64,000 bases of DNA from Mayamaea pseudoterrestris (taxonomy: Eukaryota; Bacillariophyta; Bacillariophyceae; Sellaphorales; Sellaphoraceae), in NCBI GenBank assembly GCA_027923505.1, contig BROI01000005.1:1054001-1118000 (forward strand), in the 5' to 3' direction. Both the position numbers and the translations under genes were made by a program. This document shows, one piece after another, positions 1 through 64,000 of the stretch. Every line of letters begins with the position of its first letter. The stretch's first letter is position 1. Below the pieces are notes generated by a model, which did no database searches, was not told where the DNA came from, and saw only the letters and a list, made by a program, of their open reading frames with translations.

Positions 1-148
1 CATGAAGAATGTCACATCACGACTGAAATATCATTGTCGACTCACCTCTGTTTCGTTCCATCGAATTGACCATCGACCATGATATGTTAGTCCCGTCAGC
101 TCAATACAAGCAACGCCCTCCTACTCTGCTTACTTAAGTAGCTTACAC

Positions 149-835
149 ATGTCAATCGAAGCTGCTCCCAAAGTGGATCGTTTGGTCTCGGACATCGTCA
201 TCAGTGAGCAGGAAACCTTTCAACACCTTGCTGCGTTTCTGTGGATGACTCGCGCCAGTTGTACATCCACCGCTGACGAGTCGCATCATTTAGAAGATCT
301 TTGTGCAATTGCCGAGTCACTAGCGTTTTCTGAAAGGGATAGCCAAGTTGTCCAGCAACTGCTTCGCAGCACAGGTTTGGACACGACGACACCCATTGTT
401 TCGCCCATCAAGTTTGAACATTCTATTTTGTCGCAGACCAACCACTCGGTGCACGCGACAGCAGCTACGCCAGATATTTTACTTTCCACGCAGATACCAC
501 TAAAGAGCAAAGTAGCAGCGATGTCGTCGAGTACTGGAAAGAAAGAATCTCGGTATGAGTTACCAAATGAGATGCAATACTCGCCCGAACAGATCGAGCT
601 TGACGATTCATTTTTGAGAACGCAGTACACGTCGGTATCGAAGGACAAGGATGCATTGGAAAGTCCAAGTCTGGTTGACGCTTCGATGAAAGAAGAGCTG
701 TTAGAAGATTGGATGTCTGCCAAGATTAAGGATGAGGCATCCATCTCGGCTGTCGAACAGTCTTTGTCAGAGGATGCAAAGAGAAAGGCTAGACATGGAG
801 CGAAACAGTCGAGGAAGATGACCAAGAAAAAGTAA
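149..835 (+). CDS. Unknown protein, 228 aa
   Basis: Uninterrupted frame from an ATG at 149 to a stop at 835. I do not recognise the protein. The N-terminal ~85 residues look helical (FQHLAAFLWM, then LEDLCAIAESLAF). The middle is Ser/Thr-rich and probably disordered. The C-terminal ~45 residues are acidic (MKEELLEDW) and then end in a strongly basic tail (RKARHGAKQSRKMTKKK), which could be a nuclear or nucleolar signal. No signal peptide or membrane segment is visible. The reverse strand carries a 179-codon frame over the same stretch, but it has no domain and a composition typical of an antisense shadow. The gene is probably real because of its length and ordinary composition; the function is unknown. 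Confidence 0.6.
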   Translation: MSIEAAPKVDRLVSDIVISEQETFQHLAAFLWMTRASCTSTADESHHLEDLCAIAESLAFSERDSQVVQQLLRSTGLDTTTPIVSPIKFEHSILSQTNHSVHATAATPDILLSTQIPLKSKVAAMSSSTGKKESRYELPNEMQYSPEQIELDDSFLRTQYTSVSKDKDALESPSLVDASMKEELLEDWMSAKIKDEASISAVEQSLSEDAKRKARHGAKQSRKMTKKK

Positions 836-1515
836 AGGAAGAAGATTAAGAATGTCTTCGATTCGAAGCATTGTATTGCTTTGTAAAATAATGAACATCA
901 TTGGTGGGTAGCTGGTAGCTGGGCAGGACATTCTACCGATACCTGCTTTATTGATTGTACACATCCGCTGGACCAGCTTGCTACTTGATGCCACATTCTC
1001 TACAATTTAATAAAACTACAGTGGAGTACAGTAGGTTCATTAACACAATGCTCCGACTGTTAAGTAAGTAAGTAAGTGACGGCTCTACATGTACTGATAT
1101 GATAGCTATGACCAGCTTGATATGTCGTGTGGCAATGAAGCACCCGGACGGACATGTCGGACGTGCTTGCGTGTGCATATATCCTTTCCAAGGAAGGGCG
1201 TATAGAATGCGGGAGGGCAACGGCCATCAAAGAGGGTATGCTACCTACCAAAGATACGAGAAAACCTAGTTAGGTAAGCCGATCTCGACGCACGTCCGGA
1301 CAAAGCGAGAGAATTAGCCCACCGTTTGATTGGGCAATATCGGAAAGAACATGACCATCTGCTCGATGACGCAAGCTATTTAACAGGATCAACAGAAGCC
1401 CCCAAACCGTTGCGCGAGGCGGATGGAACCCCCTCACATCTTTTTCCAAATTCCAGTTCTCATCGCATCAATCGCAGCTGCACCAAACACTTCGAGAAGT
1501 TTACCTTAACAAAAT
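836..1515. other. Intergenic, no gene seen
   Basis: About 680 bp between the unknown protein and the UPF0301 gene. It holds a short TAAG tetranucleotide run (1061-1076) and nothing else I can assign. Short frames in it overlap the start of the next gene in another phase and have no domain. Confidence 0.5.
1061..1076. repeat. TAAG tetranucleotide microsatellite
   Basis: Four tandem copies of TAAG in the intergenic region. Confidence 0.8.
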
Positions 1516-3778
1516 ATGCTCTTTCGTATATCCGAGTCTTTGTTGCTCTTAAGCTTGTTAGTAAACAAGTCGGCTGGTTTTGTGGCGCTGCCAGTGCAGC
1601 AAGGACGATGCAACGCTGCACAAGCTCGTTCAGATCAGCAGCCATTCGTCACATTCTCAACACAAGTGTTTAATCAGCATTATAATCACGAAGACTCTGA
1701 AGAACAGAATGAGCTAGTCGATGATGCAAGCCAAGATTGGAGAGCATTTCGTGCCAAGCTCATTAACAGCGAACCAGAAATCTACAAGGAAGGTACCAGT
1801 CTCTCAGAGCGAGACACACCCAACCGCGACGCAGAGCAAATCTTTCACGACTGGCGATCATTCCGTGCCAAGCTTGTTCGAAGTGAGCCGCAAATGTACA
1901 AGGAAGATGGCCTTGATGAAGATATATATGATGACTGCGATCCAGCGACGGGTGACTGTGACTTAGATGGCATAGGAGAAGCATTCTTTGAAGATATTGC
2001 GATGAAAGCAGCCCTCCGAAACATGATGGAATCTTCAACGCATGCAGCATCGCCGACTACAGTAGAAACAACACCATTGACTCAATGGGATGCTTCCCAG
2101 TGGGCCTACGAGAGTGGAACAATCATTGAGCAAGGAACAGTTGTGTTGGGAGGTGTCGAACAAGAATTTGGATTTGCACTTCGACAACAATATTTTCACA
2201 AGTAAGCAGCAGCAGTCGGAGATTTCTTTTAATGATTCAATGCGACTCACTTACCTTGTTCTGTTCTTCGCGCGCAGGGCTGCAATTCTCGTCATTGATC
2301 ACCAAGAAACGACATTTACAAAGGGAATTATACTAAATCGACCGACTGATTTTATACTTGAAGACGACTTGAACCCAGGAGCTCGCTGGAAGCTTTGGTT
2401 TGGAGGCGATGTTCAAGGTATCGAGAGCGAAAACCCTGATTTGATATGCCTACACACCCTGACATCCCCACACGCCACCAGAGCTAGCATTCCCATAATG
2501 AACGACATGCAGTGGACGACCTTCGAAAATGCCAAACGACTTGTAAATGCAGGAGTGGCTCAACCTCAAGACTTTCAAGTGTTTTGTGGATATGCTGGAT
2601 GGGGCCCCACTCAGCTTCGAAATGAACTTGATCGCAAGTCTTGGTTCATGGTAGCAACAGACTCGCAAACATTAATCAAGGAACTGTCCTTAAATGCATC
2701 ATCGGATCCCCGCGATGCTGGACTTGAAACTTGGTCGATGCTTATGCGAATGATCGGTCGTGAGACCATGGCAACACAGAAGCAAGATTGCTTTGACGAT
2801 TTGATGCTGAAGGAATGGTCACTTCGACATCTTTTAAGCGTCGATAGTGGCGGAAATGCTGGTCAAAGGATGCGGAATGTTTCACGCGCACGCGCAAGCG
2901 TGCCTCGTTCATCGGACATTTCTATTAGCATCAAAGAAGAGTACCTGCGTAAGGATCCAGTAGAGGAAATGATGGCTCGAGCGTCCGCAGCGGCACAGGG
3001 TCAGGGAGTTATGCCAGGTCATCTTGTTCGAGCATCACCTGTTGGACGATCACCCTTTTTGCTTGACGACCAAGAGTTGCATAAGTCAGTCATTCTTATT
3101 TTGAGCGACGACGAGAAGCTCACAGTTGGCGCTATTCTCAATCGACCTGCTGCCAAAGGCGTCGACATTCAGATTTCGCGGCACAGCAGTGGCCGTGTGG
3201 AAACAATTACTATTCCGTTGCGGTTTGGCGGACAGTACTCGGTCAAGGGCGACGAACCGTTACTATGGGTACACTGCAATGCAAACCTTCGCGCCGCTGG
3301 TGTCGGTGAGCCTGTTGGCTCTGCAGACACTGGTATCTGGAAATGCACGGCCGACGATGTCGCCATTGCCATCCGCCAGGGGCTGGCGCTTGTGGAAGAT
3401 TTTTTTGTTGTCACAGGTGTCAGTGTTTGGACGAAAGAAAATTCTGCAGAACGAAATGGCATGCAAGGTGAGATTGAGTCTGGTCGATTCGAACTCATTC
3501 CTCCCTCCAGAACACGCGCCGTCTGGGACTCTATGTCGCAACAGGAGGTGCTTACTTCATCGAATGTCAAGGACAACCTTGCAGTGGCTGATGAAGCGTG
3601 GTCCCAAGGGATCGTCAACACTTACAACCCCTTGCCCGGTATCCAAGACCTCACTGGAAATGTCAGTCAAGAAGACACATTTGTTTTTAAAAGCAACGTT
3701 AAGGTTTCAAAGCTAGCAGATGATGCGCTCGAGAACTGGGTTGCTACGTTCCTCTTGGGAGTTCCAAGCCTTAATTGA
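1516..3778 (+). CDS. Plastid-type UPF0301/AlgH (DUF179) protein with two DUF179 domains
   Basis: Two exons, 1516-2201 and 2278-3778; the intron 2202-2277 (GTAAGC...GCGCAG, 76 bp) joins HK to AAILVIDHQ in frame, giving 728 aa. The first DUF179 domain starts near residue 195 (FHKAAILVIDH, then GIILNRPTDF). The second starts near 490 (LHKSVILIL, then GAILNRPAAKG). The motif of a short hydrophobic strand followed by G-x-ILNRP is diagnostic of UPF0301. The family's biochemical role is not established. The N-terminus is hydrophobic (LLLLSLLVNKSAG) followed by FVALP, an ASAFAP-like site with Phe at +1, so plastid import is likely. Between targeting signal and first domain there is a duplicated 20-residue motif, DWR-x-FRAKL-xx-SEP-xx-YKE, at residues 74-93 and 112-131. 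Single-domain bacterial homologues are about 190 aa, so this is a doubled, extended form. Confidence 0.85.
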
Positions 3779-4110
3779 GTTCCCTTACCCGTGAGTCTCG
3801 AATGGCGACCACTATAGTTCACACATCTAGTAAAACTAACAAACACATTACAAGTTTTTCGCGTGAAACTTCGCGGCAAATGCATAGACTCTCGTGCTCG
3901 TAAACTGCCTTTCGTCTGCCATATCTTGCAAGTTACAATGCCCGTCGGCGAATCAGCCCTTGACTCAACGTCGCTTTAGCCATGTACGGGAAATCGCGGT
4001 TGCGTAGGCTGCTGCTTTGTTTTCTAACAATCGCAGTGCGCTTGTTGGCACAGCGCTGCAACAGTGTTGACAAATCTGAAATCGAATGCGGCACTCTCGT
4101 ATGCTCACTG
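3779..4110. other. Intergenic, no gene seen
   Basis: About 330 bp downstream of the UPF0301 gene. Only short frames without recognisable similarity. Its right end may contain the further-decayed 5' part of the adjacent pseudogene. Confidence 0.4.
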
Positions 4111-4869
4111 ATGCCTCTTGCAGCGACCCATCCTGCCATATTTTGTTCAAGCCACCTATTCTGCTTGTATAGAGTTTCTTGATCGAGTTTGTGCGGCTTC
4201 GAACATAGTTCCAAGGTTTGCGCTACGACCGGAAGCGATAATCACGCTTCTGATTTCGCATAGTGATGCTGAAGGTCCCACTCAGCCATTCTTTTCTTAC
4301 AGTGCTTTTCGATCATCCAAGTGACAATCACTGCTCTGCCGACATCGAGAGCTTTATGGCGGTAGCCTCAAACTGGTTCCCGGTCGTATTGTGTTGAACG
4401 GCTGATCGCTCGAAAGCAATTTCTCTTGATATTTAGCATGAAAGACCAAACGGTGTGGCCGATCAGTGGCCGGCTCATGCTTAATGCCGCCTGTACTTCG
4501 GTACTTTGCGTTGCCTTGCACAAGCCTGTCGGCGCTCTCTTATGCGACGCGTCTACTAACATTGATAAGTTCAAGGAAGTTGATTGTCCGGTCTTCATTG
4601 CGCATGGAGAGAGAGGCATCGTTGTTCCATACAAGCGTGAAAGAGGTAATCTTTCTAAAGCACTTCCTCGACCAGAGAAGGCATGTTTCTGCAGCAATTC
4701 TGTTGCGCGCCACAATCAATTTTCTCAATACAAACAAGCTATTAAAAAGCGCTCAGTGGATGCCTTGATAAGCATATTCTTGCGGTTGCTTGGGCATGAA
4801 GGCTCCGAATCACTACAACGCGCCAAAGAGACTTGTCTTTGCGGATGTGTAAATTTCTTTGACTGACGC
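4111..4869 (+). pseudogene. Decayed ABHD17-like alpha/beta-hydrolase
   Basis: Several short frames on the + strand line up in order with the ABHD17 (FAM108) serine hydrolase family. ATYSACIEF near 4140 matches the PPSYS entry segment. LLISHSDAEGP near 4242 matches the family's LLYSHGNAEDL. CSADIESF near 4335 matches the YADIEAAY helix. SGRLMLNA near 4465 sits where YGRSLGSG carries the nucleophile. KPVGALLCDA, NIDKFKEVDCPVFIAHG (4558-4608) and VVPYKRE match the strand before the catalytic Asp, and RHNQFSQY matches the GHN-x-x catalytic His segment. The frames are in two phases with stops between them, and the nucleophile elbow has lost its serine, so no active hydrolase can be made. The intact paralogue of the window (36554-37807) is only a distant relative. 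An unusual intron-rich but inactive gene is the alternative reading. Confidence 0.6.
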
Positions 4870-4957
4870 GTCGAACAAGATATTTTGTCTATCATTGACC
4901 ACAGCATAGGGATAGCTAAATCAATCTTGATAAACGCATCTTGAAGCTCCCAATTGT

Positions 4958-6712
4958 TTAAGCATCCTTGGAGACTCGCTTCTTTTCGACTTTGCGAAAG
5001 TGATTAATCAATGTATTTGCTGGCTTCGACGGCTTAGTAGCCTTTGCTCGCTTCGTCGCACTAGATTTTCTGAGCTTATCGCTCACCGCCGGGATGCGAC
5101 TGATCAGTTGTGATTTGTATGGAGCGGCAGATTCTTTTGCAGCAACTGCAAAGCATGCAGCAATCGATTTCTGTAGCTTGTGGGGCTGGGTTTTGCGCGT
5201 TGCAGCATCAGTCTGCAGAGTTAAATAAGGTGGCAAAATGGAATCATCCACCACTAACGAAACGGCAATATGATCCGAAAATGAAGGCGGCGTGTACACC
5301 ATGCCAGTGTGTGCTTTGCCAAACTGCGTGTCGAATGCATCGCGAGACATCTCCTGAATGCCGCCTCCTTGAAACGAAACTGGTTGGAATCTGCCGTTCG
5401 CGGTGGCAGCTTCTAAAGCTGCATGCTCGGCAATCGGATCATCTAGTGTAACACTTGCATCGCCGCATCGCAGAGATTCGACGTTGCCTTTCCGAATGAA
5501 AGGTAGCATATGCCGGTCAATGATTGTGTAGTCGATTCGTGACCCATCATTCGTGTATCGTCGATTGGTTGATTGATTCCAGCATGTAAATCGTCCTCCG
5601 GCATTTGGATAAAAGTAGCGAAAGGCGTCAACCATATTTCCATCATTCAGTAGAGTGCGCAACCATTGCCGAGGCGGCGAGACATTCGGCACAGTAGCGT
5701 GCGCTGATGCAATCTCGCGCAGGGTTTCATCGCTCCACTGCACGCCTGCTATTCGAGACATCAATTCGGCCAGAACATGCAAGCGCACAACATTTGCTTC
5801 CTGCGCCAATACATATTGCTGAAGTTCATCGTCAAAGTAGTAAGATTCTTCAAAGTTGAACAGGTATTCGCAACACTCCGGTGAACTTTCATGTTTTCCA
5901 AGGTAGACGCGGCGACCATTCACATCAACAGCAAGGCGGTATTTGTCAAACTGATCACCCGTATAAGTATTTGTCGTCTTTGTCGGCACAGCCCGCTTTG
6001 TGTAGAGTGCTGCAACTATCATTTGCCAATGCGTTTGAACGTCTCGCTTCCATTGTGATATCGGTGGTTGACTCAGCTCGTTTGTCGCTATCTCATTTTT
6101 TGACTGCAGTATAGAATCAATGTAGACGACACGATCTTTCCAGTAAACATCTTTACTATCCAAGGCAATATTCAGATCTCCAACGAGTATAACTGGTATT
6201 TTGCGCTCTTGCCGCTGTCGCTCCATTGCTCGCTGTAGAGCGCGAAGGAACTTCATCTTGTAGGCAAGGGGTAGACCGCCCGACGCAGGAACGTATACAT
6301 TAAAAAGTATGAAAGAGCCATGATCAGTCATGATGCATCGTCCTTGAGCGTCAATGTCGGGAGCAAGGGGCGCCGCATTGGCCCGAAGACATAATCCTTT
6401 GCGAACAAAAGTGACCACTCCGAAATTCATGGTCGCCGTCGACTCGGCGGGACAGCAAGCCCAAAAGGATTCGTAATTGTCGAGTGATGAGCACTGCCTT
6501 GGTTCGCTTCTATTCTTTAACTGAGTAAGTGGTACTTTGTGCTCTTGAAGGCAGACGATATCAGCTTGATGACGCTGGAAGAAGGCATCGATGGACGCTT
6601 GAGGACGCTGCTTAGTTTTAGCGCTTGCACAAATGGATGGAAGATCGCTTGACTCGCAAATGCGCTCCAGCGTCTTACTCAAGCCTGCAACGTTCCAGCT
6701 GAGAATGAGCAT
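4958..6712 (-). CDS. APEX2: AP endonuclease 2 (exonuclease III/EEP family)
   Basis: Single exon, ATG at 6712, 584 aa. The exonuclease III/EEP fold is complete: MLILSWNVAGL at the N-terminus, DIVCLQEHKV at residues 51-60 (metal-binding Glu), NFGVVTFVRKGL, FILFNVYVPASG, VILVGDLNIA (Asp/Asn pair), GSRIDYTIID and FSDHIAVSL (catalytic Asp-His). The long insertions and ~580-aa length fit the APE2 branch, nuclear enzymes with 3'-phosphodiesterase and 3'-5' exonuclease activity in base-excision repair. A canonical PCNA-interaction sequence, QASIDAFF, lies at residues 38-45, and a weaker one (NTLINHF) is near the basic C-terminus. The C-terminal GRF zinc finger of animal APE2 is not present. The start is favoured because the first strand begins at residue 2. 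Confidence 0.9.
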   Translation of the reverse strand: MLILSWNVAGLSKTLERICESSDLPSICASAKTKQRPQASIDAFFQRHQADIVCLQEHKVPLTQLKNRSEPRQCSSLDNYESFWACCPAESTATMNFGVVTFVRKGLCLRANAAPLAPDIDAQGRCIMTDHGSFILFNVYVPASGGLPLAYKMKFLRALQRAMERQRQERKIPVILVGDLNIALDSKDVYWKDRVVYIDSILQSKNEIATNELSQPPISQWKRDVQTHWQMIVAALYTKRAVPTKTTNTYTGDQFDKYRLAVDVNGRRVYLGKHESSPECCEYLFNFEESYYFDDELQQYVLAQEANVVRLHVLAELMSRIAGVQWSDETLREIASAHATVPNVSPPRQWLRTLLNDGNMVDAFRYFYPNAGGRFTCWNQSTNRRYTNDGSRIDYTIIDRHMLPFIRKGNVESLRCGDASVTLDDPIAEHAALEAATANGRFQPVSFQGGGIQEMSRDAFDTQFGKAHTGMVYTPPSFSDHIAVSLVVDDSILPPYLTLQTDAATRKTQPHKLQKSIAACFAVAAKESAAPYKSQLISRIPAVSDKLRKSSATKRAKATKPSKPANTLINHFRKVEKKRVSKDA

Positions 6713-7175
6713 GATTCTATTGTGATTTGTCGATAGGATTGGTGGATCATTATTATTTTATGGAATGCAAGCTTGTTCTCGTCATCAGTTGACGATTTGA
6801 AACGTCGTCGTTTCAGTCCCAATGTCGGACCGTCAATAAAATTCGTCCATTAAGTATTGCTTTTTGAGTAGCGCTCTGTGCAGGATTGAAGCTTTTCACT
6901 TTCTTCGATCAACTCGCACGCCATGTTCAACCGACCCCGCAGAATCTGCAGGACGTACCGCAGCGGTATTTTACGGCTCCTTGCGTTGTTTGATACATGC
7001 TTGTCAAGGAGATTTTGCATCTTGACCTTCAGATCTCATAGTTGTGCGACGATATCGTCGTCTAAAGGAGTTTACTTGCAAAGCAAGAGATTCGATTGAC
7101 AATCGTTTGACGCCTGACGCAGCTGCATCGTGTGATTCAGACAGAACTTTTTCCGGATACAGCAGTGCATCTACC
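6713..7175. other. Divergent intergenic region
   Basis: About 460 bp between the start of the AP endonuclease gene (minus) and the first ATG of the HMA protein (plus). It probably holds both promoters. A possible splice acceptor (CCTTCAG, ending at 7031) could end an intron of an upstream exon of the HMA gene, but I cannot identify such an exon. Confidence 0.4.
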
Positions 7176-9208
7176 ATGTCTCGCCGACGAGGTGAATTCG
7201 AGCATCGTACTTCCATCTTTGAAGGATCATATCGTGCCTGGAGTTTCTTGGGAGGCATCGATCCAGAGCATCTTTTCACCAAAACCTCGGAAGAATTGGA
7301 CCCGCTCTCTAATCCCATTGCCCCTGCGGACGACACTCGCGTCAAGAGCAACGCCACTTCTACCCAAGGACGACCGGAATATCCATACGAACCACTGCCT
7401 CGATCCGGATTGGCGCATCCATTCGTGCAAGCCATTCTCAGTCCATGGCTAGGACCAGACGCCGACCAGGATGCCATTACGCTTGGACTCACGACGCTTC
7501 GGACTTGGTGGCAGCACAGACGCAAGGGAGAATCGGGCAGTGCGATTGCTGCATTGAGCACCGAGAAGATGCAAGGAATTGTCGATGGATATACGCGACA
7601 TTTCTTCACGCTAGCGCACTGCCTCGTGATGAATGACAAGGAGCAACCACCGCGGACGCTGCATACCAAAATGAAAGCGCGTGAGAAGCAGCGACGCAAG
7701 GGCGGTGCAGGCGCAACGAGTGGTATTGCTGCCGCATTGGGTCTTGATAGCATGTCCGAGTCGGAGAGGAGTCGAAATTTGGAATTGTCGGGGTCGCAGT
7801 CACAATTGAACAATACGGAACTCACGCCATTGGAACGTCTTCATGCGGCCCAGCAAAAGCATTACAAGGAGTCGGAACAATTTGGTGAAGCGAGTATCGC
7901 GAGCTCATTTGTCTCTGCAAACATTAACTTGAAAGGGAAGTGCGTTCCCGGAAAAGTCGACTTGGGCAGCATGGTGGATAGTGTCAATCGCCATGCTGCT
8001 CAGCTTGCTCACCGTGGGAATGAGGTGTCATCAAGCGTCAACAGTCGAGGATTTTGCTTGCCGCCGGCGAATGATACTCACAATGCCATTGTGCAGTATG
8101 GAGATCCCCGCATGACGCCGATCGTCCTTTGTAATACGCAAGGCGACTGCCAAATAGCCATGTCGGTGGATGGAATTACATGCAGCCATTGCGTTCGCAT
8201 TGTGGAGACTGTATTAAAAGGTTGTAACGGCAACAGATCTCCAATCTCAGGTTTGCTGGATGCTGCTGCAGATCGCGCCATGAATAGTGTGATTATAAAG
8301 ATAGAGCGACCCGCTGACGCGAAACGAATTGCCTTTCAAGCAGCGAGAAATCTTGCCATGGTTGGCTACACGGCCAAGGCCCTGGAAGTCAAAATATCAG
8401 ACGAGAACGACCAACCTTTTGCGCAAGAAGCAATTTGCCAAGCCTTTCAAGCAGCTGCCAAGGGTGATGCCCCCGCAGTTTTTGACTGGGGAAGTTGCTG
8501 CAGCTGCCCTGATAATGGCGTCGAGCGACGAGACTGTCCCAGGTATGCCGTACGACGATGAATGCTCATTTGTGGCGAAAGGCACTTTAAGGTGTTTGAT
8601 GTTGCCCCAGTGGCATTGTCCCAAGCTTACCTCACAGCACGTTTTGCGTTATGATTTTTTTACACAGACACTCGCAGATGGAACCGACAATGTTAAATGC
8701 TTTTGTCGACCGGGGATTGCAAGTTGCTGCTTTTTTGAAAATGCCTGCAACCGCCAGGTCTATTGAGATATTCAAGGACCCGCTGTTACGTGTTCACGAC
8801 AAGCAAGCGACTACTGGTACTGTCCAGCCCATGAGTGGAGTAGGTTTGAGTCACATGGAAACTTTGGCGGTTGCTGCGGCTGGATCAGCCCACATGCCAT
8901 CATATGTCTCAGTTCCATCCGATCGCGAGGCGCTTCTTCGCCAATCATTTCCCAGAGCATCTTATTCTCGCCGCAATAGTCGGAACCCTTCCATTATGTC
9001 GTTTGGAAATGGATTTCATCAGGCTCCAATGGCGTCGGAAACAACGTTTGGTCGCGCCATGTCGGGTTTATCTGCATTATCAATTGATTGGGAAAACCTG
9101 GACGATTTTGATTTAGAAGTCGACCACAGTGCGCACATCAACAACCAAGGGCGAGCAAATGGAGGTGATGGGCAGAACGACAATGCAGCGCATGCCGTTG
9201 GAGTTTAG
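7176..9208 (+). CDS. Protein with a C-terminal heavy-metal-associated (HMA) domain
   Basis: Two exons, 7176-8542 and 8668-9208, joined across a 125-bp intron (GTATGC...ACACAG) to read CPRHSQMEP in frame; 635 aa. The open frame extends upstream to 7044 but without an ATG, so 7176 is the first usable start unless a 5' exon exists. Residues about 325-405 form a ferredoxin-like HMA fold: MSVDGITCSHCVRIVE, with the metal-binding pair Cys336/Cys339 (family pattern GMTCxxC), then SVIIKI and a second beta-alpha-beta half ending GYTAKALEV. The first 320 residues are low-complexity to helical with a basic stretch (MKAREKQRRKGG) and resemble nothing I know. The C-terminal part is Ser-rich with an acidic end (WENLDDFDLEVD). 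There are no membrane segments, so it is not a P-type ATPase. A copper or zinc chaperone or sensor role is possible but only inferred. Confidence 0.7.
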
Positions 9209-9522
9209 GGTGTGTGTATTCCTCCTCCTCGAACTCTTGCAATGAGAGGATACAATTGATTTGACTATCACTGCCATTCTTGAATAGTTACTGTACTATA
9301 CTAATACAAACACTTCCGCGATTTGCTATGTCACAACTGCAAACCTTTAACCAGAGGTTGTTACACGCAGGTCACCCGGTGCGGTCAATCGTTTCAAAGT
9401 ACATAACGCTTAAGCTACCTATCTACAGGTAGTCAAACTCCTAGTATGACATAGTGCCATAATAGCCACACTAATTAAGCAATCTATTAATGTGAGGCAC
9501 AGGCATTCATGTGAGATCTCGA
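9209..9522. other. Convergent 3' intergenic region
   Basis: About 310 bp between the 3' ends of the HMA gene and the TIM gene. No gene or structured element seen. Confidence 0.5.
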
Positions 9523-10491
9523 CTAATTTTGGAAGTTAATGATGCGTCCGAACTTGGTGGCATCCAGCGATGCTCCTCCCACCAAGCATCCATCAATATC
9601 TGGCTGTGACATGAGTTCGTCCACCGACTCTGGAGTGACGCTCCCCCCGTATAAAATGCGCACGCCATCGGCCGTCTCTTGATCGTACATTTCCGCCAAA
9701 ATGGCGCGGCAAGAGGCATGCACCTTTTGTGCCGTCTCCTTTGTCGCTACTTTGCCTGTACCAATCGCCCAGACTGGTTCATATGCAATCGCCACCCGAC
9801 TCATGTCCTGCTTCGAAATGCCGGAGAGCCCCTTTTTTAGTTGAATCGTGCAAACAGCGTTGGCCAAGTCAGCCTCGTACTCCGCTTCAGATTCGCCAAT
9901 GCAAAGCATGACAGACATGCCCTTTTCAATCAGCTGTAGGCATTGTGCGTTAATAACTTCATTCGATTCACCAAAGATGGTACGTCGTTCAGAATGACCT
10001 GCCAAGCACCATTGCACGCCGATGGATTTGAGCATGTTAGCCGAGACGCCGCCGGTAAATGCGCCCTTTTCTTCCGCAAAGCAAGCCTAGATTGAATGCG
10101 AAAACGAAGAATGAGCGACGATATGATTTTCGTAAACATAGCACTCGCAGATTGTAACAGCACAAAACCTCTGCCCTGTGTGTCGTACCTCTGCCCCAAC
10201 AAGAATGTTAGAACCCGCCGCGGCCATGGTCGCTTCGATGAAAGGATAGGGCACAAAGAGTGCAACTTCGGCTTCTGGGCTAGACGGCGTAACGGAGGAA
10301 CTAATATCAGTTGCTAGCTGAACAGCTTCGGCTTTGGTAGACGGGTTGAGTTTCCAGTTTCCGGAGATGAAAGGCGTTCGGGCCATTTGCAAGCTACTGC
10401 AGGAAGCAAGGGACTTGGTGTTGCTAAAGGCAGGGGCAAAAGCGGCTGCCGATCCGAAGCAGACAGACAACGTGATTGCGGAGAGCTTCAT
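9523..10491 (-). CDS. TPI: Triosephosphate isomerase, plastid-targeted
   Basis: Two exons on the minus strand, 10491-10189 and 10086-9523. The 102-bp intron (10087-10188, GTACGA...TCTAG) falls in NILVGAE/ACFAEEKGAFTGG, giving 288 aa. The enzyme interconverts dihydroxyacetone phosphate and glyceraldehyde-3-phosphate. All active-site motifs are present: GNWKLN (Asn, Lys), LAGHSERR (His), AYEPVWAIGTGK (catalytic Glu and the flexible loop), ILYGGSV and GCLVGGASL (phosphate binding). The first ~20 residues are a signal peptide followed by SAAAFAPAF, a textbook ASAFAP motif with Phe at the predicted cleavage site, so the product should enter a red secondary plastid and act in the Calvin cycle or plastid glycolysis. 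It is transcribed away from the glycosyltransferase gene, with a short shared upstream region. Confidence 0.96.
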
Positions 10492-10854
10492 TATTGATTG
10501 CTTTTTCTAGCTGTTGCTTGCAATATCAATATAAATACAGTATAGGATACACACGTAAATAGAAAGCAATTGTGAAGCTGACTGTGTTTGTCGGCAGTCA
10601 TGCAATCGATGGCTCCTCTGAAGCTTCACAAGATGAAACATCGGACGGTGCCGCCGCGCCGACGCGCCACTGCCAGTGACGTACGACCATCCGACGCTAT
10701 CGTACCGGTACTCACAGGATTTGGCTCGGATTGTGATGACTGGAAAATGACCACGGCAAGCGGCGTCAACGACTGCGCGCGAATAGTGTGTACGTATTCA
10801 TACAAGTACATAAACACGACGAACCGCAGACCTGCTTCTGCTTCATCCATAGCG

Positions 10855-12923
10855 ATGTCAGATTACGAGGATGACAAAGTCGCGAGGGAACGCCGCAAAA
10901 AACGAGTCTCGTCTAGGGCAAAAGGCCGTTCTAATGGTGGCTTCTTTTGTCCGACTTCAATTGTTCTTTCCCCGACGGAAGCGATCACACAACCAGGAGC
11001 GATCGAATTAGGTTTATTATTGATGTTCTTGGTTGGTCTTCTCTATTTTTATGGTTGTTATGAAGCCATTGAAAGTCTACCTAATACTCCACGTCAGCCC
11101 GATTGGAGAGCACACTTGGGCGAAAACCTCAATCTCGCCTTGAACGAATTTGACTCTACATTGACCAAGACAGGCAAGAATCCACGCGCTAAACAACAAG
11201 GAGCAGAAATTGCTACTGACGGTGCTGTAGCCTACAAAATTACAACTGCAGATGACGTAAACGTGCCAGAATGTAAATGGCCTGTGCGACTGCGTGATGA
11301 ACTGGACCAGTACGAAACGATCATTCATCCTGGCGACTTGGTCACAAAAATGAAGATTCCTCCATTCTGGAGCCCACCAATCCACAAAAATGGACTCATG
11401 TCGCGCGAATTAGCTATGAAAGTTGGAAGTTGCGCTGAACCTGACGCAAATGGAAACTATGCGCGCGGAGATGCTTGCCCAATCTTTAAGCGAACCATTT
11501 TCGTGCAGATTGCCAGCTTTCGCGATTTTGAATGTCGCGGGACGGTTGAAGACATATTTTTGCGATCGACTTACCCGGACCGAATTCGTGTTGCCGTAGT
11601 GGACCAGATCAAGAGTGGAGAAGACCCTCGGTGCGACGAGCCACCCGAGCCATGCGACGTCAAACCGGAGCAGGCACTCTGCAAGTACAAGGATCGAATT
11701 GATGTTTACGAAATGGACGCTGACCTATCGATCGGGCCAGTTTTTGCCCGACACATTGGATATAGAATGTATCGAGGAGAGTACTATGCAACTCAGTCAG
11801 ATGCCCACGTTAGCTATATAAATGGATGGGATGTGAGCATTGTTCAGCAATTGGAAGCCACAAATGACGAAATGGGTGTTTTGTCGACTTACTTGACTGA
11901 CGTTCAAGGATCAATTGACAAAAATGGGCACTCGTTGGTGAAAACGCGCCCCATCATGTGCAATACCATCTGGGAAGGTGGTCCGCAAGGCATGCACCTC
12001 CGGCACGCGTCGCAGCCTGAAAAGTTTCCAGTCATTCACGGCATGCCTCAACTGGCCCCATGGTGGGCGGCAGGCTACTCGTTTTCTCGTGGTCACTTCG
12101 TTGTTAATGTTCCGTACGATTGGTTGAGTCCAATGATTTTTCAAGGGGAAGAAATGAGTATCGGCATTCGTAAGTCAAGCGCAATTTCTTCCATTGTCTT
12201 TGTCTGCTTAGTATCTCACACCGCATCTTTTTCTTTGCAACTGCCGATTGTTGCTGTTGAATGTTTTGCTAATCATGAAATTGTTATATAGGCGGTTTCA
12301 GCATAGGCTATGATTACTACAGTCCGGAGCGAAGCGTTTGCTTCCACCATTACGCAGTCGGCAAAAATAAAAAGATACGCAATCGTGTAAAACATTTTTG
12401 GGATAGTGCGACAAAGTATGAAGGAACGGGCCGAAAGGCCATGCAGCGACTTCTTGGTATTGTTCACATGAACCCAGAAGTCGACGCGAAGAACTGGGAC
12501 CACCGAGACGAAGAGATATACGGCATCGGAGGTGTACGTGAGGTACAGAAATTTTACGAAGTATTCGGCATTGACGTTAAAAAGAAGACTATCGAACGAA
12601 ACATGTGCAGCTTTGTGGATGGTAAGGCGGAGACCAGCATGCACAGCATTTTCCATCCTCACTTGCGAAAAGATGGCATGGGCGTCGATTACAATCGCAT
12701 ACACTACAAATTTGTGGACCCCCAAAAGGCGCGAATGGGCAGTGAAAAAGAACAAGTCAGTGGGGGCATCGCGAAGGCTGTCAGCACGGATGACGGAGAA
12801 GGCGAGGAGTCTGCTGCAGATGACACAGACGAGGTAGCGGCCGAAGAAGAGGGAATTGTAAAAGAGGAGGCACCAGAGGCAGGAAACGATGACAATGAAG
12901 AGGCGGAAGAGGTGACTGAGTAA
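10855..12923 (+). CDS. GlcNAc-type glycosyltransferase, type II membrane protein
   Basis: Exons 10855-12169 and 12292-12923; the 122-bp intron (GTAAGT...ATATAG) joins GI-R-GGFSIGYDYY in frame, 648 aa. The central region matches the GlcNAc family (PF11397, the Skp1/mucin-type polypeptide GlcNAc-transferases): IFVQIASFRDFECRGTVED, RIRVAVVDQ, GPVFARHIGYRMYRGE, then QSDAH (the D-x-H metal site, usually DSH), GWDVSIVQQL and GYDYYSPERSVCFHHY. A transmembrane anchor lies at about residues 49-67 after a basic cytosolic tail (RERRKKR), which points to the Golgi or ER. The C-terminus is a ~60-residue acidic tail. I chose MSDYEDD at 10855 as start; an in-frame ATG at 10600 would add a basic extension. 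The acceptor substrate cannot be told from sequence. Confidence 0.85.
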
Positions 12924-12972
12924 CTTTGGTCCAAGTACGAATTAAAAAACCATGACATTACTTCACATTTTT

Positions 12973-14544
12973 CTACAAGACTGCGCTCAACTCGACAGTC
13001 ACATTAGGAGCAGGAGCATCATTGGACTCAAAATCATAGTTTATCAAATGCTTCCACGTTTCAGCGGATGAAAACTCGCGTATGAAAGCATGGATCGCTT
13101 GCTTCTCCTCCAGCGTATAGTAGCTGCGATAGACCTTGCCGTCGTGAAACTTGACACCATTAGCCACTCGTGGCAGCTCCAGCCAGTTTAACAAATTGTC
13201 GCGAGTCGCTTCAAAATCCTTTGAGTAGTTATCATAGTGGAGAATCATCGTGGGCAGGTTCAAATCGTGCGAGACGGAGAAGGCAAGATTGTGCCACTGG
13301 ATATACCGGTAAAAGTCGTTGAAGCAGGGAATAGCCGCCATCACTTGACGCAGGCGCTTGTCAATGAGACGATGAGCCAGCAGACTGCGATTAGTATCTT
13401 CCAGGCGGCACCAGCGTTTAAATCCATTTTCATCTTTAGTAAATGCGTCGGTAAACGCAGTGTTGCCGCGCGCACGTTGGACATTGTATTCGAGGTGAAA
13501 GCGCGCCACTATATTATCCAGTGGATGCCGAAAAATGTGAATTGCCTTGCCCACAAGCTTGGCATCGTACGTAATCTCAACCTTCTCAAGCCCACGATTG
13601 GTTTCAATTGCTCGCGTTCCCGACAAGCAACCTATGGCAAAGGAGCGCACCGTTTGAATCGTCTTGTCAGCTCCGCACACTCGGCCAGAGCAAAAACCCT
13701 TGCAGTGAGTCTTGGTCAATATGTATCGCGGCGGAATGCTCATCTCGCGGTTCGAAATGAGCTCAAGCCAAGGACCTTGACTGCCAATTGATCCTTTGTA
13801 CACGGGAACACTAGGCTTATTCCGAATATCGCCTTCAAGTGCGTAGTTAGTAGCAGTTGTCGTATTGGAAGCCTCTCGCGTCATGTGAATTGTGAATGAT
13901 GTACCACTATTGGGAAAAGACATGAGTAGTGCAATCATTGGCCATCCATGCGAAGTGACAGTGCTATTGGCAAATGAATCGTTGTTCATGAATGTCTTTC
14001 CAGTTGCTGCAAGCTCCAGCGTGGTCTTAGTATAGGCGGCCAATGTTAAGTTTAAGAGACTGCTCGACGTGCCATGCGTATTCATAAGAAGCGATCGGGT
14101 CGACAAAGCATAATCAAAATCGTAAAGCGTGTCGGAAAAGAGTACCGAGGACAATGCCGTGGCGACTATGACAGCAACTGATGCACAGAGTGCTGCGAGA
14201 GCCAAAGCTTGCCCGACTGACAGACTCGCTCTTGCTGTAGCTCGTTCTCCCACTTTCATCGGCGAAGGAGGAAGAGAAGATATTCCTGGCCACTGCAAGA
14301 GACGCAAAGGCGATGAAAATGAAACTGGTGACCGCGGACAAGCCTTGATGGGCGACTGCAGCGATGAGCAAGATCGGAAGCGAGCGGGTGACAATGGATT
14401 GTTCATGTCGGTTGTGTGAAAGGTTTTTGCTATCAACAAGACAGAGTAAAGAGTTTGTAGCAGCAAAGCGAAGGGACCGCGTGCTCTGGCATTGTCAGCG
14501 CTGGTTATAGTCCGTTTCAATCGGTCGAAAATGGCTGCGACCAT
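12973..14544 (-). CDS. Sulfotransferase-like type II membrane protein
   Basis: Single exon, ATG at 14544, 523 aa; a later in-frame ATG (MNNPLSP) is an alternative start. After a variable basic N-terminus there is one clear membrane segment (ALALAALCASVAVIVATALS), then a lumenal domain of P-loop sulfotransferase type. LLMSFPNSGTSF resembles the 5'-phosphosulfate loop that binds PAPS, and IHIFRHPLDNIVARF matches the 3'-phosphate motif (RxPxxxxxS region, with Asn-Ile-Val in place of the usual Ser). RSYYTLEEKQAI near the C-terminus fits the closing helix. Four or more NxT/S sites lie in the lumenal part. Golgi sulfation of a glycan or lipid is the likely role, substrate unknown. The gene is convergent with the glycosyltransferase gene, with only about 50 bp between stop codons. 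Confidence 0.75.
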   Translation of the reverse strand: MVAAIFDRLKRTITSADNARARGPFALLLQTLYSVLLIAKTFHTTDMNNPLSPARFRSCSSLQSPIKACPRSPVSFSSPLRLLQWPGISSLPPSPMKVGERATARASLSVGQALALAALCASVAVIVATALSSVLFSDTLYDFDYALSTRSLLMNTHGTSSSLLNLTLAAYTKTTLELAATGKTFMNNDSFANSTVTSHGWPMIALLMSFPNSGTSFTIHMTREASNTTTATNYALEGDIRNKPSVPVYKGSIGSQGPWLELISNREMSIPPRYILTKTHCKGFCSGRVCGADKTIQTVRSFAIGCLSGTRAIETNRGLEKVEITYDAKLVGKAIHIFRHPLDNIVARFHLEYNVQRARGNTAFTDAFTKDENGFKRWCRLEDTNRSLLAHRLIDKRLRQVMAAIPCFNDFYRYIQWHNLAFSVSHDLNLPTMILHYDNYSKDFEATRDNLLNWLELPRVANGVKFHDGKVYRSYYTLEEKQAIHAFIREFSSAETWKHLINYDFESNDAPAPNVTVELSAVL

Positions 14545-15017
14545 CACTCATCCATCTATCACACGAGCTAAGTCGTGCCGTGCCATGATGATGGTATTCT
14601 CCATTGTCCACGCCGTGTATTTCCAATGATGGTTTTCGATCGTCAAACCTTCGCAGCGTGAGTTCAAAGGTGTACCGTAGGTTCCGAGGCATTCCATACC
14701 CATGTATATGCACGCTAAAACCAAAAGGCACAGCGAAAGCGGAAAAAGCGTAAGCTATTACATACATCGCTATATGTCATCTCGACGAGGGCCTTTCGTT
14801 GCGACGAATCTTGGAAAAAATGAAGCGATTTTGACAATGAGTACTGGTACGACTCAAAGCGGTACTGACAAAAGCCTGAAGGATGTGGACGGACAACGCC
14901 ATCATCATCAACCCGACTTTGTGTGATTTGCATAGATCGTCGTACATTCGCATCGAACATTCCGTCAGTCGGATCATCGTATTTGAAGTGTCGGCATCTT
15001 TATTACAGATCAATGCC

Positions 15018-16301
15018 ATGAGCAGTCCGAGTGGCAAAAGTCCCGGAAAGGGAGGGAAGAGTTTGGATCAATTGCGAAAGGCTCAGACAACGAGCGGCGA
15101 GGGTTCTTCCAATCAACCTACAGTTGATAGCCAGCCTAACTCGACTTCCGACAATGATTCATCCCAACTTCACCCTTCTCCTCTTGCGTCATCCCGTCCC
15201 AAGGGCAAGGACTTTGCGTCTCTCAGCGCGAGACAGCCACCACTACCACCACAAGCACAGCAGGAGTTGCCGGCGATTACTACTCCTGCACCTACCATTG
15301 TTCCGCACATGCAGCAAGGACCTACTGGAGGCAAACCTAAAGGAAAAGATTTTTCGCAAATGGCTTCTCGCATGGGACCACCTCCTGTGTTGCAGCAGCC
15401 ACCACAGCTGCAGTCTCTACAAGCCCAGCAGCAGCCGCAGCAGCAGCTCCATTATCAGCCACCGCCGATGCCTCCTCAACAGCAACACTACGAAAGATCC
15501 GCTTCAGATTCCAGTCAGTACGCTGCTCGCGCTGCACACATGCAAGCTGCTGCTCGTGCTGCTGCTGGAATGCCACCCTTGGATCGCCCATCACAAGTGC
15601 CGCAACAAGAAATGGCCCAACCGATTCAAGCGCCGCAGCAAAATTATACGCAACCGCAACAGCAACAACGTATGCACGTCCAGCAACAAGCTCCTTCGCA
15701 AGCTCGACCGAGCCCGCCTATGCCGCAGCAGCAGCAGCAGCACCAACGAAAGTCGAGCGTAGGGTCAATTTCTGCAACTGCACCTGCTCCCGATCCATTA
15801 GCAGTCCCTGTTAAGAAAACTCGCGACAATTCTAATCCAACAGCGGCTCCCACTGTCCAGGAGAACCGCGTGGCGGCGATGGGTGCGCACAAGGCTCCAC
15901 TTGTTGGCCCACGTATTCAGCAGCTTGTTGCCGAGATTGATCCCAACTACTCGTTGGATGCACAGGCCGAGGAACAATTATTGCGCATGGCAGACGACTT
16001 TCTGGACAAGGTGTGTGCATCAAGTTTAACGCTGGCGCAGCATCGGGGCAGCAAGGTTTTGGATGTCCAAGATGTTCAAATGGTTCTCCAGAAGCAGTGG
16101 AAAATTAGCATTCCTGGCCTGCCGCCATTGCCGTCTGCTGTACAAGTGGCAGCATCGGGAATAGCGGGAGCTACAGCACCAACGAGCGGTAATTCTGCTT
16201 CTCATAGTACTGCAGGGGGAGCGCGTCGAAAAACGACTGCAAGCGGATCGTCTTCAAAAACTAACAAGACGACGGCTGGTGATGTCAAGAGTCAGATTTA
16301 A
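15018..16301 (+). CDS. TAF12: TAF12, TFIID/SAGA histone-fold subunit
   Basis: Single exon; I place the start at MSSPSGKSPGK (15018, 427 aa), although the frame is open back to an ATG at 14883. The last third carries the TAF12 histone fold at about residues 298-372: RIQQLVAEIDPNYSLD, AEEQLLRMADDFLDKV, the HRGSKVLDVQDVQMVL helix and KQWKISIPG, the family's C-terminal signature. TAF12 pairs with TAF4 in TFIID and with Ada1 in SAGA. The preceding ~270 residues are rich in Gln, Pro and Ala with several polyQ runs, a typical low-complexity activation or scaffold region. The KGKDFSQM and KGKDFASL segments look like a small internal repeat. Confidence 0.92.
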   Translation: MSSPSGKSPGKGGKSLDQLRKAQTTSGEGSSNQPTVDSQPNSTSDNDSSQLHPSPLASSRPKGKDFASLSARQPPLPPQAQQELPAITTPAPTIVPHMQQGPTGGKPKGKDFSQMASRMGPPPVLQQPPQLQSLQAQQQPQQQLHYQPPPMPPQQQHYERSASDSSQYAARAAHMQAAARAAAGMPPLDRPSQVPQQEMAQPIQAPQQNYTQPQQQQRMHVQQQAPSQARPSPPMPQQQQQHQRKSSVGSISATAPAPDPLAVPVKKTRDNSNPTAAPTVQENRVAAMGAHKAPLVGPRIQQLVAEIDPNYSLDAQAEEQLLRMADDFLDKVCASSLTLAQHRGSKVLDVQDVQMVLQKQWKISIPGLPPLPSAVQVAASGIAGATAPTSGNSASHSTAGGARRKTTASGSSSKTNKTTAGDVKSQI

Positions 16302-16505
16302 GATGACATAAATATCTAACAATGAGCCGCTTGGCAATAAACATGCTTATAATACTTTATTTACATAAAAAGTGTCGAAAAGACTGACAAAAGCGAACAG
16401 CGCGAATCAGCAACGACGTCATGTGCTACGGTAGATTTGCGAAAGGTGGGAAGAGGCATTGCATCCGAAAATGGACCGCCATGTATTCATTCGTTCGCCG
16501 CATCA

Positions 16506-17284
16506 CTAAACAAACTTGCCCTTCTTCCCTTTGTTGGCCTTGTTCACCAAGGATTTATGAATATGGGGAATCACTCCACCTCCAGCAATGGTGGCCTTGA
16601 TGAGGGCGTCAAGCTCCTCGTCTCCACGAATGGCCAATTGCAAATGGCGAGGCGTAATGCGCTTTACCTTGAGGTCCTTGCAAGCGTTGCCAGCCAGCTC
16701 CAAGACTTCAGCCGTCAAGTATTCGAGAATAGCCGACGTATAGACTGCCGCCGTCGCACCGACACGTTGCGCATGATGAACTGATTTCTTGAGGAACCGA
16801 TGAACTCGTCCAACTGGAAATTGAAGGCCAGCCTTGGATGAGCGAGACTGAGGGGTCTTTTTGCTCGTGGCCGCCTTGCCTCCCTTTCCGCCCTTACCTC
16901 CTTTACCACTTTTTCCAGACTTTCAAAAGTAAAGGAAGTAAAATGTGAGCAAGCTCGGGAAACAAATAATATAGGGTTGCAAATGATAGAATGAAACGAA
17001 TAGAATGCAGCGCGGTTGGACGCGCAAACCTATATGGATGATTACAACGAAAAGAATTGCTTCCATCAGGGCGTCAGGAGTGCAAGGATCGGCCAAAGCT
17101 CGACGAGTCGCGTCGTTCGCTAGTGCGGTGCAGCGAAATTGTGCATGTAGTATCTCAACAACCCATGGTTTAATCGCAGTAATTCCAGCGGTGTTCGATC
17201 AATCACTACAAGCGCGACGATTCCATACACTTGAAACAATTATTCATCCCCGGAGTACAAAAATGTCGCGTTGGTGCGTACCAT
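16506..17284 (-). CDS. H2A.Z: Histone H2A.Z variant
   Basis: The long exon (16919-16506) encodes [73 protein letters not shown] and [18 protein letters not shown]. The pattern [12 protein letters not shown] and the residues of the extended acidic patch identify the H2A.Z variant, which marks promoters and +1 nucleosomes. In the genome an in-frame stop lies just before the TCT codon, so an upstream exon is needed. The best candidate is an ATG at 17284-17282 immediately followed by a GTACGC donor, with the acceptor at TTTTGAAAG (intron 16920-17281, 362 bp). Exon 1 would then contribute only the start codon, giving the normal H2A.Z start MSGKSGKGG and 138 aa. The coding part is firm; the first exon is inferred. 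Confidence 0.88.
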
Positions 17285-17589
17285 GGTGACGAATCGTTCG
17301 TGCGTGTGAAGTGTGGCGGATCGCGTTTCGCTTCCGTTGCTGGGAAAAAGACCCGGATGTCGAGCTGGACGAGCCAATGACTCTTGGTGCGCGCCAGCCC
17401 AGCTTAGTCGTGCTACGACATTTGAAATGTGACGGAGGCTCGCCAGCTGCTTGCTCGACGAGATCTTTCTCGCTTTGCTTCCGACCATTCGAATCTTCCC
17501 AACATCGCGAACCGCATTTTATCGGTTGGCGTCTCTTCAGCCAACATTGTAGAGTATCGTTAAGTCTTCGAGCGGCAGAAGAGCCAACA
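17285..17589. promoter_or_regulatory. Divergent H2A.Z / GH94-like promoter region
   Basis: About 300 bp between the proposed start codon of H2A.Z (minus) and the start of the membrane-anchored GH94-like gene (plus). It must hold both promoters; I see no clear TATA element. Confidence 0.4.
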
Positions 17590-20500
17590 ATGTCGAACGG
17601 GTCGTCATCTTATCAGCACTTTGACGGACCGACTGGCAGCACGTACCAAGACATTGACACTGGCGCTCCCCGTCGCAAATTCCTCTCCAAGCCAGTCTTG
17701 GCCATTGGTGCATTGGCAGCAGTCGGCTTGGCACTATACTACAGCATGTCGACTCATCACGGAGATGCGCAGCGATCCGTCGACAAGCAAATATCCACAA
17801 ATTCCAACGTCAAACTAAAATCGGATGGCAAGCTTCGCCTTTTTGATGAACTCGGTAAGTGCGTCAAGTATCAACGCACCACCACTTGATGTCGCAGCTG
17901 TCGAATGTATGCTTGCAGATGAATGTTCAGAGTGATTGCGTCTGTCACGGTCATGATTGATTGATCGATACCACAACAACTCTCACACTCACTTTCCTAT
18001 TTACATTCCATGCCAAGATCGCTACGTATTGGAAGATTACGACGCCAAATCAACCTTTAGCTCTTTTCTTCCTGGCGTTGCTGGTTACTTTGGAAAGCCA
18101 ACTTGGGCTTTCTACATCAATAGAGGTCAGTGCATGGCGACCTTCGGAACAGAGTCTAAGGACTACCCAATTCTCGAATTCAACTCTGCCAACAAGGCCT
18201 ACCAGTTGACGACCTTCACCGGCTTTAGAACCTTTATTCGCGGAACACGTGCACCAGGAACCAAGGGAGGCGCTAAGGGCATGCTTGGAACGTCTTTCAA
18301 TATTGAACCCTTTTCACCCCGTGGTGCCCGCAGCTTGTCCGACACAAAAGCCGATGCTGACAAACCTAAGCGTATTCTTTACGTTGGAACCAACGAACTA
18401 GAGCTCTCCGAGATTGATGGACATCATGGGATTAACACGAATATTCAGTACTTCATCATGCCGGAAGAGGACTTTGCTTCACTCGTGCGCCGCACCACCT
18501 TTACGAACACGGGCGACACGGATCTAACGTTGGATGTTTTGGATGGCTTGGCAAAGATTGAACCCTTTGGTGGAATGCTGGATGGCATGCTAAAAAACAT
18601 GGGACGAACTCTGGAAGGATGGATGGGTGTTTACCATGCGGATGATGGATTGACCATGCCTTTTTACAAGCTATCGACGGAGCCGAGCGATTCCGCTTCG
18701 GTCAAGGTTGAAAAGGCTGGTCACTACTGCCTTGCCTTTATCGAAAGCTGCAAAGAGAAGGCTAAGCTTCTTCCAGTCGTCTACGATTCGACCAAAGTTT
18801 TTGGAAAAGACACCTCCTTGCAGTCGCCGGCTGCACTTGACGCCTCGAGTGTCGGAGAAATATTAAAAAAGCAGCAATACGGATGGGCCATGACTTCATC
18901 GGCGTTTCCTGCGTTGAATCAAATTACGTTAAAGCCAGGCGAGAATATAACAATCGCGTCCATTTACGGCAAGGCCGAAACAGTCGAACACTTGCCGGTG
19001 ATTGCTGATCTTGTCACCAAGCCTGGTTATATAGCCAAGAAAGCCACGCGTGCCCGTCAATTGATTAATGAGCTGACAGCCGGCGTCGAGACGAAGACTG
19101 TATATCCTTTATTCGACGGCACTGTCAAACAAAACTTTCTTGACAATAGCTTGCGAGGAGGAATTCCAACTATTCTCGGCAAGGTTGACGGCGTGGCAAA
19201 CTACGACGAAGACCCCGGCGTGAAGGTTTACCACGCCTTTTCCCGCATCCACGGCGACATGGAACGCGATTACAATGCTTTTAAGATTGATGCTACTTAC
19301 TTCTCGCAGGGTCCAGGAAATTACCGCGACGTTGCTCAGAATAGGCGCAACGACGTGACCTTTTTCCCGCGCATGGCGTCCTTTGACGTGCAGCAATTTC
19401 TGAGCTTCATTCAGTCTGATGGTTATGAGCCATTGACTGTCGAAGGCATCGTTTTTCGTTTTCCTTCTGATAAAGACGCAGAACTTATTGCAGAAAAGGT
19501 GACGAAGGACGCCAAGAGTGCTAAAATGCTTGGCGACATCTTCAAGGGTGGTCCGTTTCGTCCAGGCCAGATCTTTGACCTCACGGAGCAGTTACACATC
19601 AATCTGACCGAATCCATGACCAATGCGGAGATTATAAACACGATTCTTGCATCGGCTGAGGATCTTAACATGGCTCAATTTGGAACCGGCTATTGGGGTG
19701 ACCATTGGGACTATTACATGGTAGGGCGAGCAAAGAATTACTTATTTCGCGCGTCTCTGTATAAACTTACATTACCATTGTTTCGCAGGATCTCATTGAC
19801 GCATACCTAGCAATCTTTCCGGACGGAGAGGAGGCGCTCATGTACGACAAGCGCCTGCGTTACTTTTTTTCTACTGCTACCGTCAAGCCGCGAAGTCAAA
19901 AGTACGTTCTGGAGCTCACGTTCGACGGAAAGAGTCATCACGTGCTCCAGCTAGATGCAACTTACTTTGACGATGAGAAGGTAAAAGAACAAGAAGCATT
20001 TCGTGACCAAAACACTGGCTTGATTAGCATTGAAGCAAACTGGCAAAGAACCACCAAAGGTCGAGCGTACATGAGTGCTCCATTAACAAAGCTGTTTCTG
20101 CTGGGTGCCGTAAAGTATGCCACGCGTGACGCTTGGGGTATGGGTATAGAATACGAAGGCGGTCGCCCCGGCTGGCTCGATAGCATGAATGGTTTGCCTG
20201 GCATGGTGGGCAGCGGTATGCCTGAGACATACGAGCTGAAGCTACTTTTACAGTATGTGAAACGCGTGGTGGACAAATATAATAGGGATATTGTAATCCC
20301 TACTGAGCTATACACGATGATCAAGACGGTCAACAAAGCTCTTCGGTTTCTCGTGGAAAAAAGTGGGTTTGAAGAACCGGAAGATCCTACTTTAGCCGTA
20401 CCAGACACCTTGTTTGAGTACTGGGACCTTGTTGCTGCAGCTCGCGAAAGCTACAGAAATGATGTTCAGTATTATTTTTCTGGCAACGAAACGATTTTGT

Positions 20501-21528
20501 CTGCGAAGGAGGTGTCGCACATGGTAGGCGATTGGCTTGAGCAGATTGACCTTGGTATTGCGCGCGCATTTAAATTTGCCACGGAAGGGTACGGCGACGA
20601 CGGCACAAGTGGTATTCCAGCGTCTTTCTTCGCTTACGATGTGACTGACTGGGAACTTAACAATGAAAGAAACGCGAAGGGCCAACCTTGCGTGAACGCG
20701 AAGGCGATGAAGCTAAAAAAGTTTCCATTGTTTCTCGAGGGACCTGTGCGATACATGAAAACTATTCAAGACAACCCAAAACAGATGAAAGACATGTACG
20801 AGCGCATTCTAACATCTGGACTGCGCGACGAAAAGCTTAAGATGTACTACCTTTCCGCTAGTTTGCAGGGGCAGAGCTACGATATGGGAAGGCAGATGGC
20901 ATTTGCTCCTGGTTGGCTTGAAAATCAATCCATTTGGATGCACATGAGCTACAAGTACTACCTGCAATTACTGCGAGGTAAGCTTTACGACGAGCTGTTT
21001 TCCGAGATGAAAGGTGGTGGTATGCTGCCATTCATGGATGCCGACAGATATGGTCGTTCGTTAATGGAATGCTCCTCCTTTATTGCGTCTTCGGCCTTTC
21101 CGGATCCTTCCATTGTCGGCCAAGGTTTCCTCGCCCGGCTCTCGGGTTCGACGGCAGAATTTTTGGATATTTGGAAGCTTATGTTCATCGGACCTAAACC
21201 GTTCACCATGAACAAGTCTGGAGACGTGGAAATGCAGTTGACTCCCGCTCTGCCTTCCTGGCTCTTCGAGGACAATGACCCAGACAGCAGCGACCCTACA
21301 TTTGACGAGGACGGCAGTCACGTAGTCAGCTATAAGCTGTTTGCGAGCATCATAGTTACGTATCACAACCCCGGCGGCAAGACGCTTTACGGAACGCATC
21401 CGAAATTGTATAGGGTTACCTATACCAATGGTGACACTGATCGCATCGACGGCAAGACAATCCCGACAAAGACGGCCATTGCGATTCGTCAAATCTCGAC
21501 GGTGAAAAGCATCGATGCTTACTTTTAA
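17590..21528 (+). CDS. Membrane-anchored GH94/GT36-like phosphorylase-type protein
   Basis: Three exons, 17590-17854, 18018-19720 and 19789-21528 (introns 163 and 68 bp, GTAAGT/CCAAG and GTAGGG/CGCAG). The joins read FDEL-DRYVLEDY and WDYYM-DLIDAYL, giving 1235 aa. The N-terminal half resembles the beta-sandwich of GT36/GH94 (cellobiose phosphorylase group): GVAGYFGKPTWAFYINRGQ, KDYPILEFNSANKAYQLT, FRTFIRG and SLVRRTTFTNTGDTDLTLD. The C-terminal half looks like an alpha/alpha barrel with WGDHWDYYMDL and GRPGWLDSMNGLPGMVGSGMPETYEL. In GH94 the latter region carries the catalytic acid and reads NDxxN; here the Asp is present. A single membrane anchor (residues ~35-52) after a short tail makes it a type II protein, unusual for a normally soluble phosphorylase family. 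Role in beta-glucan or cell-wall sugar metabolism is inferred. Confidence 0.7.
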
Positions 21529-21565
21529 GGCTTATTCGCATGTTTAATTATGACTACACCAGCGT

Positions 21566-22837
21566 TTAATCCCCCATAGCTTCTTCGTCTAACGACTCCA
21601 GCCGCTTTTCCACCTCCTCCATCTTCCCGGTAATCTCGTCCAACTGGCACGTCACCGAATCAACCTGTTGTTGCAATTGGTCACTATCTCCTTCCTCCAC
21701 ATCTACCAACTCCTCTTCAAGCGATTCAAGAATACTTGCAAGCATATGATTTGCTCGCTCGTAAAAGTGTAGCGCCTGAGCATCTTGCTGCAGCAAAGTA
21801 TATGCTTCACCAAGCAGGAAGCAAACTTCGACCACCTCGTCGTTTTCAGCCAAGAGACTTCCAAGCACGTTGACAGCAGCTTCTGCACACTCCTCTGTTT
21901 GCTTCTCCTGCTTCTGCACCCTCTTACGCAGTGCGTTGCTGCATTCTATCAGCAACTTGGCCGTCTGCACTCTAAACTCAAACTCTGGCAACCCGAGCGC
22001 TTCATCACTATCCGACAGTTCCCGCGCAAAATGTTTCGTGTCCTCTTGTGATCCATTTGCGTCAACGACAATCCCCGTTAGTCTCGACACTTGTTCACAA
22101 CCAAGTCTCATCTTCTCGTACATTCTTAGAGCATAGTTGACTGCATCCAGACTTCGATTTTGCGACAGGCGTTGACTAGTGGCTGTTTGGAGGGCATCGA
22201 CACTTGGTTCGCCGCTGGCGTCCAAAGTTTGTAGCGCCAAACTGACATACATTTCGCATTCCTCTTCAGCGTTCTCTTCGTAGCAAAGGTCTGTCAGAAA
22301 CAAATCTGCAGCAGCACAATAAGCAGAAGAGAGCTGTCGTTTGGATTCATGGAGCAATAATACTGGATCGTCGTCATCATCATCGTTGGAAGGCATTTTA
22401 ATGTCGGCATGTTCCTGTCGCAATTTGACAGCCGTAAGCAGCTTTTCAATACCATCTTTAAAGTGTTTAAGCGCCTCTTGTCCATCCAGAAGTTGTCCGA
22501 TGTAGAGATTCAGACCAGCGATTTGCTCCAAATGCGATGGATTCAATGCATCGGCTGACTTCATAGCGGCCATCAATGCTTCTTGATAATCCTCTCTTGC
22601 TCCGTCCTGATCAGCCATACTGAGCTTTGCATGAGCCGATTGCTCGAGAATAAAAGCCAGCTGGATTGAATTAGACTCAGCCGCGGCAATCGACGCTGCC
22701 TGTAGATAAATGTCAATCGCCGTTTCCGGTACCTGCGAGAGCATGGCAGTTTCGGCCGCCTTGATTAGTTCATTGATGGATCGTTCTCTCGACGCTTTCT
22801 TCAGCTTTCCCTTCAATTTCTTCTTCTTTGTCGGCAT
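21566..22837 (-). CDS. TPR protein resembling ribosomal-protein chaperone Acl4
   Basis: Single exon; the first ATG is at 22837 (MPTKKKKLKGKLKK), 423 aa. The basic start is followed by repeated helical pairs of TPR type: ETAIDIYLQAASIAAAE, DGAREDYQEALMAAMKS, then YCAAADLFLTDLCYEENAEEECE, and near the end EVCFLLGEAYTLLQQDAQAL and ALHFYERANHML. The combination of an Asp-rich loop (NDDDDDDP), the DLCYEENAEE motif and an acidic, coiled C-terminus resembles yeast Acl4, the dedicated chaperone of ribosomal protein Rpl4, and its plant and protist relatives. The gene is convergent with the GH94-like gene, about 40 bp apart. The family assignment is a judgement from motif order and not certain. Confidence 0.65.
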   Translation of the reverse strand: MPTKKKKLKGKLKKASRERSINELIKAAETAMLSQVPETAIDIYLQAASIAAAESNSIQLAFILEQSAHAKLSMADQDGAREDYQEALMAAMKSADALNPSHLEQIAGLNLYIGQLLDGQEALKHFKDGIEKLLTAVKLRQEHADIKMPSNDDDDDDPVLLLHESKRQLSSAYCAAADLFLTDLCYEENAEEECEMYVSLALQTLDASGEPSVDALQTATSQRLSQNRSLDAVNYALRMYEKMRLGCEQVSRLTGIVVDANGSQEDTKHFARELSDSDEALGLPEFEFRVQTAKLLIECSNALRKRVQKQEKQTEECAEAAVNVLGSLLAENDEVVEVCFLLGEAYTLLQQDAQALHFYERANHMLASILESLEEELVDVEEGDSDQLQQQVDSVTCQLDEITGKMEEVEKRLESLDEEAMGD

Positions 22838-23652
22838 AGTTTGCGTATCTAGCTTTGGCGTCAAAAAGGAAACCTTGCGAATGTCTCGCTATCCAAGTCA
22901 CTTTGGATGGACGCAGTAGAGTAAACGCGAAAATCCCGAAAACGTGAGTGCCGATACGATTTTTGCTACCTAAGAAACAACGACTACCGGTATGCAGCAC
23001 TACGGCAGAGCCCTCCATATTTGAAGCTATACTGGTATGACCGGGTAGAAAATATGTCAATCATTACTACTTATAAAGGTTCCTCATTGAATGTAGCCAT
23101 GGTCGCATAGCGTGGAGCATGTAGGGATGCCGCAAGCGCACTAATGCACGAGCATACGTCGACACAAAATAAATATCGTACCACAAATTGCGCCGTACTC
23201 TAAGGATGGGACATCACAGGTAAGCAAGGCGACGGGGTACGTCCGAGAGCGACTGATAACTATATCCCGATGATATCAATAATCGACCTGATGACTTTCA
23301 TGGCTTTGCCGGTAGAACCTTCAAAGCGGATATGACTGTGGTCTTGAGGCAGTGTCGCTATTTTACCGCAGAATCGATCTAATGCACGCTAGCATATGCT
23401 ACTACTGCACCTAATTGCATATTTGATGGTCATTGCGAGCCCACAGAGTGTGATGCGAGTTTGTGTAGCGCTGTTGCAGGAAAGTCATAAACGGCTTTTT
23501 ATTGCTGTCCCGGACCCTTTCGCAATACGCACGCTATGAATCTGTTAACGTACGCACACTCACTTTGGTAGTTCTATCATTCTTATCATCCTCTGGGGGA
23601 ATTCGTCGGTCATTGCGCGCTTAAAGCCGATCTGTCAGCTACTCGTAGTCCA
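22838..23652. other. Intergenic, no gene seen
   Basis: About 815 bp upstream of the Acl4-like gene, ending at the copia insertion. It contains one TACCGGTA palindrome (22985-22992) and the left copy of the target duplication GTCCA (23648-23652). No coding frame or RNA gene is recognisable. Confidence 0.5.
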
Positions 23653-23921
23653 TGTTGATACTCCACTTCTGGGTTCCTTATCCGGTATCCAAGGAAGCTG
23701 CACTGGCTCGGCTTCCACCTAAGTGAAGCCTCCACCGTTGCCCAGCACATGTGTTTTAGTTATGCCTCAGCGACAGGCGGTTAGATCAGCGAGCCAACCG
23801 AGGTTCCCACCGGTCACAAGTAGCAATAGAACTCGGCAGGCAGTGCGACAATTGCCGCTCATAATAAATTCACGTCAATCGTTTTGATCATTCCTAGTGT
23901 CTCCCCATAGAGGCATCAACA
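23653..23921 (+). repeat. 5' LTR of the copia element
   Basis: 269 bp, starts TGTTGATACTCC and ends GGCATCAACA; nearly identical to the 3' LTR. Confidence 0.95.
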
Positions 23922-24109
23922 GACGTGAATTAAACGATAATATCCGGCAAGTAACATCATTGACTCTTTCATTTAACAATCTAAAGAGCACTCACGTTAC
24001 CACCTTCGTCTTTTGCGTCCAGCGACTGAACGAATCGAGCCACCGCAGCTCTTCCCTCCGAGTGTGATCCTCCGCTCTTCCATCGCCTCCGTCGTCCCCT
24101 CAAGACACC

Positions 24110-25228
24110 ATGACGGAATCAAGCAGCACCAAGATCGTTTTTCCGCTAAAGACACTCTCTGTTCTTGGCTCTACCGGCACCATTACCTTCGATGAAGCGA
24201 TCCAGTTCGACAAGGAGCTCCTCCAAAATGCGCGCTCCGTCACCAGTCAATACGGCAACGGCGGCGTCGGCCACGTTCACTTGGTAGTCACACCAGCTGA
24301 GTACGCTCTACGCTCTGCGCAAGTTTATGCTCCTGTGGCCTTCCCGGTGCTCGACATTGCCGCAGGAGCTACTGGCGCCCAGATCGCCGAGGCCAACCGC
24401 GCGTTCAACGCCGCCCTCAGCGCTTTCAACAAGAACAACTTGGTCACCACGGCTCTGATTGCGCAAGTCGTCAAGGCGATTCCTTCCATCTATCTTCAGT
24501 CTTTGGAGGACCCCGCCACGGGAATGGAGGAAGTCACCATCCTTCAGCTTCGCCAGCACATCAAAGCTGAGTACGGCACCGCCACGCCGCAGCAAGTCGC
24601 GGCAAACTACGCCATGGCGAGCGACCCGTTCAACCTCAGCGAGCCAGTCGAAACGTACACTGGCAAGATGGAGCGCATTCGTCGCCTTGCAGCAGCAACC
24701 ACCAATCCGATGTCGGACGCCGCCTCCATCCGTTTCGACGTGGCCGCCATGGCTGCAACCGGCCAGTTCAAAGCCGACTTGCACGCGCGCGCCATTGAGC
24801 AACAGATCCCAGGACAAGCTGATGAAACGTGGCCAGCCTTCGTCTCTTGGCTCAAGCGTGTAGACAAAGCTCACCACCAGGAGAAGACTGTTGCAGATGC
24901 TGGATACTTGGCGCAGGCAAACTTTGCGTCCGCTGTCGCAGCTGCTGTCCGAGAGCAAATCGCTGCGACACACCGTGCGCCGGCAAATCCGCCGCCACCG
25001 CTGCCCAACAACAACAATCAGGGCAACAACGGCAACAACAACAACGGCAACAACGCTCCTCGCGTCAAGAAGTACTGTCATTCTCATGGCTACTGTGGAC
25101 ATACAAGCATGCAGTGCAACCGTCGCAGTCCAGGCCACCAAGAGGCAGCAACTAGTGCCAACAAGATGGGCGGCAACGAAACCAACTTCGTCTACCGCAA
25201 CCAACGCAGTCGCGCGCAAGGAGAATAG
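24110..25228 (+). CDS. gag: Gag of the copia element
   Basis: One open frame of 372 codons that follows the 5' LTR. The N-terminal and central parts are helical, as in copia capsids. They are followed by a Pro/Asn-rich linker and a Cys/His cluster (CHSHGYCGHTSMQC) resembling a nucleic-acid-binding zinc knuckle. Part of a fossil mobile element. Confidence 0.85.
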   Translation: MTESSSTKIVFPLKTLSVLGSTGTITFDEAIQFDKELLQNARSVTSQYGNGGVGHVHLVVTPAEYALRSAQVYAPVAFPVLDIAAGATGAQIAEANRAFNAALSAFNKNNLVTTALIAQVVKAIPSIYLQSLEDPATGMEEVTILQLRQHIKAEYGTATPQQVAANYAMASDPFNLSEPVETYTGKMERIRRLAAATTNPMSDAASIRFDVAAMAATGQFKADLHARAIEQQIPGQADETWPAFVSWLKRVDKAHHQEKTVADAGYLAQANFASAVAAAVREQIAATHRAPANPPPPLPNNNNQGNNGNNNNGNNAPRVKKYCHSHGYCGHTSMQCNRRSPGHQEAATSANKMGGNETNFVYRNQRSRAQGE

Positions 25229-25279
25229 GCCGGAGGGACGGCATCTACAAGTAGTTCATTTAATAAGCTTGAGTTAAAT

Positions 25280-28200
25280 GAACTTGATGTCTCCTCCCCG
25301 CCTATATCTCTAGCCATAGCCGACACTGGATGTACTGGACACTACATCTCGTGCCAGTTGCCGTTCACCAACCGGCAACCCGCCAATCCCAGTCTTACCG
25401 TCCACGTTCCTAACGGAACAACAATGCATTCCACTCATACTGTTCAACTAGACCTTCCCGGTTGCTCCTAGGAGGCTTGCAAGGCGCACGTTTTCCCCGA
25501 AATGATGCAGTCACTAATCTCCATCCGCCAACTTTGTGACGACGGCTGCTCCACGCTATTTACCGACACTGCAGTCACTGTTACCAAAGGAGATAAAGTG
25601 ATCCTTGCAGGGACTCCCAGTACTGACACCAAGCTTTGGACCGTCAACATGCAGCGTCCTACTGGCAGCCCAGCAGCCAGCGTCAATTACGCACTCAACA
25701 TGTACCAACCGCTCAACACAGTGGCCGACCGCGTCGCCTACGTTAGCGCTTGTCTGGGTTACCCTACAGTCTCTACGCTTTGCAAGGCTTTGGACGCCGG
25801 GCGGCTTACTACTTTTCCTGCCATCACATCGGCCCAAGTCAAAGCTTTTCCGCCCCGCACTACCGCAACAGCAAAGGGTCACCTCGACCAGACGCGCAAG
25901 AACCACCGCAGCACCAAGCAAGCCAACTCAGTTACAGTCACCGCGGATGAGCTCGCCATTGATATGAACCCGCCGCCAAATGATCCGCCAACTCTTCGTT
26001 CCATGCGAGTTTACGCCAATTATACCAAAGCGACAGGCAAGATCCATTCCGATTTAACAGGACGATTCATGTTACCCTCCAGCTCTGGCAACACAGTCAT
26101 GCTTGTTGTCTATGATGAAGATAGCAACGCCATCCTAGTCGAACCAATGAAGAACAAGAGCGGCGCCAGCATCCTGGCGGCGTATACCAGGATCCACAAG
26201 TTGCTCTGCGCTCGTGGCCTTAAACCACAGCTCCAGCGCCTCGACAACGAAGCATCTAAAGCTCTTAAAGACTACATGGTCTCTGAATCAGTTGATTACC
26301 AACTTGCACCGCCTCATATACACCGTCGCAACGCTGCGGAGCGAGCCATTCGCACGTTCATCAACCATTTTACGGCGACTCTTTGCGGCACTGATCCCAA
26401 GTTTCCATTACACCTTTGGGACAAGCTGCTCCCACAATGCGTCTTATCTCTTAATCTGTTAAGAGGATCCAGAATCAATCCAAAGCTCTCGGCTCATGCT
26501 CAATTACATGGCACGTTTGATTTCAACAAGACGCCGCTCGCACCCGCTGGCACTCGAGTCATCATCCATGAAAAGCCAAGCATTCGCGCCTCACATACAC
26601 CTCATGGTGTAGATGGTTATTACCTTGGACCAGCGCTTGAACATTACCGCTGCTATTGCGTGTATGCAACCGACACAAATGCCGAACGCATTGCTGACAC
26701 CCTTGCCTGGTTTCCTACTCAGACAATCATGCCCGTCGCCTCCAACCAAGACCTTCTCATTGCAGCCATTAAAGACATGACAAGCGCTCTTCGCAATTGG
26801 ACCACCACAAGTGGTCCCGTCCCTGCCAGTGACGCTGGTCACATGGAGGAGTTACGGCGTGTTGCCGCGGCACTAGCCACTCAGGTTGGTGCACCTGCGC
26901 CTGCAACCGCCGACTCCGCCCCGCCTGCGCTCCAGGCTGACCCACCAAGCATCCCTGCAGATGTGGCCCCGTCGCCATTGCCTACTCAACCCGCTCCAGC
27001 TACAGAAGCGCCCACTGCACCAGCTCCCAGGGTGGCCAATGAGAACGCGAACGCGAGTGCGACAGCTCCCAGGGTGCCGGATGCGAACGCGAACGCACCT
27101 ACTGCGACCACCGATGCGACACCTCCCAGGGTGGCCGCGGCCGATCCTGTTGTCGACTCCACCATGGCGCCCACCGCCGCTCGCGTACGTTTTAACTTGG
27201 AAACTACATCAGAGGAGCCCTGGACGTGTGTCAGTCGCACGAAGAACCCTGCGCAGCGGCGCAGCCTGCAGAAGAAGGAGCAGGCCGCCCGCCTGGCCAA
27301 GCTCACGGCCAACGAAGGATCCAACTTCCGTCGTGCCAGCCCTTACAAGAGCACCAAAGCAACGACTTACCTCCCAGTGGGCATCACACAGGCTGCCTAC
27401 ACGGAAGCCAAGCGCGGCACCCGCAGCGCCCATGGCATCAGTCGCCCTTCCGCCAAAAAGCTTCAAGCCAACACGGTTACCGACCCAGTCACAGGCGCCG
27501 CGCTTGAATATCGCCATCTCATTGCAGGCCCAGATTCTGCCCAATGGGAACGCAGCATGGCCATGGAAATCGGTAGACTTGCTTAAGGGTGTGCCAAGCA
27601 TGACACTAAAGACACCAACACGATGCGACTCATCAGCCCCAATGATGTGCCGGCTGGCCGCAAAGTCACCTATCCTCGCGTCGTTGTTGCCATTAAACCT
27701 GACAAAGCTGAAAAGCAAAGAGTACGCATCATGGCAGGAGGTGACAAGCTTGACTACAATGATATCACCGCGGCCCCTTGCGCCGACATTCCCCTTGTTA
27801 AGCTCCTGTTGAACAGCGTGCTCTCCACCCCAGGAGCAAAATTCATGGCCGCTGACATTAGCAACTTTTACCTCGGTACACCAATGCCTGCAAAGGAGTA
27901 CATGAACATCCCCGTTCGCCTTCTTCCCAATTGCATTAAAGCAGAATACAACATTGCACAAATCGAACGCAAAGGCAACGTCGTAGCGGAACTCAGCAAC
28001 ACGATTTACGGACTCAAACAAGCTGGTTACCTTTCCTACTTGCGTCTCCGCAAACTGCTGTGCTCGAATGGCTACAATGACTCTGAGCATGTACCAGGAC
28101 TCTTTATACACAAGACCCGCCCAGTGGCATTTGCTCTAGTGGTGGACGATTTTGGCATCCGCTATGTGGGCGACGAGCACGGCGAGCACTTGCTCAATGT

Positions 28201-29266
28201 CCTCCGCTCGCAGTACACTATTACAGTTGATAAAACAGGTATCACACTTAAATGGGACTATGACAAACGGATTTTGGAAATGAGCATTCCCAACTACGTC
28301 GCCAACGCGCTCAACCGATTCCAGCACCCGTATCCGTCCAAACAACAAGATGCTCCTCATCCTTGGACGGCCCCCGTTTATGGCGCCAAACAACAGTTTG
28401 TTGATGAAGACTGCACTGATCCCCTTCCTCCAGAAGGCTGCGTTCGCGTTCAACAAGTTTGCGGCGTTTTCCTCTTCTATGGGCGAGCCATTGACAACAC
28501 CATGCTCACGCCCGTCAATGAACTCGGCGCTGCCCAGGCCAAAGGCACAAAGAAGACTGAAGCTGCAATGGTTCAATTCCTTGATTACGCCGCTTGTCAT
28601 CCAGACGTGATCCTCGTCTTCCATGCCAGTGATATGGTCCTTCATTGCCACACAGACGCCTCCTACTTGACGGCCGCCAAAGCACGCTCCCGCATCGCTG
28701 CTTTCCATTTCCTCAGCTCCATGCCCACGGACCCCTTGAAAGCACCATCGCCTGATGCTCCTCCTCCTCCTGAAAATGGAGCAATCCACGTTGGATGCGA
28801 GCTATTGAAATGCGTCGTCTCCTCCGCCGCCAAGGCGGAGCTAGGCGGCGCCTTCCATTGCGCCAAAGACGCCACCGTTTTCCGCACAGCACTTGAAGAG
28901 CTCGGCCATCCTCAACCGCCAACGCTCATTCAAACAGATAACAGCTGCGTGGCAGGCATCGCCAATGGCACCGTCAAACACAAGCGCTCGAAAGCAATGG
29001 ACATGCGTTTCTACTGGATCAAGGATCGCATTGCTCAGGGCCAATTCATTCTCCATTGGCGCCGCGGTTGCGACAATTTAGCGGATTACTTTACCAAGCA
29101 CCATCCTGCAGTTCACCACCGCAAGATGCGCTCCCATTACGTAAAGGATCCTCCCAAGGCAACAGTCTCTCCCGAGACACCTTCCTTGCCAGGGTGTGTT
29201 GATACTCCACTTCCGGGTTCCTTATCCGGTATCCAAGGAAGCTGCACTGGCTCGGCTTCCACCTAA
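25280..29266 (+). other. pol: Pol region of the copia element (PR-IN-RT-RH), broken
   Basis: In order: an aspartic protease segment (IADTGCTGHY), an integrase core (IHSDLTGRF through ERAIRTF), a Pro/Ala-rich linker with a repeated RVxxANANA motif, a reverse transcriptase (AADISNFYLGTPM; VVDDF at the catalytic Asp pair) and a copia-type RNase H (HTDASYL, SSAAKAELGG, IQTDNSC). It lies on more than one reading frame and is broken, with about two breaks. Confidence 0.85.
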
Positions 29267-29465
29267 GTGAAGCCTCCACCGTTGCCCCGCACATGTGTTT
29301 TAGTTATGCCTCAGCGACAGGCGGTTAGATCAGCGAGCCAACCGAGGTTCCCACCGGTCACAAGTAGCGATAGAACTCGGCAGGCAGTGCGACAATTGCC
29401 GCTCATAATAAATTCACGTCAATCGTTTTGATCATTCCTAGTGTCTCCCCATAGAGGCATCGACA
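29197..29465 (+). repeat. 3' LTR of the copia element
   Basis: 269 bp, about four differences from the 5' LTR; followed directly by the right target duplication GTCCA. Confidence 0.95.
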
Positions 29466-29470
29466 GTCCA

Positions 29471-29794
29471 TCCTGCTGAACTGCTGAAGGGTGGCTGAGG
29501 CTAAGCATAATCGGCCGAAATTTTGGAGTGGACCTGTTAGCGACGTCGGGTGCAGATATTTGCACAACGCATTCTCTTTACAGAATGTACTTGTATCCGA
29601 TTTGCCTGCCTTTAGCTGATAGGACGGTAAACAATTGTGCTACGGCGAGAATAAGATGAGTCATGCAAAACCGATGCGACACAATACCGCATCTGGTCAT
29701 CAACATCAACTGCTCGACGATCTTTTATTCTCTCACATTGATTCGTCGTTCGAAACTCTATTCTCCTGCGCTAAAGGCATTGTTCGCGTTCACA
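29471..29794. other. Intergenic between copia element and CHI-like gene
   Basis: About 320 bp, probable promoter of the chalcone-isomerase-like gene. The frame of that gene is open back to an ATG at 29663. Confidence 0.4.
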
Positions 29795-30565
29795 ATGCAG
29801 TTGTATTTGTTCAAGTTTGTCTCGCTTCTGCTCTATATTTTGACGGCGGCATCGGGAATGATGGACAAGGCGACAGGAATTACTTTTCGGAAGGAAGTTG
29901 ATGGTCTCGCGTTGTTTGGCGTTGGTGTGCGAAAGGTGCGTATATACTTACCATTCGGTTTGAGACGATTAAAGTATTTCTGTATTTTTGTTGTAAAAAT
30001 GACATCTCTTTGTTTCACTTCGCAACAGAAAGGACCGATCAAGGTGTATTCCATAGCAGCATACTCCAAGCCTACCTTGAAGGAACAAATGCAGGGACTG
30101 GATGAGAAGCAGGCGATCGACTGCCTCAAGGAAGGTCCTACAACATTTTGCATCGAAATGGCATTTAAAGTAGGAGCCGAGAAGATGGCCGCTGCAATCG
30201 CGGAAGCAGGTAGGAAAAATGCATCAGGAATGCTTCATTTGTGGTCTGTATGGAAGCGCATCACTCATTGCCTTGCCGTTGATCCTACTTTCTCATTAGT
30301 AAAAGGTGATGCGTCGGATGTGAATGATCTGAAGGAGAAAATATTGCATGGACTCCAGAAGAAAGGTGCGGCGACCAAGGGTACGACCTTGCAGTTTACT
30401 TGCGATGGTGCTGGTGTGGATATTGCCGTTGATGGGAAGTCTCAAGGCAAGGTTGCATCGGCTTCTCTCAGCAAAGCATTCTGTGATGTTTATCTCGGAG
30501 ACAAGGCCGTTTCGCCGGCACTGCGAAGCAGCATCTTGGAACACTGTGCCAATACGACAAAGTAG
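29795..30565 (+). CDS. Chalcone-isomerase-like protein with signal peptide
   Basis: Three exons, 29795-29935, 30029-30209 and 30306-30565, joined as VGVRK-KGPIKVYS and AIAEAG-DASDVNDLK; 193 aa. The fold markers of the chalcone isomerase-like family are present: GITFRKEVDGLALFGVGVRKKG, VYSIAAYS, CIEMAFKVGAEKMAAAI, FTCDGAGVDIAVDG and AFCDVYLGDKAVSPALRSSI. Such proteins outside land plants are usually fatty-acid-binding or of unknown role, so flavonoid chemistry should not be assumed. The start at 29795 gives a clean signal peptide (LYLFKFVSLLLYILTAASG); an upstream in-frame ATG at 29663 would bury it. Both introns (93 and 96 bp) are multiples of three and contain no stop in frame, so the unspliced RNA would also be translatable. 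Confidence 0.85.
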   Translation: MQLYLFKFVSLLLYILTAASGMMDKATGITFRKEVDGLALFGVGVRKVRIYLPFGLRRLKYFCIFVVKMTSLCFTSQQKGPIKVYSIAAYSKPTLKEQMQGLDEKQAIDCLKEGPTTFCIEMAFKVGAEKMAAAIAEAGRKNASGMLHLWSVWKRITHCLAVDPTFSLVKGDASDVNDLKEKILHGLQKKGAATKGTTLQFTCDGAGVDIAVDGKSQGKVASASLSKAFCDVYLGDKAVSPALRSSILEHCANTTK

Positions 30566-31068
30566 AGGCTGATATATTTAGTTTTTGCAAAGCTGTCGCC
30601 CATTAAACATCGCTAATTGATTCTGTAGAGTTCTGCTCTGTCAGTCACCGATTAGTGTATCAGAGCATGATTAAACCACCACTACGGAAACCATGACGCC
30701 ATGCAGAGACAAGCTGCGGAAAATTGGGGACTTCATCTCAGCTGCAAGGGAAACGGGCACACCATGGCTTAATGTTGATGTACTAAACTATTTGCGAATT
30801 GTCGAGGTAGACATAAGAGTAACTTCTGGTGCGCTAGGCTGAATTTTCTTGGACGAGCACACCTCCCGGTACGGTACAAGTATCAAGTAAACTATTGTAT
30901 ACGAGTAGTAGCTGGACAGTGCACCGTGTCGCAACGTTATCTAATACGTCCCTGCGCATCGTCGGTCGACGATGGGAGAAGATTTTTGCGGCCATAATTC
31001 CATTGATAACGGTGCATACATCTATTTCCAACGATATTCCTTTTTGCCTGCAAATAAGAGTCAACGTC
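30566..31068. other. Intergenic upstream of Rpn1
   Basis: About 500 bp between the CHI-like gene and Rpn1, probably the Rpn1 promoter. No gene or structured element recognised. Confidence 0.5.
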
Positions 31069-33965
31069 ATGGCGCCCAAGGACAAGAACGTTGCAATAAT
31101 CATGTCCGATTCGACCAAGAAGGAAGACGCTAGCACCAACGCCAAGAAAAAGGCCGAAAGCCTTCAGCCTGACCTTGATACCATGAGCGACGAGGACAAG
31201 ATACTCAAGGAGCGTTTGGAGACCTGCGTATCGACCCTTATTAATGAAAACCAAGAAGCAGCAGTGACGATTCCTATTCGCCTCAAGGCGCTCGAGGTGA
31301 TTGTCACGGAGCTTCGCACATCTACCAGCAGCATGACATCGGTCCCCAAGCCGCTCAAGTTTCTGCGGCCGCATTTCGGTGTTCTCAAGACTCTTTACAC
31401 CGAGTTCGAAGGTGGCTCCGATGCTCTAGACATTGATGGATTGGAGCTTCGCGCAAGGCTAGCTGATGTACTCGCTGTCCTGGCCTTGACTATGGGCACG
31501 CCGGAGGAACGAGAAAGTCTTTCGTTTAAGCTTAAGAGCGCCAAGGATCACAAGGCGCTGCTGGACCGTGGAGCCGAATCCAAGTATCTGGATGACAGTC
31601 TTGGATCATGGGGCCACGAGTTTGTTCGCACATTGGCTGGAGAGATTGGGCAAGAGTACGCTGCGCGCGTAGTAGATGGAGCCGACCCAGACGACGATGT
31701 TGCCTTTGAGGACTTGTTTCAAATGGTGGACGACATTGTTCCATTTCACCTAACGCATAATGCAGAAGCGGAAGCTGTCGATTTGCTTATTGAGGTTCAG
31801 CGTCTTACGAAGCTGCTCGAATTGGATGCTGTCGATGAAAAGAATTTTAATCGCATATGTCTCTACCTCACCAAGACTGCTGCATACATTTCTGATCCAG
31901 ACGATGTTGAGGTAAGCAATTTCAAATGCTAATAATTGAAAAGTGGTTTCGACGTATCGTTTGGCCAACTTCTCGTAAACGTTTTATACAGGAAATGTTG
32001 GAGACGGCGTATGAGATTTTTCGCAAACAAGGACATTACTTTGACGCTCTTCGCGTCACTTTGAAAATGGGCCGAACGGGTAATATAACCGGCCTTTTAA
32101 AGGATTGCGAGGACGCTTTGGTGCGCAAGCAAATGTGCATGCTTCTCGGTCGTCACCGCGTCAATTATGAGGTCGACGAGAGCGAAATTGAAGCGGATGA
32201 TGTTGCAGTCTTAAACGAATTGATCGGCAACGAAAAACTTAGCGAACACTTTATCAAACTCGCGCAAGATCTCGATGTCATGGATCCTAAGACGCCAGAG
32301 GATATATACAAATCTCATTTGGCCGAGACTGCGGGTTTCTCGCGTCGTCGTGAGACCGGGGCCCAAGTCGATTCCGCTCGAGCAAATCTTGCGAGTACCT
32401 TTGTCAACGCTTTTGTTAACGCGGGGTTTGGACAAGACAAGCTCATGACTCCCAACAATGAGTGGCTGTACAAGAACAAAGACCATGGCATGCTTTCGGC
32501 AGCTGCATCACTCGGAATGATTCTCCTTTGGAATGTTGAGGAAGGGTTGACGCAAGTTGATAAATTTCTGTACTCGTCGGAAGAGTATGTCAAAGCAGGA
32601 GCGGCATTGGCTGTTGGTATTCTTTCTAGTGGAGTCAGGAACGATGCTGATCCAGCCCTGGCGCTTTTAACGGAACATGTTGAGAGTGATGTGCACATTA
32701 TGAAGTGCGCTGCCAGTAGTGGTCTTGGCATTGCCTACGCGGGCATGGCACGAGATGATGTCATGGAGGTTCTTTTGCCTGTCGTTGAGCAAACTGGTGG
32801 CGGTCCATCTGGTATGATGCAGGTTTGCCAGGCTGGTTTAGCTCTTGGCATGATTTTTGTTGGTACATGTGATGACAATGTCGGTGGATCGATTGTTCAG
32901 CGTCTTATGGAGGCGTCAGAGGAAGAACTGAGTCATTCGCACGCTCGTTTCTTATGTTTGGGTCTTGCTCTTTTGTTCCTCGGACAAGAGGAAAAGGCGG
33001 AAGCGATGATTGAAGCGCTTCGTACGATTGACCACACGCTTTCAAAGTATGCAGTGGTCATGTTGGAAACGTGCGCATACACTGGAAGTGGAAACGTTCT
33101 CAAGGTGCAGGAGATGTTGCATCAGTGCTCTGAGCACTTGTCAGACAATGCGGAGCATCAAATGGCTGCCGTCATGGGTATTGGACTTATCACCATGGGC
33201 GAAGAAGTCGGCACCGAGATGGCACTTAGGACGTTCGATCACTTGCTGCATTACTGCGAATTGCCCATCAAGCGCGCAGTTCCGTTGGCACTCGGAGCGT
33301 TGCATATTTCAAACCCCGACTTCGCAGTTGTTGATCAACTATCTAGGCTGTCCCATGATCCAGATTCGGAGCTTTCCCAGAATGCAATCCTAGCCCTCGG
33401 ACTTGCCAGCGCGGGCACGAATAATTCAAGGGTCGCTGGCCTTTTGCGACAGCTTAGTGAATTTTATAGCAAAGAAGCGGGCCATGTTTTTTGCGTCCGT
33501 ATTTCGCAGGGTCTTTTGCACATGGGCAAAGGGTTGATGACGTTGAATCCATTCCATTCGGATAAGGTGCTCTTAAACGGAGCAGCTATGGGAGGGGTGC
33601 TTGTATTGCTGCATTCATGTCTAGACTTGAAGAATACAATTCTCGACAAGACGCACTATCTCTTATATTACCTAACGGGCGCAATGAACCCACGCATGCT
33701 CATTACTGTCGACGAGGAATTAAAATGGAAATCTGTCACTGTACGAGTCGGCCAGGCCGTCGAGACGGTTGGTCAAGCAGGTAAGCCGAAGCGAATTACT
33801 GGCTTCCAGACGCACAGCACTCCTGTATTGCTTGCGCAGCCAGAACGAGCGGAGCTTGGAACGGAGGAAGTTATTGCCGTCAGTAGCGTCCTCGAAGGAA
33901 TCGTTATTGTCAAGGATAACCCTGAATTTGAAGCGGAAGAAAAGGACGACAAGAAGAAAAAGTAA
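31069..33965 (+). CDS. RPN1: 26S proteasome regulatory subunit Rpn1 (PSMD2)
   Basis: Two exons, 31069-31911 and 31992-33965, with an 80-bp intron (GTAAGC...TACAG) between DDVE and EMLETAY; 938 aa, close to the family length. Rpn1 is the non-ATPase scaffold of the 19S base that binds the Rpt1/Rpt2 ring and receives ubiquitin-like domain shuttles. The middle holds the PC-repeat toroid (AAASLGMILLWNVEEGL, AGAALAVGILSSGV, AASSGLGIAYAGMA, AGLALGMIFVG, AAVMGIGLITMGEE, NAILALGLASAGTNNSRVA). The end has the conserved MGKGLMTLNPFHSD, LTGAMNPRML and the PVLLAQPERAELGTE tail. The N-terminal ~40 residues are Lys-rich and the C-terminus ends in a KKKK cluster. The start at MAPKDKN (31069) is the first ATG after an upstream stop-free stretch; MSDSTKK at 31102 is possible. 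Confidence 0.97.
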
Positions 33966-34119
33966 ATAAACTAAGTATATCTATTCTGCAGAGTAAAGAC
34001 TGGAGTGCATACGTAGTTTAGTGTGGCCTAGGTTCGTACTGTATATCATACAACCTCATCAACCTATGGATGATTGCAACAACTACCCGAGCGAGACATT
34101 TAAGACACCAGGCATCTCG

Positions 34120-35763
34120 TTATGACTCAATTGCATCATAGATCTCATCAATTTTACGTGCTTGTCGGAACCGAGACATGGCCTGGCTGAGTTCGCCAAG
34201 GAAAATATCTACATCCACCAAGGCTGCTCCCGCAGATAATTCACCCGACTCTCCACATAGCCGTTCACTCACATCTGGTGTCTCATCATAAGCTCTGACC
34301 TCATGCGCTGCAGGCAATGCTTGCAAGTATTGCTTCAGTTCGCTTAGCAGGGAACTTGCATGTGCAGAATCAACACGGCTGCGGAATGTCTGAGCCGTCG
34401 CTGTCAATTGTCGTGTATTGGTTTTCTCAATTTGTCGACAAGGGCTTATCTCCCCTTTTCCAGCATAAACCATTGTCCGAGACTCCGCCATTGCAATTAG
34501 CAAATCATCTTTTGTCTGTGAAGCGCTTTCTTGCGCGACGTATTCTACAGGGCCGGCAGTAGCAGCCGATGCGTAAGTAGTCAAAAGCGGGTCGGCGGTT
34601 ATTTGCTTTAATCCTTGTCTACTCCCTTCGCTTCGAGCCAGTTTTGAATAGAAGGCAGGTGTCATTTTCTGGAATAGCATTTTCAGTTCTTCCATCCTCC
34701 GCACCACTTCGGCCCAACATTCAGTTCCTTCCACTTGACTACCGCGATCGACGATAATCTTGTGCTCAAACAAGGTGATCTGCAAATCCTTGACTTTAGA
34801 CTGCAGCAACTCGATTGCTCGCTTTTCTGGCGAAAGAGTTCGTATATACATCGTTGTCGTTGGTATTTGATATGACAAAGCTCCTTCAAGAAACGCGGCG
34901 TGTTTCCTTGCTGTTTGCAGTAATGTTTCCATCAGACGACGTCTGTGTTCCACAACAACTTTCGCTCGCAATCCACCTTGCGTATCAAAGAGGTCAGCCG
35001 CTAAGGTGGCCACGCCAGTGGCAAGTTGATTTCGAGCCATTCGAATCCAGGAAAGCGTGATTACAGTCGGTTGCTCCACATCATCCCTTACATCCAGTAA
35101 TTGGTTTAACGTTAATCGGTGTGCCAACAAGATACCAGCCAAAGCTCTTCGGATTGATGCCAGCGAAACATTCGGTTTGCTTGATTCTGTCGACAACTCT
35201 AAAGCAACTCTCTCTATCCGATCGATGTTCGGGCAGCATGTTCCCAAGTGATATTGCAATGAAGTGGCTGACCGCAAATGTAGCAGTGCCGAATCAATCC
35301 TTCCTATCAGCGATACATGCGCTTGCAGCGTCTCTTCCAAAAGATCTAATTCTTGACTTGTGGCAATATTGTTGTCCGATTTAACTTCGATTGGCGAGAG
35401 AGACGGCAGATCAAATTCGCCAATGGATCCGAGCAACCTGTAAATCCGCATTCGAGTTTCTTGATTGCGAAAGCTCATCCGTTGATCCATCAATCGAGTG
35501 TTGAAGCAGATAAACAGATGAATTATATATAGAGCCGCAAGAAACACCGCAACATGTTGTAGAACTAGCTGTAAGGAAGGGGTGCCGGTAGCAGCAGCAA
35601 CGACGACGAGCAAGAGCTGCGCTATAAAAATCGGTACCGCTGCGCTAGTCCGTCGCCAATCACTGATTATTATTGGTGATTCTTTCTCTGCACACACCGA
35701 TGGCTGTCCTTCATTATCGTCTCCATCTTCGCTCAAGTATTTGTCTAATGTAGGATGCAGCAT
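34120..35763 (-). CDS. Vezatin-like membrane protein (tentative)
   Basis: Single exon, 547 aa, ATG at 35763. Two closely spaced membrane segments (residues ~41-59 and ~63-87) form a hairpin near the N-terminus, followed by a long helical, partly coiled region. The order of a TM hairpin and a helical domain with LLHLRSATSLQYHLGTCCP and IRRALAGILLAHRLTLNQLL resembles vezatin and the fungal peroxisome myosin receptor Inp2 (myosin-binding domain family). That resemblance is by layout and a few motifs, and I hold it loosely. Otherwise it is an unknown two-pass membrane protein with a large cytosolic domain. It is convergent with Rpn1. Confidence 0.6.
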   Translation of the reverse strand: MLHPTLDKYLSEDGDDNEGQPSVCAEKESPIIISDWRRTSAAVPIFIAQLLLVVVAAATGTPSLQLVLQHVAVFLAALYIIHLFICFNTRLMDQRMSFRNQETRMRIYRLLGSIGEFDLPSLSPIEVKSDNNIATSQELDLLEETLQAHVSLIGRIDSALLHLRSATSLQYHLGTCCPNIDRIERVALELSTESSKPNVSLASIRRALAGILLAHRLTLNQLLDVRDDVEQPTVITLSWIRMARNQLATGVATLAADLFDTQGGLRAKVVVEHRRRLMETLLQTARKHAAFLEGALSYQIPTTTMYIRTLSPEKRAIELLQSKVKDLQITLFEHKIIVDRGSQVEGTECWAEVVRRMEELKMLFQKMTPAFYSKLARSEGSRQGLKQITADPLLTTYASAATAGPVEYVAQESASQTKDDLLIAMAESRTMVYAGKGEISPCRQIEKTNTRQLTATAQTFRSRVDSAHASSLLSELKQYLQALPAAHEVRAYDETPDVSERLCGESGELSAGAALVDVDIFLGELSQAMSRFRQARKIDEIYDAIES

Positions 35764-36553
35764 CGATCACTACGTGGGAAGGTGAATGAGGCAAAGAAAA
35801 AAAAGGCACGATAAATAAATCATGAAATTGAGTGCCGGTAGGATGCTGCTCGGATGACGCGACGGCAGCTATCACCGGTCTGAACAAAAGTCGCGCGACA
35901 ACTTTCATCATCCATATTATGTCGAAAGCTGACCTTAATCATCATTTCTTCTTGTTGCCATTTAGTCTGCGCCAAGTGTTTCAGGTTGTCGACGCTCCCT
36001 TTCTACCTAGATTGTGTTGGTCATTTGAGTGCGAGCCTTTACACACATTTGTGTACATCATCAGTATATGTTTTACACAGACCAGCCTGCCGGGAGAGTC
36101 GCGTGAATCAAAAACGCAATATATGCATAGGCGAGCAGCGATTACAAAGTAGTAAACTACCAATACCTTCGCCGCCGCATTCCATGGATAGCTTCCTGGG
36201 ACTTTGAATCACGAACGAAAATGTCAACGGAGTGGTTTGAACGAAAAAGATGTTTCCTTGCCCGACTGGCGCGCCCAATAATTGCAAACAATGACTTCCA
36301 ACGGCCGTTCAGCCGTTGATATTCGACGGGCGAGACATTCACGGCACCGCAGCACAATGGGAGCCTTACCACTTGCTTCATCCTGTTTTCGATTTCGCCT
36401 TGGCGCTCCATTTGCTGTTTAAGTGGTTGATAACACACGACAAGAACTCTATTAATTGGACACTTTGTAGACGTGCTTGCGGCCCAGATTTAGTTTCTTG
36501 GAACAATCGACACAGGTCAGAGTCATCCTTTGTCGGTGCGAGAGACTGCCAAG
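35764..36553. other. Divergent intergenic region
   Basis: About 790 bp between the vezatin-like gene and the ABHD17-like gene. It has short frames only, none with a recognisable domain. Probably two promoters. Confidence 0.45.
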
Positions 36554-37807
36554 ATGGGAGACACGATATCAACACTGCTCTTTCAGCCGCCGAATCCTTC
36601 TAAATTAAAGGAACACAAGATTGTCTGGCTCAAGACTCGAAGGAATAAACGAGTCCCTGGCTTTTATATTTCGTATCGAAGGCAAGGAGGTGTCGAAAGC
36701 TGTCGAAGCTTGACTGCCGATGAAATACGCGACAGTCGACCCGAGGAGGGGATAACGCTTCTATATTCACACGCAAACGCAGAAGATCTTGGTTCAATAT
36801 ATCCTTGGTGCAAATTCTTGAGCAAGATGCTGCAAGTAAATCTATTTGCATATGATTATGCGGGATACGGTAAGCTCATTGATGAGTTGTTCTTTCGTAG
36901 CGACCATAATGCTTGGCTATTGCTGTGACACTCCAATTGCGCCAATGGTGATAAAACTTCGCTAACACGGCAATCTATCTCTTCCTGCTGTCAGGCATGG
37001 CTGCGGACGAAGGTAATTTTTGGCAATCGAGCACAACGTGGCCAAGGTTTCGATGCGAGACAACTAGTATCAGCCAGTACTCACGCATGCTCATTTCCTA
37101 CTTGTTTGACAGGTCCTCCATCAGAAGAAGACTGCTATGCTGACATTGAAGCTGCCTATGATTATCTCCGTCATTCTCTGCGAGTACCTGCACAAAATAT
37201 TGTTCTGTATGGCCGATCGCTAGGTTCAGGGCCCTCATGCTACCTTGCTACCAAGACGGCGCTTGAATCTCAGTCAAAGCCCGTCAAAGCACATGATGAC
37301 GAAGCACATGAACCTGTGGGTGGTCTCATTCTGCATGCTCCGTTTCTGTCGGTATATCGCGTCGTTATCGACCCTGGTTGTACACTGCCAGGCGACAAAT
37401 TTGTAAATATTGACCTTCTCCCCATGATTCGATCGCCTACGATTTTAATACATGGGACGAGTGACCAGATTGTTCCTTTTTATCACTCGGAACGATTGTT
37501 TGAAGCTATCCCCAAAGACTATCAGGCGCGACCATTGTACATTGAAGGAATGAGTCACAATAACGTTCATGCTCAAGTGCGTCCCATGTTTGTCGACAGA
37601 TTGACCGACTTTTTGCGCGATCACGTGTGGCCGCATGTTGTGATTCGCCGGCGTCACGTTGTCTCTTCGTCGATGGTACGAAAACGATTCTTCAAGGCTG
37701 TCGAAACTGGTCAAGTTGGAAATGATGAAGTTCCTGAGTGCGAGGAAGTGTCGGACTTTGATGAGGAATCAGTCGAAGAGAATCGCGTGGCACTTGTGCA
37801 ACAGTGA
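36554..37807 (+). CDS. ABHD17-like serine hydrolase (depalmitoylase family)
   Basis: Three exons, 36554-36869, 36995-37012 and 37113-37807; 342 aa. The middle exon is only 18 nt (GMAADEG region) and restores the frame between YDYAGYG and PPSEEDCYADIEAAY, which is the family's continuous sequence. The hydrolase fold is complete: LLYSHANAEDLGSIYPW, NVLFAYDYAGYG-like loop (read here NLFAYDYAGYG), nucleophile elbow LYGRSLGSGPS (catalytic Ser), ILIHGTSDQIVPF (catalytic Asp) and GMSHNNVH (catalytic His). Animal ABHD17 enzymes remove palmitate from membrane proteins such as Ras. The N-terminal Cys cluster that anchors those enzymes is missing, and MGDTISTLLFQPP may instead start with a myristoylatable Gly2. 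An acidic C-terminal tail follows the domain. Confidence 0.9.
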
Positions 37808-38325
37808 TACGAGCCTTGCTCGTAGGAAGAAATTATTGAGGTCAAGAAGCCTGTTAGCTCTTATCATAATCCTCTAGAGTACTGCATTCTATCAGACTAC
37901 CGGTAGCAGGCGCCTTACTAAGAAAATAAATCTATGACGATCATTCTTCCTTCACACATCTGTTGCCTCCAGCATTGGTAGCCATAGTTGGTATTGTAAT
38001 GCAACTAGAATGTCTTTCAACAACTCTGTCCTACCAGCCTTCCACCGTACTTAGCCAGCAAGCACCTACCGTATATCGTATACTGTTTGGCAGAAGGTGG
38101 CATGTCCGGTGGCGACAATCACGGGAAGGCAATGCCAATAAACAAGCGGGAATGAAATGAATGATGAAATGCCCCTGACTATCAGTGCGACAGATTTGAG
38201 GCACGAATTGCCATGGAAACGAGCCATCAACGAAAAGCAAAACACTGCTTCCAAATCCTTGGTCGTTGCATGTTACTTTACGATCATTCTTTCCAAGGAT
38301 TCTTTGAGCAGCCGACGTTATCGAT
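37808..38325. other. Intergenic with a CTACCGGTAG palindrome
   Basis: About 520 bp between the ABHD17-like and PGI-like genes. It contains the 10-bp palindrome CTACCGGTAG at 37897-37906. Otherwise no gene or element seen. Confidence 0.5.
37897..37906. repeat. CTACCGGTAG palindrome (one of four)
   Basis: Perfect 10-bp palindrome between genes; the same 10-mer occurs at 43067, 56578 and 61697. Confidence 0.9.
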
Positions 38326-40454
38326 ATGAAGTTTGGCTTATCAGCAGACCAAGCATGGGCGATTTTATGCAGACATTCCAAGGAAGAAATCGAACCGCTC
38401 CGACTGCAGGAACTTTTGCGCGACAAAGATCGCGTCTCCGCCTTGGTGGCCGTCTACAACACATCGTTTGAACCTTCCAGTAGAAACGATGAAGACGACG
38501 ACGATGATGATGCGAATCAACCAAAAGAAGAGCATCGAATGCTAGTGGTAGACTTGTCGAGGCAGCGCATGACGATCGACACGATCAGCCACCTACTAAG
38601 ATTTGCCATGGCCAAGAAGTTGAAACAGTACATTCTACAGCTCGCATGGGGACGAAATAATCGCAAGTCTTCTATTCGGACAGACGAGATACATCAGCAG
38701 GCACAACATGAACGACCTCGACAGTTTAGTCATGAAGATTACATTGGCAGATCCGAAAAGATTTCTTCCGCCAACGTTTCATCCATTTACGCCGAAGCTG
38801 CTCCATCCCTTCCGTCCATGCATTTGGCGCTGCGCGTGCCACATGGCGGCGTCATGCTACTGGAGGACGGTACCAATGCATTGGCGGCGATACACCGAGA
38901 ATGGGATCGGCTGGAACGATTATCAGACTCGATGCGGCGAGGTCAACTTCGGGGCGCCACTGGAAGCATGATTCGAGACGTTATATTGATCGGTAGAGGC
39001 ACATCACAAACCGCATTGCAGTTTGTCTACACGGCCTTGCTCAAGGACGAACGCGCCGTTTCAGCGACGCGCTTTGGACTTGTGGAACCCACCGCCGTTA
39101 GAATTCGAAGAAATCTGACCGGAGCACCGAACCCAATAACTATACAGGGGCGAACACTGCGATTCCTGACGACGATTGATCCCATTGCTTCTGCAGCATT
39201 GGTGGCAGACTTGGATCCGGCATCGACGCTTGTTATAAGTCTAGCGCTCAACGGAAACGAGGAAACAGGCTTGGCGACCAAAACAATCAAAACTTGGCTT
39301 CTGCAGTCTCTGGGAAGTATGCGTAGGGCGGATCAGATATTGTCTAAACACATGTTATTGGTGACCGGAAATGACCGCATTGTTTCGGTCATTAATAAGC
39401 CGGAGCGAATACACATTGTACCGGAGCATTCGAGATGTGAAGCATTTACAACATTCTCGCCGGCTGGACTATTGGTGGGTCTCGATGTCATTTTGGGTGT
39501 TATTTTGGTGTGCGTAAAGCATCCTTTAGTATATCTCACCACTCTTTTCTTGGGCAGCCTTTGTCCATTGTTTTTGGCTGGCCTTTGGTCAAAGAATTTG
39601 TACAGGGAGCCCATAATATGGACAAGCATTTCATCGAAACGAATCCGCGACACAATCTACCTGTCTTGCTAGCGTTGACGGATATCTGGAATGAAATCTT
39701 GCTCGGTGCTTCGGCTCGCGTCATTGCTCCACTTACTGAGGCGTTCGCTAGTTATCCAAAGTTTGTGGCAGCATTGGAGAGCCAAACTTGTTGTCGTCAG
39801 GTTGAGCGACGCAGCGACCAGCCCCTTTGCTCTTCTGTCATTATAGATGCAGCACTAGATGGATCATTGGATCGGACTTTGTATCAGTCATCCGCGAGAA
39901 TGAACACGGAAATCGTCATGGCGCTGGATAGTCAACTATTGTTTAATACAGGTCGCATTTTAGGACACAACCAGAAGGAAGACATTCAGTCGGTGCATGA
40001 CAAGTTCGTATGCTCCTGGTTTGCCCACGCCGATGAACTCGCACTTGGAAGTCAACGCCCTGGACAGTCCGACACTGGAAACCTTGCAGAATCACCGGGC
40101 CCTAATACAGCCTCGTCCACTGGTGATGTCGGGGAAGGGAACCGACCGAATTTGCTTCTCATGACTGGAAAGCTTGACGCCTTTGCCTGCGGCCAGCTAG
40201 TGGTCCTGGCTGAACATCGTGCCCTTGTAAAGGCATTTCTTCTCGGATTAGATCCCTTCGTTCAAGAACCAGGCTCATCACTTCGCATGTACCGCACCGA
40301 TCTCGTGAAGGAGGAACTTCAAGAGCTATACATGTTTGATGCTGACAGCAATGGTGATGGGGACGGTGAAAAGGGGGATGAGAGGCTAAACATATCATCC
40401 ATGACGCTACTACGACACTATGCGACGCTGACGAGACACCGCGCCTCGGAATAA
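38326..40454 (+). CDS. Divergent glucose-6-phosphate isomerase-like protein, probably inactive
   Basis: Exons 38326-39513 and 39558-40454 (44-bp intron, GTAAAG...GGGCAG), 694 aa. The whole length can be laid on phosphoglucose isomerase: MLVVDLSRQRMT, SMHLALRVPHGGVMLLEDG, RRGQLRGATGSMIRDVILIG, FLTTIDPIASAALVADLDP, FVQGAHNMDKHFIETNPRHNLPVLLAL, FAHADELALG and GNRPNLLL. The catalytic positions have changed. GIGGSDLG reads GRGTSQTA (residues 223-230), the phosphate loop SKTFTTQE reads SLALNGNEE, the catalytic HQGT reads YQSSA and the C-terminal VELGK lysine site is lost; only the Glu of the ESNGK motif seems kept (LESQTC). There is also an Asp-rich insertion near residue 55 and an extra C-terminal extension. 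It probably binds a partner or ligand rather than isomerising sugar phosphate. Confidence 0.8.
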
Positions 40455-40498
40455 GTAAGAATTCTCACAGTTCAGTAAAGCTATCATAACATTATAAA

Positions 40499-42682
40499 TC
40501 ACAATCGTATTTCACATCGTAAGTGATCATCAGTGGTGCCTCGCATTTCCCACTCAGGATCAAAATATCCCTCCACGCCCACCCGAAAATCCATCGATAC
40601 ACGGGTAAATATTGTCTCATTTGGATTCACATAATGACGACAGGAACTACCATGAAAAGCAACCACCTTGCCAAGCGTGGCTGCTAACGGATGGAAGTTT
40701 CCAATGTTGGGTTCTGATTCAGCCCAAAGATCAACTTTAGTCAAAGCTCTGTCAGTGAACGGTATCCAGAAGTTGAGCTCGCCATTTTGATGACCGTACT
40801 CAGCGTCGTTGTGAGCTTGCACCTGTGACCAGGCGGGGCCCGGCTGCAAGCGAATCGTCGGCGGCCGCTGATAGAAAAATGCAACACTACCTTCCATTTC
40901 AGTCGCAACTTCCAGAGCCACAAGGCGTCGCTTCACATATGGCAAAATATCGTCGACGACAAGCTTGTCAAATGCTTTGAGAAATAGTTCGTCATTGTGT
41001 AAAACCTCAGATAGATAGCGCTGAGCCTCCTCGCATTGTCCCCCATTCGCCGTTCGCCAGGTCGATGACGGAGGAACAACAAAATCTTCCAGGCGGTCGC
41101 TATCGTTTCGAAAGGCTCCTACAATCTGCGGATCGCATTGACGCAACATACATCGAACCGATGCAATTAATGCTTCCAAATTCTCCGCCGACTCCAATGC
41201 AAACACCGCTTCCTTTACTAATTCCTGTGGTAGCCATGGCGTGCCAGTTTCCGATCCCTCTCTGTTGCGAGGAAGAGGGTCATGTTTTCGATCACGCTTG
41301 TGACATTTGACGCGATGGGCAGACGACCGCAGCGTCGGTATTCCAGACAAATACGGCCAGTCAATTTGTTTGGCTGCTTCTCGTCGGCTTACATAATGCT
41401 TCAAATGACCGTTACCGACATCGTCGTCAGTGACAAAAGAAGAAGGTTCGATCCTCAGTATGGCTTTATGGTTGTTCGGTACACAGTAAATGGCACCGTT
41501 TGGTGCGACGGTCCCACCTTCCCATTTCGCCAAGCCCTTGTGAGGCGCAGGCAACTGCCAGGTGGTTATAATCGGCGGATCTGTTCGATAATCAATCTGT
41601 AAAACGCTCTCGGCTGCAAGTGGAATGGCGAACACAAGGCGTTCATTCGTAAGCGACACTCCATTCTGCCACTTGTTTTGGCAGAGGCGCTCTAGTCGTT
41701 GCTCATACACATTAGGACCAACTTGTCGAACCGTTCTGGCAACTGGATCAATCTGCAGTACCCGTTCGCTTCCACTAGGAAAGCAATAGACCATACCGTC
41801 CGATCCAGCCGATGCACCTAAAAATTTGTATCGCTTGTCGCGCCGATGTCTTCCTGTGACGATAACATTTGAGTCTCCCAACTGAAAGAGCTCAGGCTCT
41901 GGATATCCTGGCCGAATAACGAGCACACTGTCGGCATTGGCCGGTACCGATACTATGTCCCCATTTGAGGCTCCTGATGCACCATGCCACTTATGACCGC
42001 CACTGCCGAAGTTACCATGTAGAGTAACACCAGTATCTGGATGAATGCGCAATACGTGCGCACTATCGTGGGGAATACCGTAAATAGCATTATCAGGAGG
42101 TCGGCCCACGACTCCGCCATACCATTTCCAGCGTCCCTCCAACGCGGACCCAAATAAATGAAGTGAATCCGTCGCAGGATCAATGCAGAGTACATGGAGA
42201 GCCGACTGGGGGATCGTGTAAATCTTGCCGTCCGCTGGACAAACGGAACCGCCATGATACTTCCACTCAAGTTTTCGTTGCTGCTCCGCAAGCTGAAGGT
42301 CATTCTTGTATAATACTTCGTAAGGAATGGGAATGGTTGTGACTTGGTTTGTCTTTGTATCGATTCGAAGGACTGAATCGGCGTGACACGGTAAACCGTA
42401 AATGATGTCATTGACAACAATTCCTCGCAGCCATTTGAACTTCCCGGGCCATTTCGGACCGATTCTCTTGACTTTGTTTGTATCAATGTCGCATACCATT
42501 ACTCGAGGCGCATGTCCAGGAATGCAGTAAAAGCTGCGATCCACAACTTCACCTCCAAGATACAATGTCTGGCCCTGCAGAGGTTCATCGCCATCGTCGG
42601 ACTCGCTCTCGCACCACAAATACTGCAGTTTTGGACCTTTTTCGTAATCGATGCAATCACGAGGGAGTGCGTTGTTGTCCAT
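40499..42682 (-). CDS. Beta-propeller repeat protein fused to a StrG-like 2-oxoglutarate/Fe(II) oxygenase
   Basis: Single exon, ATG at 42682, 727 aa. Residues ~35-415 hold about seven repeats of ~50-55 residues with the pattern KWxGG...NGxIYxIPxxAxxVLxIDPxT, as a beta-propeller would have (for example KWYGGVVGRPPDNAIYGIP, then HVLRIHPDTG). Residues ~480-590 are helical. The C-terminal domain (about 590-727) has QAHNDAEYGHQNGELNFWIPF with His624 and Asp626 as the HxD metal pair, VAFHGSSCRHYV with the candidate distal His683, and TRVSMDFRV with the candidate 2-oxoglutarate Arg694. This matches the streptomycin-biosynthesis StrG / phytanoyl-dioxygenase-like group. The substrate is unknown; the propeller may recruit it. 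No signal peptide is visible. Fe(II) ligation is inferred from the motif spacing. Confidence 0.8.
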   Translation of the reverse strand: MDNNALPRDCIDYEKGPKLQYLWCESESDDGDEPLQGQTLYLGGEVVDRSFYCIPGHAPRVMVCDIDTNKVKRIGPKWPGKFKWLRGIVVNDIIYGLPCHADSVLRIDTKTNQVTTIPIPYEVLYKNDLQLAEQQRKLEWKYHGGSVCPADGKIYTIPQSALHVLCIDPATDSLHLFGSALEGRWKWYGGVVGRPPDNAIYGIPHDSAHVLRIHPDTGVTLHGNFGSGGHKWHGASGASNGDIVSVPANADSVLVIRPGYPEPELFQLGDSNVIVTGRHRRDKRYKFLGASAGSDGMVYCFPSGSERVLQIDPVARTVRQVGPNVYEQRLERLCQNKWQNGVSLTNERLVFAIPLAAESVLQIDYRTDPPIITTWQLPAPHKGLAKWEGGTVAPNGAIYCVPNNHKAILRIEPSSFVTDDDVGNGHLKHYVSRREAAKQIDWPYLSGIPTLRSSAHRVKCHKRDRKHDPLPRNREGSETGTPWLPQELVKEAVFALESAENLEALIASVRCMLRQCDPQIVGAFRNDSDRLEDFVVPPSSTWRTANGGQCEEAQRYLSEVLHNDELFLKAFDKLVVDDILPYVKRRLVALEVATEMEGSVAFFYQRPPTIRLQPGPAWSQVQAHNDAEYGHQNGELNFWIPFTDRALTKVDLWAESEPNIGNFHPLAATLGKVVAFHGSSCRHYVNPNETIFTRVSMDFRVGVEGYFDPEWEMRGTTDDHLRCEIRL

Positions 42683-43152
42683 ATTAAACAGGATAACTCA
42701 GAATAACTGGCTTAAGAAAGTGCCACTGTATGCATAGTCAGAATGGTCTGCTCTTCATGTTGTCGCCAAGCGAGAAAATTTCGTGGCGGAGCCTGAATAC
42801 CGGAGCGAGTTAATTCTCTCGAAGTTCATAGCTATGTCACACGATGTTTGTCCCTGCTAAATTTAAAGTTTGTGATAGTCTCATGCCGAAATGAAGTGTA
42901 CGGTACTTTGTATAATATAATTCATAACATGCAATTGACAGCTACAAGGAACTGAGATATCGATCGGTATGTTTCTACTGAGCGACTTGGTGATGTAATT
43001 AATCTTTTTGCACATGCATCTTTACAGCTTAGCTCGTCAAGTTTCGCGAACATTCATCCTTGACAGCTACCGGTAGATGACGATTATAGTAGTACTGTTA
43101 GCATAATAATTACGTAAAACGACTTGTTGAACGTATCAGATAATGTGCATAT
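42683..43152. other. Intergenic with a CTACCGGTAG palindrome
   Basis: About 470 bp between the 5' end of the propeller-oxygenase gene and the 3' end of the dipeptidase gene. It carries CTACCGGTAG at 43067-43076. No gene seen. Confidence 0.5.
43067..43076. repeat. CTACCGGTAG palindrome
   Basis: Intergenic copy of the 10-bp palindrome. Confidence 0.9.
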
Positions 43153-44910
43153 CTACATTTCACATTTGCACCGAAAACCGCGCATGAAGGCTCCGGGAAC
43201 CAAGAGCTCCACTTCGGTCAACGGAGCACATCGACAGGACGACGGCTTGGGCCCTTCAATCTTACCAAGCTCATGCAGGTACAATCCCAGCGTCTTGATT
43301 CCATTCATAAGATTCTTGACGTTATACTTTTCGTTCTGTGAGTGAGCCATGTCGTCGCATGCCCCAATTGGTAGAAGCAAGACATTCATACCCGTTGCAT
43401 CCTCGAGAGCGGATGTAATCGGTATGCTGCCACCTTCACGCGTGTATTCTGGTTCGCATCCATAAACACGTTTTATAGCTGCGGCGGCCGCCTTATAGTT
43501 GGGATGATTCGGCGATGATAGCCACGACTTTGCGCCATGAATCATTCTGCACGAAAACGTGTTGGGCGATTCGGTCTGCATCATAATGAGATTATTAGTG
43601 TGAGCACAACAATGCACGAACTTAACATAGCGCAACCCGAAACGCACCAGGACCATTTGCTCAGCAACATGAGCTTTGACTAACTCCTCAATCTTGCTGA
43701 CGTCTTGGTCCGGGACAAGCCGAAGCGAGAACTTGCCAATCACTTTCGCTGGAATGACAGGCACCAATTCCACTAAACGCACCCTGTATTCCATGTATGG
43801 ACAATGTTGGAAATCTCCATCTGGACATGAGCAGCGTTTTTTTGTCGTCGTGCAAAAGTTTTCCGGACGTAATTCTGTTCTCTGCAGCGTACTCATCGAG
43901 GTTGAAGTCAATTGAATCGTAAAAAGCTTCCTCTTCAGGTGTGACATGCTTGACTTCGTCCATAATACCTTTTACAAGAATATTACCGTGTGAATCAACA
44001 AGTGTGCTCATCACTTTGACTAGATCCGTCATTGCTTCGTGCACAGTTCCACCAAGAACACCCTGTGCGAGGATTAATTGTGAGCGTCCTACAATCCCTT
44101 TCTCACTTGCATGTCACCCATGACCCGCAACTCACCGAGTGCAAGTCCTGCTCGCATCCCTGAACGGCCAACTCGAAGTACGCCATGCCACGAAGACCGT
44201 ATGTTAGACACGGTTTGTGCTTGCCGATCCAGTAATTATCCGAGATGCAAAAGAAGTCAACGTCACACAAGAAGCCGTCATTTTTCGCTTCCTCGTGAAT
44301 TGTTTCAAATAGGCCGTCGCTCCCAAACTCTTCCATTCCTTCAAATAATAGCTTGATGTTCACCGGCAAGTCAATTCCAAGTTCTTGGTGCGCCTCTATA
44401 ACCCAGAGCCATGAAAGTGCTGGACCCTTGTCATCTGTCGAGCCACGACCGTACAATTTCCCGTTCTTCTCAGTCAATACAAACGGATCCGTTTCCCACC
44501 CGTCTTCCTTGTCGGCTGGCTGGACGTCCAAATGCCCGTATACACAAAGAGTCTTTTTATTAGGATTTTTCGCCCACTCTGCCATGAGAATGGGCGGCAG
44601 TGAGCGCTTGTCAGTGGCTGCTGGGTTCGGCTGAAGCTTGACGAATCCTCCGAGTTTCCGAATCTCAGCAGTCGTCCATTCCATCATACGAACAATATCA
44701 TTTAAATGTCCCGGATCCGCTGATATGGAAGGGATGCTGTGGAGACGAAGGTACAACAAAAGATGTTTAGCCAGTGATATATTTGTTCTCAGCCACCGGA
44801 ATATGACGGAGCCAATCTTACGCCACCGCTTCTGCAAGTCGATCAATGTACAGCTGCCTGCGCTGATCGACATGATCGAAAAATCTGGATTGAACGTCAG
44901 CGTCGGTCAT
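43153..44910 (-). CDS. CNDP-type metallo-dipeptidase (M20), with an apparent frameshift
   Basis: Four exons on the minus strand: 44910-44822, 44736-44136, 44062-43648 and 43575-43153, with introns of 85, 73 and 72 bp. The product (about 508 aa) matches cytosolic non-specific dipeptidase, a di-zinc or di-manganese exopeptidase: YGHLDVQPAD, YGRGSTDDKGP, FEGMEEFGSDG, ISDNYWIG, DLHS-GVLGGTVHEAMTDL, RWRFPTLSIHGIQGAFSGIGA, VIPAKVIGKFSLRLVPDQD, REGGSIPIT and AHSQNEK. All metal ligands are present. Within exon 3, GAFSGIGA (ending 43760) and VIPAKVIGKF (from 43758) are on different frames with a single base between them, and homologues carry about two more residues there (KT). No intron fits. So there is a net frame change near 43759: a real lesion, an allele or a sequence error. 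The rest of the gene is well conserved, which favours a recent or technical cause. Confidence 0.85.
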
Positions 44911-45348
44911 GATTGTGTCCCTATCAAAGTTCTTCTAAAGTGTGGACCACCGCGAGAAAGTTGATGATTTGACGTGGGATGCACGTGGATGATGGAAATC
45001 GGACTCGTCGTCCGCGATATCCTTGTACCTCTGCGTTCTGTGCTATGCATCGCTCCGGTTTTCGCTGCGACAGAGATGTAGTTTTCCTTCATCAACGACA
45101 GTTTAGGTATGGTGCAACCAGTTCCAAAGACCGCCGCGACAAGTTTGCGCAACGAGGCTTGATAGCATTTCTGTCGCAGTTACTTGAAAGGCTCGTCTCC
45201 CTGACACAGTGCAAACGATTGAAGCTATGGTGCATTACTACCTGCAGTCATACTATACGTGCTTTACTACTATCTATTTTGAATTTTTGACTGCCACTAG
45301 CACTACCACAGTATTATTCACGACCGACCAAAGTACAAACAAACAGTA
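44911..45348. other. Intergenic, no gene seen
   Basis: About 440 bp between the dipeptidase 5' end and the transporter 3' end. Short frames without domains. Confidence 0.45.
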
Positions 45349-47334
45349 CTACTCGGAGCTTTGTCGAACTAGCAGCGGATTCGACTCCTCATCGTTGCTA
45401 GTTTCTAGACCCTTCATCAGAGCTCCAGCCATGATTGGCTTACCTCCGTTATTACTCATTAACACACCGACTCCCGGCACCACCGGTGCGCTCCTGTACA
45501 AACTAGAAATAGTGCTTCGCTTCATTCTTGCCTCGGATTTCTTCTTCGGTCCAAACACTGACGAGCCACCAGCTCGCATCGAGCCAGACTTGTACAAGAC
45601 CGGACCAGTTCCGTACTTCAAGTATGCCGTATGACGCTTGGCGCGTATCAAAGGAGATTCATCACCCGCGCGACGTGGAGGCCGCTGCGGCGTCTTAGGC
45701 GACTTGAGCATGTCAACTGCCTGCTCCTCTATGCTTTCGACAAAACGCCTAACCGGCGGCAACATGTTTACCATCACACCGATGATCGAGATGGCAAACA
45801 AAACCCAAAAATAGGAACCAACATGCGCTGTCGCGTAATGATCCAATCGACCAATATTGGGAGTTCCATTGGAACTATTGAAACATCCTTTAAACAGTTG
45901 GTACAATGCAATACAAATCACATTCGGCAACCCACCTATGCAGAAAAGGTTTAACGCACTCGCGAGCACCTTGTTTTCCGGCGGCGCTGCCGTAAATGCC
46001 ACCTCGTAGGCAGCACTGACTGCGAAAATTTCGCCGGCTCCGATCAGGCAGTACGATAAGCATTGCCACAAGACAGAAATTGACTTTCCTGTCGAGTGGT
46101 ACACATGATGGATCCGCGCCTCGACGAATAATGCCCACAGTATTGCCATTGCGCCCAATAAAGATCCCAGGGCAAACTTATACGTTGTGGGCATCTTGAT
46201 GTTTCGTGCCGCAAGCGCAGGATAGAAAAAGTGCCCAATCAAGTACCCAAATAGTAAGACAGCTATGGCATCCGTGTTGTTCATGGTGGATGCATCAATG
46301 TAGTGAAACGCCTTGCGCATAACATTGCCCTGGATGATGAATGTCGTCGCCATTTGCGAGTAAGCAATGTTGAAGGGAATCACCAAAAGAGAGATTCGAA
46401 AAATGGCTAACAGTCCCATATTCGCGGAACCTGGCGGCCCTGGTGCAGGCGTCGACTTCTTTGTCTTCTTCTCAGGTGCGCATTTCACATAGCGGGAACT
46501 TCCACTCAAAAACACAAGGATTCCGACAGTCATGGCCACCACCGGAGTAAAGTACGCATATGTCACATTGGTTTGAGCCATGACTGGAACGACAATTCCA
46601 CCAATCAATGCTCCAATGTTGATGCACATGTAGAAGGAAACATAATAGCTTTCGATTAGAGACGACTGCAACAATGGGTGGAATTGCCGGGCACCAAAGA
46701 CGTTGACCATGCTTTTGAGAATCCCAGTTCCCATGGGCCACAATAAAAGTAATCCAAAGCGTAGAGCCATCGTGTTGAACTCTTTGCCAAGAAAGCCTGG
46801 AATGGTTGTCGCGGCAATCAAAACAAGCCCAGGCAAGTAAAAGCATAACGACCCGCAAAGAATGCTCCAGTAATCTCCGAGTACCGAGTCTGAAAGATAC
46901 GCGCCTATAAAGGGCATTGAATAGGCGACTGCGACAGAAATGGAAACGTAAGTCGATGCATCAACCGCATGCATCCCTGCGTTCCAATTTTTATCATAGG
47001 TTCCAGTCAAGTACGACGTCTGCGTCATATTTATTGCGTAGAATGAAAACCTTTCAATGAGCTCCACAATCAAGATGTACAAGACAGAATAAGTCATTGG
47101 ATTCAGTGCATGGCGAGTGTCCGTTCCAAACTCCGTGACATGGCGAAGCGGACGTCCCTTATCGCCACTGAGGCACTCGTCAGGAAGAAGAGACAGCTGC
47201 TCCGGTTGAGAAACATTGTTTGGGAGATCGTCCGAGTCGTCTGAGAGTGTTGGTGATGGAGGCATGGACGCTTGACGCGAGGTGCCGCCGAGGAGACTGG
47301 ACCCCTCATCAGGTCGATCGGCATTCGTCGCCAT
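45349..47334 (-). CDS. POT/PTR2-family proton-coupled oligopeptide transporter
   Basis: Single exon, first ATG at 47334, 661 aa. About twelve membrane segments follow a ~90-residue acidic cytosolic tail. Family signatures: LIVELIERFSFYAINM in TM1 (the ExxERFxYY motif, here with one change), PFIGAYLSDSVLGDYWSIL for the loop after TM2-3, and SFYMCINIGALIGG for the PTR2 signature FYxxINxGSL. These import di- and tripeptides (or, in plants, nitrate) with protons across the plasma membrane. The C-terminus is a ~100-residue basic cytosolic tail (RPPRRAGDESP, KKKSEARMKRS), longer than usual. In its neighbourhood a CNDP dipeptidase lies on the same strand downstream. Peptide import and dipeptide hydrolysis would fit together, but there is no evidence of co-regulation. 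Confidence 0.9.
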   Translation of the reverse strand: MATNADRPDEGSSLLGGTSRQASMPPSPTLSDDSDDLPNNVSQPEQLSLLPDECLSGDKGRPLRHVTEFGTDTRHALNPMTYSVLYILIVELIERFSFYAINMTQTSYLTGTYDKNWNAGMHAVDASTYVSISVAVAYSMPFIGAYLSDSVLGDYWSILCGSLCFYLPGLVLIAATTIPGFLGKEFNTMALRFGLLLLWPMGTGILKSMVNVFGARQFHPLLQSSLIESYYVSFYMCINIGALIGGIVVPVMAQTNVTYAYFTPVVAMTVGILVFLSGSSRYVKCAPEKKTKKSTPAPGPPGSANMGLLAIFRISLLVIPFNIAYSQMATTFIIQGNVMRKAFHYIDASTMNNTDAIAVLLFGYLIGHFFYPALAARNIKMPTTYKFALGSLLGAMAILWALFVEARIHHVYHSTGKSISVLWQCLSYCLIGAGEIFAVSAAYEVAFTAAPPENKVLASALNLFCIGGLPNVICIALYQLFKGCFNSSNGTPNIGRLDHYATAHVGSYFWVLFAISIIGVMVNMLPPVRRFVESIEEQAVDMLKSPKTPQRPPRRAGDESPLIRAKRHTAYLKYGTGPVLYKSGSMRAGGSSVFGPKKKSEARMKRSTISSLYRSAPVVPGVGVLMSNNGGKPIMAGALMKGLETSNDEESNPLLVRQSSE

Positions 47335-47979
47335 GGACAAACGCTAATATCGCGATCAAGAACAAGACCTACAATTAACAGTAGATTGTTTTCCCTCGGA
47401 GAGCTATGAGTGTGTGCTATGGCCCGTCAGTACGGAAGTGCCGAAGGGGGAAGAAGAAGTGAGAAGAAGGCCGGCGAGTCGATGGACATGAACATGCGAT
47501 CGGCAGCAGGCGCGGCCGATCGAGTCATGCACGACCAGGTCATTATGAAAAGCTGTCGTATGAGAACGTAGAACGCCACTTTTCAATATTCTTTAACCGG
47601 ATGTGATTGACTGTGAGTTGCGCTGTGCCTCGACTCTAACAAACCATTCCGACTCCAGAACACATTCGCGGGGTGGGGAGGTGGCAGGATCAATGGTTTC
47701 ACAGAGCCTGCGAAGACTTTTACGCGCTCCGCGCACACAAAGACTGCCAAACAGTGGTGCCAACAATTTTAGTCTATGTGGAACAGAAGGAGAGGCTAGA
47801 GATTGCAGTAATTGAGTGGTAATTGATGGCTCTCTGAGAGCATACTCCTAAAGTATAGCAATGTGTTTGGGATAGCTAACACGTTTATTATTAGACATCA
47901 TTGCATGCACCACAACCATGACATCATCTAGGTCACAGCTGCAGTATTCCATGTAATGTCGTGAGACATGTCCGGATAT
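47335..47979. other. Intergenic, no gene seen
   Basis: About 650 bp between the transporter start and the satellite block. Probably the transporter promoter next to unassigned sequence. Confidence 0.45.
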
Positions 47980-48160
47980 ATCCTTCTGCAACCAACTCCA
48001 TTGTGCTACAGTGTGTGGCCTTCAATGACTCCCCCAATAGTCTTGTTCCATGAATTCTGTTCTGGCTATCCTTGGAGACACATATTTGGTGAGATTGGTG
48101 CATTACAGTCACTCCCAGCCCACGTGTAGCATCAGTTTGCTATATGGAATAATACAAGTC
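47980..48160. repeat. Satellite B, left flanking copy
   Basis: One copy of a ~170-bp repeat (GTGCTACAGTGTGTGGCCTT, then TGTTCCATGAATTCTGTTCT and CACGTGTAGCATCAGTT), which recurs on the right side of the satellite block. Confidence 0.8.
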
Positions 48161-48252
48161 CTCCAAGATATTTGCTAAAGAGATGATCTAAGGGCAAAGG
48201 GACATCACACATGAGGCATATGCAGCAAGTGCTGCTATTTCCGGCAACCCCT
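48161..48252. other. Junction between satellites B and A
   Basis: About 90 bp of apparently unique sequence between the left B copy and the first A monomer. Confidence 0.4.
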
Positions 48253-51200
48253 GGTGAGAAGTTCTCACCAGTCTCAGCCCGCAGATGCCATGACATTCAG
48301 ACACACCTACAGCAAGCCCGATAGGTGCCCAAATTACACCAGAATGGTGCCACCATCATTATTCAAGCTGCGCTACAAGATGGTAGGCTTGGCTGGTGTC
48401 TCAGGGGATGGCAATGTATTTGGCTATAACTTGTCACCAGTCTCAGCCCGCAGATGCCATGACATTCAGACACACCTACAGCAGGCCCAGTAGGTGCCCA
48501 AATTACAGCAGAATGATGCCAACGTCATTATTCAGGCCGCGCTACAAGATGGTTTGCCTGGCTGGTGTCTCAGGGGATGGCAATGTATTTGGTGACAACT
48601 TGACACCAGTCTCAGCCTGCAGATGCCATGACATTCAAACACACCTACAGCAGGCCCTGTAGGTGCCCAAACTACACCAGAATGGTGCCAACATCACAAT
48701 TCAAACTGCGCTACAAGATGGTAGGCTTGGCTGGTGTCTCAGGGGATGGCAATGTATTTGGTGACAACTTGTCACCAGTCTCAGCCTGCAGATGCCATGA
48801 CATTCAGACACACCTACAGCATGCCCGGTAGGTGCCCAAACTACACCAGAATGGTGCCAACATCCTTATTAAGGCTGCGCTACAAGATGGTATGTCGCGC
48901 TGGTGTCTCAGGGGATGGCAATGTATTTGGTGACAACTTGTCACCAGTCTCAGCCCGCAGATGCCATGACATTCAAACGCCCCTACAGCAAGCCCTGTAG
49001 GTGCCCAAACTACACCAGAATGGTGCCAACATCATTATTCAGGCCGCGCTACAAGATGGTATGCCTGGCTGGTGTCTCAGGGGATGGCAATGTATTTGGT
49101 GACAACTTGTCACCAGTCTCAGCCTGCAGATGCCATGACATTCAGACACACCTACAGCATGCCCTGTAGGTGCCCAAATTACACCAGAATGTTGACAACA
49201 TCCTTATTCAGGCTGCGCTACAAGATGGTTGACTTGGCTGGTGTCTCAGGGGATGGCAATGTATTTGGTGACAACTTGTCACCAGTCTCAGCCTGCAGAT
49301 GCCATGACATTCAGACACACCTGCAGCAGGCCCGGCAGGTGCCCAAATTACACCAGAATGATGTCAACATCATTACTCAGGCTGCGCTACAAGATGGTAG
49401 GCTTGGCTGGTGTCTCAGGGGATGGCAATGTATTTGGTGACAACTTGTCACCAGTCTCAGCCTGCAGATGCCGTGACATTCAAACACACCTACAGCAAGC
49501 CCTGTAGGTGCCCAAAATACACCAGAACGGTGCCAACATTATTATTAAGGCTGCGCTATAAGATGGTAGGCTTGGCTGGTGTCTCAGGGGATGGTAATGT
49601 ATTTGGTGACAACTTGTCACTAGTCTCAGCCTGCAGATGCCGTGACATTCAAACGCCCCTACAACAAGCCCTGTAGGTGCCCAAACTACACCAGAATGGT
49701 GCCAACATCATAATTCAAACTGCGCTAGAAGATGGTAGGCTTGGCTTGTGTCTTAGGGGATGGCACTGTATTTGGTGACAACTTGTCACCAGTCTCAGCC
49801 TGCAGATGCCATGACATTCAGACACACCTACAGCATGCCCGGTAGGTGCCCAAATTACACCAGAATGTTGCCAACATCCTTATTCAGGCTGCGCTACAAG
49901 ATGGTTGACTTGGCTGATGTCTCAGGGGATGGCAATGTATTTGGTGACAACTTGTCACCAGTCTCAGCCTGCAGATGCCATGACATTCAGACACACCTGC
50001 AGCAGGCCCGGCAGGTGCCCAAATTACACCAGAATGATGCCAACATAATTACTCAGGCTGCGCTACAAGATGGTAGGCTTGGCTGGTGTCTCAGGGGATG
50101 GCAATGTATTTGGTGACAACTTGTCACCAGTCTCAGCCTGCAGATGCCGTGACATTCAAACACACCTTCAGCAGGCCCGGCAGGTGCCCAGATTACACCA
50201 GAATGGTGCCAACATCATAATTCAAACTGCGCTAGAAGATGGTAGGCTTGGCTTGTGTCTTAGGGGATGGCAATGTATTTGGTGACAACTTGTCACCAGT
50301 CTCAGCCTGCAGATGCCATGACACTCAGACACACCTACAGCAAGCCCTGTAGGTGCCCAAAAACACCAGATCGGTGCCAACATCCTTATTCAGGCTGCGC
50401 TACAAGTCGGTAGGCTTGGCTGGTGTCTCAGGAGATGGTAATGTATTTGGTGACAACTTGTCACTAGTCTCAGCCTGCAGATGCCCTGACATTCAAACGC
50501 CCCTACAGCAAGCCCTGTAGGTGCCCAAACTACACCAGAATGGTGCCAACATCCTTATTCAGGCTGCGCTACAAGATGGTTGACTTGGCTGGTGTTGTAT
50601 TTGGTGACAACTTGTCACCAGCTGCAGATGCCATAACATTCAAACACACCTACAGCAAGCCCTGTAGGTGCCCAAAATACACCAGAATGATGCCAACATC
50701 ATTATGCAGGCTGCGCTACAAGATGGTAGGCTTGACTGGTGTCTCAGGGGATGGCAATGTATTTGGTGACAACTTGTCACCAGTCTCAGCCCGCAGATGC
50801 CATGACATTCAGACACACCTACAGCAAGCCCTGTAGGTACCCAAATTACACCAGAATGGTGCCAACATTATTATTAAGGCTGCGCTATAAGATGGTAGGC
50901 TTGGCTGGTGTCTCAGGGGATAGTAATGTATTTGGTGACAACTTGTCACTAGTCTCAGCCTGCAGATGCTGTGACATTCAAACGCCCCTACAACAAGCCC
51001 TGTAGGTGCCCAAACTACACCAGAATGGTGCCAACATCATAATTCAAACTGCGCTAGAAGATGGTAGGCTTGGCTTGTGTCTTAGGGGATGGCAATGTAT
51101 TTGGTGACAACTTGTCACCAGTCTCAGCCTGCAGATGCCATGACATTCAGACACACCTACAGCATGCCCGGTAGGTGCCCAAATTACACCAGAATGGTGC

Positions 51201-51693
51201 CAACATCCTTATTCAGGCTGCGCTACAAGATGGTTGACTTGGCTGGTGTCTCAGGGGATGGCAATGTATTTGGTGACAACTTGTCACCAGTCTCAGCCTG
51301 CAGATGCCGTGACATTCAAACACACCTACAGCAAGCCCTGTAGGTGCCCAAAAACACCAGATCGGTGCCAACATTATAACTTAGGCTGCGCTACAAGATG
51401 GTAGGCTTGGCTGGTGTCTCAGGGGATGGCAATGTATTTGGTGACAACTTGTCACCAGTCTCAACCCGCAGATGCCATGACATTCAGACACACCTACAGC
51501 AGGCCCTGTAGGTGCCCAAATTACACCAGAATGGTGCCAACATCCTTATTCAGGCTGCGCTACAAGATGGTTGACTTGGCTGGTGTCTCAGGGGATGGCA
51601 ATGTATTTGGTGACAACTTGTCACCAGTCTCAGCCCGCAGATGCCATGACATTCAGACACACCTACAGCAGGCCCTGTAGGTGCCCAAATTAT
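48253..51693. repeat. Higher-order repeat, copy 1 (3,441 bp)
   Basis: Starts at the variant palindrome GGTGAGAAGTTCTCACC. About 20.4 monomers whose individual variants recur in the same order exactly 3,441 bp later. I noticed no difference from copy 2. Confidence 0.9.
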
Positions 51694-54600
51694 GGTGAGA
51701 AGTTCTCACCAGTCTCAGCCCGCAGATGCCATGACATTCAGACACACCTACAGCAAGCCCGATAGGTGCCCAAATTACACCAGAATGGTGCCACCATCAT
51801 TATTCAAGCTGCGCTACAAGATGGTAGGCTTGGCTGGTGTCTCAGGGGATGGCAATGTATTTGGCTATAACTTGTCACCAGTCTCAGCCCGCAGATGCCA
51901 TGACATTCAGACACACCTACAGCAGGCCCAGTAGGTGCCCAAATTACAGCAGAATGATGCCAACGTCATTATTCAGGCCGCGCTACAAGATGGTTTGCCT
52001 GGCTGGTGTCTCAGGGGATGGCAATGTATTTGGTGACAACTTGACACCAGTCTCAGCCTGCAGATGCCATGACATTCAAACACACCTACAGCAGGCCCTG
52101 TAGGTGCCCAAACTACACCAGAATGGTGCCAACATCACAATTCAAACTGCGCTACAAGATGGTAGGCTTGGCTGGTGTCTCAGGGGATGGCAATGTATTT
52201 GGTGACAACTTGTCACCAGTCTCAGCCTGCAGATGCCATGACATTCAGACACACCTACAGCATGCCCGGTAGGTGCCCAAACTACACCAGAATGGTGCCA
52301 ACATCCTTATTAAGGCTGCGCTACAAGATGGTATGTCGCGCTGGTGTCTCAGGGGATGGCAATGTATTTGGTGACAACTTGTCACCAGTCTCAGCCCGCA
52401 GATGCCATGACATTCAAACGCCCCTACAGCAAGCCCTGTAGGTGCCCAAACTACACCAGAATGGTGCCAACATCATTATTCAGGCCGCGCTACAAGATGG
52501 TATGCCTGGCTGGTGTCTCAGGGGATGGCAATGTATTTGGTGACAACTTGTCACCAGTCTCAGCCTGCAGATGCCATGACATTCAGACACACCTACAGCA
52601 TGCCCTGTAGGTGCCCAAATTACACCAGAATGTTGACAACATCCTTATTCAGGCTGCGCTACAAGATGGTTGACTTGGCTGGTGTCTCAGGGGATGGCAA
52701 TGTATTTGGTGACAACTTGTCACCAGTCTCAGCCTGCAGATGCCATGACATTCAGACACACCTGCAGCAGGCCCGGCAGGTGCCCAAATTACACCAGAAT
52801 GATGTCAACATCATTACTCAGGCTGCGCTACAAGATGGTAGGCTTGGCTGGTGTCTCAGGGGATGGCAATGTATTTGGTGACAACTTGTCACCAGTCTCA
52901 GCCTGCAGATGCCGTGACATTCAAACACACCTACAGCAAGCCCTGTAGGTGCCCAAAATACACCAGAACGGTGCCAACATTATTATTAAGGCTGCGCTAT
53001 AAGATGGTAGGCTTGGCTGGTGTCTCAGGGGATGGTAATGTATTTGGTGACAACTTGTCACTAGTCTCAGCCTGCAGATGCCGTGACATTCAAACGCCCC
53101 TACAACAAGCCCTGTAGGTGCCCAAACTACACCAGAATGGTGCCAACATCATAATTCAAACTGCGCTAGAAGATGGTAGGCTTGGCTTGTGTCTTAGGGG
53201 ATGGCACTGTATTTGGTGACAACTTGTCACCAGTCTCAGCCTGCAGATGCCATGACATTCAGACACACCTACAGCATGCCCGGTAGGTGCCCAAATTACA
53301 CCAGAATGTTGCCAACATCCTTATTCAGGCTGCGCTACAAGATGGTTGACTTGGCTGATGTCTCAGGGGATGGCAATGTATTTGGTGACAACTTGTCACC
53401 AGTCTCAGCCTGCAGATGCCATGACATTCAGACACACCTGCAGCAGGCCCGGCAGGTGCCCAAATTACACCAGAATGATGCCAACATAATTACTCAGGCT
53501 GCGCTACAAGATGGTAGGCTTGGCTGGTGTCTCAGGGGATGGCAATGTATTTGGTGACAACTTGTCACCAGTCTCAGCCTGCAGATGCCGTGACATTCAA
53601 ACACACCTTCAGCAGGCCCGGCAGGTGCCCAGATTACACCAGAATGGTGCCAACATCATAATTCAAACTGCGCTAGAAGATGGTAGGCTTGGCTTGTGTC
53701 TTAGGGGATGGCAATGTATTTGGTGACAACTTGTCACCAGTCTCAGCCTGCAGATGCCATGACACTCAGACACACCTACAGCAAGCCCTGTAGGTGCCCA
53801 AAAACACCAGATCGGTGCCAACATCCTTATTCAGGCTGCGCTACAAGTCGGTAGGCTTGGCTGGTGTCTCAGGAGATGGTAATGTATTTGGTGACAACTT
53901 GTCACTAGTCTCAGCCTGCAGATGCCCTGACATTCAAACGCCCCTACAGCAAGCCCTGTAGGTGCCCAAACTACACCAGAATGGTGCCAACATCCTTATT
54001 CAGGCTGCGCTACAAGATGGTTGACTTGGCTGGTGTTGTATTTGGTGACAACTTGTCACCAGCTGCAGATGCCATAACATTCAAACACACCTACAGCAAG
54101 CCCTGTAGGTGCCCAAAATACACCAGAATGATGCCAACATCATTATGCAGGCTGCGCTACAAGATGGTAGGCTTGACTGGTGTCTCAGGGGATGGCAATG
54201 TATTTGGTGACAACTTGTCACCAGTCTCAGCCCGCAGATGCCATGACATTCAGACACACCTACAGCAAGCCCTGTAGGTACCCAAATTACACCAGAATGG
54301 TGCCAACATTATTATTAAGGCTGCGCTATAAGATGGTAGGCTTGGCTGGTGTCTCAGGGGATAGTAATGTATTTGGTGACAACTTGTCACTAGTCTCAGC
54401 CTGCAGATGCTGTGACATTCAAACGCCCCTACAACAAGCCCTGTAGGTGCCCAAACTACACCAGAATGGTGCCAACATCATAATTCAAACTGCGCTAGAA
54501 GATGGTAGGCTTGGCTTGTGTCTTAGGGGATGGCAATGTATTTGGTGACAACTTGTCACCAGTCTCAGCCTGCAGATGCCATGACATTCAGACACACCTA

Positions 54601-55134
54601 CAGCATGCCCGGTAGGTGCCCAAATTACACCAGAATGGTGCCAACATCCTTATTCAGGCTGCGCTACAAGATGGTTGACTTGGCTGGTGTCTCAGGGGAT
54701 GGCAATGTATTTGGTGACAACTTGTCACCAGTCTCAGCCTGCAGATGCCGTGACATTCAAACACACCTACAGCAAGCCCTGTAGGTGCCCAAAAACACCA
54801 GATCGGTGCCAACATTATAACTTAGGCTGCGCTACAAGATGGTAGGCTTGGCTGGTGTCTCAGGGGATGGCAATGTATTTGGTGACAACTTGTCACCAGT
54901 CTCAACCCGCAGATGCCATGACATTCAGACACACCTACAGCAGGCCCTGTAGGTGCCCAAATTACACCAGAATGGTGCCAACATCCTTATTCAGGCTGCG
55001 CTACAAGATGGTTGACTTGGCTGGTGTCTCAGGGGATGGCAATGTATTTGGTGACAACTTGTCACCAGTCTCAGCCCGCAGATGCCATGACATTCAGACA
55101 CACCTACAGCAGGCCCTGTAGGTGCCCAAATTAT
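51694..55134. repeat. Higher-order repeat, copy 2 (3,441 bp)
   Basis: Begins at the second GGTGAGAAGTTCTCACC (51694-51710) and runs to about 55134, where the sequence passes into satellite B. Deleted and variant monomers keep the order and spacing of copy 1. Confidence 0.9.
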
Positions 55135-55365
55135 TTGGCAGGGCAGAGGTCCACATAGTAACCAGCTACACAGTGCTACAGTGTGTGGACTTCAAAGACT
55201 ACCCCTGATTGTCGTGTTCCATGAATTCTGTCCTGGCTTTGCATGGGGACACATATGCGGTGAGATTGAAGCATAACAATTATTCCCGGCTCATATGTAG
55301 CATTGGTTGTTTGGCAGAGCAGAGGTCCACACAGTAACCAGCTAGACGGTGCTACATGTGTATGT
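55135..55365. repeat. Satellite B copies between the A array and a lone A monomer
   Basis: B-type sequence (GGCAGAGGTCCACA, TGTTCCATGAATTCTGTC, GACACATATGCGGTGAGATT), one full copy and part of the next. Confidence 0.8.
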
Positions 55366-55614
55366 ATTTGGTGACAACTTGTCACCAGTTCAGCCTGCAG
55401 ATGCCATGACATTCAGACACACCTACAGCAAGCCCAATAGGGACCCAAACTACACCAGAACGGTGCCAACATCCTTATTCAGGCAGCGCTACAAGATAGT
55501 ATGCCTGGCTGGTGTCTCAGGTGTTGGCAATGTGACTGGTGAGAAGTTCTCACCAGTCTTGGCCTGCAGATGCCATGACATTCAAACGCCCCTACAGCAA
55601 GCCCTGTAGGTGCC
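55366..55614. repeat. Isolated satellite A monomers inside satellite B
   Basis: About one and a half A monomers, with one palindrome of each type: GGTGACAACTTGTCACC near 55373 and GGTGAGAAGTTCTCACC at 55538-55554. Confidence 0.85.
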
Positions 55615-56532
55615 CAACTTATTTGGCAGGGCAGAGGTCCACATAGTAACCAGCTACACAGTGCTACAGTGTGTGGACTTCAAAGACTACCCCCGATTGT
55701 CGTGTTCCATGAATTCTGTCCTGGCTATGAATTGGGACACATATGCGGTGAGATTGATGCATAACAATTATTCCCAGCTCACTTGTAGCATTGGTTGTTT
55801 GGCAGAGCAGAGGTCCACACCAGCTAGACGGTGCTACATGTGTGGCCTTTAACGACTACCCTCAATGGTCTTGTTCCATAATTTCTGTTCTTGCTATCCT
55901 TGGGGACACATATGCTGTGAGCAAAGATTTACACAGTAACCGCCACACGGTGCTACAGTGTGTGGCCTTCAATGACTAACCACAATGGTCTTGTTCCGTG
56001 AATTCTGTTTTGGCTGCTCTTGGGGACATGTATGTGGTGAGATAGGTGCATAACAACCACTACCAGCTCACGTGTAGCATCAGTTGTTTGGGAGGGCAAA
56101 GATCCACGCAGTAACCAGCTACATGGTGCTACATGTGTGGCCTTCAAAAAATTTCCCCATTCTGTTCTGGCTATCCTTGGATACATGTATGCGGTGTGAT
56201 CGGTGCATAACAATCACTCCCAGCTCACGTGTAGCATCTGTTATTTGGGAGGACAAAGATCCACACTGTAACTAGCTACAAGGTGCTACAGTGTGTGGCC
56301 TTCAATGACTACACCCAATAGTCTTGTTCCATGTATTCTGTTCTGGCTATATTTGGGGACACGTATGCTGTGAGATTGGTGCATAACAGTCACTCCCAGC
56401 TAACGTGTAGTATCCGTTATTTGGGAGGGCAAAGATCCACACAGTAACTAGCTACAAGGTGCTACAGTGTATGGCCTTCAACGACTACCCCCAATAGTCC
56501 TGTTCCATGAATTCTGTTCTGGCTATGGAAAA
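55615..56532. repeat. Satellite B array, right side
   Basis: About five to six divergent copies of a ~165-172-bp repeat (TTCCATGAATTCTGTTCTGG recurs near 55704, 55873, 55993, 56157, 56325 and 56497). Copies differ from each other more than A monomers do, and several have small deletions, which suggests an older array. Confidence 0.85.
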
Positions 56533-56844
56533 TATGCATGCAGAATAATTTATGGGAAACTCCTCCGCAAAGTACGACTACCGGTAGGGTACTCGTTCTC
56601 CTATTGGTGTGAATTGTTTATTCCTTCCCCATGCATATTTCAGAAACAGCTGCAAAAGGTGTGCATTGCAATGTAGCTGCGTGCGACGGCCGAGCGGAAC
56701 AATCGCTAGCGTCGTTGTCACATAGCAATACCACTGACAACAAATTTCATTTGTTCGGGCAGACAGTCCAAAGCTAGAATTATGATGCTTGTTGAAGTTT
56801 GTAGGGTTCAAATGCAGAAAATGGCTTTATAGACACATCAAGGG
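56533..56844. other. Intergenic with a CTACCGGTAG palindrome
   Basis: About 310 bp between the satellite block and the RuvX gene, with CTACCGGTAG at 56578-56587. No gene seen. Confidence 0.5.
56578..56587. repeat. CTACCGGTAG palindrome
   Basis: Intergenic copy, just right of the satellite block. Confidence 0.9.
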
Positions 56845-57777
56845 TCATCTTTTTCGCTTCTTTTTCTTCTTCCGACTGCGCTCCACTCCGACCAGAATCG
56901 CAGCTTCCTCCTCCACTCGCCTACGAGTTAGCATCTCACTTCGGCGTCTCAGTTTAGCCTCGCGCTCGTAAACAACTTGCATCAACCGTGTAGCCCCTTC
57001 AGTCAATCTCTGCTCAAAAAGCTTCAAACAATCTCGTCGCGTGCTTTCGTCAAGCTCTATCCGCAGCGCTCCTTGCCCATTCTCATTGTAGTAGTGCTCG
57101 AGAATAATGCAAGCCGCCTCCGCGTCCAACGTTCCGTACAACGACCGACCAGGATGATCAGCATGCGCTCGAGCGGCCGCTTCTTTAGAGGTGTATCGCT
57201 CGTCCCAAAGAATCACAGGCAAATTCGCACCCAAAGAAGCCACAACGTAGCGCATCAGCTCGGCAGCAAAGACGAGTGTTATGTTGGTTTGCTCTGCAAG
57301 CGTTCCATTTTTGTGAAGGGGCAAGCCGACAACGATCTGTGACGCTTGTTCGCTTCGTGCGTACTGGACAATCCGTTCGCAGAGTTGCGTACTGTTTAAA
57401 TCAGTCAAAATAGCCAAGGGTGTGGGCTGATAGCCAACAGACGTTGCAATTCCTGTGCGAACAAGTCCAAAATCGACGCCAATTGTCCTTATTCCAATGA
57501 GTGTGCAAGAGTTCTGCGTCGAAGCAGCTGCCGCGTCAATGACGGCTTGATACTGGCCGAGTCTTGTCGTGTTGTTCACTCTCATCGAAAGGAGAGAGAC
57601 CGCTGCAGAAACCGTACTGTCAACTGCCAGCAATGAAGATTCTCGCTTGTGTTTGACATTAAGTCGTCGCGTTGCACGTTTCCACGGATTGGATGAAGTC
57701 CTAGGAGGCACAAGCAACCAAGCTCGGGCAAATTGGACCGAAAGCAGACACAAAACTGAATTGTAAATTGCTTTCAT
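56845..57777 (-). CDS. RuvX/YqgF-type RNase H-fold nuclease, probably plastid
   Basis: Single exon, ATG at 57777, 310 aa. Residues ~95-265 are a full YqgF domain: TIGVDFGLVRTGIA (first catalytic Asp), QIVVGLPLHKNG, LPVILWDERYTSKEA (Glu) and LDAEAACIILEHY (last Asp). Bacterial YqgF/RuvX is an RNase H-fold enzyme implicated in 16S rRNA 5' maturation and proposed as an alternative Holliday-junction resolvase; the organellar protein could process plastid rRNA. The N-terminus is a signal peptide (YNSVLCLLSVQFARA) followed by WLLVPP, an ASAFAP-like site with Trp at +1. The C-terminal ~45 residues form a basic coiled stretch ending in a KKKKKRKR cluster, not seen in the bacterial ~140-aa proteins. 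Confidence 0.88.
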   Translation of the reverse strand: MKAIYNSVLCLLSVQFARAWLLVPPRTSSNPWKRATRRLNVKHKRESSLLAVDSTVSAAVSLLSMRVNNTTRLGQYQAVIDAAAASTQNSCTLIGIRTIGVDFGLVRTGIATSVGYQPTPLAILTDLNSTQLCERIVQYARSEQASQIVVGLPLHKNGTLAEQTNITLVFAAELMRYVVASLGANLPVILWDERYTSKEAAARAHADHPGRSLYGTLDAEAACIILEHYYNENGQGALRIELDESTRRDCLKLFEQRLTEGATRLMQVVYEREAKLRRRSEMLTRRRVEEEAAILVGVERSRKKKKKRKR

Positions 57778-58090
57778 CTATAATATCCGGCGCATGTACT
57801 GCTTGCTGAAGTATAGTAGCGCTTATATGCGGCGATGATGCGGGGATCCGCCAATATGTTTGTAGATAACAACTTTCAAAGCAACAGCATACTCTGATGT
57901 TTTTGAGCCCTTTTCGTGGAGGTGATGCTGTCGTCGCACTGGCACTAGGCTATTCGTGCTACTCGTGTGCGATACGATATAGTACACGCAACAGCAATTC
58001 TATTCAATCTATAACCTCATGGTAATACCCGTAGGTATAATAGAAGTACAAGCCCATCCACCAATGCAGCACATACATATTTTACATCTA
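57778..58090. other. Intergenic, no gene seen
   Basis: About 310 bp between the RuvX start and the BEACH-protein 3' end. Nothing recognised. Confidence 0.45.
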
Positions 58091-61000
58091 TTAAGACATA
58101 GTAGCTCTTTGCAATTCAAACAAGGCGATGCTGCCGTCCGCGCCTCCAGTGCAGCAGAGGCATTTTCTTGGATCCGCGACCCCAACATTAACGACGCTCA
58201 TGGAGGTTATTCCAGGCGCAGTCTTGTTGTTCACCTTGGTCCACAACGTTGGCCTTGAATCAAAGTGCGCTCCATCACGAAGTCCAATGAGTCGCAAACC
58301 TCCATCAGAGCAGCCAAGTAGCACCACCCTTTGATCTGAACAATACGCCAAGGAAGAAACGGCAACGCCAACGGATACAGCGCTGTCCCGTTTGAGACGT
58401 TCCCCTGCCATGGAATAACTCGCTACTTTTCCAGTTGAAAAGGCTACTAGCAAGTGAAGAGCACCATTTACAGTAATCCACCTGACTACCGAACAAGGAC
58501 CAGATCCGTGAAGCTTCGTAGTCTCGTTATGAATGGCGACTTGCATCCCGTCACCGTGGACGAACCATGCACAGAAGCTTGAGTCGACGCAGCCTGCGGC
58601 AATGACAATGCATCCGTTCGAGTAAGCTACGCCCGCGGCCGAAACACAGACCACTGAAGATTGTGCGTCAAACAATTCAGCGAGCGGTTCGCGATCTATT
58701 GACACTGCTTCCGATTTTGTAACGTTGACACTCCACACCTTCACCGCTGCATCCCATGACCCTGATATCAAAATATGTGTAGAGTCTTTCCGCCAGAGGG
58801 CGCTCTCTAAATCAAGTGGAGTGCGACAAATAAGATCCAAGCCTGTGACTGCATCGCGATGGGAATAGACTGTGGCGACAGCACAAGCTGATGTAACCCC
58901 ATAAGCCAGCACCACATCGTCATGGCCCCCAGCAAAAGCGATCATCCCGCCGCCTCCGTCATTGGCAAGCGCTAGAGACGCGAGAGGGTCTCGACTCGTG
59001 TGGGAACGGAATTCGCTCAACTTGGATTGGATAATAATCCTGCTTGCAACTTTTCCACGGTTCAGAATCGCACTGTAGGAAAATCGGCCAAAGGCGGGCG
59101 GAAGCACCATACGCTCACCATCGTCTTCACTTTCATCACTTACGGTAATCTGATGTACCTTGAGACCGCCATCATGGCTCGAGGTTACAAGAATCGATCC
59201 AACTGAGTTATTTAGTTCGAGTACACAGCCTGACACAGAATCGTTGTGCATATGTTTGCGCTCAATCATATGCATGTTCCATTCATTAGCCGTAGTGTTG
59301 GATAGTTGATCAAATGTTGAAGAGACTTGGGATGACCCACCGGGCGCGACAGACATCACGGCACCCGGCAACAATGACTGTTCGCCTATGCCCTGACTAA
59401 TTTGGGAAATAGTTGCAGCTGGGCTTATAGTAGCGCCTTGCATATACTTCGTCTCGGCCTCCATATTGTTGTGCGACGCTTGCTCGTCGATGAATGCGTT
59501 GCCAATGCCTCGTACGTCGAGTAACTCCCAAGCTTCTCGTCCCTTGTCGTCCTCTTTACTAGACGCCCGTCCGATGTCACTAGAGATAAAATTTAACTCG
59601 CTGGTATCATCTTTTCTTTGCGGATGCGTATTCACAAAAAGCTGGTCTGGGCAGCATCCGAACTCGCAAGCTTGCAGCTCGGCTGAATGGCGCTCTTCTT
59701 CAGACTTCATAGCTGCTAGTTCAGTCGGTCCAAAGTAGCTGATCGGATGGAAAAGATTGTCTGCTTTTGCGGCAGCGTCGCCACGTGAATTACTCCCGAA
59801 TATCAGATCGATCCAATGTGGTAACTTTGTCGTACATAAATCAGACTCTAGAGCTAGACGATTCTTTTTCAAAAAATCCTTTGCCGACTTGGCCCATGTT
59901 GGCAACCTCACATCATCGACGCGCTGGCCTTTCTGCGTTGCTCCCAGATGCAGACCTCTCGCGTTTATAAGAAAATCGATATTATTCCCATAAAACTCAG
60001 GTATAAGCTCTTTTACATCCGCATGGTTTGAGAGCACACAATTGAACGTGTTTTCAACGTCAAAAAACATTCTGTCCGCCGCATCAAATTTGCCGTTCTG
60101 TAGACAAAGCATGTGCTCTGGCATGCTGCGGACCAAGTAATAGAGTACATAAGCAGGAGCCGAGTAGTGCGTTCCGTACAAGAATTTGCCTCCCATGTCA
60201 TGCATGTTCTTCATGCGCGTCTTAAAGTAATCAAGGCGTTCCTGATTTAATGCTCCAACGGGTTTCGACAAGTCCCGATATGTACCTGCACATTGCAAAT
60301 TTAGCTTTTTTGTGCTGCATCCATAGTCCTGGATCACCCATGGAAAGACAGGATACCGACCAAGGTCATGAAAGGTCCGGCCTGCTGCCGAATTCAGCGC
60401 CAACAAGTATTGATAATTAGTGAGCGTTCCTTTCTGCCATTCCGCAAATGCACGTTCTACAAAAATTCTGTCCGTGAAGCACACAACATTCGGTAGTGCT
60501 AGCAAAACTTGCTCTCGGTCATGGCGGCGTTCAAGGGCGATCAAAATCGACGACCCAGATTGGAAGTAAATTTGAATGGCCGAATCACGAAGCCCGTTAT
60601 AGCGTCTCGCTGTGGCAATCACGTCCCGAAGCAGCCAATTGTTAGCGGGAGGAGGATTGGTTTTTTGCTCAACAAGAGTCGATCCCTGGGTCGGCTGTAA
60701 GTACAATCTCTCCGCGGTTAGTGCCAGGACAACCGGTTGACTCAAAAGTGGTGTCTTGATGGACGCCTTTATGTTTGTCAGCGCTACAGACTCGCGCATG
60801 TCGACAAGATTTTCAGCGTAAAAAAATGCCTCGGACCCCCTCGCCACCATTATGGTCGTGTCGTCTCGCTGCGCATCATACACCACCTCCTCGACCATAG
60901 TGCAAAACGTATCCGGCGAAGAATGTTGAAAGACAAACTTGAAGGCGCCAGCGTGCTTCACTAACGCAGTAGGAGCAATAACGTTATTTTCTTTCATGAT

Positions 61001-61540
61001 GAAGTGACGTTGCGAGATACATTGCACAGCAGCCTCCGCCGAATCAATAATACTGGGAGGTGCATCCATGTTAGCAAAGGGAAGTCGCACAATTGCTCGG
61101 GTGACTTCGTTAGGTTCAAAGACAAGAGACTTCGAACACAGGTGGAGGCGGCCATGGATTCCTGACATGTTAAAAAATGAAAATGATTCTTTTTGTTTTG
61201 TGTCGGAAGTTGTCGGGTTTGGATGCAGATCACTTAAGTGGGACGTCGTTGATTGTGTTTGCTGCGCCCACTGAATGTTTGGATCCTTACTGGCTGCACG
61301 AGCGGTACTTTGCTCATTTAGACTACTATTCATAAGCACCGCACTAGAAAACCCAAGTACTGCCCAGTCTTGAAGTATGCACTCGCCATGCTCCAGAAGA
61401 AGTTGGGAGAATCGATTGGTAGCCGCTTGCCGAGGTGGCGGTTCGAGTGCTTGCAGAATTTCCTTCGTAAACGAAAACGCTTTGTTAGCGTTTCCTTCTC
61501 TCGCAGAGGAGATCCCAAGCCACTCACTGACTCTCGTCAT
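58091..61540 (-). CDS. BEACH-WD40 protein of the FAN/NSMAF type
   Basis: Single exon, 1149 aa, ATG at 61540. Layout from the N-terminus: a helical segment with RFSQLLLEHGE, a GRAM/PH-like region from about residue 123 (GRLHLCSKSLVFEP, then DVIATARRYNGLRDSAIQI), a BEACH domain at about 365-605 (AFAEWQKGTLTNYQYLLALN, GRTFHDLGRYPVFPWVIQDY, YGTHYSAPAYVLYYLVR, ELIPEFY and LPHWIDLIFG), a ~150-residue disordered linker and WD40 repeats from about 765 to the end (HRDAVTGLDLI, ILISGSWDAAVKVWSV, LLGCSDGGLRLIGL). This order is that of FAN, a membrane-traffic and signalling adaptor. The start, RVSEWLGIS, has no obvious targeting signal. No intron is needed despite the length. Confidence 0.92.
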   Translation of the reverse strand: MTRVSEWLGISSAREGNANKAFSFTKEILQALEPPPRQAATNRFSQLLLEHGECILQDWAVLGFSSAVLMNSSLNEQSTARAASKDPNIQWAQQTQSTTSHLSDLHPNPTTSDTKQKESFSFFNMSGIHGRLHLCSKSLVFEPNEVTRAIVRLPFANMDAPPSIIDSAEAAVQCISQRHFIMKENNVIAPTALVKHAGAFKFVFQHSSPDTFCTMVEEVVYDAQRDDTTIMVARGSEAFFYAENLVDMRESVALTNIKASIKTPLLSQPVVLALTAERLYLQPTQGSTLVEQKTNPPPANNWLLRDVIATARRYNGLRDSAIQIYFQSGSSILIALERRHDREQVLLALPNVVCFTDRIFVERAFAEWQKGTLTNYQYLLALNSAAGRTFHDLGRYPVFPWVIQDYGCSTKKLNLQCAGTYRDLSKPVGALNQERLDYFKTRMKNMHDMGGKFLYGTHYSAPAYVLYYLVRSMPEHMLCLQNGKFDAADRMFFDVENTFNCVLSNHADVKELIPEFYGNNIDFLINARGLHLGATQKGQRVDDVRLPTWAKSAKDFLKKNRLALESDLCTTKLPHWIDLIFGSNSRGDAAAKADNLFHPISYFGPTELAAMKSEEERHSAELQACEFGCCPDQLFVNTHPQRKDDTSELNFISSDIGRASSKEDDKGREAWELLDVRGIGNAFIDEQASHNNMEAETKYMQGATISPAATISQISQGIGEQSLLPGAVMSVAPGGSSQVSSTFDQLSNTTANEWNMHMIERKHMHNDSVSGCVLELNNSVGSILVTSSHDGGLKVHQITVSDESEDDGERMVLPPAFGRFSYSAILNRGKVASRIIIQSKLSEFRSHTSRDPLASLALANDGGGGMIAFAGGHDDVVLAYGVTSACAVATVYSHRDAVTGLDLICRTPLDLESALWRKDSTHILISGSWDAAVKVWSVNVTKSEAVSIDREPLAELFDAQSSVVCVSAAGVAYSNGCIVIAAGCVDSSFCAWFVHGDGMQVAIHNETTKLHGSGPCSVVRWITVNGALHLLVAFSTGKVASYSMAGERLKRDSAVSVGVAVSSLAYCSDQRVVLLGCSDGGLRLIGLRDGAHFDSRPTLWTKVNNKTAPGITSMSVVNVGVADPRKCLCCTGGADGSIALFELQRATMS

Positions 61541-61814
61541 ATTATATTCTGGTAGTTTACTCTTTTACTTAATCAATGCCTTCCATTCGCAGCATGTTGC
61601 CATCGTTGAAATCGCTGCTTTTTCGACGCGCTGCCGTTTCCACTTTCATGTCGTACCGTGTTCACTGCCTCGAATGGTAAAGTGCTTCTTCCTCTTCTAC
61701 CGGTAGCATCTACTAACGACACCAGAAACCGTGCAGAGTCTATACAAGTTTGAAGCAGTAAGTCGATAATAAAAGATCACTGAGTGGGCCTGCACACACA
61801 TTCAGTTTTACATA
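61541..61814. other. Intergenic with a CTACCGGTAG palindrome
   Basis: About 270 bp between the BEACH-protein start and the eIF4E stop; CTACCGGTAG at 61697-61706. Confidence 0.5.
61697..61706. repeat. CTACCGGTAG palindrome
   Basis: Intergenic copy between the BEACH protein and eIF4E genes. Confidence 0.9.
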
Positions 61815-62417
61815 CTACAGCTCAAACAGGGGAGCATTATAAAACGATCGCCCACTCTCTGCAGCAGCCTTGTGCGTCTGATAACTCAGCTCTCCATGAT
61901 CCAGTCGTAGAACCTTCTTCCATCGCTCTCCTATAGCAATGCAAGCCTCCTTGTCGGTACCACTCGTCCAAAGAGCGATCCGATGCTGGCTCTTCCGCAG
62001 CGAAACAACTGCTCCGTTGATGTCACTCCCAGTTTCGTCCATTGTTTCTCCAATGATCGCCAATAAAGTGAATAGCCAGTACTCGTCAATCTTGTCAGAG
62101 CGATTATCTTTTTTAGGTAGCGTCAAGACAAACTTTCCACCGTCAATGTTGCTAGCGTCCTCCCAAGCGGGGCAAATGTCGCGCCGGAAGACACTGTAAT
62201 TGGAGCCAGGCCCAATGTCTGACGCAGGTTTTACATTGTTATAAACTCTCCAAAAGCTCTCAATGGAATCAAACGTCGCTAGATCCTTCAGCGTGTCCTT
62301 CCAATCGTCCGACTCAGTTGGAGCAAGCTTTGGATTGTCGATCCAGAGAGTCCATGCTGAATGCAAGCGCGCATTTGTATCAATTTCTTGTTGATGGTCA
62401 ATTACACCGCTGGTCAT
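61815..62417 (-). CDS. EIF4E: eIF4E-family cap-binding protein
   Basis: Single exon, 200 aa. The eIF4E fold is recognisable: LHSAWTLWID (first strand), FDSIESFWRVYNNV (the Trp that stacks on the m7G cap), ICPAWEDASNIDGGKF (second cap Trp and Glu), EYWLFTLLAIIGE (the dorsal helix region that binds eIF4G) and INGAVVSLRKSQHRIALWTS with the basic residues that hold the cap phosphates. The N-terminal tail is short (about 17 residues before the fold). It binds mRNA 5' caps and recruits eIF4G; whether it is the main initiation factor or a repressor-type paralogue cannot be told. Its start faces that of the S1 protein, about 290 bp away. Confidence 0.93.
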   Translation of the reverse strand: MTSGVIDHQQEIDTNARLHSAWTLWIDNPKLAPTESDDWKDTLKDLATFDSIESFWRVYNNVKPASDIGPGSNYSVFRRDICPAWEDASNIDGGKFVLTLPKKDNRSDKIDEYWLFTLLAIIGETMDETGSDINGAVVSLRKSQHRIALWTSGTDKEACIAIGERWKKVLRLDHGELSYQTHKAAAESGRSFYNAPLFEL

Positions 62418-62710
62418 GCTAGAAGGTGTACAATCAATGAAGAGGAAAGCTGTGCTTCTTTAGTGAGCTCGAGGAGAAGTGGAAATGGCAGTCGTTGTGG
62501 CGCGCGCAAAGAGCGGCGACGGATGATGTCGCTTCGCTTCTCATTGTGTGCAGATAACCTGATCGTGGTCGCGGCGGCCCTTCATCATTCGTTCTTTTGC
62601 TCGGCTCATGCAATTCATGCAAACGACACTGCATGCCTCCTACTCCTCCAGGGCAGTAGCTATCGGCCATCCCACCCACTCTCGTGACAAAGAGATATAG
62701 CTATAAAAGT

Positions 62711-63856
62711 ATGAGTGATTTTGAAATGAAGCAGCGCCATAAGCAGGTTAACAGTAAATCCAGTTTAGCAACACATCAAGCCTCGATTTGCAAGAATGGA
62801 CGCTTGTCGTCCACCAAAAACTCGACCAAGTTTGCAAAGCCCAAGCATCTCAAGCGCAAGCTTGAGACAATGTCTCCCGATGATCCTCGTCATAATGAGG
62901 TGCTTGGGCAGTTGCAAGACTTCGAGGAAAAGAAGCAATTGTTTTCTGGAAAAGGAATGACGAAAACGCCGAGGCTCCCACGGCGACCTACCCAAGACGA
63001 GGAGCAACTCTCGCACACACCGAAAGCAGCAACTCCACCTACCGGTATTGGAAAGGACGCTAGTAACTATGCCCACAAGGACGACAAACCGACCCGACAG
63101 CGTGGTCAGCGGCGTCGTGGACGAAAGGATACAACGTCTGTGTCTTTGGTCGTCGCGGTCGGACAGGCCGAGATGCCTATTGTATCGGAAGCATCGGAAG
63201 CGTCCCTACCTATGGCTGCCATGAAACCACCTTTGACAGAATTAGATAAATCGTCAATTGTGCGAGAACCGAAGAGGAGGTCCATTCAGAGACTTGGCGA
63301 CCCACGATATTGCGTCGGCCGCAAACCAGTGTCAGACTTTGAAATCGGTTCAAAACACTCCGGCAAGGTCGTTTACGTCAAACCTTTTGGTGTGTTTTTC
63401 GACATTGGCTGTCACAGCGATGCCTTTTGTCATGTCAGTCGACTGTCGGATGATTTTGTGGAGAATCCAGAAACAGTGTTTCGTCCAGGCGATGACGTGG
63501 AGAATATTCGCATTGTAGAGACAGATCGCCAAAAGAAGAGAATTACGGTGAGTTTACAGTCCGACATGAAAATTAAAGCCGAAAAGCTGTCGCTAGAGTC
63601 AAGGTTGGAACGTATGAAGAAGCGGAAACCAAACGGACGATCCAATGTAGCGATGTTAAAAGGGTCAAAGTCGTCTACTGGTACGGTTGCGCACGAGAAG
63701 GAGGCCAATTCGGTAGAATTGGCTAAACTTGCTGATTCTGAACCATTATTTGGGGGAAGTATCAATGCTGATACTTATTCCTCGGCGAGGGAGTTGAAAC
63801 GTCGCCAGAAACTTCAACGCCGTGCGGCGCGTCGGGAACAACATGTATTGCAATAA
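62711..63856 (+). CDS. S1-domain RNA-binding protein
   Basis: Single exon from the ATG at 62711 (MSDFEMKQRHK), 381 aa; the frame is open upstream without an ATG, so a 5' exon cannot be excluded. One S1 domain lies at about residues 210-285: FEIGSKHSGKVVYVKPFGVFFDIG, DAFCHVSRLSDDFV, FRPGDDVENIRIVETDRQKKRITVSL. Before it are very basic, low-complexity stretches (KPKHLKRKLETMSPDD, RGQRRRGRKD), and the C-terminus ends in ARELKRRQKLQRRAARR. The KxKHLKRKLE segment followed by LGQLQDFEEKKQLF looks like a conserved helix. An RNA-processing or ribosome-assembly role is likely from the S1 fold and charge, in the nucleus or an organelle. Confidence 0.8.
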   Translation: MSDFEMKQRHKQVNSKSSLATHQASICKNGRLSSTKNSTKFAKPKHLKRKLETMSPDDPRHNEVLGQLQDFEEKKQLFSGKGMTKTPRLPRRPTQDEEQLSHTPKAATPPTGIGKDASNYAHKDDKPTRQRGQRRRGRKDTTSVSLVVAVGQAEMPIVSEASEASLPMAAMKPPLTELDKSSIVREPKRRSIQRLGDPRYCVGRKPVSDFEIGSKHSGKVVYVKPFGVFFDIGCHSDAFCHVSRLSDDFVENPETVFRPGDDVENIRIVETDRQKKRITVSLQSDMKIKAEKLSLESRLERMKKRKPNGRSNVAMLKGSKSSTGTVAHEKEANSVELAKLADSEPLFGGSINADTYSSARELKRRQKLQRRAARREQHVLQ

Positions 63857-64000
63857 ACATATGACTTTTAAATTGTAACTACACAAAGATGCGCGTCTCA
63901 TTTGCTGACCGGAGTGCTAGCAATACGTAGTTACTTTATACCAGACGGGCTATTGACGCGACTATCAGCTCGTACAACGACACTCGACTACCATTCGTTT

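Follow-up and report, generated by a model that had tools for sequence, protein, structure and literature searches.

A dispersed 169-bp satellite of Mayamaea pseudoterrestris with a slowly evolving 17-bp palindrome, a putative protein-binding box

Alpha satellite combines a monomer of near-nucleosomal length with one 17-bp box, the CENP-B box (CTTCGTTGGAAACGGGA), which is bound by a protein (PMC8122249). In Meloidogyne satellites, CENP-B-box-like motifs lie at the monomer junctions (PMC3694981), and the bivalve satellites phBglII400, DTHS3 and BIV160/Cg170 are described as dispersed, with palindromes, conserved blocks and abrupt junctions (PMC5139131). The repeat considered here, termed satellite A, shares the near-nucleosomal monomer and single 17-bp box of alpha satellite and the dispersal, palindromes, conserved blocks and abrupt junctions of the bivalve repeats. 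Its box is a palindrome which is neither CTTCGTTGGAAACGGGA nor a close relative of it, with 1 of 17 positions identical on one strand and 2 of 17 on the other in an ungapped comparison made by eye. Among the titles listed in a literature search, none was recognised as describing satellite A, which is weak evidence of absence, and an exact match to GGTGASAASTTSTCACCAGTCTC was found neither in viral contigs nor in bacterial or archaeal genome contigs.

The window is the whole stretch of 64,000 nucleotides that was analysed, positions 1054001-1118000 of contig BROI01000005.1. Within it, satellite A spans positions 48252-55134 as head-to-tail 169-bp units (TRF, period 169 from 48252), between an ORF for a PTR2 transporter (45349-47343, minus strand) and one for RuvX (56845-57777, minus strand). 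The unit length given in the original prediction is borne out by the TRF period and by the full-length monomers, 681 of 800 of which are exactly 169 bp long. The only frames of more than 150 aa within the array are two copies of one 156-aa frame. The first half of the array is repeated without any difference at an offset of 3441 bases downstream, so that the main array amounts to about 20 independent monomers and not 40. This exact tandem duplication of 3442 bp either arose very recently or reflects an error in the assembly. The features are collected in Table 1.

Table 1. Positions of satellite A, its inverted repeats and the neighbouring repeats (window coordinates unless a locus is named)
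Feature	Position	Strand	Remark
Satellite A array, copy 1	48252-51693	+	~20 monomers of 169 bp
Satellite A array, second copy	51693-55134	+	3442 bp identical to 48252-51693, one base common to both
Two further satellite A monomers	55361-55620	+	B-type repeat divides the pair from the main array
Palindrome 1, G..C variant GGTGAGAAGTTCTCACC	48253-48269	.	first monomer of array
Palindrome 1, G..C variant	51694-51710	.	duplicate of 48253 site
Palindrome 1, G..C variant	55538-55554	.	edge monomer
Palindrome 1, main C..G form GGTGACAACTTGTCACC, example	48760-48776	.	
IR2, G-C variant CACCTGC...GCAGGTG	49318-49341	.	monomer 49267
IR2, G-C variant	49994-50017	.	monomer 49943
Satellite B fragment, ~175-bp unit	47986-48137	+	left of satellite A array
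Satellite B unit	55131-55364	+	between satellite A blocks
Satellite B array	55619-56526	+	right of satellite A
Satellite C	L011:6193-10000, L023:1-2700 + 7702-9690, L027:7258-7590		beside satellite A arrays
Common flank of satellite A arrays	L012:1-2861, L021:6052-8525, L027:1359-4228		

Several other repeats occur in the same setting. Satellite B (for example 56002-56526), with at least 202 matches in the genome, is next to satellite A in 4 of the 36 short loci that carry the variant palindrome, as it is in the window. Kinship between the two was rejected, the local alignment score (18) lying below the 95% point of shuffled sequences (20). A third satellite of about 181 bp, satellite C, has at least 497 genome matches and flanks some satellite A arrays; it may or may not be akin to satellite A, the alignment of the two scoring 80 where the highest of 200 shuffles gave 76. 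The window also holds a Copia-like element (24068-29266) with three long ORFs and CAACAACGGC repeats, in which the reverse transcriptase match of one ORF falls just below the Pfam cut-off (31.3 bits vs 31.6). Satellite A arrays on three contigs have a flank of 2.5-2.9 kb in common, at ~97% identity; a larger segment may have carried the array along. At L022:5203-5283 an array switches from the minus to the plus strand without a gap.

Across the 30.6-Mb genome of 41 contigs, the palindrome class GGTGASAASTTSTCACC has 7751 sites, 7158 of them directly followed by AGTC, whereas the same pattern reversed but not complemented, used as a control, has none. At 169 bp per site, satellite A makes up at least 1.3 Mb, or ~4.3% of the genome. 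As a noncoding unit repeated head to tail in high copy number, it is satellite DNA. The same genome has 53 matches to the chlorophyll-binding family PF00504, in keeping with a photosynthetic organism; of three light-harvesting loci, the one compared with the PDB had only distant relatives there. In the window, 42 matches to the palindrome class with at most two mismatches were found where 0.05 are expected, and 34 of these are perfect, three of the 34 being the G..C variant. The original prediction had reported these three as perfect palindromes with a change on both arms, and they are present as described, but the sites at 48253 and 51694 count as one event because the segment 48252-51693 is duplicated exactly.

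Relative to the other parts of the repeat, the 17-base palindrome changes at a rate three to five times lower. Among 684 unique monomers from unselected loci, the palindrome columns show 4.6 parsimony changes each and the non-CpG columns outside it 14.1 (Mann-Whitney p 7e-8, an indicative value, as columns are linked), and the 17-column windows with the fewest changes start at columns 168 and 1-5, coinciding with the palindrome. The arm columns have 1-8 changes each (columns 8 and 10 have 6 and 2), and the centre has 15, which is like the background; without the centre, the mean is 3.9 per column. Compared locus by locus, the arms are less divergent than the outside columns in 21 of 21 loci with a mean ratio of 0.21, some of these loci being neighbouring stretches of one cluster, and the centre base has an average divergence of 0.025, with no difference in about half of the 21. 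The box is thus more conserved than the remaining monomer, as in a CENP-B-box satellite. In satellite C, which served as a negative control, the ACAAGTTGT core ranks 167-170 of 176 and is among the least conserved windows (45 monomers), so slow palindromes are not general in these satellites. Protein binding is probably what slows the satellite A palindrome.

The contrast between palindrome and outside is smaller in old monomers: in those below 80%, identity is 0.90 in the palindrome and 0.76 outside, a difference inflated by the cutting of the classes on outside identity. The palindrome is perfect in 13 of the 34 oldest monomers when selected sites are left aside (all selected ones being perfect), which points to a possible relaxation of constraint in this group. 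In divergent monomers, conservation in columns 10-27 is about equal to that in the palindrome; the box may therefore be longer, with a one-sided extension, and not purely symmetric. Outside the box, the CpG columns 28-29, 37-38, 50-51 and 119-120 have a mean of 43 changes against 14 elsewhere, about threefold more, and except at column 119 these are mostly to TG or CA, as if methylated. The DNA methylase family PF00145 has 3 matches in the genome.

A protein dimer on duplex DNA predicts constrained arms around one free central base, and this is the pattern found, with the arms constrained and the spacer free. In a hairpin, whose loop cannot have fewer than three bases, columns 8-10 would be expected to vary freely; columns 8 and 10 do not. 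A dimer is favoured over a hairpin because these two columns change so little. The preferred reading, to which about an even chance is given, is that satellite A is a dispersed 169-bp satellite whose palindrome is a putative homodimer site on duplex DNA, with constraint acting on the arms and two versions of the site having moved as a block. The palindrome would consist of two GGTGASAA half-sites separated by a single free base, the 17-bp duplex site would be recognised by a symmetric (homodimeric) DNA-binding protein, and purifying constraint on each arm would preserve it.

The original prediction took paired change in the two arms as a sign that symmetry itself is selected. Genome-wide, arm bases 6 and 12 are strongly linked, beyond chance, with 56 double and 24 one-sided changes among the 7751 sites, although linkage alone is not the same as compensation. 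Covariation was assessed in 57 sources, namely the window, 20 loci (L009-L028) chosen among those that matched a 338-bp query best, and L029-L064, a set of 36 short loci; in these sources nhmmer gave 1078 monomer matches. The short loci were retrieved with the variant palindrome itself as an exact query and are thus an ascertained sample; the 45 sites fetched in this way were left out of the unselected sets. Under a home-made tree null, in which the changes of each column are replayed on random branches, pair 6/12 had E ~53 and rank 25 of 14028 among 770 unselected monomers, and rank 2 of 162 at its own separation. With the selected sites included (803 monomers), it had E ~5 and rank 3, and rank 1 of 162 at its own separation. 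No column pair of any kind was significant under this null, which therefore has little power.

Co-changes were also counted on a palindrome-masked tree, and these tree-based counts presume no recombination, yet the favoured reading includes it. In the unselected set, columns 6 and 12 change 20 and 22 times and do so together on 9 branches (fraction 0.45); with selected sites there are 27 and 34 changes and 20 shared branches (0.74). Three of the eight palindrome pairs have too few changes for such a count, and among the other testable pairs 1/17 co-changes once and 2/16, 4/14 and 8/10 never. In 1192 control pairs taken from other parts of the monomer, this fraction averages 0.09, with a 95% point of 0.29 and a maximum of 0.74. 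Eight of them reach 0.45, all less than 5 columns apart, and none of the 680 at 5 or more columns does so; when selected sites are included, none of 1208 reaches 0.74. Covariation at 6/12 is therefore suggestive, being confined to one pair that is not significant against the tree null and yet unusual for its distance. The pattern is read here as the passage of two old alleles from monomer to monomer at a place where single mutations are rare. Block transfer is not a full explanation, because none of the 680 distant control pairs co-changes as often, and real compensation at pair 6/12 alone is possible. More generally, subfamily variants of a tandem repeat can mimic compensatory covariation, and constrained arms with a free centre, compared array by array, provide a cleaner test. 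Of the original claim, what stands is that palindrome 1 is kept, as its slow arms and free centre indicate; paired change was not accepted as proof of selected symmetry.

The two versions of the site are unevenly distributed between subfamilies of the satellite. An older and a young subfamily are divided by fourteen columns that lie outside the palindrome and whose definition draws in part on monomers of the selected loci. By these columns, 56 of 68 G..C monomers are old-like (15 of 23 without selected sites), as are 36 of 941 C..G monomers and 6 of 7 one-sided ones. In a tree built without columns 6, 9 and 12, 47 of the 58 unique G..C monomers fall in one 76-member clade (support 0.78), within which parsimony needs many switches, and the remainder are scattered. 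G..C sites lie within 200 bp of an array edge in 30 of 45 selected cases and in 2 of 6 in unselected loci; for main-form sites, the counts are 13 of 39 in selected and 35 of 790 in unselected loci.

Some monomers are chimeric. The 55538 monomer has old-type bases immediately left of its palindrome and mostly young-type bases to the right, and two others (L026/3648 and L032/628) are young at every diagnostic column but -3 to -1, which adjoin the G..C palindrome, as expected for a short conversion tract bearing the whole site. In a further G..C monomer, L026/3141, all 14 columns are of the young type, which could reflect either a shorter conversion tract or a double change of independent origin. 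The double change arose at least once, deep in the history of the satellite A family, and the perfect palindromy of both versions fits constraint. The paired changes are largely two inherited versions of the site, by which selection for symmetry is not proven. In the preferred reading, the C..G version would belong to the young amplified subfamily and the G..C version mostly to the older one, which now occupies short arrays and the edges of arrays, and recombination or gene conversion shifting the whole site as a block would account for most paired changes.

A paired change had also been claimed for a second inverted repeat (IR2). The G-C variant does occur at two sites in the window, but their monomers, 49267 and 49943, are 98.8% identical, against a pairwise mean of 91.5% over the 18 monomers of the window that were compared, so the two are probably one copied event. 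Monomer 50112 has an unpaired mixture, CACCTTC with GCAGGTG. In a set of 634 unique monomers (the window plus 20 other loci), 2 carry the A-T to G-C change (columns 57,70), with one-sided changes commoner there, and 533 have a C.T mismatch at the second pair (columns 53,74). The IR2 arms accumulate 14.1 parsimony changes per column, against 3.9 in the palindrome arms without the centre. Unconserved and mostly mismatched at one pair, IR2 was rejected as a kept structure.

These results bear on the rival explanations to different degrees. The original prediction had offered a hairpin or cruciform, in DNA or RNA, upheld by compensatory change. Such a structure would accord with the perfection of both palindrome versions, the excess of double over single changes and a co-change at 6/12 above that of every control pair 5 or more columns apart. 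However, covariation exceeding the phylogeny was not found at several pairs: 6/12 itself is not significant against the low-power tree null, and the single co-change of 1/17 is the only one among the four other testable pairs. Columns 8 and 10, which would have to lie in the loop, change little, and IR2 is unconserved, with a mismatch at one pair in most monomers. Folding is not unusual, with z-scores of -1.16 (RNA) and -0.86 (DNA), and an RNA family was rejected as there is no Rfam match within the window. A hairpin is accordingly very unlikely. Symmetry could instead come from mutation and not selection, through template switching that copies one arm onto the other; such mutation at quasipalindromes has been reported for E. 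coli and for yeast (PMC7202029, PMC3820800) and would yield paired changes. It would be expected to affect all pairs, whereas many single changes stay uncorrected and almost no double changes occur outside 6/12, and it does not obviously explain the lower divergence of the arms. This explanation seems just as improbable as the hairpin.

The main rival to a protein-bound box is a role in recombination or amplification, in which satellite A is passive and its palindrome is kept as a selfish or mechanical junction site for recombination, amplification or monomer insertion, and not for use by a host protein. Both the window array and its exact duplicate start at the palindrome, and in an exploratory count over unselected loci 11 of 22 array starts, two of them in the window, lie in columns 155-28, a quarter of the monomer. 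Junctions within palindromes have also been reported in the bivalve satellite phBglII400 (PMC5139131). Array ends, by contrast, lie in these columns in 7 of 21 cases, near the expected quarter, and positions in the diverged array edges are fuzzy. A passive satellite of this kind is considered unlikely, though seriously to be reckoned with. The near-nucleosomal 169-bp unit and the conserved 17-bp box would also suit a centromeric satellite with a CENP-B-box-like element, and a centromere had been hinted at originally. This hint is not supported. In an incomplete sample, the sites group into at least 88 clusters, with up to 6 on a single contig and 33 of the 41 contigs represented, and not into one major site per chromosome. 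Since, in addition, the window array sits between the PTR2 transporter and RuvX ORFs, a satellite with one centromeric location per chromosome is unlikely, and the box is unlike the CENP-B box. The chance of a centromeric satellite is therefore judged to be very slight.

If the palindrome is a dimer-bound box, the binding would most likely serve to mark or silence the chromatin of the arrays in a CENP-B-like manner, outside centromeres. A bolder version of this proposal, considered distinctly improbable, is that a host protein dimer on thousands of dispersed sites organises or silences the chromatin of chromosome arms as an independent, non-centromeric counterpart of CENP-B with its own palindromic box, symmetry being selected so that the variable pair changes on both sides. 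A genome search for DDE_1, the pogo/CENP-B transposase domain, gave 0 matches, but the search control likewise matched nowhere, so that this negative carries no weight. Should a binder be found, this alga, in which over 7000 nearly identical palindromic sites occur, would lend itself well to the study of what satellite-bound proteins do outside centromeres.

Compared with alpha satellite, satellite A differs in that its box is palindromic and unrelated in sequence, its arrays are dispersed whereas alpha arrays are centromeric, and its binder is putative (PMC8122249). The Meloidogyne satellites likewise have a conserved short motif, for which a role in rearrangement has been proposed, but one of their motifs resembles the CENP-B box and the satellite A box does not (PMC3694981). 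For the bivalve satellites, a conserved palindrome with a free centre is not part of the description drawn on here (PMC5139131). PpSat1 of Phytophthora parasitica has diverged monomers at array edges and in low copy, like the old subfamily of satellite A, although the units of PpSat1 and PpSat2 are ~330 and 142 bp and palindromes go unmentioned in the main text (PMC7290008). Of the cases found, the nearest are the nematode and bivalve satellites that carry conserved boxes or palindromes, and satellite A is best filed not as a centromeric or CENP-B-box satellite but as dispersed satellite DNA with a conserved box, a kind already known.
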